A stretch of 64,000 bases of DNA from Xestospongia bergquistia (Eukaryota; Porifera; Demospongiae; Haplosclerida; Petrosiidae). Shown one piece after another: positions 1-64,000 of the stretch. Position 1 is the first letter of the stretch. Each line of letters begins with the position of its first letter. The position numbers were made by a program, and so were the translations under genes. Location of the stretch: NCBI GenBank assembly GCA_963965975.1, contig OZ014411.1, forward strand, positions 27,204,249-27,268,248, given 5' to 3'. The notes under the pieces were generated by a model. It did not search any database. It saw nothing but the letters and a program-made list of their open reading frames with translations, and was not told the origin of the DNA.

Positions 1-2038
1 TAGTGAGGCTCTGGTTTCTTTCTCGATCAATATTAACAAGATTTCGTAGACAAACATTATTTTGCAAGTTGGTATAAATTTCAAAGTCAGATGAAGGAGA
101 TACGACACTGTATGATACAATTCCATTCACTCCTTGATCAGGATCTTCAGCAATGAGTTGACTGTAGCAGCCTAATGTACTGTTGACATCACTTTCCTCT
201 ATTGAAATGTTGAATACAGTGAGACCAGTATCTTTGGTATAAATGAAGATAGGTGTATTGTTATTAGCATCCAATACAGTAACATTGACATTTAGAACAG
301 CACTAGCAGGATTGGTAATTCCTTCAAATGCATTCAACTGGAATGTGTAAGAGTCTTTGATTTCATGGTTCAAAGGAACAATAGGAAATATTTCAATGAC
401 AAAAGGATGGTTTCCTATGTATTTTATAGACATATTAAATGTAGGTGGGGTTGTTTGTTTCAAAGTAACTACACTTGTTCCATTAATACCTTCATCATAG
501 TCAACCAGTTTAACATTTAAAATAGTGTTTATACTCGGACTGTCGAAGATGAAGAGATGATAAGTATCTCCTCCTTCATAGAAATTGGTGCCAATTTGGA
601 ATATTGGTATGTTATCATTTATATCAATGATTCTAATTAACAATTTGATGGTATCTTGTGAGGGTAACCCAATTATATTCACAACGAGACTTACAGGAAA
701 AGGTGCAGTCATCTGTTGGACCATAGTCTCACGATCAAAGTCGCCTGATGTGTAAATTTTATTTCCAATGGTCTGAAAGTTATCATTGAATAGATTTACA
801 TATGGACTTTGGGCAACAAATAGAATTTGAAATTGGTTGGAGAAGTAATCATCTGCATTAAATACTAGTGTCCCACTGGGTATGTTTTCAATAATGTCAA
901 CAGTGCAGTTTCGAGTATTGCTATTTACTGATATGCATCTTGGACTTGGAGGATAGACAGTAGGTTTGTTGTCATTCTTATTCAAAACTGTCACAATAAT
1001 TGTCAGCTCACTACTCCTTGGTACTACACCATTATCTTGTGCTTTAATTACAATAGTGAGGCTCTGGTTTCTTTCTCGATCAATATTAACAAGATTTCGT
1101 AGACAAACATTATTTTGCAAGTTGGTATAAATTTCAAAGTCAGATGAAGGAGATACGACACTGTATGATACAATTCCATTCACTCCTTGATCAGGATCTT
1201 CAGCAATGAGTTGACTATAGCAGCCTAATGTACTGTTGACATCACTTTCCTCTATTGAAATGTTGAATACAGTGAGACCAGTATCTTTGGTATAAATGAA
1301 GATAGGTGTATTGTTATTAGCATCCAATACAGTAACATTGACATTTAGAACAGCACTAGCAGGATTGGTAATTCCTTCAAATGCATTCAACTGGAATGTG
1401 TAAGAGTCTTTGATTTCATGGTTCAAAGGAACAATAGGAAATATTTCAATGACAAAAGGATGGTTTCCTATGTATTTTATAGACATATTAAATGTAGGTG
1501 GGGTTGTTTGTTTCAAAGTAACTAAACATGTTCCATTAATACCTTCATCATAGTCAACCAGTTTAACATTTAAAATAGTGTTTATACTCGGACTGTCGAA
1601 GATGAAGAGATGATAAGTATCTCCTCCTTCATAGAAATTGGTGCCAATTTGGAATATTGGTATGTTATCATTTATATCAATGATTCTAATTAACAATTTG
1701 ATGGTATCTTGTGAGGGTAACCCAATTATATTCACAACGAGACTTACAGGAAAAGGTGCAGTCATCTGTTGGACCATAGTCTCACGATCAAAGTCGCCTG
1801 ATGTGTAAATTTTATTTCCAATGGTTTGAAAGTTATCATTGAATAGATTTACATATGGACTTTGGGCAACAAATAGAATTTGAAATTGGTTGGAGAAGTA
1901 ACCATCTGCATTAAATACTAGTGTCCCACTGGGTATGTTTTCAATAATGTCAACAGTGCAGTTTCGAGTATTGCTACTTACGGTTATGCATGTTGGACTT
2001 GCATGGACAATTATGGTTCCCAGAGAGAGAGCGAGAAA
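1..2038 (-). repeat. Near-identical 1,053-bp in-frame tandem duplication inside the cadherin gene
   Basis: The segment beginning at position 1 recurs from position 1054, a period of 1,053 bp, or 351 codons. The copies differ at only about ten sites over ~970 bp by eye (for example near 135, 468, 765, 850 and 930 versus their partners). Each unit carries three cadherin repeats. Homology stops near 970 and 2025, where the outer copy runs into the signal peptide. Confidence 0.9.
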
Positions 2039-2059
2039 AATTATTTTTAATGTTGACAT
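1..2059 (-). CDS. Cadherin-repeat protein, N-terminal part (runs off the left edge)
   Basis: An open frame runs from an ATG at 2059 to the window edge with no stop and no need for introns. The first ~20 residues (MSTLKIIFLALSLGTIIVHA) look like a signal peptide. The extracellular part consists of cadherin repeats with calcium-binding linker motifs: DINDN at the end of repeat 1, DANNN at the end of repeat 2, NKNDN at the end of repeat 3, plus internal DRE and EDPDQG-type motifs. Three repeats make a 351-residue unit, and the unit is then repeated almost exactly (see the tandem duplication). At least five full repeats and part of a sixth are visible. Cadherin repeats of this type mediate calcium-dependent adhesion at the cell surface. 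No membrane segment or cytoplasmic tail is visible, so the subfamily (classical, FAT/dachsous or other) cannot be assigned. Confidence 0.85.
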   Translation of the reverse strand, partial: MSTLKIIFLALSLGTIIVHASPTCITVSSNTRNCTVDIIENIPSGTLVFNADGYFSNQFQILFVAQSPYVNLFNDNFQTIGNKIYTSGDFDRETMVQQMTAPFPVSLVVNIIGLPSQDTIKLLIRIIDINDNIPIFQIGTNFYEGGDTYHLFIFDSPSINTILNVKLVDYDEGINGTCLVTLKQTTPPTFNMSIKYIGNHPFVIEIFPIVPLNHEIKDSYTFQLNAFEGITNPASAVLNVNVTVLDANNNTPIFIYTKDTGLTVFNISIEESDVNSTLGCYSQLIAEDPDQGVNGIVSYSVVSPSSDFEIYTNLQNNVCLRNLVNIDRERNQSLTIVIKAQDNGVVPRSSELTIIVTVLNKNDNKPTVYPPSPRCISVNSNTRNCTVDIIENIPSGTLVFNADDYFSNQFQILFVAQSPYVNLFNDNFQTIGNKIYTSGDFDRETMVQQMTAPFPVSLVVNIIGLPSQDTIKLLIRIIDINDNIPIFQIGTNFYEGGDTYHLFIFDSPSINTILNVKLVDYDEGINGTSVVTLKQTTPPTFNMSIKYIGNHPFVIEIFPIVPLNHEIKDSYTFQLNAFEGITNPASAVLNVNVTVLDANNNTPIFIYTKDTGLTVFNISIEESDVNSTLGCYSQLIAEDPDQGVNGIVSYSVVSPSSDFEIYTNLQNNVCLRNLVNIDRERNQSLT

Positions 2060-4899
2060 ACTGTTTTATACTGTAGAGGCTGTTAACTCCTGCTGATCAC
2101 TTTGATCAGCATTGAATACCAACTATAGAGAAATATAAAAACTTAAAATAAAGGAAGAACAAATATATAGATTACATGTACTAACACACACACACACACA
2201 CACATATACTAGTTGCTACATACATGTGTTGCATTGTCATGGTATTGTTTATAAGTTGCTAACAGAAATTGTGGATTTCCTTATAAGGACAAGCATTTTG
2301 TAATAATAACCATGCGTAGTCCCTATCCAGGATACTTGTTATAATAACTTCAATGTATACATATTAATCTTAACTACCTTATATATATATATATGAGATG
2401 TTACATGTACATATGCATGTATTATATGTGTGTTATACACTTGAGTATGTCTTCAATCTCTTACGCCTTTTTGTTGACAAGCCACATTATGATAAATTGA
2501 TTATATACATGTACAAATATGTAATACTAATGGCTAGCAATAAGCCAACTAACAATAAACTAATAATAGGGTTTGATAACTGTTTGCATTTCTATACAAC
2601 ACCTTTCATCAGAACGTTATACCATGAAGGTATGTACCAACAATTACATAGTGTGCAAGGAAACATTACCATAGCATTCCTATACAACTAGGAATATGAA
2701 TGTACAAAAAAATTTACAATACACGGTCCAGATTTCATTAACCAGAAGCTCTATCATTACACTGTAAAAAATAATATGTCATTTTAACAATTAGTTTGTG
2801 GATGGATTACTATGGAATGTAGAATTTACTCATTATATACTTTGTTAGTATGTAAAGTAACAACATGCCAACAAGTTACGTAGTGAGCAATACACAAGAG
2901 TTCTATATTCCATAGTAATTAATCCATTTAAGCTACAAATTAGTTGTTAAAATGACATATTAATGTACTCTATCTATGAAAGCATATCAAGAGCATTTCT
3001 TTACATGGAGTGATTTCAAGACTTTAACAGTCAATAATAGATAGATAAAAACCTCCTTTATGACAGAAGGATCTGTGCTGCTACATACGGATAAGATCTG
3101 TATAATCTCACAGAAGTCAGCTTGCCTTGGCTCAATTTTCTAATGAAGAACGTCTTACGAACTAGTTTACACACAAACTAAAGGCTAAATATGTTAAAAC
3201 CTGATGAATATGAAATATTAAAACCAACTTTAATTGTTGCTAAGGCAGTAATAGGCCAAAGAAAGCGCCTTGAAAATCGAGCAAAAATCGGCCATTTATT
3301 TCTAGTTGAGTGGGTGTTAATCCACTAGTAACGATGAGCAAAAGTCAAACCACAACAAGCTTGTTACATGATCAGCCGTTCGTGAGAGGCGTCAAATGTA
3401 GTAACTACGCTTCCACAAGGTAATATGATCGCTGATGTCACATTGATGACATTAAGACAAAGAATTTGAAGCAAATGCACTGAAAGTGAACTAAAGTGAA
3501 CAATTACCTATTCATATGACTTGAAGTGGAAAATGACAAAGGAGTGATCTCTTGAGAGCAGAGGACATGTTTGACATGACAATATTTAGTTGCTAACAAG
3601 TGATGCTAATCTTGTGGATGAAATGGTGATAATTGTAGAAAATGCTTTGTTATTTTGATTATAGTATTAGACCACTGACAGTAGTATCAACAAACTTCTT
3701 AGTGGGAGATCAGAGAGTCTCAGCTATAGCAGACATATTGACTGAAATTTTGCTAGACTACTACTGTTTTATAACCACTCTAAGTAGCAACAAGACTGTG
3801 TTGACTTCATTGTCAAAACACTTCTGCCTATTACAACAGACTAGAGTTAGTCTAATTGGTTAATAGGTTATTGAATTCTTTATAATAGAAACTATTATAC
3901 TAGTGTAAATATAACATACTTGTAAACAATACCTTACAATATTCTAACCAAACCTAAATTTTACTCATATTTGTTGCCACAATATACAGGGGTTCAGTGA
4001 CTCTAGACACTTGATAACAAACATGTTAAGTCGTCAATTCTAGTATATAGACAACACCATCTTTTAAACAACAGATACATTACCACACAAAGTGAGTTAT
4101 TTTCAACAGTTGCAATGCTATCATGCACAAATAATATATTCCCCAAGTGCCAGTCCACATAGATTTTCAATTATTTGACCTTAAAAAGATAACACACACA
4201 TATATATACATAATGTATACACCCAGTTTAATATCTATAACTATCTCAGTATTGTTGAAGCACTATACGCTGCTAGGCTCACTTTTAACAACACCATGAC
4301 AAAATTATATTTTAGCTATTTAATGCTAACAAACTTACATCAAAATGTTAGATCAGGAAAGATGTTCTGTCAGTATTCCTGGAACAAAGTTGTTTCTTTT
4401 GTTCTGGTGAAAATTACTGGTCAAGTGATATTCCCAATGCACTCTAGCTAACAACTGCCTAGTTTCACAGTCACTAGTACAGGCTACTACTCTGTATCAG
4501 GGTGTACTGACCTGCAGGGAAAACAGAGGATGAATGTCTAGGAAGCAGGTACTATCCATGCAATATATACCCAACGATGAGCGGCTTGGTATGTGACCAC
4601 AAAAATGTTAAGAAAACCTAATATAGGCATAACTATTAATAATAGTATAACAATTGTTCATTGTAATAAAAAGAAGTATCTATTTTTAAATATAAATATT
4701 ACGTATATGCATAAAGATATATACGATTTCATTAACAATTATAATATTGACAATATTCATTAATTATTGATATGCATGAATAATAACAATTGTATTGTTG
4801 CTATTGACACAGCATACAACCATAATGTTATAGTCTAATGTAAAGGGGTTCAAAGTAGACGAGTATATCATGCATTGTACATAGCTAATATTAACAATT
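2060..4899. other. Non-coding stretch upstream of the cadherin gene
   Basis: No convincing exon was found. It holds a CA microsatellite at about 2185-2214, a short TA run near 2382 and the inverted-repeat element at 2772-2962. The short open frames here lack splice context or protein-like composition. The cadherin promoter should lie just above 2059. Confidence 0.6.
2772..2962. mobile_element. MITE-like element with long terminal inverted repeats
   Basis: The left end (TAATATGTCATTTTAACAA and on to ~2817) is repeated in inverted form at the right end (~2908-2962). The arms are ~50 bp and imperfect, and the interior is non-coding. A TA target duplication is possible because the ends are TA/TA. 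No transposase is visible, so this would be a non-autonomous element. Confidence 0.6.
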
Positions 4900-5026
4900 A
4901 AAAGCTGCTAATGAAGAGTTCCAAATGATTTGAGGGAGCTCTGGCATAATTCATTTACCCAATCTATAGCTAGCTCTTTATTCTCTGATGAGTTCTAATC
5001 CAACTTGATCTGTCTTGGACACAGAA

Positions 5027-8000
5027 AGAGGCAGGAATAAGAGTAAAGTGAAAGTAGAAATGCAAAAGGAAACTAGCCAAATAATTAATATGGTAATTGT
5101 GGTAAGTAATGATGTTCACTAGTTTAAGCTTACTAATATTAATGGTAGCTATCCTAGGTCATAATGGTAAGTATATCACTACAAAAAGTTTGCGTCATTT
5201 CATCCGAGGCTGTGGTTACCATAGTTTCAGGCACATGATGTAAACCCAATACTGACCACAAAGCTAAACTTAGTGTACCTTAATTTGTACAAAGCCATCT
5301 AAAGTAGAATTTGTAGTTTATCATGCAATAATTGAAGCCATAGTATCATGTGCATAATGTAAACTCAATACTGACCACAAAGCTAAACCTAGTGTACCTT
5401 AATTTGTACAAAGCCATCTAGAAGCCAAAAAGTAGAATTTGTAGTTTATCATGCAATAATTGAAGCCATAGTATCATGTGCATAATGTAAGCCCAATACT
5501 GACCACAAAACCTAGTGTAACTCACTACGTACAAAGCCAACTAAAAGCCAAAAAATAGACTTTGTAGTTAACTACCCAATAATTGAACCCATGAGTGGAC
5601 ATTGTAATTCACCTAATTACATTATTCTAATTAAAATTTTATCCGTTATTATAATGCTAAACTGAAGAAAGGTACATGTACTCTTTAAAATATCATAAAA
5701 TGTACCATTCAATTAGACCTTGGCTATCATAGTCAATGTAAGACCAATTTTAAACTACCACACTTACCACAAAAGTAAACCTAGTGTAACTCAATATGTA
5801 TAAAGCAAACTAGAAGTCACAGAATAATATTTGTATGTTTATTGCATAATAATTGAAGCCATAACCAAATAGTATTTCAAACTGAACTGAACAGAACATA
5901 ATGCTCTTTTAATATTATACTAATGTTTAATAATAATAGACTTACCAATGACAGCTATTCTGTAAGTCATGTTAGTAGGCATAGATGCTCATTTATCTAC
6001 AGTTTACTAATTGTGGGATGTTTGTGTACACCCATGTATTATTATGTACATTGTACATCTACTATACATGTATATTAGCACTATACTGTTTCATTAACAT
6101 TGACATACATGCTCTAGTAATTTTTTAGTTATATCAACAACCACTTTGTAGAATATTTGAACAATTTCCTATAGAATCTAGAGTTCATGTTAATTACTCA
6201 TTGTTATGATAAACTATTACATCCTACAGATTATACAGTGAGTAATTTAAAAAACCTTTAATTCCATTGTGTTTTACTGATGTATCTACATTACAAATTA
6301 CTTTGTCAAAGTAATATATTAATTATGACATGTATATATATACTTTAAAACTATAAACCTGTACTAATATTAGTGTTCAATGACAAAGACTTCCATGTTT
6401 ACACAAAATAGATTATTACACTACTGAAACTAATGTAAAAGTGGATTATAGAAATTCTTACAACTGTTAGCACACTAAATCCATTTTATATAGGAATTGT
6501 AAGTGTAGTTAATGTGTATTATAATGTAGTGTGAAATATTTTTATATGTGAATTGTATGATTCACTTTGTCCATTTAGTGGAAGCTTATGTAAAAAAGAC
6601 AGCAGAGAACAAAATAATATTTTGTGAATATCACTTAAAAGTCATGCAATAAACTACCAACAATAATGATTATAACAATATTGATTTATAATAAGAGTGT
6701 CCATAGGACAGATACATATTAATGAATAGAAGAGTTACAATCAATAATAATAATTATTGATTATAAATATTGTACAAATAAATAAGACTACAAGGTCATA
6801 CCTGGAAACAATAGAATGAAACAATATTGGCCCAGAGTTGGTACAAAGACGTTAATATATTAGTGCGTGTTGTTTTTGCAATGTGTATAATTCTCTAATG
6901 AAACTGTCTTTTTAAAATGGATCTAAATGTTTCTTTGCTGACAAAATCCTACTATGCTTGATTTGTAGTACGACACAACATTAATATACTGTATATATAT
7001 GTAATTAATAACTACTTTAAATGTTCAAGTACAAGGATCGATGGATAGACATATACCAGTTATGAATATTGTTATAATGATTTCATTTATAGTTAACAAT
7101 ATGAATATAATTTAATTGTTAATGGAGGGTTACAAATTATTTAGCTAAGTTCTGACACAATTCACTTACCCAGTCTACCAATTTACTTTCTGATTAGTTC
7201 TCATCCAATTTGATCTGTCCTGGACAACGAAAGAGACATGGATACATTTGGAGTAGGAGTAGAACTATAAATGGAGAGTAGGTGGATAATTAATGAGGTC
7301 ATTGTGGTAAGTATACTAATGTTTACTAGTTTAGAGATTACTAATGGGATCTATCATTGTCATAATGGTAAGTACATCACATAGAAACATGGTGTCATTT
7401 CAACCAAGGATTTGATTATCATCTACATGATGTAATATTTTACAACAAAGTTAAACCTAGTGTAACTCAATGTGTAAAAAGCCAAGTAGAAGCCAAAAAG
7501 TAGTCATTGTAGTAACTTACTAATGAGAGCTATACTTAGTCACAGTAGTAAGTACTGATGTTAGTAAAATACAAACTACAAATATTATATTATTTATGAC
7601 ACTTGTTATCACTTTCAATTTCATTCTCGTAAAAATGAGATAAATGTTATCAGACGAGAATGTTTAAAGACTGTTTCTTTGCATTGTTAATTGCTAAGTA
7701 ATAAAAGAAACTACAAAGACATAACTATAAACCAAATGTATAGACAATATGTACTTGTACATGTGTATGTTTACATGTATATGTACATTTGTTGTTATGT
7801 AAATTATACATGTACATTAGTGCTAGGGTTTTTCCATGACAATGAGTTCCACACTCTGATAATATTCAGTTATTTCAACAACAAATTTTGTGGTTACATA
7901 GATAGAATATTATGTAGTAGAGTTCTTGTGAATTATTTACTGTTATGATTACGCTATTACATAGCACAGTGAGTATTCTCATAACTTTTAAATTCCATAA

Positions 8001-9167
8001 TGTTTCACTGACATATTAAGTCACGAACTAGTTGGTCAAAGTAAAATATTTTTGACATAATATATGTACTTTAAAGTATAAATATGTACAAGTGTTAGTG
8101 TTAGTAATAGTAACTCTCTAAAGATATTAAACCATCCTTTCAAAGTGGATTTAAATATTTCTTTGCTGACAAATAAACTGATGGATGATGAATGAACAAA
8201 ATCAATTTCTTAATCTCACTATGCTTGATTTGTAATACAACACAACAATAATATATTGTATAGACATGTAATTAATAACTACTTTAAATGTTCAAGTACT
8301 TATGTATAATAAATGTTGTCTACACACAGTGATAGGTTTATTGCATGATCAGCTGGAAGTTAATGTGTAACCGTGTAATATTACTACTCATACAAGGATG
8401 AATGAATAGAATGACGGACAATTAAAATAAGCATATCTTAATCTTTTATAACTATTTGTTATGCAACAGTAAAAAGAATTCTCTATAAAGACTATTGTTA
8501 TATTGAATAATAGTCAATGTCTCTAAAACCAGTTCTTGGCTTTTTTGAAAGTGGTTATCCCTTTAATCAACACAACTATAAATATGTAGGATCATGTGGA
8601 ATATGTAATGCATGTTGTTTTAGTAGAAGAGTTTGTTGTAGTTTTAGTTATGATAAAATAAATTGATAATGCATTTAAAGGTACATGTAAAAGTACTTGC
8701 ATATAAAGTATTAAATACTATGATTAATGTTAATTAGAGCAAAATACAGCCAGACCATCACTTTAATTAGCACAATAAAATGACTATACCTTTGACATGT
8801 TTAGTATTCATTTATTTTTAATGTATCACAACATAGACAAGAAAGAAGCTTATTACAAGTTGGACAGCTAATACAAGTCAGTTAGGAATTCCTCATTCTG
8901 TCAAAGGAGAGACAACAAACAAAAAATACTATGAAACCAGTTGGAATAGCTAAAACATAAAATTAATTATTGGTTACCTTATAACAATTATATATAGTTG
9001 GTTAAAGAAAGAATTAGAGGTCTATGTTATAAGTGTCAATTTAAAGAGTTTCATTTAGAAGTTTAAGATTGGCAGGTATTAGTAAAACAAAACAGGAAAG
9101 AAAACAAAAAAACAGGAAGTATATTATACATTTGATTTAGTTATAATAACTATTATTAATAACAATT
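5027..9167. repeat. Segmental tandem duplication, copy 1
   Basis: This ~4.1-kb non-coding block is followed directly by a second copy at 9168-13451. The junction shows short microhomology (AGAGGCAGG at 5027 and 9168). The copies match closely, with small indels. No gene is supported inside. The short frame at 7691 recurs in copy 2 with substitutions, but this follows from the duplication and is not evidence of coding. Confidence 0.85.
5220..5590. repeat. Satellite of ~125-bp units, copy 1
   Basis: About three units, each containing CATGTGCATAATGTAA, an ACTGACCACAAAGCTAAAC-type core and TGCAATAATTGAAGCCATA. A diverged unit follows near 5728-5860. Unit number differs from the duplicate array, indicating unequal exchange or slippage after duplication. 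Confidence 0.75.
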
Positions 9168-12100
9168 AGAGGCAGGGATAAGAGTAAAGTGAAAGTAGAA
9201 ATGCAAAAGGAAACTAGCCAAATAATTAATATGGTAATTGTGGTAAGTAATGATGTTCACTAGTTTAAGCTTACTAATATTAATGGTAGCTATCCTAGGT
9301 CATAATGGTAAGTATATCACTACAAAAACTTTGTGTCATTTCATCCGAGGCTGTGGTTACCATAGTTTCAGGCACATGATGTAAGCCTAAAACTAAGTTA
9401 CCACAAAGCTAAACCTAGTGTACCTTAATTTGTACAAAGCCATCTAAAGTAGACTTTGTAGTTTATCATGCAATAATTGAAGCCATAGTATCATGTGCAT
9501 AATGTAAACTCAATACTGACCACAAAGCTAAACCTAGTGTACCTTAATTTGTACAAAGTCATCTAGAAGCCAAAAAGTAGACTTTGTAGTTATCATGCAA
9601 TAATTGAAGCCATAGTATCATGTGCATAATGTAAACCCAATACTGACCACAAAGCTAAACCTAGTGTACCTTAATTTGTACAAAGCCATCTAGAAGCCAA
9701 AAAGTAGTTTATCATGCAATAATTGAAGCCATAGTATCATGTGCATAATGTAAGCCCAATACTGACCACAGAACCTAGTGTAACTCACTACGTACAAAGC
9801 CAACTAAAAGCCAAAAAATAGACTTTGTAGTTAATTACCCAATAATTGAAGCCATGAGTGGACATTGTAATTCACCTAATTACATTATTCTAATTAAAAT
9901 TTTATCCGTTATTATAATGCTAAACTGAAGAAAGGTACATGTACTCTTTAAAATATCATAAAATGTACCATTCAATTAAGACCTTGGCTATCATAGTCAA
10001 TGTAAGACCAATTTTAAACTACCACACTTACCACAAAAGTAAACCTAGTGTAACTCAATGTGTATAAAGCAAACTAGAAGTCACAGAATAATATTTGTAT
10101 GTTTATTGCATAATAATTGAAGTCATAACCAAATAGTATTTCAAACTGAACTGAACAGAACATAATACTCTTTTAATATTATACTAATGTTTAATAATAA
10201 TAGACTTACCAATGACAGCTATTCTGTAAGTCATGTTAGTAGGCATAGATGCTCATTTATCTACAGTTTACTAATTGTGGGATGTTTGTGTACACCCATG
10301 TATTATTATGTACATTGTACATGTACTATACATGTATATTAGCACTATATTGTTTCATTTACTTTGACATACATGCTCTAGTAATTTGTCAGTTATTTCA
10401 ATAACAAACTTGTAAATTATATGAACAATTTACTATAGAATCTAGAGTTCATGTGAATTACTCACTGTTATGATATACTATTACAATCAACAGATTGTAC
10501 AGTGACATAATCTTTAATTCCATTGTGTTTTACTGATGTATCTACATTACAAATTACTTTGTCAAAGTAATATATTAATTATGACATGTATATATATACT
10601 TTAAAACTATAAACCTGTACTAATATTAGTGTTCAATGACAAAGACTTCCATGTTTACACAAAATAGATTATTACACTACCTGATACTAATGTAAAAGTG
10701 GATTATAGAAATTCTTACAACTGTTAGCACACTAAATCCATTTTATATAGGAATTATAAGTGTAGTTAATGTGTATTATAATGTAGTGTAAAATATTTAT
10801 ATATGTGAATTGTATGACTCACTTTGTCCATTTAGTGGAAGCTTATGTAAAAAAGACAGCAGAGAACAAAATAATATTTTGTGAATATCACTTAAAAGTC
10901 ATGCAATAAACTACCAACAATAATGATTATAACAATATTGATTTATAATAAGAGTGTCCATAGGACAGATACATATTAATGAATAGAAGAGTTACAATCA
11001 ATAATAATAATTATTGATTATAAATATTGTACAAATAAATAAGACTACAAGGTCATACCTGGAAACAATAGAATGAAACAATATTGGCCCAGAGTTGGTA
11101 CAAAGACGTTAATATATTAGTGCGTGTTGTTTTTGCAACATGTATAATTCTCTAATGAAACTGTCTTTTTAAAATGGACTTAAATGTTTCTTTGCTGACA
11201 AAATCCTACTATGCTTGATTTGTAGTACGACACAATATTAATATACTGTATATATATGTAATTAATAACTACTTTAAATGTTCAAGTACAAGAATGGATG
11301 ATATACCAGTTATGAATATTGTTATAATGATTTCATTTATATGAATACAGTTAACAATATGAATATAATTTAATTGTTAATGGAGGGTTACAAATTATTT
11401 AGCTAAGTTCTGACACAATTCACTTACCCAGTCTACCAATTTACTTTCTGATTAGTTCTCATCCAATTTGATCTGTCCTGGACAATGAAAGAGACATGGT
11501 AGTAGGAGTAGAACTATAAATGGAGAGTAGGTGGATAATTAATGAGGTCATTGTGGTAAGTATACTAATGTTTACTAGTTTAGAGATTACTAATGGGATC
11601 TATCATTGTCATAATGGTAAGTACATCACATAGAAATATGGTGTCATTTCAACCAAGGATTTGATTATCATCTACATGATGTAATATTTTACAACAAAGT
11701 TAAACCTAGTGTAACTCAATGTGTAAAAAGCCAAGTAGAAGCCAAAAAGTAGTCATTGTAGTAACTTACTAATGAGAGCTACTCTTCATCACAGTAGTAA
11801 GTACTGATGTTAGTGAAATACAAACTACAAATATTATATTACTTATGACACTTGTTATCACTTTCAATTTCATTCTCGTAAAAATGAGATAAATGTTATA
11901 AGACAAGAATGTTTAAAGACTGTTTCTTTGCATTGTTAATTGCTTAGTAATAAAAGAAACCACAAAGACATAACTATAAATCAAATGTATAGACAATATG
12001 TATTTGTACATGTGTATGTTTACATGTATATGTACATTTATTATTATGTAAATTATACATGTACATTAGTGCTAGGGTTTTTCCATTACAATCAGTTCCA

Positions 12101-13451
12101 CACTCTGATAATATTTAGTTATTTCAACAACAAATTTTGTGGTTACATAGATAGAATATTATGTAGTAGAGTTCTTGTGAATTATTTACTGTTATGATTA
12201 CGCTATTACATAGCACAGTGAGTATTCTCATAACTTTTAAATTCCATAATGTTTCGCTGACATATTAAGTCACGAACTAGTTGGTCAAAGTAAAATATTA
12301 ATTTTGACATAATATATGTACTTTAAAGTATAAATATGTACAAGTGTTAGTGTTAGTAATAGTAACTCTCTAAAGATATTAAACCATCCTTTCAAAGTGG
12401 ATTTAAATATTTCTTTGCTGACAAATTAACTGATGGATGATGAATGAACAAAATCAATTTCATAATCCCACTATGCTTGATTTGTAATACAACACAACAA
12501 TAATATATTGTATAGACATGTAATTAATAACTACTTTAAATGTTCAAGTACTTATGTATAATAAATGTTGTCTACACACATAGGTACAGATTTAAGACCA
12601 AAATGTTAACAGTGATAAGTTTATTGCATGATCAGCTGGAAGTTAATGTGTAACCGTGTAATATTACTACTCATACAAGGATGAATGAATAGAATGACGG
12701 ACAATTAAAATAAGCATATCTTAATCTTTTATAACTATTTGTTATGCAACAGTAAAAAGAATTCTCTATAAAGACTATTGTTATATTGAATAATAGTCAA
12801 TGTCTCTAAAACCGGTTCTTGGCTTTTTTGAAAGTGGTTATCCCTTTAATCAACACAACTATAAATATGTAGGATCATGTGAAATATGTAATGCATGTTG
12901 CTTTAGTAGAAGAATTTGTTGTAGTTTTAGTTATGATAAAATAAATTGATAATGCATTTAAAGGTACATGTAAAAGTACTTGCATATAAAGTATTAAATA
13001 CTATGATTAATGTTAATTAGAGCAAAATACAGCCAGACCATCACTTTAATTAGCACAATAAAATGACTATACCTTTGACATGTTTAGTATTCATTTATTT
13101 TTAATGTATCACAACATAGACAAGAAAGAAGCTTATTACAAGTTGGACAGCTAATACAAGTCAGTTAGGAATTCCTCATTCTGTCAAAGGAGAGACAACA
13201 AACAAAAAATACTATGAAACCAGTTGGAATAGCTAAAACATAAAATTAATTATTGGTTACCTTATAACAATTATATATAGTTGGTTAAAGAAAGAATTAG
13301 AGGTCTATGTTATAAGTGTCAATTTAAAGAGTTTCATTTAGAAGTTTAAGATTGGCAGGTATTAGTAAAACAAAACAGGAAAGAAACAAAAAAACAGGAA
13401 GTATATTATACATTTGATTTAGTTATAATAACTATTATTAATAACAATTAG
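9168..13451. repeat. Segmental tandem duplication, copy 2
   Basis: Second copy of the block at 5027-9167. It is slightly longer, mainly because it holds one additional ~125-bp satellite unit (9366-9860). Homology ends at the AACAATTAG sequence near 13450, which matches the end of copy 1 near 9169. Confidence 0.85.
9366..9860. repeat. Satellite of ~125-bp units, copy 2
   Basis: Same units as at 5220-5590, but with about four units. The additional unit accounts for most of the length difference between the two 4-kb blocks. A diverged unit follows near 9985-10120. Confidence 0.75.
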
Positions 13452-15856
13452 TGTTATTGATTACAGTTTAATAATTGTTAAATGTTTCTACAGTATATTT
13501 GATAATAATGAACAATCATGGAATGCTCTCAAAATAGTGATAAATATGCTTTTTAAACGGATTAGTATTACCCTAAGTAAGAGTCATACCTGTTATCCAT
13601 TCTTTCAGTTAACATGTTGTAGAAAGCACTGCTAATGGACATTGTTATGGACAATATTTTCATGGCAATTACTTATCAAGTCTGTGTACGCCATTGCCTT
13701 CACTGTTTACTCACAGTTCAATCATCAGCGACTTATTCTTATTTTAATAATTATTAAGTTTTAATAATATTAGTTATTAAATTACTAAATTTAATGGACT
13801 GTACCGTTTCCTGTTTCGCTTAGTAAAGGAAGGGTGAAGTACCACCCAAATCACCTGGAAATGATTATTATGAATAAAACAACGGAGAGAGTTTACTGAT
13901 GAACGTCAGTGCCACGCCCACAACTTGGTTAGGAAATGACGTACTGACCACTATTTACATTCAGGAACGCATCACGTGAATGTATTGACTGTAGAGGCTT
14001 AGATGTAGACTATACGATGATGTAGCCTAGATTATCCATGGTTGAAGCATTTTCCTTGCTATAGGTACTGTGAATTCGCGCCTGTCTATACAAAGGAAAA
14101 GTTGGATACTATCTCTTCCTAAGTTGTTTGAGGTCTTCTGGAGTTGCTACGCAACCGTTGACACAACTTGCTCTATAAGTCTGTCTAAACATAGTAGATG
14201 TAAATATTTAGACAATAATTACGAACATGGCTGTTATTAATTGGTGAGTTTGTAGCAGAGCGTATTTTTGGATCACATGTCCAGAAATACGCGGACGCGA
14301 ACGAACTTAATTTTTCTCTGTATGCTCAGCACTAGCCCATATTGATGAGACTTTCGACTACAAATTCTAATGAAGTACTCAAAATAATTTCTTGTAACAT
14401 ATAAACAAAGACATATTGATCAAATCCTCTCTTTGATATTGCTTCATTATTCTCTTTTGATCATTCAGTATGCTCTTTGAATACTGTCATCACTATTTCA
14501 CTGATACATTCTTTGTTTAAAATATCATCATCCATTCATTGTCATTACAATTTTTTTCGAATTTAATTTTGAACTCTTCTTTTTAAGAGTAACAATTTCA
14601 TTCAATTCACACACCTCAAATATAAAAATATAAAAATATAAAAACAACTCTTAATTTTGAATTTGATATAAAAAATAAAATTGTCATACATAACTCTCTC
14701 CCTAAGACACTGAATTGCTCCTCTAATTCATGTAAGACCCCTTGTTTTTTTTATCTCGGCCTCAACCTCCTCGCAAAACACCTTTCTTCCATTGCCTTGT
14801 TATGGTCAATGTCTTCCATATCCCAGAAGCCCCCTCTTCTAACCAATTCATCTCTTTCATCTATCATACTATCCAACCTCCAACCTACTCAAGCATCATC
14901 TTAACATGCAAATCAAACACACATACTCCCTACCTGGTTCTTTTAACTTCATCGTCTAGTTTAGAACATTGTCAATATAATACTCAACCAGTTTTGTCCA
15001 ATCCTTAGTCAACCACACAATATGCCCTTCCTTTCAACTCACATTTTGTATATAGTAGCATAGCACTGCTTTATGATTATAACCATATGCTGTGTCTATA
15101 GATAGCCAGCAGAAAAGCCATACTTAATAGTGAATTTATCACTACTATATCGTAAATACTAAACCTTAAATCCTGGAACCTAAATATACTCAATCAATTG
15201 TGTGGGTCTTTTTGATGTGTTTTAAAACACTGTTCTGTGCAGTCTTTTAGAAAAATAATGTCTCTTGTTATAAGTCTAATATTATAATGATTGATAAAGA
15301 ACAGAATATTTTTGACACCAGTCTTAGATTGTTTGAATAACCATGACTTTCATTAAACTATATATATTGGATTTTATTACCTCAATAAATCAATCTTTGA
15401 GATTTTTTTAGATGGCTAATCAAATGAATGCTGTTATCAAGTAGTAATAAACAACTACATTTTAATGTAATAACTGGTGTTAAGGTTGTTTTCAACTGTT
15501 TTGATTGCAACATCACTGCTCATTAAATTGTACTGAAAACCACTCGTTTAGCACTTCTTAAGTAGTGATTGTGTCAGATACCCCCATTTTTAAAATGAAC
15601 ATGCACAGTTTATTAAGTATCGTTATAGAATAAAATTAAAGTAAGGAAGCAAATGAAACTAATTTATAACATTTAACAAGTTTACAGAAAACTGAAGCAT
15701 CTAAGATATAAGTTTACAGCACTTGAATAATATCTGTATTAAAATTTAGTATAAAATGTCTCTAAATAATAAGCATTTTCTTTTTATTGATATCAACTGT
15801 AAATTGTTCATGTAGACTTTCATTGATCACTACGTGATGTTACATTTTTATCAATG
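13452..15856. other. Non-coding stretch with no supported gene
   Basis: It contains a less AT-rich patch around 13800-14330, which might be a promoter or a gene edge. A tiny ATG-initiated segment at 14227 runs directly into a GTGAGT donor, but no downstream exon could be connected. The 15050-15856 part is the 3' flank of the membrane-protein gene and is homologous to ~21720-22183. Confidence 0.4.
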
Positions 15857-18371
15857 TTAATTACTACCTGATATTCCAGATGCTTTCTTTAAAATCCAAG
15901 CAATAAGACCAAGTAGCAGAGCTGGAAAAAATTGTGATAGCTGAGTTAACACTCCAGTTTTGTCAGGGCCAGTAAAAAGAATAACATTCAAATATACAGC
16001 ACCAAACAAGCCAATAAACAAACAAACCATAGTCAAAATGATCAAATGTGCGCATACTGTAAGAACAATTCGGGCAGTGAAACTAAAGTTTTGCTCCTTA
16101 GCTTTGTTTGAGTTTTCATATTGGTCTTTGACTTTGTTTGATTTTTCATATTGCTCAAATACATAAGCAAGATATACAATAACTATTGTGGCAGTTGTTA
16201 TTGTCACTATTATCATTGAAGAAACTCGCAGAGGATTAATTAAAATTGCCAAGATAAGTCCATAGGTAACTATTGATACAATAAAAGCTGAGACAGTCAA
16301 TGAAAATATTGCGATGAACCGTAATAAGTGAGAACACATACTACAACAGTTAATTTTTTTCAAAGATTCAGGAAGTTCCATCGTTTTTCCTTTTATAGTA
16401 AAATATAAAGCTATGATAAATTCATAAAATAAGTGGCTCACAAATACTAAAAACCAAAGAATATAGTGTTTCAGCAAACCACTCTGGAAACCATGAGAAA
16501 AAAGGTGTATCGCTGCCATGACTGATGGAATTACATCACCTACACTCAAACAAATTACAAGTGACCAGAATATGTTCTTAAGATGAAATTGTACTTCAAA
16601 AATCTTAAACACAGTTGCATTTGGTTTTTCACACCACTTGTCATGATACTTCCAAAGTAGTACACTAGACAGCACTTGGGAAAATATTCCAAACAAAATC
16701 CATGCTATAGAATTCATCCATACATATTTCTCTTTGTCAAGATGTAATGGGATGGCTTCATCATTGCTGGTATTTTCTGGTTTGTATAGACTGTATCCTT
16801 GAACACTTGGATCTATTCCATCAGAAATAGATTTCCCTCCTTTAACTGCATAAGATTTTAACTGCATGTGACAGGAATACATGTATAAATATAACTGTAC
16901 ATATATTACACTATATGATATGATGTATATATATGTGGGACATGAAATGTAGAAAGGGTCCTTAGGATGAATTTTTTGTCAAAGGGTTAAACATGAAATT
17001 ATGTTCTTAAATAACTTAGAGCTCACTAATATCCATGTTATCCTACTATATTATAATATTCTTTAAATCTTCATTTGATGATAGTGTGAAAAACCATATT
17101 TTGAGAAAACAACTTTTAAAATCAGATATTTGAGTTGTATATTGAAATGTATCACTAAAATTTCAAAGATTAAGTTAATGATATCTATGGTTCTGAGTAT
17201 ATTACATGATGATACTGTTCTGAAAGAAATCGGGAATCTGTTCGTACAATTTTTTTTCTCTCTGATGTCAAGCCAGCTGTAGAGGGAATTTATGGTATCT
17301 ATTATGTATAAGAATGTATTATGTTGGTATGAGTCACACTCCGTATTTAATATAGTAATTTTCTTCTCTTCAGAACTCTTATTATTCACAAGCATGCTCA
17401 TTACTTGGTTCTGTATCGAAGCAGAAGTCACTAGTAATTCATTTACGCTTTCAAGTCTTACTTGATTAGTGTCTCTTACTATTAGAATGGCTAAGCCCAA
17501 ATTTTAGCAAAAACAACAGTTGCAGTTGGGTGTGGTCAATTAAACTTGCGTAGTGCTTGAAGATTAATGATTGTTTGTACTAAATCACGCCAGCTGTAAC
17601 AATCTACGCTTATTAGCGAGCTGCAATAATTTACATATTTATTTAGTTTTGTTGTTTGGTTCATTATATAAGGCTATTTACAGAGATTGTTTTGCATAAA
17701 AGGTCAGAGTTCATATACAATTCAATAAAAATGTTTGGAATAGCTTCTAGCATTAGCAGTGCATGAAAAATTTAAATTAAGCAAGTCGCAATCTACCAAC
17801 AGTCTACTAAGTCTGTTTATAGAATGCTTGGGCTCATCATGTAATTAACTTCGGCACTTAATTACCTTACCGGCCCACGTGCCCATGTACGACGGTATAA
17901 TATAGTAACCATAAATCTTATTAAGTGAAATTAAGTAAAATCAAATTGTTATGCAGAAATATTTAATCATTACAATTTACAATAGCCAAGTAAAGCAAAA
18001 ACTAACTTTGGTCAAAAATGGCCTTTTCCATTTTATTTTGCTAATCTGTAAAATGACCTTATTAAACCTAAGGACCTTTCCTATTTTCCATGCTCCATAT
18101 ATATATATATATAATTATATATTATATATGTGACTTGATTTGCAAAAAGGGACCACTTCTGTCAAAATATTTGTGACCTGATTTTTTAAGACACTATACT
18201 ACTAAAACATATCAAACAACAGTTTTGCATACATATAGAATAGTTATGGATATATAGCAACTGTACGTTTACAAAACTGACATTTTTGAGATGTTTTAAT
18301 ATAACAGTGGTTTGTTTTACAAATCAGGTCATAAATGATTTAACAGAAGTGGTCCCTTTTTGCAAATCAGG

Positions 18372-18429
<58 letters not shown>

Positions 18430-18961
18430 GTTAATAACTGCTTTTAGATATTTCTGTATTATGGATGATATTTCTGTTGGGCTCTAGGCTCCATATTATA
18501 CTTAAATAACTTACCCATATTGTAACTTCGTTTAAAAGATTAAGAACATGGTCTTCATTTAGACTGGTACAAAATGGTTCCAAAACAATATGAGCAACAT
18601 GAGGAGGAAATGTTATAAATTTAAAAGAAATCTGTTCCAAGATAGTAGGAGGTGCAAATAATAACACTGATGAATAACTCCACAAAAACACATAATCAGC
18701 TGGTTCATATGACATTATTTCATTGGTAACAATGACAGGATGAATAGGTATCCTGACAATATCATTAGTTAAGTTGATGTAGTAATTCACTTCTACTAAT
18801 AGAGCAGGATGTTGATTAACTGGATAAAAGGCTTTTGTGAGACTGTAAATATTTTCACTGTTTGAAAAGATTCCATTCTCAAGCTTGGTAAATGAGTCAA
18901 CACAACCCAGTATAGTAGGTATAAAAAACAGCTGCAAAACTGATGACTTGATCTTGATCAT
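15857..18961 (-). CDS. Unrecognised signal-peptide, multi-pass membrane protein, copy A
   Basis: Two exons: 18961-18515 (149 codons, ends ATATGG before GTAAGT) and 16861-15857, with a 1,653-bp intron; the junction is phase 0. The predicted protein is 483 residues. It has an N-terminal signal peptide (MIKIKSSVLQLFFIPTIL), an extracellular-type region of ~170 residues with N-glycosylation sites, then about six or seven hydrophobic membrane segments with two short charged loops (one with repeated N-K/E-D-Q units). I do not recognise the family; the topology is receptor- or channel-like but nothing more can be said. Compared with copy B, an additional T creates AAT-TAA and removes a ~35-residue acidic C-terminal tail. 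The sequence for that tail is still recognisable downstream. Confidence 0.65.
18130..18375. mobile_element. MITE-like element in the intron of membrane gene copy A
   Basis: Terminal inverted repeats of 33 bp (18130-18162 and 18343-18375) differ at one position; the ends read GTGACYTGATTTGCAAAAAG. Partial inner repeats of the same motif lie at ~18173 and ~18318. The 246-bp element is absent from the corresponding intron position of copy B (~24720-24800), so it inserted after the gene duplication or was lost from copy B. Confidence 0.7.
18371..18429. repeat. CA/TA compound microsatellite
   Basis: A run of about 20 CA units is followed by about ten TA units, overlapping the right end of the MITE at 18130-18375. 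Confidence 0.9.
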
Positions 18962-21900
18962 GACAGCTGCTGCACCGTAAGCTATATGCAGGCAGAAGAC
19001 TTTAATATTGCCACCTAGGAAATTTCTTTTATAATTTAATTTGTGATTAACGTCGGGACACCCAAAACGGCAAATCTCACTACGAGTACCAACTTAATTT
19101 TAACCCCATCTTTACGTAAGAAAAGGTTTTATGCATGAGATTTAACCTTTGTGTTTAAGAAAGCAGAATAGAGTATCAATGTATCTAAATATTTGAAGGT
19201 ATGTACAACTGACTAAAAGATAAGAAATCATTTATTCTGTCAAACATATCCAAATTTACTATATAAATAATTCCACAATTGGTAAAACGTCATTAGCATG
19301 ATCAAATTATTGAAATTTGATATATTTTGATTAATTAATAATGTAATTTCTTCAGACTATCTTGTGGCTTCAGGGAAAATATCACTGTAAAACAAACAGA
19401 CAAAGATAGAGTCAAGTTTTATCACTCACTAGAAAATAAAGCTTAAGATAGATCACTTTACAATTAAAATCCAATATACCATTAACAAACTAAAATTGAC
19501 AAGTGTATATATTATATTATGAAAATGAATTATAAAGTTTAGGTACTATGCTACCAAACAAAGCAAAACCTGAACATTGTTAATCTGATGGAGTAAGGTT
19601 GTTGCCTTAGACCCTGGTTATTTATATACACACTGCTACAAGTGATATGTCAATTGGTTAACCATTTTGAACAATGTATAAACATGAATTTAAGAAATTT
19701 ACTTTGGTCAGTTTGATACAAGAATGGCAGATTCTAAAAAGTATGTGCAAGAATCCACTATCTAATTGCTTGTATATATTATTTTACTTTGTTCACATCC
19801 ATTATTCATTTATTTACATTATTAAATGTAAACATAATATATGCTCTGCATGACTGAGAAATTCCACAGATAACAGACTTTTCCTTTGTTTTTATAAAAT
19901 TAATGGAGCATACAGAATTACTATTGAATCATTAGAATTGACAGTTCGTGTAGTTCAACAAACAACTTCTCAGAAAAGGCATGCATGCATGTAATGTGGA
20001 GGGTTTTCCTATGCAACTCCAATGACAACACACTTTAAACTAAACATCACATTTTTATAAATTACAAACAAGACTGTAGTTAAAAAAATCATCCTATAAT
20101 AGTTTTGATGATGCCAATACAAGGTAAGTATTAAATAGTAGAGACAACCATGCTAAAAGGCTGAACAGCAAGCTAACTAACTTAGAAGTTCGATCAATCC
20201 ACCATGTTAACACACGAAGTAAAGGTTAATAAAATTCATTGATTACTAATTGCATTCCAATGGTGGTTACCCAGTGCAGTTTAATTTGATTTATCACTTT
20301 TAACTGTCACATACAACAATTGAATAAGCTAGCAAATGGACATACCAATATATATAATTACATACCATGACCATAGCTTCATCATTTGTATATTATATAT
20401 AATACTAGACTTTTTGTGCAATGTCTATGGAAATACAAATAATAATCATCTCACCACTTTATTTGAGAGTGACAACAAAGAGAAAAAGTGCAAGAAGACC
20501 ACTGACTGGACTAATGGCTGGCTATGCTGTAAACACTCCTAAACCTTTTTCTATACTTTTTGATTATAAAATACATATTTACCTCTCTATCTGAAGACTC
20601 TGAATCAAATAGACTCTAACTGTATATTATTTTCCAGTTTGTCTATGTAGATATACGTATGAATTATACCGTCCACTCTCCTTCCTGAAGTTGATTTTAG
20701 GGATTAAATTACAACCACACGTGACGTTCGCAATGGAAGGGTTAAAATTACATTGGCTTCAAGAGGCACGGTTTTAAAGGGGGTGGAACATTTAGTGCAC
20801 AGGTCTGCAGACTCTAGTACTATTGTACACATTACACCAGTTTCTTTATGAAAATAATTTGTCTTGGCTAATATAAAGACTTTCGTTACAACTGAGTCAG
20901 ACAACAATGATGATATCCCATCTCTCTCTGCTGAGTGTACAGGCACTTCTATAATACCATAGACAACAACTGATCAGCTGCCTAACACAATCTTATAATC
21001 TGTTATCATTAATAACTTCTGCATATCACTGTAAAAAAGGTAGATGTTTTAACAAACTAGATGTTGTTTGAGATTCACATGAACAAATTAATGTATTTAA
21101 TTTCATTGTCAAAGAGCATCAGATAATAAAAGTATCACTTTCATTACAGTTGCATGTGGTTAAATTTGTTTTCAAGGACAGCTATAAAATCATCCTCCTC
21201 TTTGTAGCTGTCTAAACATATTTACATATTTAGCTTGCATGCATGCAAAGATGTTTTTTAGCATATTGGTTACAAAATAACATTGCATGTTGTTTATCAT
21301 TCTTTAACAGTCAAAATATGTTTGGATATTTCTACAAAATAAAAAATGCTTAGACTGCTAGTCTATGGAGGACAATGATTTTATATCTGTCTTTAATTTG
21401 ATAAAATATATATAACTATAATGCGAGTGATGCGTTTGAGGCAGATCTCTTATCTGACGCGTTGTTCATGAAGATTATTATACAAAATTGGTGCATGTTA
21501 ATATCAAACAACAATCCAGTTTGTTATAGCAGCTATCTCTTTTACAAAGTATAAGATAGCAATGAAGGGACAGAAGTAGACTTTTTATAGTCTTCACCAG
21601 TTTTTCTCTGTTTACATGCATGACCAATCCAATATATAACTACTGTCAGAACAACTGCAACTTGAACTTTGTTACTGAACAAGGGTCAGTCATGGCATGT
21701 GGCTAGGATACCACATGTTTGTAAGCAGTAGAGCATTGTTTTTAGATTATAACTACTCTGTATCTAACTAGTTGATTAAAAATGCCATATTTAATGGTGA
21801 ATTAATCATATATGTCCTAGACACTAAACTATATAAAGCCTGGAACCAAAATGTACTTATCAATTTTGTATATCAATTAAAGTATGATATTTTCTGTCAA

Positions 21901-22183
21901 CTCAGTACCTAGACACTTTATTAAAATTGCATGTATCTGAAATAGTGAATGGTGGTTAAAATGTGCCCAACATGTACTATGCTGGTCATAATGGTATTTC
22001 CCCTAAAATGTTAAAATTAATTGCCTACTCTTTCTCATCATAAGTAATTATTCAATCAAGAATTGGTCTTGATAAAATTAAGGAAGCAAATAAAACTAAA
22101 TTATAATATTTAGCAAGTCTATAACAAACCTAAATTATCTAAGACATAACATTACAGAACTTGAACAATATTTGTACTTTAAT
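18962..22183. other. Spacer between the two membrane-protein gene copies
   Basis: Mostly AT-rich non-coding sequence. It contains one protein-like minus-strand segment (20704-20948, listed separately). From ~21720 it becomes homologous to the 3' flank of copy A (~15050 onward). The two copies differ immediately upstream of the start codon (18962 versus 25329), so their promoters are unrelated. Confidence 0.5.
20704..20948 (-). other. Orphan exon-like segment, no recognised family
   Basis: On the minus strand a TATTATAG acceptor at ~20949 is followed by ~81 open codons to a TAA at 20704. The composition is protein-like, with a CTKCSTP motif and several CpG-containing codons, unlike the surrounding AT-rich DNA. 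No upstream exon with a matching donor was found. It may be the last exon of an unseen gene or a relic. Confidence is low. Confidence 0.25.
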
Positions 22184-25100
22184 TTAGTATAATATCTCTG
22201 ACTCATCTATTTCGTCATTATCATTAGCAACTGCAACTGGTTCATGTTCACTTTGACTGTTATCACTACCTGATGTTACATTTATATCATTGTTATTACT
22301 ATCTGATTTTCCATATAATTTCTTTATGATCCCAACAACTAGACCAAATAGAAAAGCTGGGAAGAATTGAGATAACTGAGTTAACACGCCGGTTTTGTCA
22401 GGTCCAGTAAAAAGAATAACATTCAGATATACTGCACTAAACAAGCCAATAAACAAAAAAATCATAGTTAAAATGATCAAGTGTGCACATGCTGTAAGAA
22501 CAATACATGTGGTAAGGTTAATGTTTTGCTCCTTAGCATTGTTTGAGTTTTCATATTGGTCCTCGGCTTTGTTTGAGTTTTCATTTTGCTCAAATACATA
22601 TGCAAGATATACAATAACTATTGTGGCAGTTGTTATTGTCACTATTATCATTGAAGAAACTCGCAGAGGATTAATTAAAATTGCCAAAATAAGTCCATAG
22701 GTAACTATTGATACAATAAAAGCTGAGAAGGTCAATGAAAATATTGCGATGAACCGTAATATGTGAGAACACATACTACAACCGATAATTTTTTTCAAAG
22801 ATTCAGGAAGTTCCATTTTTTTTTCCTTTTATAGCAAAATATAAAGCTATAGCAAAATCATAAAAAAAGTTGCTCATAAATACTAAAAACCAAAGAATAT
22901 AGTGTTTCAGCAAACCACTCTGGAAACCGTGAGAAAAAAAGTGTATCAGTGCTAGGATTGGTGGAATTATTTCACCTATGCTTAAACAAATTACAAGTGA
23001 CCAGAATATGTTCTTAAGATGAAATTCTACTTCAAAAATCTTAAACACAGTTGCATTTGGTTTTTCACACCAATTGTCATGATGCTTCCAAAGTAGTACA
23101 CTTGTCAACACTTGGCTAAATATTCCAAACAAAATCCATGCTATAGAATTCATCCATATATACTTTTCTTTGTCAAGATGTAAAGGGATAGCTTCATCAT
23201 TTTTGGCATTTTCTGGTTTGTATAGGTTATAGCCTTGAAGACTTGGATCTATTCCACTAGAAATAGATTTCCCTCCTTTAACTGCATAAGATTTTAACTG
23301 CATGTGACAGGAATACATGTATAAATATAACTGTACATATATTACATGATATAGATATGATGTATATGGGACATGGAAAGTAGAAAGGATCCTTTGGATA
23401 AAAGTTGTCGTCATGGGATTAAAAATAAATTGTATTCAAAAATAACTTTAAAGATCCATTTATCTAGTTTATTATATTTCAAATGAAAATTCATTGTTTA
23501 GTTGATGATAGTGTGAAAAGCACACTTTGAGAGAACAGCTTATAAAATTAGATATTCAAATTTTATGTGAAATGTACCACTAAATTTCAAAGATTAAATT
23601 CATAACAATACCTATGGTTCTGGGTATATTACAAGTAGATACTGTTGTGAGAGAAATGGGAAATCTGGCCAGTTTTTTTCTTTGTGGTGTCATGCCAGCT
23701 GGAGAAGGAATCGATGCATGGGATATAAAAACGTGTTTTGCTTGCGTGAGTCACTCCATGTTTAATAAACAAACTTTCTTCTCTTCAGAATTAAACATTC
23801 ACAAACATACTTATAACCTTGGTTCAATATATATCAAAGTGGAAGTCACAAAATTCTAAGCTTTCCAAGTCTTATTTCATTAGCATGTAGCATGCAGTTG
23901 CACTCTGTTCACAAAGTAATGTACCACATAAGGTAATCCAATACTTTTTGGTAGCTGTCAATGTTACACTTTCAACTCAGTTTCATCTAGAATATCTTGT
24001 ACTCACATTCATTTGGAGGGTCTACTCACAAAATACCTTTTTGTCTTCACTATTCAGATGAAATTGTCTTTCTGATGTTAGTGTATACATTGCTTCTTTA
24101 CTAGCTAAGCTCCATATTGTTGAGCAGGTGGAGGTAGTGGGAACTTTTCAGGCTAATTAATTTTTAAATGGGCGTATCAATCAAACTTGCGAAGTGCCGA
24201 CGGATTAATGATTGTTTGGGCTAAATCTCGCTGACTGTAACAAACTATGCTTACTAGCGAGCTGCAAGAATTTACATATTTACTAAGGTTTGTCGTAGTT
24301 TCATTATATAGGGCTAAATACAGATAGTGTTTTGCATAAAAGGTCAGAGTTCATATACAAATCAATAAGAAAATTTGCTTCTAGCAATAGCAGTGCGTGT
24401 AAAAGCTTTAAATTTAGCAAATTGCAATCCACTAACATTTTACTAAATCAATTCTTAAATTGCTTGGGCTCACCATGTTGCTTCGACACCTACACCTTAC
24501 CTAAATTACCTTACCTGGTCATGTGTTCATGTACAACAATATATTGTAACAACAAATCTTATTAAGTGAAATTAAATAAAGCTTGTATGCAAAGCAATCT
24601 ACAATAGCTAAAGATCACAAGTAAGGAAAGAATTAACTTTTGTCAAAAATCACTTCTCCACTTTATATTGCTATCCTGTTAAATGACCTCATTAACCTAT
24701 ATAAAAGACCTTTTCTATTTTCCATGCCCTATACATACATACATATTTTTTAAAACACATAATATGTATATACATAATAATAATATATAATATTATATAT
24801 AATAACTGCTTTTAGATAATTCTGTATTATGGATGATATTCTGTTGGGCTCTAGGCTCTATATTATACTTAAATAACTTACCCATATTGTAACTTCGTTT
24901 AAAAGATTAAGAACATGGTCTTCATTTAGACTGGTACAAAATGGTTCCAAAACAATATGAGCAACATGAGGAGGAAATGTTATAAATTTAAAAGAAATCT
25001 GTTCCAAGATAGTAGGAGGTGCAAACAGTAACACTGATGAATAACTCCATAAAAACACATAATCAGCTGGTTCATTTGACATTGTTTCGTTAGTAACAAT

Positions 25101-25328
25101 AACAGGATGAATAGGTATCCTGACAATATCATCAGTTAAGTTGATGTAGTAATTCACTTCTACTAATAGAGCAGGATGTTGATTAACTGGATAAAAGGCT
25201 TTTGTGAGACTGTAAATATTTTCACTGTTTGAAAAGATTCCATTTTCAAGCTTGGTAAATGAGTCAACACAAGCCAGTATAATAGGTATAAAAAACAGCT
25301 GCAAAACTGATGACTTAATCTTGATCAT
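22184..25328 (-). pseudogene. Unrecognised multi-pass membrane protein, copy B (frame broken)
   Basis: Tandem duplicate of the gene at 15857-18961. Exon 1 is 25328-24882 and exon 2 is 23297-22184; the intron positions and phase are the same as in copy A. The coding frame shifts at a run of nine T (22816-22824), where copy A has eight bases that include C and G. Translation would therefore stop shortly after the third membrane segment. Past the shift the old frame is intact to 22184. It carries an acidic C-terminal tail that copy A has lost, ending DESEILY. Either this is a recent pseudogene or the run is a sequencing or assembly error, since homopolymers are error-prone. Everything else about the copy looks functional. 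Confidence 0.6.
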
Positions 25329-26498
25329 GAGAGCTGCCACTCCCGAGGGGGGGATTTAGTGGTGCATATAGAATAAAATGTGTACACACCCTTTTTTATC
25401 TATAATAATATTCACGACACTCTTCTAGTCACATGCTGTGGTACTTTAGGTATATTCATAGCAAATTCTTGCAACCACAAGCAGTAATTGCTGTGACAAC
25501 CCTCGTGTAGCGAATATCGTTGTGAATATGGTAAAGCATTAGGTAATATTGAGTTTTTTAGGACTAGTTGCTGTTACTCCTCCTGAGAAAATTGATAGAT
25601 AGCATCTGAGAATGACAGTCATAGTAGTAGCTCTTCTATTAGCGTTAACTCTAGCTCTTCTAGTAACTCTGTTTCTAACAGAAAAATCTTTTCCAAGTTA
25701 TATTGTCCTTGCGATCTTGATGAAGTTTATGATATTGCTCACTCTCGTTGATCTAGAGAAGTAAATTAATAATTAACAATTATAATTATGAATAATTATT
25801 TAGGCTATATTAAAATAGCTTAAACTGGTACTTCAATTGTATACTAGGTATAACTTCACAAATAAAGTTTTCAAACCTGATAATGCTATTGTTTTTCTAA
25901 CATATGACAAATTCAGGAAAAAGTGTAAACTCTCTCGAGAATGGATAAAGACAAACAATCTAGTTTATTCTAAATTACTTGATGGAAGTTCTTGTGTCAT
26001 CTTTACAAGAGGAAGCTGTGATAGTAGTGATCTTGGTGTGTTAATTAGTGGGCTACTGAAAACTTTCTACAAAGCCACAGAAATAATTGAGAAGACACAG
26101 AACTCAGAAATATCATAAAATTTTTATTACTGATATGATTTCCTTCATCAATTCTCATTAAGTCTAATGAGGTATGTAATTATATTTTTAATATAAATAT
26201 AGTAGTCAGTTCTATTTATAATTTCTAAAAAATGACTGCATAGTACATGTGTTGGTGAAGTAAATGTGTATATAACAGACATGTCATTGAGGATTTAATT
26301 TATCTATTCAATCATATTCCATACAAACCAACAGGAAACATCTTAATACCTCTCTTAATGAAGTCATAATGGCCATCTTATTCTATTTTGTATGTGTCTG
26401 TTGACATTGACACCATACAGTTTAGACTGCTTTTAAACAACTTCTGTTAACTGTCTGTGTCTAGATCTATCAACACTGTACCAATCAAAGAACTTTCT

Positions 26499-26539
<41 letters not shown>

Positions 26540-26594
26540 CCAATTATTATATTATATATATTGTATATTTTGAAAATATATGAGCAAACAAGAC
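25329..26594. other. Spacer with exon-like fragments
   Basis: It contains a serine-rich open segment on the plus strand (25605-25748, runs such as SHSSSSSISVNSSSSSNS) and a possible terminal exon at 25848-26118. The two cannot be joined in frame by an obvious splice. A TA microsatellite lies at about 26501-26534. Confidence 0.35.
25848..26118 (+). other. Possible terminal exon of an unrecognised gene
   Basis: An acceptor-like TATACTAG precedes ~90 open codons ending in TAA at 26116-26118. The translation is protein-like (contains DNAIVFLTYDKFRKKCKLS and a C-terminal helix-like stretch), with no ATG at the left end. I do not recognise a domain. The serine-rich segment at 25605-25748 is the only upstream candidate partner, and it ends in a stop. 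It may be a decayed gene. Confidence 0.3.
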
Positions 26595-29500
26595 TTATTT
26601 TCCTTGAAGATCATTGCATGGAGCTTTTTCTTCTGAAATGTCTTTAATTTTAGTGATTAGATCATAAACTATCTTTTCCCCAACTATAGAGTCTTGTTTG
26701 TAATCAGGATGAGTATGTACAAACTGTCTTATCCAGGTAGCTGTAGTTGACACTGTACCTGAGTAATTAATAGACATGTATCATGACTAAAATATTAACT
26801 AATACATGGAAGAATATCTCATGGCTTTACTAGATTTGTTTCTTAATATACTAATATATAGTGTAAGTATGTCCAAACATTAATAAGGGACAATCCACAT
26901 TGCTAAAAGTGCCTTGTATAAAGATTCTATATAAATGCTAAACACATTTAGAATTAATTGGATTTTAGACATGACTTGTTACTTTTAAATGTTGTTAAAA
27001 TTAGACCTATTCATGCTGGTATTTAAAGGACATATGTAAATTGAACTACTCTAAGTTATTGGATTACAGTTTTAAAATGACATAACAATATTGTCACTAA
27101 AATCAATGGTTTATGATAATTTATTGTATGCATTGTTTACCTGAAGCTTTTTTAGACAAAAAGTCTAGATATTGTCCCAGAGTAATCATCGTCTCGACAT
27201 CAACATTCATATTGTTTAAATACATTCTGATAAGTGGAATAACACCAATGAAATCAGTCTAGAAGAAATAGTAAAAGTATATAAACTATAACTATACAAA
27301 GAGTAATATTTTGTATAGACTCTTTTAGCTATATCTACTTACATTTCCATTAATAATTGTGTCAACACTCATCTTTTTGTACTCATCATCATGTGATGAT
27401 GACATAATATCCTCCTTTGTATTGCTATCATCTCCTGATAGCACATCCTTCCGAAAATAAAAGAGTTCACAACCAATAGCATCTCGCACTATTGATCTCT
27501 TCATGTTATCTTCCAACTATGAATACAAAATTATTAAACATTTATGTTTTAATAATTAAAATGACTATACCTTTGAAAATGGAATAATAAAGTTGAGTTT
27601 AAATGAGAGAATAGTTCGTGTTAATAATACAATAAACGTAGCAAATGCAGCATTTTCAAACTCAGTAATTTGTACCTATAAATAAGACAGAGTGGGAAGT
27701 GACCACATAAGATATTAAATGACTGTACATCCATAACTCTAAATTCAACTCTCCAGCCAATATTTGAATTAGGAGGTGGAACTTTAAATCGCATACTCTG
27801 CCAATTTGTGCTCTGAAGGTTCTTTTCAAGAAGTCATTATTCATTAGTAATTATATTAATGGCCCTACCTCAAAATGACCTACATCATTTTCTATGTCCT
27901 GATCAAGATCTTCAGCAAATAAACAGAGAGGATCTCGAACAAATATGTTAGCAATATGCTTAGCTAGTACTTCGTCTATACCTATTATATATCAACAAAG
28001 ACATTATCTTTATATATAAAACACTATTATTACTAACCATTTTCTAATAAAATGTAATAAGCAGTTTCATTAATAGGAACATATGTATCATTGTAGTCAG
28101 GATTGTCTAGATACATTGAAATACAGCCATACCTAGAGTTGGGAATATATCTTTCGTTGTGAGGCTAAAGTATATATATATATATATAGTGGTTAATAAG
28201 GTATCAAATCATAAGTGTACTTACATCCCTTTCTTCTGCATTTCTGTCATCACAAGCATCTGTCATCATACCCCATCGACTGTCTACATCAGACAAATAT
28301 CCTCGATGTATAGGTGAGCCAGCAGTAATAGCCAACTAAAGTTATTAATAATAAATTATAATGTATTACTACTTTATGACACTAACCATTATGGGACAAA
28401 AAACTGATAGTTGATCATATAGGTGACGAGTTTCATTGATGTCATATCCTTGAATAGTAACCTATAAAAGTAATTATTTTATATATACTGTATTGAATTT
28501 TGACCATGTGACAGTAGATTGTCAATTTATCACTAGAGAGTTGTTATAAATATACATTTTATACCTGTAAACAAGTAGCTGTACCAAAAGCAGAACAATC
28601 CAAATAGATATGATCAGATTTAGCTGTTTCTTCATTTTGTAGAAATGGTTCAAGGAAAGGAGTAGGTGTGGCTGTGTCCCTGTAGACTATAAAAATCATA
28701 AATACTTTAGTCTATTTCAATTACCTATAATTATATTTAATGTTTGATATAAGAATAACCCAGCACTTTATTTGTTATACATACGATTACCCAAAAAAAT
28801 TTTATGCAGTTTTAAAAACAAATAACTTCAAACAAAATTGTAATATTAATATTACTTATTTGTAATGTTACGATAACTATGTTATCTTAAATCTTTGAAG
28901 CTGTTGTCAGGGACCATGTCTATACAGTGACCACACACTGTTATATTATAACACTTTATATTTAAAATACATCTGAACACACTGCACTTGCTTAAACAAT
29001 CTTAGAATGATTTAAGCACTATCTACAATCATACATTAAATATCCTCACTTGGTATATTTTGATAAACCTTTTCTCCTCTCCTGTTGAAAATATTATCCC
29101 ATATACTCCTATAGTATAGCATACATTACAATATTTTGCATTAAATATTTCATAAACTAACACATATCTTGGATGACCTGCCCAAGCCTCTGCTTTAGGA
29201 TAGAAATAAGACCCAGTTACAATTGGATCAGGCACATATTGGGGTTCTGTGAATCCTGGACAACCCATTCTATTTACATTGTAAAAATAATGTTATTAGA
29301 TAATAATTATTTAACCTTGGAAACACAGACAAGCATAATGGAAAGATTGATGATCTTTCAAGGACTTCATAAAGAACTTTACGCCTATAAAATGAATATG
29401 CTATATATCAATACAAAGAGGCATAATCGTAACATTATTTTTGTTTTAATGACATAAATGTGATTAAGAATGTTTTCTATGTTATTTTGTCATATAAGGC

Positions 29501-31308
29501 GAATGAATTAATTATCCATCAGGCACCCTGAAGTAACATCTTAAACAATTATTAATATTTCATGAAAAAAATATAAAATTTATTAAGTTACTGTTAATGC
29601 ATAAACATTTATCAATCACCAGGTTAGAAAAAATTTATCATACATTCATAATGAAATCCATTTCCATGCAAAATGAATAATGACCATTACCTGAGTTTCA
29701 TATTAATTTCAACCAAGTTCATATCACTCAAACAACTTCCATAAGGTTTAACACCAGGAGTACCTATAAGGAAATATATGTAACACATTTATCTCTCTGC
29801 TCTAAGGAACATTTCAGTGACAACAAACCTTCTATGACATGACTTGCACATTCAAGACTCCAGTGTGTTTCTATATTACTGACAAAGAGAAAACAATAAT
29901 TAAAATATATCCTGCAGTTCTCACAACTGTAACATTCATTTTTAAACAAATGCAGAGTCACCATATTATGTCAAGAACACTGTAATCATGTAAGAAAATC
30001 AAAAATGTTGGACATATGTTTCCAATTATTTTAACTATTCATTTGTTGCATACACATACAGTGCTGATTAAGAATGCACAATATATGGAATACAACAAAT
30101 GGTTACTGTATAATAAATTATAATATCCTTATTAACAATTCTTACTGAGGATCAGCACTTATTCGTTTTTCATTTAATTTCTTGAATAATTGAGGTGTTA
30201 TCAAACACAATCGTGCCATCTGGTTTTCATTATCTAATGTAAGCAAGTTAAATTCAATCTACAAATGAAATCAAATAATATAAATTGGGTGAGTTTATGG
30301 ATTTAAAATATTAAGTGAATAAGTAATAACTATAAAGTTCCTTAGAACACTCAATTAAACACTTTCAAATTAGAAATTTACAATTTCATTTTAAATATTC
30401 AATCCTAACAAGACTAACAAGAGTTCATAGTGTAAACTAATACTTTATTATATCTATTTATAACATTTGAGTAACAAAAAAGAACAATAGAATAGATGCA
30501 AGGTAATATACTAATATATAGTGTCACCATATGACATTAATACAATAAACAGTTATGTTCTTAACAAGTTAACATAAGTTAACACAGAATCTAGTGTGAT
30601 AATAAACACATTTTGATGTAATAATTATTGAGCCACATACAAAAACTACAATATGTGTTAATTGGATAGCAATGGGAAATCACCATTCCCTTTCCTTATA
30701 CACCAATGTCTATGGTTTGATCTAATTGCAAGATACAATACCATAATATAGATCAGATATAATATAGTAAAACAAATATCGGCTAAAGGCAATATAGTTA
30801 AAACAATATAGTTTCTTTTAACTATAATCAGACAATGACACTTCAAAGATATAACGTCTAAAGATATCCACAAAAACAGGGGCTGGCACATTAAATAATG
30901 AAACAAAATTCATAATGTCCAAGATGCAATTTATCTATCATGCTTCAACAATAAAACCTAAAAACATTGAATGATGAAAATAGATAGAGAGGCAGTAATT
31001 ATAAAGAAAATTGGTAAAAAATTGAAAGAATGGATTTACCAGTGGCATGATCTGTGATATATCCTTAAATTACCTAATTTTAAGACAGTGTTGATAACTT
31101 AATCATCATCAATATCAATGCTTCTTATCTGTGTTCATTTGTATGTTAGGATAATTACCTCATCTCCCCATTGCAAACTACAGCCACTAATATCTTTACA
31201 TCTGTGGTAAATATTAAGGAATTGTAGGATTCCAATCTTCTTTACTAGCCAAGTACTTTTTTTGACCTCTTCCCAGGATAGGGTTCGTCCATCAGGATTT
31301 TTTCCCAT
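26595..31308 (-). CDS. GCLC: Glutamate-cysteine ligase catalytic subunit
   Basis: First and rate-limiting enzyme of glutathione synthesis: ATP-dependent ligation of L-glutamate to L-cysteine in the cytosol. The model has 17 exons: 31308-31159, 30258-30146, 29878-29829, 29763-29691, 29384-29316, 29269-29162, 29108-29050, 28686-28565, 28461-28387, 28335-28225, 28164-28038, 27981-27869, 27821-27729, 27675-27571, 27516-27343, 27258-27141, 26758-26595. All junctions keep frame, giving 607 residues; animal GCLCs are ~630-640. Diagnostic family segments in order: LQWGDE near the start, [48 protein letters not shown] then [36 protein letters not shown] and HPDYKQDS near the C-terminus. Several introns are only 48-60 bp. 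It looks intact and functional. Confidence 0.95.
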
Positions 31309-32808
31309 GCCAAACTTTAAAACATAGCAATTATCGACTAAAAATTATGACAGAAACGTTCGCACCTATAAGCATGGTCGTCTCGTAGTAAGCCCCTCCC
31401 CGTTCATTTAAGGGCTGGGCTGGCTACAATAAAAAGGGGAAACTATAGGACAAAATGACGGCTATTAGCCTTTTATCCAAATTTTTAAACCTTCCTTTAA
31501 GTTTTTATTGCACTCTCACGTGAACAGAAGTTGAATTGATTACCTTATGTTTGTCTGGAGGATCTAAAGGAACTGTTATAAAGTTCAATGGAAGGAACAA
31601 ATGATAATGAAGAAGAGTGTTTGGATAAGATTTTTATTTGTTGTAACATAAAAAAAGAGACAATGATATTTTACATTAGTAATATAAAATTAACACAATA
31701 AAACAAATATTTTGACACAAGCAGACAACTATACTATATTTAGTGTCATGCTCAGTATTAGAGAATTGACAAATATAATTATCAAGTATTACATTTAGTT
31801 TTGGAATAGTACATGTAAAGTACATCCATAATAGACAGGAATCACACTGTATCCACTCAAAAGTTTCAAAACTAGCATTATTATATTTAAAACAGTGTCC
31901 ACAAACTTTACATCTTTTTTACAAGTGTTTTCTTAACTATATTGATTGCAATTGACTTGGTTTTTGACGTAGTTGCTGTAGTTGTTGCTTTGTTCTTAGT
32001 TGAAAAAACTTTTGTTGGTCTCACAATTTTCATTTGATGACAGTTTCCTTTTAAGTGATAAAGACTTTTTAGATAGATATTGTGTGATAGCGCGCTTTTA
32101 TGACTGTGATTGCTGCTTGTAGGTGCTTATTAGCTGTAGATATGGCATAAGGTCTTTATAGTGTTCACCTAATAGTTCTAGTCCATGCAGTTTGCTGATA
32201 TGTTGTAAAAAGTGTAGAATTTGCCCTCATGATTAATTATTCACCTTGTACATATGAATACTACAACTGCAATGCTTTTAAAACATGAAGACAATTCAAC
32301 ACATCTGATAACTACTCTTATTTTATCAACATACTCTTGTGCAAGATGCTAGCAGCATTATAATGTCAAGCCGTAATTATTCAGAGATTTTTGTACTGGA
32401 GAAGTTGGTGATGTGATTAACAATGACTAGAACATTTGAGTTATACTTTATGTTGTGTACCTAATTTATAGATCATTGTGATGATTATGATGATGTTGCT
32501 ATTCAGTTACAAAGTAGTTCAAGTCAAGGTCATGTTGAAGAAAATATTGAGTACTTGTTACACTGACATCTGGGATTAAACTGAAGCTAGTATGGTCCGC
32601 AGAGTTACTTTTTCTCTGCATGTGGTATGATATTTAGATTTCTTTATTTTTATTATATTTACCTTATTTGGATTTGATGACACATCATGTTACTTCTAAT
32701 ACTATACTATAACTAACTAAGAGAGGGATTACAGACATCAATTGACTAAATATTTTTATTAATAAAAATCTAAGAAAATATTTATATGTTTCTTCTAGCA
32801 GACTGTTT
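31309..32808. other. Spacer between the GCLC start and the ANK-death gene end
   Basis: Contains the presumed GCLC promoter just above 31308 and the decayed reading frame at 31676-32230. A GC-rich patch at 31385-31435 (GTCTCGTAG, AAGCCCCTCCCC, GGGCTGGCTAC) resembles the ends of the foldback element at 62763-63099 and may be a degenerate relative. Confidence 0.4.
31676..32230 (-). pseudogene. Decayed reading frame with a C-terminal zinc-finger-like module
   Basis: On the minus strand one frame from ~32230 reads a helical segment (HFLQHISKLHGLELLGEHYK, then DLMPYLQLISTY), hits one stop, continues through a lysine-rich stretch, then shifts frame near 31925-32040. It ends in a cysteine cluster of the form C-x2-C-x2-C followed by WIQCDSCLLWMYFTC. 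The W-x-QCD-x-C-x2-W pattern resembles PHD-like fingers found in some transposon-encoded and chromatin proteins. At least one stop and two frameshifts make it a relic. Its origin from a mobile element is an inference; no transposase core is visible. Confidence 0.4.
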
Positions 32809-35800
32809 TTATGTGAATTTGAAGTAAGCCATAGCAGCAGCAGACAAAGCTCCTAAAACCACCATAGTAGCCAACAAAGGAACAGATATGTCATCATCTC
32901 TGGATCCAGATCCTGAAGAATACACAAATTACATGCAACATTCCATTCAATATGATCAATAACTCACTTGTTGAATCTCCTGAATGGTTCGAGTCAATAG
33001 CATCTAAAGATAAATGCAATATAAGAAAAGTTTGTGTCATTACTATACATTTTAATCAGATAATATCTTAATTTAACTATTTAATGTATTAATAATAATA
33101 CTAAAATGTATTAGTATAGGTATTTTTCACTTTCACATAGTTTTGGTATTGCTAAAATTGAAGGTGAAGATTTAAAGTGAGAAAGTCTAATAGTCCAATA
33201 CAAGTTACATCTTAATATACTGTTGCAATCCCACAACTTCTACCTTGTGAAATATACTCATGTTGAATATTTAGTCTTGTTAAGAACTGATGTATTTCCT
33301 CAACAATTTCTTTGTCTGCAATTGGTGGCTCCTCTACAATAGAGACGATCTTCTTCCAGGATGGTTTACAAGAATGTTTATCAATCCATAATTGTAGAAT
33401 ATGTGCGAGCCTTTGAGTATCATTTTGTAGACCCACTTTCACTTTTGCGTCCACAATTTCAGCTTGATTAATTCCAAGTTGTATGCCAATTAGTTCCCAT
33501 TTATTTCTTATTTTGTTCAGCAAAGTCATAAGATGTTTTACTTTTGGTTTTGCACCTAATAATAAACAAAGAAAGGTATATATATATTTTAATATTTTAT
33601 TAATTAGTCCAATTTAAATATTTTTATATCATTGAAAATTTATCTATTTGTTATATACACTTGTACTATTAAAGTAGCAAGTGCATGGTTAGTAAAGTAA
33701 CTTGCATGGTTAGTAAAGTAACCTGCATGTGATTGCAAACATATTCTAACTAATATTGGAACAAATGATTATTTCTATATCAAGCTCTTAAATTTATCAA
33801 GGTGATAACATTCATTTAGCTCAACTCAGTAGCTCATACAGCCTAGCAAATCTAATTGTTTAGACTTTAAAGGTAGTTCAGCTTTCAAATATGGTCATAA
33901 GCTGAATATTATAGTTTGTTTAAGTTTACAATATGATATCAAGATGTGCCTTTCTCTTTGTGTGGCTATATGCTCCTTCTCAACATTTGTGAATCCTTAT
34001 AGCTATCAGGAACAAAATAAATCTCATTCATGCAAACATTTTATACAAGTTATTGTACTCACATAATATTTTATTGTCTAAAGTAGTGTCAATGCCAGCA
34101 AAGTCATAATGTTGACCTAAAATATACAATCATTTGTCACGTGTATCCAGAATAAATACAAAATACTTGTTATGTCTTCTAAGTCATTGCTAGAAATTAC
34201 TAAAGTCTTCATATCTTTTATGTCATTGAATGTAAGCTCTAAGTCAGTGAGCTCATGATTGTCTTTGAGTTGGACACAAAAATGAAGGCAAAGTAGGGCA
34301 GAGTCTAATTGACTTTTGTCAATATCTTCCTTAGAGACCTATAAAAACAATAGCAACATTAAATCTTTGTGGTGTACACTGAATTGTACCTGAGAATTTG
34401 CCAGTGGTTTTGTAATAAAGCTGTCATTAACATGTGGCAATGTTATGACCTCAACATCTGGGTCAATGTGAAAAACAACTGGTTTGCTTCTTCTCCAATT
34501 ACAGAAGCATTTTTCAGTCTTTATTCTCTAATAAAGTAACAATCAATAGCTGGAGCCCAAAGTAAATTATCTTTTTATATAATTCTGTACTTTTTATAAT
34601 ATCAGGACGTTATTTGTGTAAGCTCATGGCATGACATGCAACAAAATGCTGACAAGTCATTACATTTCTTTCATTTACTCACCTCAACGAATGGTCCAAG
34701 ATCTTTTGTTATTATTGCTTTAATTTGCCAAGATGACTTCGTTATTTCCTTGAAAAATACTGTCATTGCATAGCGACATATTTGAGAAGAGCAAGAGCCT
34801 ACAGCTACCAAAACAGAAGAAGCACAAGCCTGTACCACACCCAAGTATTTGCTGTCGTTATGATCAAGTGGTTGACCTTTAACCTCAACGAAAATATGAG
34901 GGGGAGGACCACATGCTCTTAAAAAAACTAACTGCTGAGTTGACTTAATGTCAACATTATGCTGAAGACAAAACTTAACAGGACGTGAAAATGTTTCGTG
35001 ACTTTTATCGGTGCCAACTTTGTAGATGCAGCTCACAAGATCAACTTTTTCAGGAGTTTTGATATTCGATATAGGGGGTGCAATTACTTGTACTTTCATA
35101 TTGACTTTCTTTCCTTCTTTGACCGATAATGGTGGAATGATTACTTGAAAACCATGATCATGTTTCTCAAAGACCTGCTCATCTTTAAAAGTTTCAACAG
35201 ACCACTCAAACACTTCATTTAGAGCTAATGAACACAAAGCATTACTGAATTGTTTGAGCATCATCCTATTTTAATTAAACCTACCTACTATTGGATCATA
35301 CTGAGCAAATACATTAATGATGTCTTTGCGACATAACTTCAAAGGGCTGACACCATCATCATTGTTTAACATGTTATCTGCTCCTTGAGAAAGAAGACAC
35401 TCTATTGTATTGGCACTGCCTTCTATACAGGCATAATGCAAAGCTGTATTGCCCACCTAAGTAAAACACAGTAGCTCATTACATTATGGTCAAAAAAATA
35501 CAAATATGGAACTAACATTGTCAGTGGCATTTGGATTAGCTCCAAAATGTAACAACTGTTCTACTGTCCAAAAATTATCAGGTGATCCTCCAGTCTGGAA
35601 TGACCCTTTTTTGTCCTAAGATGGAATAAACATTTACAACAAAACATGAAAAACCTTAAGACTTGAATGTATTGCAAACCATGTTTATGTATACAATAAT
35701 TAGCAAGCAGTTGAGTATTTTAAACAACTTTTACCAAAAAAATTAATGATGGAAATGTAGAGATGGCAATAAAAGCATCTTAACTAAGAATACAACATAT

Positions 35801-37605
35801 AGAAATGACAGCTAGTACTGTAGAAACATTTACATTTATCCCATGAACTCTAACTTAGATCAAGCTATTTTCTGTATTTTCATTTACACCTTTATATCCT
35901 ATCATTCTAAGGAGGTAATAACCCTCAAGTAGTCTGAATGTTCAATGTCAGAATATTTGTTTGTTTAGTTTTGAATTTTTTAGTTACTAACTCATAAATA
36001 TGTACACATAATATATTCAATGATTATAATACATTAAAAGAAAGAGTTGTTTCTTATAAAGTATTGTAAACTATTAAATATTAAAAACCGTGAACATTTG
36101 TCATTATTGTTATAATCATTGGATTAGTGTAAGTAAATAACCATCACAAATACAACTGTCTGAAAAACATGTTATTTTCTACATTGGTTCTAGTAAAAAG
36201 TGGTAAAATACCATCAAAGATACAACACTATTACATTGATTGGTATTTTTTAAGTAAAACACAGTAAATATAAGATTTACTTAGCTACTGTAAATATAAG
36301 ATTTACTTAGCTACTGTAAATATAAGATTTACTTAGCTACTGTAAATATAAGATTTACTTAGCTACTGTAAATATAAGATTTACTTAGCTACTGTGTTTT
36401 ACTTAGCTACTGTGTTTTACTTAGCTACTGTGTTTTACTTAGCTACTGTGTTTTACTTAGCTACTGTGTTTTACTTAGCTACTGTGTTTTACTTAGCTAC
36501 TGTGTTTTACTTAGCTACTGTGTTTTACTTAGCTACTGTGTTTTACTTAGCTACTGTGTTTTACTTAGCTACTGTGTTTTACTTAGCTACTGTGTTTTAC
36601 TTAGCTACTGTGTTTTACTTAGCTACTGTGTTTTACTTAGCTACTGTGTTTTACTTAGCTACTGTGTTTTACTTAGCTACTGTGTTTTACTTAGCTACTG
36701 TGTTTTACTTAGCTACTGTGTTTTACTTAGCCACTGTGTTTTACTTAGCTACTGTGTTTTACTTAGCTACTGTGTTTTACTTAGCCACTGTGTTTTACTT
36801 AGCCACTGTGTTTTACTTAGCTACTGTGTTTTACTTAGCTACTGTGTTTTACTTAGCTACTGTGTTTTACTTAGCTACTGTGTTTTACTTAGCTACTGTG
36901 TTTTACTTAGCTACTGTGTTTTACTTAGCTACTGTGTTTTACTTAGCTACTGTGTTTTACTTAGCTACTGTGTTTTACTTAGCTACTGTGTTTTACTTAG
37001 CTACTGTGTTTTACTTAGCTACTGTGTTTTACTTAGCTACTGTGTTTTACTTAGCTACTGTGTTTTACTTAGCTACTGTGTTTTACTTAGCTACTGTGTT
37101 TTACTTAGCTACTGTGTTTTACTTAGCTACTGTGTTTTACTTAGCTACTGTGTTTTACTTAGCTACTGTGTTTTACTTAGCTACTGTGTTTTACTTAGCT
37201 ACTGTGTTTTACTTAGCTACTGTGTTTTACTTAGCTACTGTGTTTTACTTAGCTACTGTGTTTTACTTAGCTACTGTGTTTTACTTATATATATTAGATT
37301 ATAATAAAACATATAATCTAATATATATAATTTGACAAGAGAGATTTGAATTTTCTTATATTAACTAAATAAAAGTAAAATATTGGTCCTCATAAAAAAT
37401 GCTGTATAAATAGCACAGAACTGAATGTGTGTGTTAAAGCATTTATTGATTTTATTCCTTAATGCCAAAATAAAGAGAGACAAGAAATATGATTGATTAC
37501 AACATAGAGACAAAAAGTGGATATTTAAGTTCTATTGATATATATATATATATATAATTATATATCTATATCTATATATATAGATATAGATAGATAGATA
37601 GATAG

Positions 37606-37646
<41 letters not shown>

Positions 37647-39376
37647 AAATTATTATACATGGCTTTAAGAGATTATATAGTTTATATCAAATAAAGCAAC
37701 TAAAACTCGTTCCTATATTTTGCTATTATTTATCTATTTACATAATCGCATAAGACAAGATAGACATAATAAATTGTAAATAAATTCTTCAGTGTATAAA
37801 TCAAATCAACTCACTTCATCTATTCCAAAGAACTGCTTGAAAGCGTTTTTCTTTTTATCAAGTAGTAAAATATTTTAGAAAAAGAACATACATTATATGA
37901 TATATCTTTTCAGTGATAATATGCCTTACCCAACGTTTTTCTTCATCAAAAACATGTAAGCGTACATCTTCTTTATAATCACTTGAGGTAGCAAAGTGTA
38001 ATGAGTTTCCATTCTGTATTGTGGAAATACTTGAAATGGTTTTATAAAAGCACACTCACTCTACAATTTGTAGTATTTGGATCAGCTGAGTTCTGTAGCA
38101 ACAATTCAAGCATTTTATTGTCATTCTTTGCAGCTGCCCAATGGAGAGGTGTTTCTCCAAACTAAATTATAAATGTTTTTAGTATGTTAGATACTGAAGA
38201 ACCATTTATACCTAGCTTCATAAAGATTATGAGAAAGGGATCAATCAACATCAGTACATTAACTTGATGCCTTTCTCACCATTCTTTTACTTGTTAAATA
38301 TAATGGAAATAGGATAATCTAATATTGGAGATTCATTTCTGATATTCAGGCTATCCAACTATAAACATTTTATAACTAACGTATCATATAGTATATTTTA
38401 AAAGTTTCCTTCAAACTTATTTTCCAATAGTCAGTCACCAAAAAACTCTTTATAGCATAACAATGCATGTAATAGAGTGTGATCCTTAATTCTATATTAT
38501 TATTATTATTTTTGTGAGAACACTTTGTATTTTTTTAATGCTAGATAAATTTAAACTATACTAAAAATTTATTAGAAAAAGCAAAGATTCAATATGTATC
38601 TGTTAGTGACAAAGTGTACCAGTACTATATATATTCAAGTGAGTAGTTAATTGTACTCTTCATTATTGTTTTCTTTAAGATATCGTAGCAAAAACCAATT
38701 CATATGACTGTGTGGCTGTCAAGTTATGATATACCAAGAAGTAAATAATAAGTAAAATATTATACATACAGAAGATCTGGTCATCGAGTCTGAATAAATG
38801 TATTCATTATACAGTACAATCTAACACTAACCTCATTTTTAATGTTTGGATCAGCTCCATTTTTCAATAAAAATTCAGCAATTTCTAGGGTACCTTCTAC
38901 TACAGCAAAATGTAAAGGTGTCCTTTGAACCTGAAATATTATAATTTAAAACAATAATTATATTCTACTATTGATTGATTTGATGACACTAACCTCGTCA
39001 TGTGAATTAACATCAGCTCCTTTTGTGATAGCTGATTTCACACTATTTATGTCTCCATTTTTAACTGCCTGTAATAGCTTTTGATTCTATGTTCATGTGA
39101 ACAGAACAAACTTTGATGAAAAATTATTTTATAATTATATAAATTAATTATTGATTACAATCTTTTTTTGCAATTGTTGAGCTGATGTGTGAAAGCACAT
39201 GTATTGTAATATAGATGATAAAGGAATTGTACAGCGTTCTTTCAACGAAGCGCTACACGAAGAGCGCGTGAGCGTAGTACAATACACTCATAATGTGAAT
39301 ATTTATTTGTAAGTCAGCGCTCCAAAACATACATAATAATACATTAACAACTCACAAGATCTTTAATAGAAGCCAT
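32809..39376 (-). CDS. Ankyrin repeats, ZU5-like domain, death domain and C-terminal membrane anchor
   Basis: Exons: 39376-39356, 39086-38994, 38930-38832, 38161-38060, 38013-37930, 37850-37815, 35615-35517, 35456-35285, 35224-34683, 34527-34390, 34338-34167, 34116-34063, 33555-33244, 33003-32968, 32912-32809; all phases agree, giving 687 residues. Residues ~8-230 hold ankyrin repeats, one per exon (TPLHFAVVEG, TPLHWAAAKN, TALHYACIEG). Residues ~240-415 resemble a ZU5 domain (GFQVIIPPLSVKEG, then FLRACGPPP). Residues ~545-620 form a death domain (KWELIGIQLGI). Residues ~660-685 form one hydrophobic helix followed by only a few residues, typical of a tail anchor. ANK/ZU5/death combinations occur in apoptosis and innate-immune adaptors, where the death domain recruits partner death domains. 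Reading through the exon-13 donor instead gives a stop at 33212 and a 651-residue form without the anchor. Confidence 0.8.
36285..36388 (+). repeat. 26-bp tandem repeat, four full units
   Basis: Unit CTACTGTAAATATAAGATTT plus ACTTAG, repeated four times after a partial unit from ~36261. It shares both ends with the 18-bp unit that follows, so the shorter unit probably arose by an internal change of this one. Confidence 0.95.
36389..37287 (+). repeat. 18-bp minisatellite, 50 units
   Basis: Unit CTACTGTGTTTTACTTAG is repeated 50 times (the last unit lacks its final G), almost without variation; only three units carry GCCACTG instead of GCTACTG. It lies in the 2.2-kb intron 6 of the minus-strand ankyrin/death gene. 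Because 18 is a multiple of 3 it creates a long FYLATV open frame, which I do not regard as a gene. Confidence 0.98.
37539..37645. repeat. TA/GATA microsatellite
   Basis: Mixed runs of TA, TATC and GATA units in the same intron as the minisatellite. Confidence 0.9.
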
Positions 39377-42300
39377 AACTGATTCGAAATCACTACAAAC
39401 GATCAACAACTCTTTTTCGTTCTAGCGCATAATGAACTGACGCGTCTTGTGTGTTGTGCTTTCTAATATAACTTAGTAACGAGTATAAATAAGGTGTCAA
39501 ATGACCACTGGGCTGTTTATAATATAATTCATAAATATTCACACATAATATATATCACTAGAAGTCTTTCACGTGAAATGCATGCATGCATTGCAAATGT
39601 TTGTAAGTGGCCTGCATGGGTCAACCAAAAAATGCTATTAACAAAACATGACAACGTATACACTCACTATCACTAAAATGTAGAGTTTACAGCCCTACAA
39701 TTTGTGTAAAGGTGTCATAATGCATTAGTCAACACATGTATGCCTATATGGACTTATAGGGAGTTAATACACATGCTTACACATTTTTATTAGTAATGAA
39801 TATATACGAAAACATCCTATTTCTCTCTTCTAATATTATTCATTGATCATGTGTTCTAGTTAATTGTAACTACATGCTTTTTTATTAAATTACATTCTTA
39901 TAATAATATTCATAGATATACACTGAGGCGTTATCAATAAACATCACGTGCTAGCAAATAACGTTTTTGTGATAGTATTCATATTGATTTTTTAGTCTTT
40001 TACATGTAATAACACATACATATACAGATGCATAGAGGAAAAATGGCTTACTATAATATAATTAAACAGCTAAGCACTTATTATTGGTCATATAATGACA
40101 AAATGATACTAAATCATTTGTCCACACTACCCAGTAACGATGATGTCCTATTTATTTAAATATCTACTATTTCTCATCCTGTTTTGTTTTATTTTATTTC
40201 TTTTGCTGTCAATGTTAATTCTTTTCTCTTATTCGGATTATCAACATACAGACATAATTCAAATTCTCTGTTTCAATAAGTCAACATGATCCTATTACTA
40301 GTAAACCTAATTTTATAGGAGCAATATTATAACACAATTATTCCTGTCTTAACTGCAGTGTTTACCGTTTTAACTATCTTTTGTTCATTTATTAACATTT
40401 TCAACACAGAAAGATGGAGAAGAGATTATCTAGTTAAAATTGATAAAAGTTCAAACACTTAAACAGAGATGTGATTACTAGCAAAAAGCATTGTAATGTG
40501 CAAAAAGATTTGACCTATAGGAGTTACTATAGTGAATGAATGTGGCATAGTGACCCACCTAAAACAGAATCTTATCACTCATTGACACCTATTGGACATT
40601 TTAAGACTTGATATTTGATTCTTAGACATTTTGGAAATAGATGTTTTGACTATCAATTATTTCAGGATTTGATATTTTTAGGCATTGGCTTGCTTGCCAT
40701 TTAGAGAAATAACAAAAAACATGTTTTATATTAACTATTGTTCTTTATAATGTGAATAAGAAAATGTGTTATCACTACATTCATAACAAAGAACTCCCAC
40801 TCACATTTGGTGCAAACTAGGTGTTAATATCATCTAAATCCTATCAGCCAACTTGATCTCATGTGTCACATTATTTATATGATAGCCTGGCTGCATATGA
40901 GGAGGCTTCATGGACAGTTTATCACTTTATCAAATTTTATTTCACTAGTTTTTAGAAGCTGGTAATCATATTAATCAACATAAAGTCAATGTGAATCCTT
41001 TAGCTATAGCATTGTGATTCACAATAGCCTCAAGAAAAAAAAGTATATATAAAAGGAAGTACAGAATAGATCAAGGTAGATAGTGTTAGTTAAAGATTAA
41101 TTAATATTTACAATGTCCAGCTAGCCACAAAGATGTAGCTCTAATTTCTCTTAGAGTGATTGGATTTGCCTTTGGTACTTAATAATAATAAGTAATAATA
41201 AGTACCAAACATATGAGAAAATTCATGTAATTAATTGATAAACTTAATACTGGCTATACACTAGTACTATCAACTTGAAGTTGAGTGGAATTGCTAGACC
41301 AACAATAAGATATTGTAGTGATGACCTTAACCTAGGACATAAAACTTATTGGATCAATACTAAAAAGGGTTTAGGTAAGCATCATAAGAGCATCCCACCC
41401 TTTGCTGGGTGCACAATTGATTGGCAGGGGCAAAGTGTTAACCTACTAGCCAATTGGGTAACATCCAATCCTAAGCCTGTATATTTGAATGAGACATAAC
41501 ATATCTATTAAAAGGGGGGAACTTCTGGAAATCTGAATGCTAATGTGGTCCTCCAAACAATAAAAAAGTAAAAAAAAATCTCATAACAATACTAACAAAA
41601 TAAATAAAGCACAGAGTAACATGATTGAAATTAGAACAAATTTAAGCAATGGTGAGAGCTTACAGTCAGTAAACAAGGTTAATCAGAATTGCTGTTGAAA
41701 GGATTATGAGTGGGAAGTATTAATGAAAACCATATGAGTAGATGACTATGATATAATAAGTATACCATTGACTCATATGTGACACATCATGGAGAATGAA
41801 AAAACTATACACATGAAAATCTATAGCAGCAATAGTGAGAGCTTGGTAAAGAAACAAACCAAACACAATCCTGAAATTTGGACCAAACAATGCAAACTGA
41901 TAGGACAATGCATTGAAAGTGTCAGTTTGTCACTAATATATTGTAATTCCACTACCAAAAGGGATCATATTTAGAGGGTTTGTAATGAAAACTGGTTAAG
42001 GAAACACTCCACTTTGGGAATCAAGATTATGTTGGCAGTAGAAAGGTATCTTCATGGGTAAGAAAGACAACACAGATGAGCAAGAAAGCAAACACTTTCC
42101 AGGTAGTATGTAGCAGATCAGATCATGAAATTGTGACATGATAAAGCAAAAATGCAACACAAGAAAGCCCACGTTGTTAGAGAATATAAGGATGGCACCA
42201 AACAATCAGGGGGTTAACCATCAAATTTGCTGAAGGTGTTATTGGTAATGCTCTTTACATCGATTGGTGAGTACCGGTCATATTAAAGTCAACTTTGTAT

Positions 42301-42494
42301 CACTATTTGCCTTGTAGATTGGGCTTTGGAGATAAGTCATATCACACGTGGTAGCACAGTTAATAGCTGATTATTACCCAGTCAATTCCTCAAGATATAA
42401 CTGGACACAACAGATAGATTATGGCATGACGACAGGATGAACAGCTTGAGCCATTAAGAGCATGACTGCTCCTTGATTAACATAAGGAAGTGGG
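39377..42494. other. Divergent intergenic region, no supported gene
   Basis: It separates the minus-strand ANK/death gene from the plus-strand Rab gene, so both promoters lie here. A GC-richer patch at 39230-39290 (GCGCTACACGAAGAGCGCGTG) sits just above the ANK gene start and may be its promoter. Open frames near 41275 and 41720-42205 show no recognisable domain or splice context. Confidence 0.5.
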
Positions 42495-42599
42495 ATGAAC
42501 GTTAATTGCCTCAATCTTTTGGCTTCTTTGGGCAGACATGCCCCTAACTATAGAAGCTTCCGTAGCTTCCGTTTTGTTTGTCATCTACTGAAAGTGAGT

Positions 42600-45500
42600 A
42601 TGTCGTCTTCTGAAAAGAAAAGAACAATTTCTTCTACTAAACGCGATCAGAAAACTGGAGAGAATAGAGATTCCTGGAGACGCTCGTTTGATAGTGAAGC
42701 AGAAGCTAGTTCTCATCCTTTAATAGAATATCCTTCGGTAAGCAAAACCAACTGCCATTATATACTTGAGTTTAAAATCATGTATTTTTTGTTATATAAC
42801 ACATCTTGTTTACATGTAGAGGTTTTGTACTGTATTAATTTAGAATGTTAATTAATGTGGAAAGGGTAGAAACAAAGTGAACAATAAGTGTTATATATTA
42901 TTATAATATATCTATACAAAACTTATATATCTGTAGTTGATTTCATTGTAGAAAACTTGTCTAACAATATACATGTGTCTTATGATAATGGTTGATTTCC
43001 TAGTATTTTAATGATCTAATTAGGTGATTACAAATAATGCACGAGATCATTTTATTATGGAGTACACAGAAACCTGTTAAAGTCAATGTAGTTGTGTCTG
43101 CTATGTTTAAGCTATTTCGTTTTGCCAACTGTAATGTTGTTTCAATTCTATTTAACACTTTTATGTGACAAATTTATAAGGTTGTCTTATCATATAATAA
43201 TATTACTATAAACCTTCTTTTGCTTCAGCCATTGGAATTTGTAGAGAGTCTTGTTGTTCAACCTGACCTCACATTCAAAATTCTCATAGTTGGTAATCCA
43301 CATGTGGGCAAATCCTGTTTCTTGACAAGATTATGTTCTAATACATTTACTTCAAGATATGCCTCTACAATTGGTAAGAATATCATAACTTAATATTATT
43401 TAGGGACTATATATGATGGAACTAAAAATGATATGTTGAGAAGTCACAAACTCAAAACATGATTGATTGTTATTGTATGAACTTGTTACTATAGTAAGAA
43501 CAATAGTATAACTTGGTTAGTGTACTCAGTAATGAACTTTGACCTGTTATTTCATTCAATGTACACAGTTAGAAGTCTTCCATAAAATTAAAAAATTTTT
43601 GTTGTAAACTAGATACCCTTTTTAAGGAAGGAGCCCATGAAATGAGTAAGGTGTGTAGCTAACAGCAGGATGTTTTCTTTGTAAAATAGCTATTGTGTAT
43701 TTGAAAAGTCAATCTGCTTATTTTACTTTATCATTATTGCTAACAATAACATCTATGTTATAAATACACAGCCAACATTGTCAAAGAATTGTTTGTAGAT
43801 ATCGTAGTCAAAATGAACTCCCCTTTTCTTCACAATAAGTGTTATAGTAGTCTACATAATACTTAGAAAGACTGTTAGCATATATGCTGTACTTAGAGTA
43901 ACCTGTTTTTTGAAGCATTAAGAAGTAAAGAGTATATCTTAATATGGGGATATGGGAACTATTGGTTTGTTTCATTCATTGTTGTTATTTTCTGGATGTA
44001 TGTAATGTTTCAGCATGAGCAAATAGCTGACCAAACACACAATAGAGCACTACTATAACTTGAGTTATGAAGTCTCCTTAACTTTTGCACAATGACATTT
44101 AAATATATGACCATGATGTTGTTATGATGATAATGGTACATTATTGTTTCAATTACAGGTGTAGATTTTTACAGTCGTGCTATTCGACTCAATGATGAGA
44201 TTATATCATTACAATTATGGGATACAGCTGGACAAGAAAGGTTAGTTTAATTATTGAGCTATGTGAGGGAGTATCTACATTATATATATTACTTTACATG
44301 CCATATTGTTAGCACAAGGTGTGATGTCAACATTTATTTGCATAAACCTAATGGGCTAAGGTTTAGGGATTATTGGGGTTTGAGAAACAGGACTGTGTTC
44401 TAATAATGTTCTGTTTATACTGGCTTCAAGATAAGAATGTACAGGTATTTATTCCAGGAAAATGGAAATGCATTACTTTGTGCTTTTAATGCAAAATATT
44501 TGGCATGCTGTCATTAGTCAGTATATGGTTTCACTACTGTGCTATTGGTAGGAAAAATGATATGGTTGAATAAATGCTACCTGATATGCATGTTCATTGC
44601 ATTTGCACAGGGTGTGATGTTAACATGTAAATCTAATGGGCCTATGTTTAGAGTTTGAGAAACAAGACTGTTTTCTAATAATATTCTGTTTATACTGGCT
44701 TCAAAATAAGAATGTATAGGTAATTAATTACTCCAGGAAAATAAAAATACAATACTTAGTGCATACCTGTGCTATAACCTGAAATATTTGACAAATTATC
44801 ATTAGTGAGTGTATGGCTTCAATGTTTTGTTATTGGAAGGAAAGAGATTTAGTTGAATAGATGCCACCTGGTATATATGTTCATTGTGCTATTTAATGGC
44901 TAATCTTTGGCCTCAACTGTGTTGTGTAGATTGTAATCTCCAAGAGGACATTAAACCTCTGACAGTATTTTGCTAAAACATTACAGCTATATGAGAAAAG
45001 TAATGCTTTACAGAGCAATTATCATTATCAAACTTTCAATCTGTCTGTGTGCTATCACAATTCTCGTAAATGTATTTAAAATAAAAATTTTTTTAGGAAA
45101 TGTTACTGAAGCCATAGCATGATATTGACTTCCTGTTGGGCTATACATTATACATATCTTGAATATTATTACAAAAGGACTGAAATTTAAGGAATTAAGA
45201 CTCTTATTCTTAAGCAAACCCTCTAACTTATAATCTTATACATTTATCTTTTCTTATTAGATTCCAGTCTGTTACTAGAGCATATTATCGAGGTGCTCAA
45301 GGTGTTATTTTAATGTATGATATCTCAAGAGAAGAGTCTTTTATTGCCGTTAAAAGTTGGATTAACTCTATACAAGTGAGACCATCCCTGTCATTATGAT
45401 AGTTAATTACTTCTTATTTACTTTACTACTTGCATAGGAAAACATGGATGAACTTCCTACATCTCTTTTACTTGTTGGTAATAAAGTAGATCTTGAAGAA

Positions 45501-46373
45501 AATGGTAAGAGAGAAGTATCATATGAGGCAGGAGAATCATTTGCTAAAGTAAGCATATAAAGATTTGTTTTGTTAGCCATACACTTTTACAATAACCTTT
45601 AACTTACTGATAATCAAAATAACACTTCCTTTTTGAAATCATAGATATTAGAGTATCTATTGTGAAATCAAAATAGTGAGCATTAAGCTATCCCATTGAT
45701 CAACAGTAACTAAGACCACCATATTATATATTCATATTTACTTTCTGCACTGTTTATTAATCAACTTAATGTCAGTTCTTAGAACAGACTTTGTATCATA
45801 ACATTGTAATGCTGGCATGAAAATATAATTATATACAGGATGCTTATGTAAACAAATTTATAACCACCTGCTAATAACACATATAATTACTATGTGTCTG
45901 TCATTGGCCTTGACATTATTAGATTTTTCACATTTTTTTATTTTTTTTTATTTTAGAGATACAATGCTGATTTTATTGAGAGCAGTGCTAAGACAGGATA
46001 TAACGTGGGTAATGCCTGTCTAAAATTAGTGAAGTAAGTATAATTGTACAGTTTCATATTGTGCTTACTTTAATGATGTGGTACTTTCAGTTTAACGTTG
46101 TCATTTTGAAATTCAGTATTGACCTTCTATGTTTTCATACCAGGATCTATATGTTAATTGAAATGTCTTATAATAGACTATCATTGACCTCTTATATAAA
46201 TATTATATTATTTCAGATTTTTGTTTTTGACATATATTGATGTTTAATTGATATTTAATTGATATTTTTCAATTAGTCATTTAGTACAAGAGAGTAGAGC
46301 ACAAGGTGCTGCTCAAGCTAACAGAAGGAGTTTTAGTTCACCTGATACAAAGAAACGTCCATGTTCCTGTTAA
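42600..46373 (+). CDS. Rab-type small GTPase
   Basis: Seven exons: 42600-42737, 43229-43373, 44159-44240, 45261-45375, 45438-45548, 45957-46033, 46277-46373; all phases agree, giving 254 residues. An in-frame ATG at 42495 would add 35 residues rich in arginine and hydrophobics; I prefer 42600 (MSSSEKKRT) but cannot exclude the longer form. GTPase motifs are all present: P-loop GNPHVGKS, switch [21 protein letters not shown] and SSAK. The last residues KKRPCSC give a double-cysteine signal for geranylgeranylation, which anchors Rabs to membranes. A ~50-residue basic, serine-rich N-terminal extension precedes the G domain. The subfamily is not clear; the end of the G domain is somewhat like the large Rab44/Rab45 group, but no EF-hand region was found upstream. 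Confidence 0.88.
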
Positions 46374-46587
46374 AAAAATGACGTCTCTGCTATATTGTAC
46401 AAATCTGAAATTTTTTTTTACTTATATCATGTCATTAAAGCCTCACTTTAATCTTTTGTATAATAATACATAATTATTATATTATTATTACATTTCTTTA
46501 TTCAAGTTTACTCAGCAGTGTATTTTGAGTTTTTATCCCTTGCAACTTTGTAAGCAATAATTTTCTAGTCACACCCACTTTAATTTA

Positions 46588-49500
46588 ATGGATGCTTTAC
46601 TTGATGACGTTAGACGTCTTCCTCTTATTCAACAAAGAGCAGTAGCTGCTATTGTTGGAGCTGTAGTAGCTGATGCAGCAGGTACTTATACCATATTATA
46701 TTGTAGCTATATGAAGTTGTATCAGTAATAAAGTGTCTAGTTAACTTTTGACATGTACATATACACAACATATACTGACATACATATACTTCATAATATT
46801 AAGTCGACTGAGTGTTTATACAGATTTAATTCTGACACAGGATCGAACAACATTACAATTTTTGTACACATGTGGTCACTAATAGTAGTTGTAACAAAAT
46901 ATCATGTGTCGACAAACAATTAAACCTCAACTTGTATCGGAATATTGATCTACATGTGATTAGACTTTAATATGTTAGAATATCAATGGTACATGATCCA
47001 ATAGTCTTGTAAGTGTAAGGCTGACTGTTCGAGACAGGAAGGACACTGATACACATATTAAAATATTAGCATTTAAATTACCTATTAAACTTCACTGAAT
47101 ACATGTTCTCAAGTAATTATCTATTATATATTCAAACACATGGTATATTTTGAGCTGAAAAATTGGTTGTGTGGCCATAGATGAAAAAAATTAGGTGTCC
47201 TTCTAAATTTAAAAAAAATATTTCTTAGCTTCTACCTCTAAGTTATAATGTGCTTAATGTATAATATATAATTTGATCATTTATAATAATTTTTTATAAT
47301 CTTTAAATTCTATTACTTCTTCAGGTTACCTTACATAGATAATGTATTTGTTTTAAATGTCTTTAAAAATATTATTATGTAAATATATCTTTTTAGCTCA
47401 GCCACTTCATTGGATATATGATGATGAGGCCATTTTAAGAGCTGTTGCAAGTAATCCCAATAATCCAGAATACTTTGAGCCATCACATAATCCATATTAT
47501 AATATTCCATGTGGTTCACAAAGTCCTTATGGAGATCAGCTAATAGTGACACTCAGATCTTTAGCAGCTTGCAAAGGTATACCTATTAACACAGATATAA
47601 TGCTTTTTTACTTAACATTCAGTTTAATGTACTCTTTATCTGTAATGCTCTAAATACTTATAAGTAGTGGCTATTACTAAATATATTTAATTGTCTAATT
47701 ACAATTACATTATAATTACTTCCCCTATAGAAAATGCTGATTACAATTACATTACAATTACTTGAGATACTGTAATCATTAATGATCATTACAATTACAA
47801 TTACTGATTACAACAACCCTGCTAGCTACTATTAAATATACTTAATTGTATTGGCTCCTTTCTATGTTCTCCAGATTTAATTAAAAGTCTATTTATATTA
47901 TATGATAACTTGTTATTTTTTATTGTATTAGTTAATATCATGTATGTCTATTTGTTGTAATTAGTTTTATTATAATTTAAAGATAGATATTTAACATCAA
48001 ATAGTGACACGTTAATGAACAATAATTATCTCATTCATGTAGGATTTGATATCTCACACTCAGCTAAGGAGTTTTATGAAAGTTTCGGTCCTGGAACTAG
48101 TTATGATTCCCCTGCTTCTTCATTATATATCGAAGGAGAAGTCCATTTATCATATCCAATTAATGGTCCATGGCTAAACAGAACAATGAGACGTTTCATA
48201 CATTTGTACTCTGATGGAAAGACTGCTGTTGACATTATTAATGATACTTCTGATGATCCAGATTGTATTGCTAGGGCACTACCTTTAATTCTATTATATA
48301 CTAGTTAGTATTAATTGTATTTACACAAAGGTCTGCTTTTCCCTTTATTTAATTTTTAGTTTTCTTCATACTATTAAAATACTATTAGTACTTCATTAAA
48401 AATATTCATTGTCACAGTTTCAACTATTTATTCTAATATTTTCTTTTTAATTATAGGTTCTCCTGACTTAGAGTCATACACTAAACGTATTACTTCTATG
48501 ACACAGTCTAGTGATGTCTCATTGACAGTAGCCAGTGTAGCAATTGAATTAATAAAACTCTATATTCTTAGTGGAGAGGATGCTAATGGAGAGAGCATTA
48601 TCATGAAGGAAATTGACAATTTAAGGTCAGCTATTATTTTGTAATGTATTTGCAATGACAATTTATAATATTAATATGGGTAAATTAAAAATTTTAGAAA
48701 TTTATGTTGGATATCAATACGAATATACGAAACAAGGAGTTTATAACCATAGGTCTCACTACACATTGAGTATAAACCTTTAGTTTGTGACTACTATGTA
48801 AGAATTTTATATTGCCATTTTCACAGTGATCTTGCTTCAAATATTTTGTACTACCATCCTTACATTTCACGAATATGATGTTTTTAGAAATTTCATTTAC
48901 TTGTTTTTTAAATTACATTAAAATTATTATCTTTAAATTTATATTTTATTGTAACATACACTAACATTTAAAAGTTAATTATAATCTCATCTGATCAGCA
49001 TTATCAACTTCATTGAACCTGCTTGTATATTCTATCATCTACATTTATTATCTGACTCATCAAGAGAAATATGTAACAAATAGGCTGTCAAAATAAATAA
49101 TTTTTCTATGACTTAAAAACAAAACATTTTACAAAAGTGCCTCTTATGAAATTGTAGATAATTGTTTTTTTTTAATAGTAGTTTTGTTGGAGCAACACTT
49201 GTTATGTCTCTCCTGTGTTTTTTGAATGGTCTTTTTGATTTTTCAAGCTTCATCTTCCGTTGGCATCTTTTTATCTAGAACAATTTCCTAGTACTTAATG
49301 TTTGCCATTTCTCTGTGAAGTTTTGTAGCTAAAGAAACTGTTATTATCAAGTTATGGCAGTTCAAAGTGAATTGCCAGCTAACTAGTCTTGTCCCCAGAC
49401 TGTCACACGCTCAAGCAGTCTTGTGCATTTACTTCAAATTCCTGGTCTTAGTATCATCAGTGTGATGTGTTAATATCCATTCAATCGTATACTAATAGTC

Positions 49501-50865
49501 ACATGATTAGCAGTGAATGGTCACATGACACATCAACTTTGTGAGAAACAAAGTCAGTAATAGTTTTTATAACATCTCTTTAAACCTCAAAGCTACTGTC
49601 AACCTTTTTAAATAAGTCTTATATTTTAGTTATAATCTTTTTATTATAGAGCTTCACCTAATGTCAACAAGACATCATTTGCAGAGTTACTAAAGCAAGT
49701 ACTAGATGCACACCATCTGTCTATTAAAGATGCAACTCTTAAATTTGGAGGAGAATGAGGTAAGTCACATGATTGTGCCAAAGTACTAGGTGCTTTTGTT
49801 GCCTCCTCTAGCCATACCTGGGTCCTTCCAGTCAGCAATTCATTCACTGTTGGATGGAGGAATTTACACTACTGTGGTGCGAAAGGTAAGTTTAATCTTA
49901 AGCACATTTATTACACCAAGTAATTCTGCCAATTATAAAAACAATGATTTTCTTACTAACCACTGTGGTTTCATATCCTGAACTATACACATCCCATGAA
50001 GTATAAGTGTATCTAGACCACTTTTACTAGGATTACCACTGTGCAGTCTTGGCATTGCCTCTCCTTCACTTAGAGAGGAAGAGTCTGGTGACAAGCTCAT
50101 ATAGGTTCATACAGCAGGAATGGGGATGTGGGTAGACCATACTTAAACCTGAGCATGTGTTAAGAGAGTGAAAATGCAAAAACAGCTGTTGTGATATGCA
50201 CTAGTTGTGGTGATGATCTTTCAAATAGAAGCACAGACTGTCTTTCACTAACTAGCACTGCCTTGTGTCATGTACTGGTTTAGAGCAGCTTCAAGGACTT
50301 TATTAGCCATCATCAATTCGCGTAAAATAAGTGTTAAATGAAAAGTAGGAGCTCATAAGCGCACAGGGCGTTTCTGTAGCCTGCAAGATTTTTACAGCTT
50401 ATACAAGTCCTATATGTGCTTGTACCTAGACCTTTCCTCTCTAAACAAAGGGACAGCAACACCAGACTGTTAGGAAGCTGTCTCTTTACATCAATTTCTT
50501 ATTTCCTGTTGACAACCATTTTCTTAGATTAATTAAAAGAGGGAGTGACTCCAAACCATGATAGCTTTGATATTACTAAGCTACTAGTACTTAATAACAC
50601 AGTAGTATATATTATATGTGATGTCCATATATGGAAGCTGCTAATCATTTCGTGATTACTCATTTTCATTGTTAGCATTGATAATTACGATCATTTATTT
50701 TAGGTAATTCTTGCTGGTGGGTGTAACTGTTCTAGATTAATCGTGGTAGGAGCATGTTTAGGAGCAAAGTATGGACTAGATGGCATTCCGAAAGAATGGA
50801 TGGAGAAAACAAAGGCCATTAATGAAGTTTTGTCTTTGGCAATAAAAGTAGTTAAATTATCATGA
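46588..50865 (+). CDS. SelJ: SelJ-like selenoprotein (ADP-ribosylglycohydrolase / J1-crystallin family)
   Basis: Exons: 46588-46681, 47397-47576, 48043-48303, 48457-48625, 49650-49759, 49812-49885, 50704-50865; all phases agree, giving 349 residues if the TGA at 49756 is read as selenocysteine 271. Family segments: AAIVGAVVADAAGAQPLHWI near the start, SPYGDQ, then after the TGA IPGSFQSAIHSLL, a VILAGG segment with NCSRLIVVGACLGAKYG, and GIPKEW. These match the ADP-ribosylglycohydrolase fold as found in jellyfish J1-crystallins. In established work, SelJ is the selenocysteine-containing branch of that family, known from fishes and some invertebrates. Here the conserved frame continues for 78 residues beyond the TGA, and a SECIS-like hairpin follows the stop. 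The metal-site motif usually written GGD reads GGCNC, so classical hydrolase activity is doubtful. The gene starts 214 bp after the Rab stop and converges with the adhesion GPCR gene. Confidence 0.82.
49756..49758 (+). other. In-frame TGA read as selenocysteine (codon 271)
   Basis: The TGA follows KFGGE and is one base before a perfect donor (G|GTAAGT). The next exon resumes the conserved frame (A-IPGSFQ). No alternative donor avoids the TGA while keeping phase. If it were a true stop it would lie upstream of two exon junctions and probably trigger nonsense-mediated decay. Confidence 0.78.
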
Positions 50866-50884
50866 TTATTAGTTTTCAATATTT

Positions 50885-50962
50885 AGTGATATACTAATTA
50901 ATGATTCCATTTGCACAACCCTTTGTTGGAGGCAATTAGATGATAGCAAATTGTATATCACT
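50885..50962 (+). promoter_or_regulatory. SECIS-like element in the 3' UTR of the SelJ gene
   Basis: Starts 20 bases after the stop codon. A perfect 10-bp helix I is formed by AGTGATATAC (50885-50894) and GTATATCACT (50953-50962). The conserved quartet is ATGA (50901-50904) opposite TGAT (50941-50944). The apical AA is at 50917-50918, 12 bases after ATGA and 22 before TGAT, as in the eukaryotic SECIS pattern. Helix II has about seven pairs with C/A and T/T mismatches. A possible mini-stem (CAAC/GTTG) could form at the apex. ATTAAA at 50972-50977 may be the polyadenylation signal. Confidence 0.78.
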
Positions 50963-51177
50963 AACATCTTAATTAAAGTTTATGTTCTACCATTTAATCA
51001 TAATGACATTAACAAGTAATGTACTTTGTTTCTGGACTCTGTGTATACTTTATATATTAGTAATGTAGAAATTTTATTGAGATTATAACATAATCATCTT
51101 TCACTCTTAACAACTGATAACATTGAACATAAAAGTAGAGGTGTTTATGCAACAATATTTCTTTCAATTGTCTTCAG

Positions 51178-54100
51178 TTACAACTCAGTTATATTTGGCT
51201 CTTCATCAGGTAATGCTTGCTTCATTATAGAATTCACTATCACACTTTCTAATAGTAAAATTATATTTTTATTTCATTTAATCACATGGCACATACCATC
51301 AGGTATCGCACAAGTGGACTGTTCACAGGAAGTAATACTTGTGGAAGTTGATTTAGTCTCTTTAACACTTGCAGCTCCCTGTCCAGTAATCAATTACTAC
51401 ATACATATTAATAGTCAAATCTGCTTACACTTGTTTGCAATGATGATTTGGTAGACACGAAACAACTAGGCAATTTGTAATTTGTTAACTTCTTACGTAG
51501 CCATGCTAAATAGGCTTCCCTCACCTATATATATAAAATGTATGGTATACTATTAAGTATAGGGATAGTAATGTACTGACATGTTTGGAAAGTGGTACAA
51601 ACAGAATGAAGATAAGTAAACCTTGACAGGAAATAAAGATATCCATTAGATAAGCAACAAAGATGAGTTTATCAGAAAAGAAAATAGTGTTCACTAGCCA
51701 TGCTAGTCCCATAATTACTGTCAGTGAAATGGTCGCTTTTAACCATTTTCTGATAAGGGTTAAATAAAATGGAAGCGTGCTTGATTGTATGTACTTGATA
51801 TTAGCAACTTCAGTTTTCTGATGTTCTCTTTTCTTGTGTCTCTGTATTATTGTTATGGCCATTATGAAGAACCCAATGTTAGTCTAAAGGTTAATGCATA
51901 GTTGAAACAATTCAAATATACAATTTATCTGAGATCCTCACTTTCTCAATTTACTAATTTTGTATTAAACTTACAAGTAATATTAATATAACTGGAGCAA
52001 TAAATGTCCATATAAATCCACTTTCATAATTCAACCAGCACCTACATATGCATATGCATCACATTAGAATAATTTACTAGTTAATGTAGTGGTTCTTACG
52101 CAATTAGCTGTTCATCTTGAAAATACAAATAGTGAGTATGACCTTTAATATCATTTGTACCAGCCAAAAATCCAATTGGTACTATGATAGTCATATATAG
52201 TCCTGGTACACCTAAAATGATAGACATATAGTGTGTTCAATTATACACTAACTGACCATAGCTAATAAGTGTAAAGCCAGCAATATAGCGTTTAGGATGT
52301 TTAATAAATATTCTAACTAGAACAACATACAAAACAACACCCTCCATTAACATCCACATAAACGTCACTAAAAACAGATACTGCAATAAGACAGCTATTG
52401 CTGAACAAATAGACTAAATGAAACACAAAAGATTTATATAGAAACTTAGCTGTTTATTAAAAGGGAGCATACCCAATTAGTAGTCTGAGCACTACCAACT
52501 ATAAAAACCAATTGCCCAGCAAATAAATTGATACATAACATCACATGAATATAATTCCTCATACTCCAGAGTGACCTGTATAAGAAAGCAATGTGTAGAG
52601 TGAGTACTCACTTAGCATTTCTACCTCATGCAAATATAAGTTAGTGTTGTCAACAATAAACAAACAAGAGAAATTGGTACAAGAACATAACCTATCAAAT
52701 TCAATCTTTCATAATTCTTGTTGCTAATCTAAGAACAGAAACAGTGGAACACAGAATTATAGTATAACACTTTTCATACTGGTACTCCAGGACTAAGTAA
52801 AATTGCAAAGTGTGTTAAATGATCACATTGACAGGTTACTAATTCACTGTCTTGTCTCGCGATTTTACATCCACTAGTATTCCACTGACCAGTTGGTAGT
52901 GTTGTGTCATCAACAGAACTGATAAAGCATATATAAAAGCATGTAGATATGATAATTTTTATTTAAGACATACAATTCAAAGTTCCAAAATACACAGTTG
53001 AGAGTGTCATTCATTAGTATCTGTGATGGTAAAATAAATTTGATGGTATATGAAATATTGGAAAATCATACCTGTTGACCAGATATGTTAAATGTTATGT
53101 TAACAGGTTGATTGAAACCATTTTGTGAGTAGTCAATGTTAACAGTTGAAGATAGACAATTTGATAAAAGTTTCTGACTATTGCTATGAGGTGGCAAGAA
53201 TCTGGATATGTTCATATAACAAAATGATGCAACTGTCACAGGTAAACTATTAAACAGTTCAAGTGGTAAAGTAATAGAATTGCCATCCATGGAAAATACT
53301 TCAATTGGACCAGTGGTGTTTTTGATCTCCCTAACATCAAGTGCTTGGAGAAAGAAGAAAGGAAGAAACAAAATTGACTAATTCAAAATGATGTTGTGGT
53401 TTGTGGATTATGTCTGGTAAGAACATACCAATGTTTTTTCTAAGAAGTGTCTTATTAGAATCTTGGAGGTTAAGAGCAAATGTATCTAATGTTAAGAGCA
53501 GCTGACTCCACATAGAACGTCTTTTGACCTGAAAGTACAACAGTGCACATTGCATGTTGACAATAATGTTATTTTACCACATCATCAGGAATATTATCAC
53601 TGCCCATCATGTTGTTAGTTGCGTCTAATACAAGCTACAGAAGGTCATATTAACACAATACTAGTGGTATATAAGTGTACCTTGGAGACATTTGTAGTAA
53701 ATGACTGATTGGACTTGTTGATGATGGAATCAAATATGACAAATGATTCTTCAAATGTCATTGTCTCATTTTTTTGACTATCTACAAATTTATTTAAAGC
53801 TCTATTTGGAGTATGAGTGATCTATATAAGAGTGAAATGAGTGACAATACTAAAGTATATTATACCTCTGACCAAATAGTTGTAAATGTACTGCTGGTAA
53901 AGCAATACTCTTTATCCCATTTGAAAGTTTGATTATTACAACGTCTGGTTCCTATATTTTAAGTAAGTACAAAATTTATAGTCATTATATTTGTATAATA
54001 CCATTAACACATCCTCTGTAACAATGGACACCTGTAGCATTTTCACCTCCTATTGTCTCAGGCCATCCTCCTTTCTTAGGGCATGGTGATGGAGTGGTCA

Positions 54101-54744
54101 ATATCATGAAACTACTGGTAATTAGATCAGTTGTAGCAGATCTACTTGCTGGAGTAGATGTAATGATACAACTTCTACTTCCTGTCACAATACGTTCACC
54201 ATTATTGATGGTGCTTGGATTAATGTTTGAAGACACAGGACTACACAATTTCAGGAAAGGGGATGCATCCTCTGAAGACTTAGCTTCAATGTCATTATTC
54301 CAACCGTAACAACACCTATATTCTATATTATTTACATTACAATTTCTATAATTTACAGGGCAGAGATGGTGATCTGGCAGCCACCCATCAATTTCAATAT
54401 TACTGACTGACCAGCAACAATTCATAGATGATACATTCCAAATGAACTGTAGACAGCCACTTCCATGAAGTGTAACATTTTTACATCCAGATGTGTTGTA
54501 TAAAAATAATTCATATACATTTTCTCCATTTGAAACTGTCAGGTTAAGTGTGTTATTACATTTACAATTATCTTCATCAAAGCATAAGTAAAACTTCAAA
54601 AACTTCAAGTCTCTATAAAAGAAAAGAGCTTTATGTCAGTCTATTTTTACATACAAATGAAACTTACTTTACTAATGTAATAGACATGTGTGAACTGACA
54701 AAGTATAAGAGAAATAGAACCAGTATCATCTTTAACAGTATCAT
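51178..54744 (-). CDS. Adhesion G protein-coupled receptor
   Basis: Exons: 54744-54668, 54612-54002, 53951-53866, 53821-53681, 53634-53578, 53528-53429, 53343-53072, 53020-52974, 52918-52780, 52728-52625, 52575-52473, 52413-52257, 52211-52100, 52041-51975, 51883-51581, 51524-51429, 51378-51297, 51248-51178; phases agree, giving 874 residues. Order: signal peptide (MILLKMILVLFLLYFVSS), a cysteine-rich region, a serine/threonine-rich linker, a hormone-receptor-like motif (GGWPETIGGENATG, NGTRRCN), a GAIN-type region, then the GPS at ~450-510 with WNTSGC and CQCDHLTHFAILL. The cleavage site HL|T is intact, so autoproteolysis is expected. Seven membrane segments follow, with typical family pieces (CINLFAGQLVF in TM2, CWLNYESGFIWTFIAP in TM5) and an ~80-residue cytoplasmic tail rich in Ser/Thr. 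The ligand is unknown. Confidence 0.9.
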
Positions 54745-55578
54745 CTTCAATGCCAAATTTGAAAGCACAAACTACACATAAGATGCTTACTGGTGCCAAT
54801 ATAACTTGTAAACTATCTGTGTATGCTGCACTGTTTACATAATGTTATAATTATCTTAAATGTTATTGACAATTATGCAAGCCAAGTTGATGTTATTACA
54901 CATAATATGCTGCAATGTATATCCAAGACATAACATACACACTAACAGTTTACAGGCATATCATAAAATCTTGCAGTTGTCTAAACTAATAACAAATTAA
55001 GTCAAAGTATATATGGTATGTTTTCTATAAACTGACACACATTTATATACTGCTAGCTTGTCATTTTCAGTTTCGTTTTTGGAAAATAAGTGATATATAG
55101 AAAACTGGAGTGCATATACTTACTTGATTAACCATGTTTAATAATTAGTCATCTTTATTCCTGAATAAAAAAATTGTACCAAGTAATGTACTATAGTACA
55201 AGTGTGTATTACAGATTCACACTGTACGAGTGACTTTACAATGCAGTACTTGTCCCAACATTAACCATACTATACCTTAAAAGTTAAGCCTATTTGACTT
55301 CATGGCTACAAAGACACAAACCAATTTGTATAAACCAATCCCTGTACACACTCCTTAAAATTTCTGTTGGTCAGGAGCCACTACCAATAGTTCAACCAAT
55401 GTAAACTTTGAATAATATACACAATAATATCATTATAAAAAGAATAGATGTTCAAAATTTTAATTGTATGAATTCTCACATATATGTAACTTTAGAAAAC
55501 ATCTTTTTAATTAATACACAAATTATTACCAATAAAACAAAAAGCAGACACATCTTTAAACCTTAAACTCAACTTTTG
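54745..55578. other. Spacer, partly duplicated 3' flank of the DM9 gene
   Basis: No gene seen. From ~54900 the sequence is closely similar to 60478-61149, marking the left end of the duplicated DM9 block. The adhesion GPCR promoter lies just above 54744. Confidence 0.6.
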
Positions 55579-56985
55579 TCACTCATCTTCTCTCAATTGA
55601 CAGAACATTTTAAGTCCCTCAGGTAAAGGTAGATTAGAGATACGATCAGGAACAGCATTTGTACTAGCTAGTATAACATATCGACATAACTCCTTCAATG
55701 TATTAGGAGAAGATAAAGCTCGAAGTGCCTCATATTCACGATATATGTACTCCAATCCTTCATAAGGGACATACAGACATCGATGACCAACTGCTACTTT
55801 TCCAACAATTTGAAATGTTCTACTAAACTGTATAGGAATTGGTATCTTCTTATCGTCCCATGTAATACCCACGGTGAGATCACAGTTTGTGATAGTACGT
55901 CCAACTCCTTCAATTATGCCTTGATGGATATTTTCTTGACTAGCTACTGCATTAGATGGCAGATCTCCATTACTTGCTAGTTCCCATGTAAAGCCACTGG
56001 GATCATCAACAACAAGTATCTCATATGTATGTTTCATGTGCTCAGTACATCCCCAACATATCATACAACACTTCTTTGAGGGAACTACATGACCTGATAC
56101 TGTCTCTCTTCTATGTTTAGCTCGAGCAACATGTGTGACTTCTCCGCTAGCAGTGGTTCCTCCAATTAAAGCACCAGCAGGTACTTTACCATCAGAGTCT
56201 TCCACCCATTGCCATGTACTGACGCTTGAATCTATCTTCACTGGTGGAATGTAAGCACATAGAACTAAATACTTGTGAACAATGTACTCATGACCATCAT
56301 TTGGTATATACAAGCAATGATGACTTGGATGAACTTTACCAAGTAGAGAACCTGAGAATCTTTTCGGTAGTTTTAGTCTTTTCTTACCATCCGCTGTACG
56401 ACCTTCAATTTCAGGACCAGGATAAGTCTTAGCAATGTAGAGTTCTTCAGTTGGAAAATAAGAGTAACTAGAAATATAATTGTTACCAACACCAACAGCT
56501 AAAGGAGGTACACTGCCATTATCACCTTCACTCCAAAACAAAACTGCTGGATCATCACATACTAGAACTTCATACTCATGTAGTCGATGTTCAATACAAC
56601 CATATGGTACAGAAGCTATACCAGATGATGGAATTAAAGCACAAGGAACTCTGCCATGAAACTGTGGACTAGAAACTCGAGCAACATAAGTAGTTTCACC
56701 TATAGTAAAAAAAATCTGAGATAGACATTAGGATTATCCTTGTGATGACGTTTTTAAATTTGTGGTAAAAACAGATTCTAGTGCTTAGTCTCAATTTAAT
56801 GGACTTTATCACTAATTGCTAATTAAAGTCACTTTTATTGCTATTGCTATTTATATATTTATTAACAACTTAATAATATTGAGTGTCTTTATACCGTTGG
56901 TTGTCACTCCTCCAGCCACAGCACCAGGTGGTACGAGGGTTCTTCGACTTGCTTTAACCCAACGAAGAGGACTGGTACTGGACAT
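55579..56985 (-). CDS. DM9-repeat protein with C-terminal SOCS-box-like motif (pair 1, minus)
   Basis: Exons 56985-56895 and 56699-55579 (phase 1 junction inside the first DM9 motif), giving 403 residues. Four DM9 (DUF3421) repeats are visible, each built as W-x4-G-x-(V/L)P-x2-A-(V/I)-x-(G/V)G, then (T/L)YVAR or YIAK, then a YEVLV-type end: residues ~8-80, 83-180, 185-265 and 268-355. The last ~45 residues fit a SOCS box: TLKELCRYVI (BC-box form T/S-L-x3-C-x3-hydrophobic) and ISNLPLPEGLKMFC (Cullin-5-box form LP-hydrophobic-P). No signal peptide or membrane segment, so it should be cytosolic. DM9 proteins in oysters bind mannose and act in immune recognition; SOCS boxes recruit Elongin B/C and Cullin to ubiquitinate a bound target. 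The combined role is inferred. Confidence 0.85.
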
Positions 56986-57646
56986 TGGTTACTTTTCATA
57001 GACCCTCCTACTCAATGATGGGCGTTAACAATTAGTGTTCGAGCTCCTATCAGGTGCATTGAGGTATCTAGCTAGCACAATAATTTATGAGTCCACTTCA
57101 ACTAACTTTTTATCTGTTTGAAGTTAGTCTGGCAAGCTTCTATCTATAACATTATGATCATTAAGATATACATTAAATTTTAAGAAGATTATAGGCAATT
57201 TAGAGGACACAGTTAATTATTACCAATATGTATATCATAAACTTTGCCCAGGCAAAGTTTTAACATTATATCAAAATTTATAGTACTGTATAAGTTTTAC
57301 CAGTAACAAATGGTCACTGTGAAGATGTTCAATTTAACATTGTATAGAAACTCCATTACAGCATACTAGCTACTTCATCTATTTCTAATACACTGGACAT
57401 TGATTGGGCTTTTAATGGCCATTTTATTTTATACTCATTGATCCTGTGTCTTGTATCTATCTTTGTCTGTATAATCCTCTGCACTTAGGTAGTTAGCATT
57501 AAGTACTAGAGTTACAAACTTGTGATCATAATGGAGTCACTTCCTGCAAGTAATCGACAGTGAATGCAGCTAAGTTTGGTTTATATTTAAACCTATAACT
57601 ATCATACAATATATGACTTGATATATTCCATGTGTCAGCTGTTAAA
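56986..57646. promoter_or_regulatory. Shared divergent promoter of DM9-SOCS pair 1
   Basis: 661 bp separate the two start codons of oppositely transcribed DM9 genes, so the region must serve both. It is conserved in the second pair (62557-63603), including the palindrome at 57239-57260 and sequence next to both ATGs. No TATA box can be assigned with confidence. Confidence 0.6.
57239..57260. promoter_or_regulatory. Perfect 10-bp inverted repeat in the divergent promoter
   Basis: AAACTTTGCC, a CA spacer, then GGCAAAGTTT. The same sequence occurs at 63195-63216 in the second pair. A symmetrical site between two divergent genes is a candidate binding site for a dimeric regulator; this is inference from symmetry and conservation. 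Confidence 0.45.
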
Positions 57647-58943
57647 ATGAGTAGTTCTCCTCTTCAGTGGGTCAAGGCAACAAACGGAAATGTGCCACCT
57701 CATGCTGTACCTGGAGGTGTGACAACACAAGGTACAAATATTAAAGTATAAATATAATGTTAATTGTGATAGCTACTTGGTATTCTTATTGGTAGGTGAG
57801 ACCACGTATGTTGCTCGTACAACTATCCTATTGTTTGAAGGCAAACTCCCATGTATTGTTATTCCATCCACTGGTATAGCCTCACTAGCATACAATGGCA
57901 TTGAATATAAAGTAACTGAATATGAAGTACTTGTTTGCCTTGATCCAGAAATTCTTTTTTGGGTACAAAGCTCCTGTAGCAGTTTGCCTCCATTAGCTGT
58001 TGGAGTTGGTAATGCACATTATTATCGATGTAATGGTGAAGAAATGTATGTTGCTAGAACATGTAGTGGGTCCTTTAAAAATATAAAAGGTTCCATGACC
58101 AATGCAAGAAAGAAAGTTACCAAGTCAGAGTCTCTCATGTGTTCTTTGGTTGGAAGGCTCCATTCTCATTATCGTGGTTTGTATGTACCATATGAAGGCA
58201 AAGAATATATTGTCAAAACCTATGAGGTACTTTGTGCATATATACCACCTCCAACAGTGCATTCTTGTCCTAATGAATGGACATGGATAAAGGTATTAAA
58301 TGGAGAGATTCCTGAAGGTGCTTTAGCTGGAGGTACCACAGCTAGTGGAGAAGTCACCTATGTTGCTAGAGCTCAACATATATGGGAAAATTTAAGGTTA
58401 TGTGGTCAGTTTATACCATCTGAAAGAAAATGTCTGATTTGTTTGGGTGGTAAAGCACATATGAAGAATACATTTGAGGTACTTGTAGTAGATGACAAGG
58501 ATGGATTTGTATGGGAGCTAGCATCAAATGGTGATCTACCAAAAGATGCTGTTCTTAGTCAACTAAAACATTTCCATCCACTGGAAGGTGTTGGACGTAC
58601 TATTACATATTCAGATATCAGCGTAGGATTTACAGCAGACATGAGAAGACTGCCTCTTCCATGCAAAGGGTCAAATGCCAATATACAATTAATTGGCCGA
58701 GTATCAGTTGGTAGATGGGTCATGTATGCTCCCTATGAAGGATTGGAGTACATATATCGTGAATATGAGGCACTTCGAGCTTTATCTTCTCCTAATACAT
58801 TGAAGGAGTTATGTCGATATGTTATACTAGCTAGTACAAATGCTGTTCCTGATCGTATCTCTAGTCTACCTCTACCTGAGGGACTTAAAGTGTTCTGTCA
58901 ATTGAGAGAAGATGAGTGGAATAATTGTACCAAATTGAATTGA
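57647..58943 (+). CDS. DM9-repeat protein with C-terminal SOCS-box-like motif (pair 1, plus)
   Basis: Exons 57647-57731 and 57796-58943, giving 410 residues; the intron sits at the same place and phase as in the minus-strand partner. Four DM9 repeats (WVKATNGNVPPHAVPGG, then VGVGNAHYYRCNGEEMYVAR, GALAGGTTASGEVTYVAR, WELASNGDLPKDAV). The tail carries TLKELCRYVI and ISSLPLPEGLKVFC, then a short extension ending CTKLN. The DM9 part is clearly diverged from the divergent neighbour, while the last ~180 bases (58741-58920) are almost identical to it, which suggests gene conversion. Probably cytosolic. Confidence 0.85.
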
Positions 58944-59794
58944 TTGCAACAATTTGATTAAATTGTAATAGGACTTATAATATTTTCATTATATTTAGTA
59001 ATAATAATTATTATATATTGTATTATTATTATTTTCTGAGAGTCCACTTTTATTCAAGATTAACATCATTATAACATAAAGTGATTTATTTATTTCATCT
59101 TAAGTGATGACCTTATACCATAGTGTGTAGGTTATAGCCACGATGCCTTTTATTATCCAGCACATCCATTATATATACTGAACATACAATACTTTCTTTA
59201 CACACCAATAATGATGAGATAGAAAACAAATAATTTCCAGGGATTATAAAATATTGAATGACTAAAACTAATATGTATGATTTAGTAAAATACTAATTAC
59301 ATAATTAAATAAAGCACATTCATCTTGTATTTTCTTTCTGCTTCAGATGAACCAAAACAGTACTTGCACTATTAACAAGAATTTAAGGCTATAAGCATGC
59401 ACTAAATTTACGAGGGCATTGACCTTCTCACAGGAACTACCTTCAAGCTATTACATTGCACTTGTATTCAAGCAATCATTATGATTAGATCCCATCATTA
59501 AGGACATCACTGTACTAATGTTTACAACATAATTATATATATATATATATATGAGCCTAACTTAACAATGTCGGATACAAAATTGTGGATATAGTAGAAA
59601 ATTATGTTCATTAAAACAGTCTGTGTAAAAATGTTTGTAAAGCGTAGAGGATTTAATATGCATTGACTTATCTACAATAGTGGAGTCTCCTACTTAAACA
59701 TCTCCACTTGAAAGACTACACGAATACACTCAAATATAATGAATAATTCATTACAGACCCTTAATTCTTGGGGACACACCCCTTATGAAGAGAC
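58944..59794. other. Spacer between DM9 gene and dehydrogenase fragment
   Basis: AT-rich with no supported gene; short TA run at about 59536-59552. Confidence 0.6.
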
Positions 59795-60145
59795 ATGGCT
59801 ATTCGATGGGGCATATTAGGTGCTGGTCTGATATCCCACGACTTTGTCCTCGGTTTGAATACACTACCGGAAACAGATCATAAAATTGTTGCAGTAGGTG
59901 CAAGATCTTCATCATCAGCTGAGGCATTTGCTACCAAACATGCTATCTTACGCCACTATGGATCCTACGATGATCTTTTATCAGATAAAGATGTTGATGT
60001 GGTATACATTGGGACTATACATCCTACACATTTAGCCATAGCACTTAAAGTACTTGAAGCTGGTAAACCCGTTCTCTGTGAGAAACCAATGACTACGAAC
60101 GCCCACGATACAAAGACAATAATTGCAACAATACTGCATTTATAA
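59795..60145 (+). pseudogene. Truncated dihydrodiol dehydrogenase-like (Gfo/Idh/MocA) gene
   Basis: An ATG-initiated frame of 116 codons encodes only the NAD(P)-binding Rossmann half. It shows GILGAGLISHDF (dinucleotide-binding loop), GARSSSSAEAFA, DVDVVYIGTIHPTH and GKPVLCEKPM, which are characteristic of the trans-1,2-dihydrobenzene-1,2-diol dehydrogenase branch of the family (usually ~330 residues). The catalytic C-terminal half is absent. After ~60125 the sequence loses all similarity and stops, with no donor site there. The break lies ~330 bp before the second DM9 block begins, so the duplication may have cut it. It could be expressed as a small protein but is unlikely to be an enzyme. 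Confidence 0.75.
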
Positions 60146-61149
60146 TGTTCTGAATGCATGCATTTAAACTCATCAACATCCTTTTTAACACAGTAAATTA
60201 AAGAAGAAAGTTGACACACACAGAAGAACGTGTAATCCCGGTGGTGAAAGGTCACAAATAGAAGTGCAAGTGTACAGGGTGATGCTTATCATGATTTCAA
60301 AGTTTCTGAGAAGAGCTGAGACACAAACTGATTATCCTTAAAATATGAAAGGGAGAGATATAGATGCTACAAACAGGGAAATAGAGAAGTTGAGAGGGGT
60401 TCATTTATACGTGTAGTATTTTCAGAAACTGTTGTATGTAAAGACCAGCTCAAATGATATAAAAAAAGAATACATAACATAATATGCTGCAATCTATATC
60501 CAAGACATAACATACACACTAACAGTTTACAGGCATATAATAAAATCTTGTAATTGTCTAAAAAATAACAAATTAAGTCAAACTATATATGGTATGTTTT
60601 CTATAAACTGACACACATTTATATACTGCTAGCTTGTCATTTTCAGTACCTTTTTGAAAAATAAGTGATATATAAAAAATGAAGTGTGTATACTTAATTA
60701 ATCATATTTAATAATTAATCATTTTTATTCCTGAATAAAAAAATTGCATCGAGTAATGTACTATAGTACAAGTGTCTACTGCAGATTACACTGTATGAGT
60801 AACTTTACAATGCAGTACTTATAATATAAACTTGTCATAACATAAAACATACTATACCTTAAAAGTTAAGCCTATTTGACTTCATGGCTATAAATACACA
60901 CAAACCAATCCCTGTACACACTCCCTAGAATTTCCATTGGTCAAGAGCCACTACCAATAGTTCAACCAATGTAAACTTTGAATAATATACACAATAATAT
61001 CATTATAAAAAGAATAGATGTTCAAAATTTTAATTGTATGAATTCTCACATATATATAACTTTAAAAAACATCTTTTTAATTAATACACAAATTATTACC
61101 AACAAAACAAAAAAGCAGACACAGCTTTAAACCTTAAACTCAACTTTTG
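60146..61149. other. Spacer; duplicated 3' flank of the DM9 gene from ~60478
   Basis: 60146-60477 shows no gene. From 60478 it matches ~54900-55578, marking the start of the second duplicated DM9 block. Confidence 0.65.
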
Positions 61150-62556
61150 TCACTCATCTTTCCTAAATTGACAGAACACTTTAAGTCCCTCAGGTAGAGG
61201 TAGACTAGAGATACGATCAGGAACAGCATTTGTACTAGCTAGTATAACATATCGACATAACTCTTTCAAAGTATTAGGAGAAGATAAAGCTCGAAGTGCC
61301 TCATAATCATGATATATGTACTCCAATCCTTCATAAGGGACACACAGACATCGATGACCAACTGCTACTTTTCCAACAATTTGAAATGTTCTACTAAACT
61401 GTATAGGAATTGGTATCTTCTTATCGTCCCATCTAATACCCATGGTGAGATCACAGTCTCTGACAGTACGTCCAACTCCTTCAATTATGCCTTGATGGAT
61501 ATTTTCTTGACTAGCTACTGCATTAGGTGGCAGCTCTCCATTCCTTGCTAGTTCCCATGTAAAGCCACTGGGATCATCAACAACAAGTATCTCATATGTA
61601 TGTTTCATGTGCTCAGTACATCCCCAACATATCATACAACACTTCTTTGAGGGAACTACATGACCTGATACTGTCTCTCTTCTATGTTTAGCTCGAGCAA
61701 CATATGTGACTTCTCCGCTAGCAGTGGTTCCTCCAATTAAAGCACCAGCAGGAATTTTACCATCAGAGTCTTCCACCCATTGCCATGTACTGACGCTTGA
61801 ATCTATCTTCACTGGTGGAATGTAAGCACATAGAACTAAATACTTGTGAACAATGTACTCATGACCATCATTTGGTATATACAAGCAATGATGACCTGGA
61901 TGAACTTTACCAAGTAGAGAACCAGAGAATCTTTTTGGTAGTTTTAGTCCTTTCTTACCATCTGCTGTACGACCTTCAATTTCAGGACCAGGATAAGTCT
62001 TAGCAATGTAGAGTTCTTCAGTTGGAAAATAAGAGTAACTAGAAATATAATTGTTACCAACACCAACAGCTAAAGGAGGTACACTGCCATTATCACCTTC
62101 ACTCCAAAACAAAACTGCTGGATCATCACATACTAGAACTTCATACTCATGTAGTCGATGTTCAATACAACCATATGGTACTGAAGCTATACCAGATGAT
62201 GGAATTAAAGCACAAGGAACTTTGCCATGAAACTGTGGACTAGAAACTCGAGCAACATAAGTAGTTTCACCTATAGTAAAAAAAATCTGAGATAGATGTT
62301 AAGATTATCCTTGTAATGATGTTTTTAAATTTGTGGAAATAACAGTTTTTAGTTCTTGGTCTTAATTTAATGGACTTTATCACTAATTGCTAATTAAAGT
62401 CACTTTTATTCCTATTGCTATTTATATATTTATTAACAACTTAATAATATTGAGTGTCTTTATACCGTTGGTTGTCACGCCTCCAGCCACAGCACCAGGT
62501 GGTACGAGGGTTCCTCGACTTGCTTTAACCCAACGAAGAGGACTGGTACTGGACAT
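61150..62556 (-). CDS. DM9-repeat protein with C-terminal SOCS-box-like motif (pair 2, minus)
   Basis: Exons 62556-62466 and 62270-61150, giving 403 residues, almost identical to the product of 55579-56985. Four DM9 repeats and the SOCS-like tail (TLKELCRYVI, ISSLPLPEGLKVFC, end FRKDE) are intact. In the SOCS tail it matches the plus-strand gene of pair 1 (SSLPLPEGLKVF) better than its own minus-strand paralogue (SNLPLPEGLKMF), again pointing to sequence exchange. Substitutions elsewhere are mostly conservative, so the gene is probably under constraint. Confidence 0.85.
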
Positions 62557-62762
62557 TGGCTACTTTTCATAGACCCTCCTACTCAATGATGGGCGTTAAC
62601 AATTAGTGTTCGACTTATAAATTATAGAGAGCTCCTAGCAGATGCACTGAGGTACCTATCTAGCACAATAATTCGTGAGTCCACTTCAACTAGCTTTTTA
62701 TCTGTTTGAAGTTAGTCTAGCAAGCCTCTATCTATTACATCATTATCATTAAGTTATACATT

Positions 62763-63099
62763 TAGTCTCGCGTAGCCAGCCCCTCCCTCTCGGGAAGGGT
62801 CTGGTCAACTGTTAGTATAGCTCTCGTTCAGAGAACTACCGGAAATCCGGTAGTCAATAAGTGGTGTTAAGAGGTAGGGGGGCAAACACCTACTTTAAAA
62901 TTGCTGACTCAACAGAAGTACAATGTACTGAAAAGAACTGCTTGGCATTGTACTTCTGTTGAGTCAGCAATTTAAAAGTAGGTGTTTGCCTCCTACCTCT
63001 TAACACCACTTATTGTCTACCGGATTTCCGGTAGTTCTCTGCTATACTTACAGTTGACCAGACCCTTCCCGAGAGGGAGGGGCTGGCTACGCGAGACTA
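62763..63099. mobile_element. Foldback element (337 bp, arms ~150 bp)
   Basis: The left arm from TAGTCTCGCGTAGCCAGCCC to about 62925 is repeated in inverted form to the right end (GGGGCTGGCTACGCGAGACTA). The arms pair over almost their whole length, leaving a short loop around the GTACTGAAAAGAACTG region. TATACAT occurs on both sides, and once at the empty site in pair 1 (~57170), indicating a 7-8-bp target duplication. The GC content is far above the surroundings. Confidence 0.85.
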
Positions 63100-63194
63100 A
63101 TATACATTAACTTTTAAGAAGCTTGTAGGGAGGTATTTGATTTAGTCTTTAGAGGACATACATAACAGTTAATTATTACCAATATGTGTATCAT

Positions 63195-63216
63195 AAACTT
63201 TGCCCAGGCAAAGTTT
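63195..63216. promoter_or_regulatory. Perfect 10-bp inverted repeat, second copy
   Basis: Identical to 57239-57260 and at the corresponding place in the second divergent promoter. Confidence 0.45.
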
Positions 63217-63603
63217 TAACATCATATCAAAATTTATAGTACTGTTTAAGTTTTACCAGTAACAAATGGTCACTGTGAAGATGTTCAATTTAACACTGTA
63301 TAGAAACTCCATTACGGCATACTACTGCCATTTCTTCATCTACTTCTAATACACTGAACATTGGACTTTTAATGGTAATTTTATTTTGTACTCATTGATG
63401 CTGTGTCTTGTATCTATCTTTGTCTGTATAAGGCTTTGCACTTAGGTAGTTAGCATTAACTACTAGAGTTATAAACTTGTGATCATAATGGAGTCACTTC
63501 CTGCAAGTAATTGACAGTGAATGCAGCTAAGCTTGGTTTGTATTTAAAGCTATAACTATCAAACAATATATGACTTGATATATTCCATATGTCAGCTGTT
63601 AAA

Positions 63604-64000
63604 ATGAGTAGTTCTGCTCTTCAGTGGGTCAAGGCAACAAACGGAAATGTGCCACCTCATGCTGTACCTGGAGGTGTGACAACACAAGGTACAAATATTA
63701 AAGTATAAATATAATGTTAATTGTGATAGCTACTTGGTATTCTTATTGGTAGGTGAGACCACGTATGTTGCTCGTACAACTATCCTATTGTTTGAAGGCA
63801 AACTTCCATGTATTGTTATTCCATCCACTGGTATAGCCTCACTAGCATACAATGGCATTGAATATAAAGTAACTGAATATGAAGTACTTGTTTGCCTTGA
63901 TCCAGAAATTCTTTTTTGGGTACAAAGCTTCTGTAGCAGTTTGCCTCCATTAGCTGTTGGAGTTGGTAATGCACATTATTATCGATGTAATGGTGAAGAA
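63604..64000 (+). CDS. DM9-repeat protein, N-terminal part (pair 2, plus; cut by window end)
   Basis: Exon 1 is 63604-63688 and exon 2 starts at 63753 and runs off the right edge. The visible part (first DM9 repeat and start of the second) is nearly identical to the gene at 57647-58943, with only a few substitutions. By analogy it should carry four DM9 repeats and a SOCS-like tail, but the tail is outside the window. Confidence 0.8.

Follow-up and report, generated by a model that had tools for sequence, protein, structure and literature searches.

A SelJ-type gene of the demosponge Xestospongia bergquistia with an in-frame TGA at the family Sec/Cys column and a SECIS candidate in its 3′ UTR

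The SelJ family of selenoproteins was reportedly defined by Castellano et al. in 2005. Within vertebrates it is restricted to fishes, according to the excerpted text of one source (PMC3316567), a Sec-containing SelJ has already been published for algae (as given in an excerpt of PMC7539508), and Table 1 of Jiang et al. 2012, taken as an excerpt of that paper, lists one SelJ in amphioxus and none in Amphimedon (PMC3473315). Our literature search for a Sec-type SelJ in a sponge found no report; the nearest published item is a subtraction-library hit from Cliona varians named 'Selenoprotein Jb; J1a crystallin', for which the excerpted source gives no evidence of Sec (PMC4144087). A literature search for J1-crystallin with ADP-ribosylglycohydrolase likewise found no paper.

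Here we describe a locus in a 64,000-nucleotide stretch of the Xestospongia bergquistia genome (the window) that is very probably a functional demosponge SelJ-type selenoprotein gene. As far as our searches show, a sponge Sec-type SelJ is new within the known family, and with it a sponge joins the animals that have this form. The gene shares with SelJ (SELENOJ) of fish, amphioxus and algae the domain, the Sec column (at which fish and amphioxus models end) and the combination of UGA with a SECIS, a candidate element in the sponge gene; its product is about 35% identical to fish SelJ. The closest named relative is a crystallin J1A-like protein of Amphimedon queenslandica (P0001), with 50% identity over the full length, which differs in having Cys at the Sec column and GGDICSR where the window protein has GGCNCSR. 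The cnidarian J1-crystallin-like protein of Clytia (P0018) has the same domain and the same GGCNCSR loop but differs in its Cys at the column, its 32% identity and its placement in a separate clade (100/100). The ADP-ribosylhydrolases DraG, ARH3 and MJ1187 share the overall fold at 14–17% identity.

Gene structure and the column of the in-frame TGA

The coding sequence rebuilt from the window comprises seven exons on the + strand (46588-50865; 1050 nt) and encodes 349 residues followed by a terminal TGA. All six introns are of the GT-AG type, the exon phases join, and the rebuilt frame holds exactly one internal stop, a TGA at residue 271. The original prediction had described seven phase-consistent exons with this single TGA, as well as the junctions 49759/49812 and 49885/50704, and the rebuilt model reproduces all of these. 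The features are:

46588..46681 (+): exon 1, with the start ATG; splice model, donor GT at 46682
47397..47576 (+): exon 2, with the HWIYDD motif; splice model and homology
48043..48303 (+): exon 3; splice model and homology
48457..48625 (+): exon 4; splice model and homology
49650..49759 (+): exon 5, ending 1 base past the TGA; splice model, donor GAG/gtaagt
49756..49758 (+): in-frame TGA (codon 271), interpreted as selenocysteine; Cys/Sec column of the alignments
49812..49885 (+): exon 6 (IPGSFQSAIHSLL); splice model and homology
50704..50865 (+): exon 7, with the GGCNCSR loop, GACLGAKYG, GIPKEW and the stop TGA at 50863-50865; splice model and homology

With the TGA entered as C, the protein scores 120.8 bits against the Pfam ADP_ribosyl_GH family (cut-off 26.2); the match spans residues 20-327 and hence extends to both sides of the TGA. 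The TGA is followed directly by intron 5, which is only 52 nt long, and its position a single base 5′ of the donor of that intron lends some support to an error in the assembly or to an undetected splice variant without the TGA. We nevertheless regard this as the least probable of the alternatives, as the sole fitting GT donor lies past the TGA, skipping the codon would remove an invariant column, skipping exon 5 (110 nt) would break the frame, and an error does not explain the SECIS-like hairpin downstream of the gene.

Among 110 retrieved relatives, the column of residue 271 holds Cys in 51 (including the fragment P0056, whose Cys is probably an alignment accident), Val in one and a gap in 58. 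The TGA codon replaces this one nearly invariant Cys without any gap in the alignment. The sequences of 28 of the 110 end at the column, some of them named selenoprotein J: these include models from fish (three named selenoprotein J), Branchiostoma, four scallops, Nucella and the octocoral Dendronephthya, along with Logan or JGI proteins, e.g., P0017, P0050 and P0054. The count derives from 34 models with three or fewer residues past the column, less six fragments that end elsewhere (P0052, P0088, P0105, P0108, P0109 and P0110); 11 of the remaining 28 stop immediately ahead of the column, and in 17 the aligner placed 2–3 residues past it. Eight further gapped relatives, including a tilapia selenoprotein J and Branchiostoma floridae, skip the column. 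Here and below, the Sec state of other species is read from gene models ending at the column and not from stop codons. The SelJb of salmonids has Cys exactly at the column in a PNS/PNT context that it shares with the fish models ending there, which identifies codon 271 as the Sec position of SelJ. The alignment check proposed for the original prediction thereby places residue 271 on the Sec/Cys column of the SelJ/J1 family.

Beyond the TGA, identity to the Amphimedon relative is 42/78 (53.8%), as compared to 121/258 (46.9%) before it, and in five of the five relatives compared the identity after the TGA exceeds that before it. Since the C-terminal part is generally the more conserved, we take this as continued rather than additional constraint; the earlier claim that family-specific sequence resumes after the TGA is borne out by it.

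A recent pseudogene or damaged allele, in which a Cys codon has turned into TGA while the rest is still undecayed, would account for the same stop, TGC and TGT being one step from TGA and the Amphimedon relative having Cys at the column. However, the sole stop, at one of 349 codons, falls exactly on the family Sec column, every splice site and the 78 later codons are intact, and a SECIS candidate lies 3′ of the gene. Moreover, a search of the sponge's own 146-Mb assembly (the window lies in its contig 1) with the window protein, in which nine candidates were scored, gave seven matches, all at the SelJ-type locus; the gene is single copy, and no intact copy covers for a damaged one. We accordingly consider decay improbable and retain the reading as a selenoprotein gene, with its in-frame TGA at the Sec/Cys column and conserved sequence on both sides.

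Automated gene prediction truncates such genes at the TGA, as the 28 of 110 relatives ending there illustrate, and the distribution of Sec-type SelJ in databases is consequently under-read. Six proteins from octocoral, whelk and scallop that are named crystallin J1A-like or hypothetical (P0089, P0076, P0026, P0036, P0037 and P0039) stop at the Sec column, and from their sequences are probably mis-annotated Sec-SelJ genes. As a separate observation on names, the shark proteins P0008, P0014, P0015, P0035 and P0041 are called selenoprotein J and have Cys at the Sec column.

The SECIS candidate and the selenocysteine machinery

Two elements follow the stop codon:

50883..50964 (+): SECIS candidate hairpin; minimum-energy fold, structure-scan score -20.0 (rank 1 in the window), shuffles
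50972..50977 (+): ATTAAA, possible poly(A) signal just 3′ of the hairpin; word match only

The original prediction did not include a SECIS for this gene; the candidate is an addition of the present analysis. The minimum-energy fold of 50866-51000 is a long hairpin, in which helix I pairs 50883-50899 with 50949-50964 (16 pairs, one bulge), followed by a core of AUGA (50901-50904), 12 nt, AA (50917-50918) and, on the 3′ side, UGAU (50941-50944). The AUGA lies 35 nt past the stop codon and 272 nt past the TGA in the spliced message; the upper helix is weak (-4.2) and contains mismatches. In the excerpted text of PMC3473315, an AUGA_AA core is described, and GUGA is found in 12 of 21 sponge SECIS elements.

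We scanned for a RUGA / AA / GA core between two helices, using general spacings in a scan written after the hairpin had been seen. The window yields 23 hits (13 on the + strand and 10 on the - strand), with the runner-up to the candidate at -13.5. When the 435-nt 3′ region was shuffled 5000 times, 79 of the shuffles gave any hit at all (best -15.6) and none reached -20; of 60 shuffles of the window, scanned on the + strand, the best is -18.0 and none attains the candidate's score. Structure scan and shuffles together thus place a candidate SECIS element in the 3′ UTR. Elsewhere in the genome, four further SECIS-like elements, all AUGA_AA, score from -19.6 to -33.4; that at -33.4 sits 97 nt after an Rdx-family match, two elements that are genomic Rfam SECIS hits score -19.6 and -20.7, and a second element near one of these scores -24.1. 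The best hit downstream of the Sec-GPx exon is -10.3, and no strong element was found in the stretches scanned after SPS2, which indicates that the sensitivity of the scan is limited. Rfam SECIS_1 did not report the hairpin over 46000-53000 or 50850-51250 at E up to 10; as the same model gives two elements, best candidates only, over the 146-Mb genome, we do not count its silence as absence of a SECIS.

Two other detectors were set aside. A loose ATGA..AA..TGA pattern performs no better than chance (525 found versus 508 expected), and a covariance model built from the four own-genome elements was dropped because its alignment broke one of the four. Two similar SECIS-like hairpins on contig 8 of the assembly (G000; L050 4065 on the + strand and 1884 on the - strand) lie on opposite strands with about 2.2 kb between them, one adjoining, by eye, a SelW-like reading frame; they are probably a pair of inverted selenoprotein genes.

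The check for Sec machinery in the same genome came out largely positive, with tRNA-Sec, SepSecS, eEFSec and SPS2 found and SBP2, sought through the L7Ae domain family, not found. One tRNA-Sec match exceeds the cut-off (78 bits) and four weaker ones (43–45 bits) fall below it; as a control, the family matched in 14 of 14 bacterial and archaeal genomes, over the cut-off in five. ARAGORN also calls the 78-bit locus tRNA-Sec, with anticodon tca. For SepSecS, contig 13 carries five matches, the best at 109.3 bits. Of 11 selB-type matches, the one tested further as eEFSec is an exon (L025) below the selB cut-off, the best PDB match of which is eEFSec (E 6e-12) versus archaeal SelB (3e-5); the remaining matches were discarded on visual inspection as EF-1A, mitochondrial EF-Tu, eRF3, eIF2-gamma and GTPBP-like exons. 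SPS2 gives two exon matches below the selD cut-off, with LKGUGCKVPQ upstream when TGA is read as U, and among the GPx loci one reads NVASEUG (TGA as U) and another NVASECG; we take NVASEUG of GPx and GUGCKVPQ of SPS2 to be known Sec motifs. Searches of the genome for Sep15/SelM found none, and the controls likewise gave no match.

UGA decoding in selenoproteins can be incomplete. This general background is all that speaks for decoding of the UGA as another amino acid or for a regulated stop that yields products of 270 and 349 residues; the family column being Cys or Sec, the SECIS candidate and the Sec machinery in the genome all stand against it, and we consider it highly improbable. Computation, namely of the gene model, the TGA column, the post-TGA conservation, the hairpin and the Sec machinery, strongly supports the reading as a sponge SelJ-type selenoprotein, which has both the ADP_ribosyl_GH/J1-crystallin domain and a Sec codon at the SelJ column. 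In the mechanism that we propose, the spliced mRNA would carry UGA at codon 271, the hairpin would act as SECIS from 3′ of the stop codon, the Sec factors and tRNA-Sec (anticodon UCA) would, we infer, insert selenocysteine at 271, and translation would proceed 78 residues beyond Sec271.

The sponge source is consistent with COX1 on contig 21, which, read with code 4, gives 447 residues 100% identical to a 19-member UniRef cluster named Demospongiae (representative I6LIL5_XESMU, where XESMU is presumably Xestospongia muta), an identity that supports a demosponge and is too conserved for species assignment. Broken COX1-like pieces in a nuclear contig (G000:C6:3154917-3155898 and 3199148-3200446) are probably nuclear copies of mitochondrial DNA.

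Evolution of the Sec/Cys state

A maximum-likelihood tree of 55 rows (54 of the 110 relatives and the window protein) joins the window protein with Amphimedon P0001 (99/93), then with P0002, which has Cys (98/85), and then with P0017, which ends at the column (99/83). Both states are hence present in the window's own clade, and, the closest named sponge relative being a Cys form, the Sec/Cys state varies among demosponges, making pairwise comparison possible. The tree requires at least seven Sec/Cys changes, with Acanthaster P0006 (column skipped) outside the count; five are forced by well-supported branches, and gain and loss are indistinguishable in direction. A second tree, of 49 proteins and the window protein, was given further ARH proteins as its outgroup; in it P0054 and P0050, both ending at the column, lie near the base with open forks, the seven outgroup rows do not all form one group, and P0017 is placed with poor support. 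These two JGI metagenome proteins end exactly at the Sec column and form deep branches in the trees, and from their sequences may possibly be Sec forms outside animals. In the trees, the window protein falls outside both the fish/amphioxus/mollusc SelJ clade and the clade of the Clytia crystallin J1A-like protein. It forms a separate branch with Amphimedon in trees of uncertain root; it does not group with the cnidarian J1-like Clytia P0018, the cubozoan lens J1 proteins being outside the tree.

The sponge gene is compatible with an ancient Sec form that was lost repeatedly, with repeated gains as the alternative. The original prediction of a sponge SelJ stands as to the sponge, the TGA at the Sec/Cys column, the SECIS-like hairpin and the Sec machinery; the basal animal origin that it proposed for the Sec form, followed by loss in other lineages, is one possible history, given the Cys of Amphimedon, the algal Sec-SelJ and the undirected changes. 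Given the algal proteins, Sec may predate animals or have arisen repeatedly. We tentatively give slightly less than an even chance to a history in which the Sec form is pre-animal and the sponge gene its direct survivor: sponges, octocorals, molluscs, amphioxus and fish would have retained Sec, Amphimedon, sharks, limpets and others would have exchanged it for Cys independently, and J1-type proteins would derive from a distinct Cys lineage. If true, Sec/Cys switches within demosponges would provide natural pairs for testing the contribution of Sec to the fold.

Predicted chemistry and other features of the window

The GGDTDS loop of DraG, ARH3 and MJ1187, which we take to be the metal-binding loop of ADP-ribosylhydrolases, is GGCNCSR in the window protein, its Asp-Thr-Asp being replaced by Cys-Asn-Cys (303-305). 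From these residues we infer a thiol/selenol protein in which Sec271 would act with the Cys pair 303/305, in a redox or metal-thiolate role, instead of an ordinary metal-dependent ADP-ribosylhydrolase; Sec271 is predicted to lie spatially near the pair. The Cys-Asn-Cys loop together with Sec271 offers a testable idea of function for the SelJ/J1 family, for the biochemistry of which we found no description in the sources consulted.

Elsewhere in the window, a minisatellite at 36380-37287 comprises an 18-base unit repeated about 50 times (99% match) and is open in two frames. Three long related open frames lie at 55579-56727 (-), 57723-58943 (+) and 61150-62298 (-), two of which are nearly identical copies of 382 residues separated by about 5.6 kb. 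Across about 5100-8800 and 9250-13100, and also at 91-1839, short words repeat at spacings of about 4.1–4.3 kb and 1.05 kb, which suggests recent tandem duplications.
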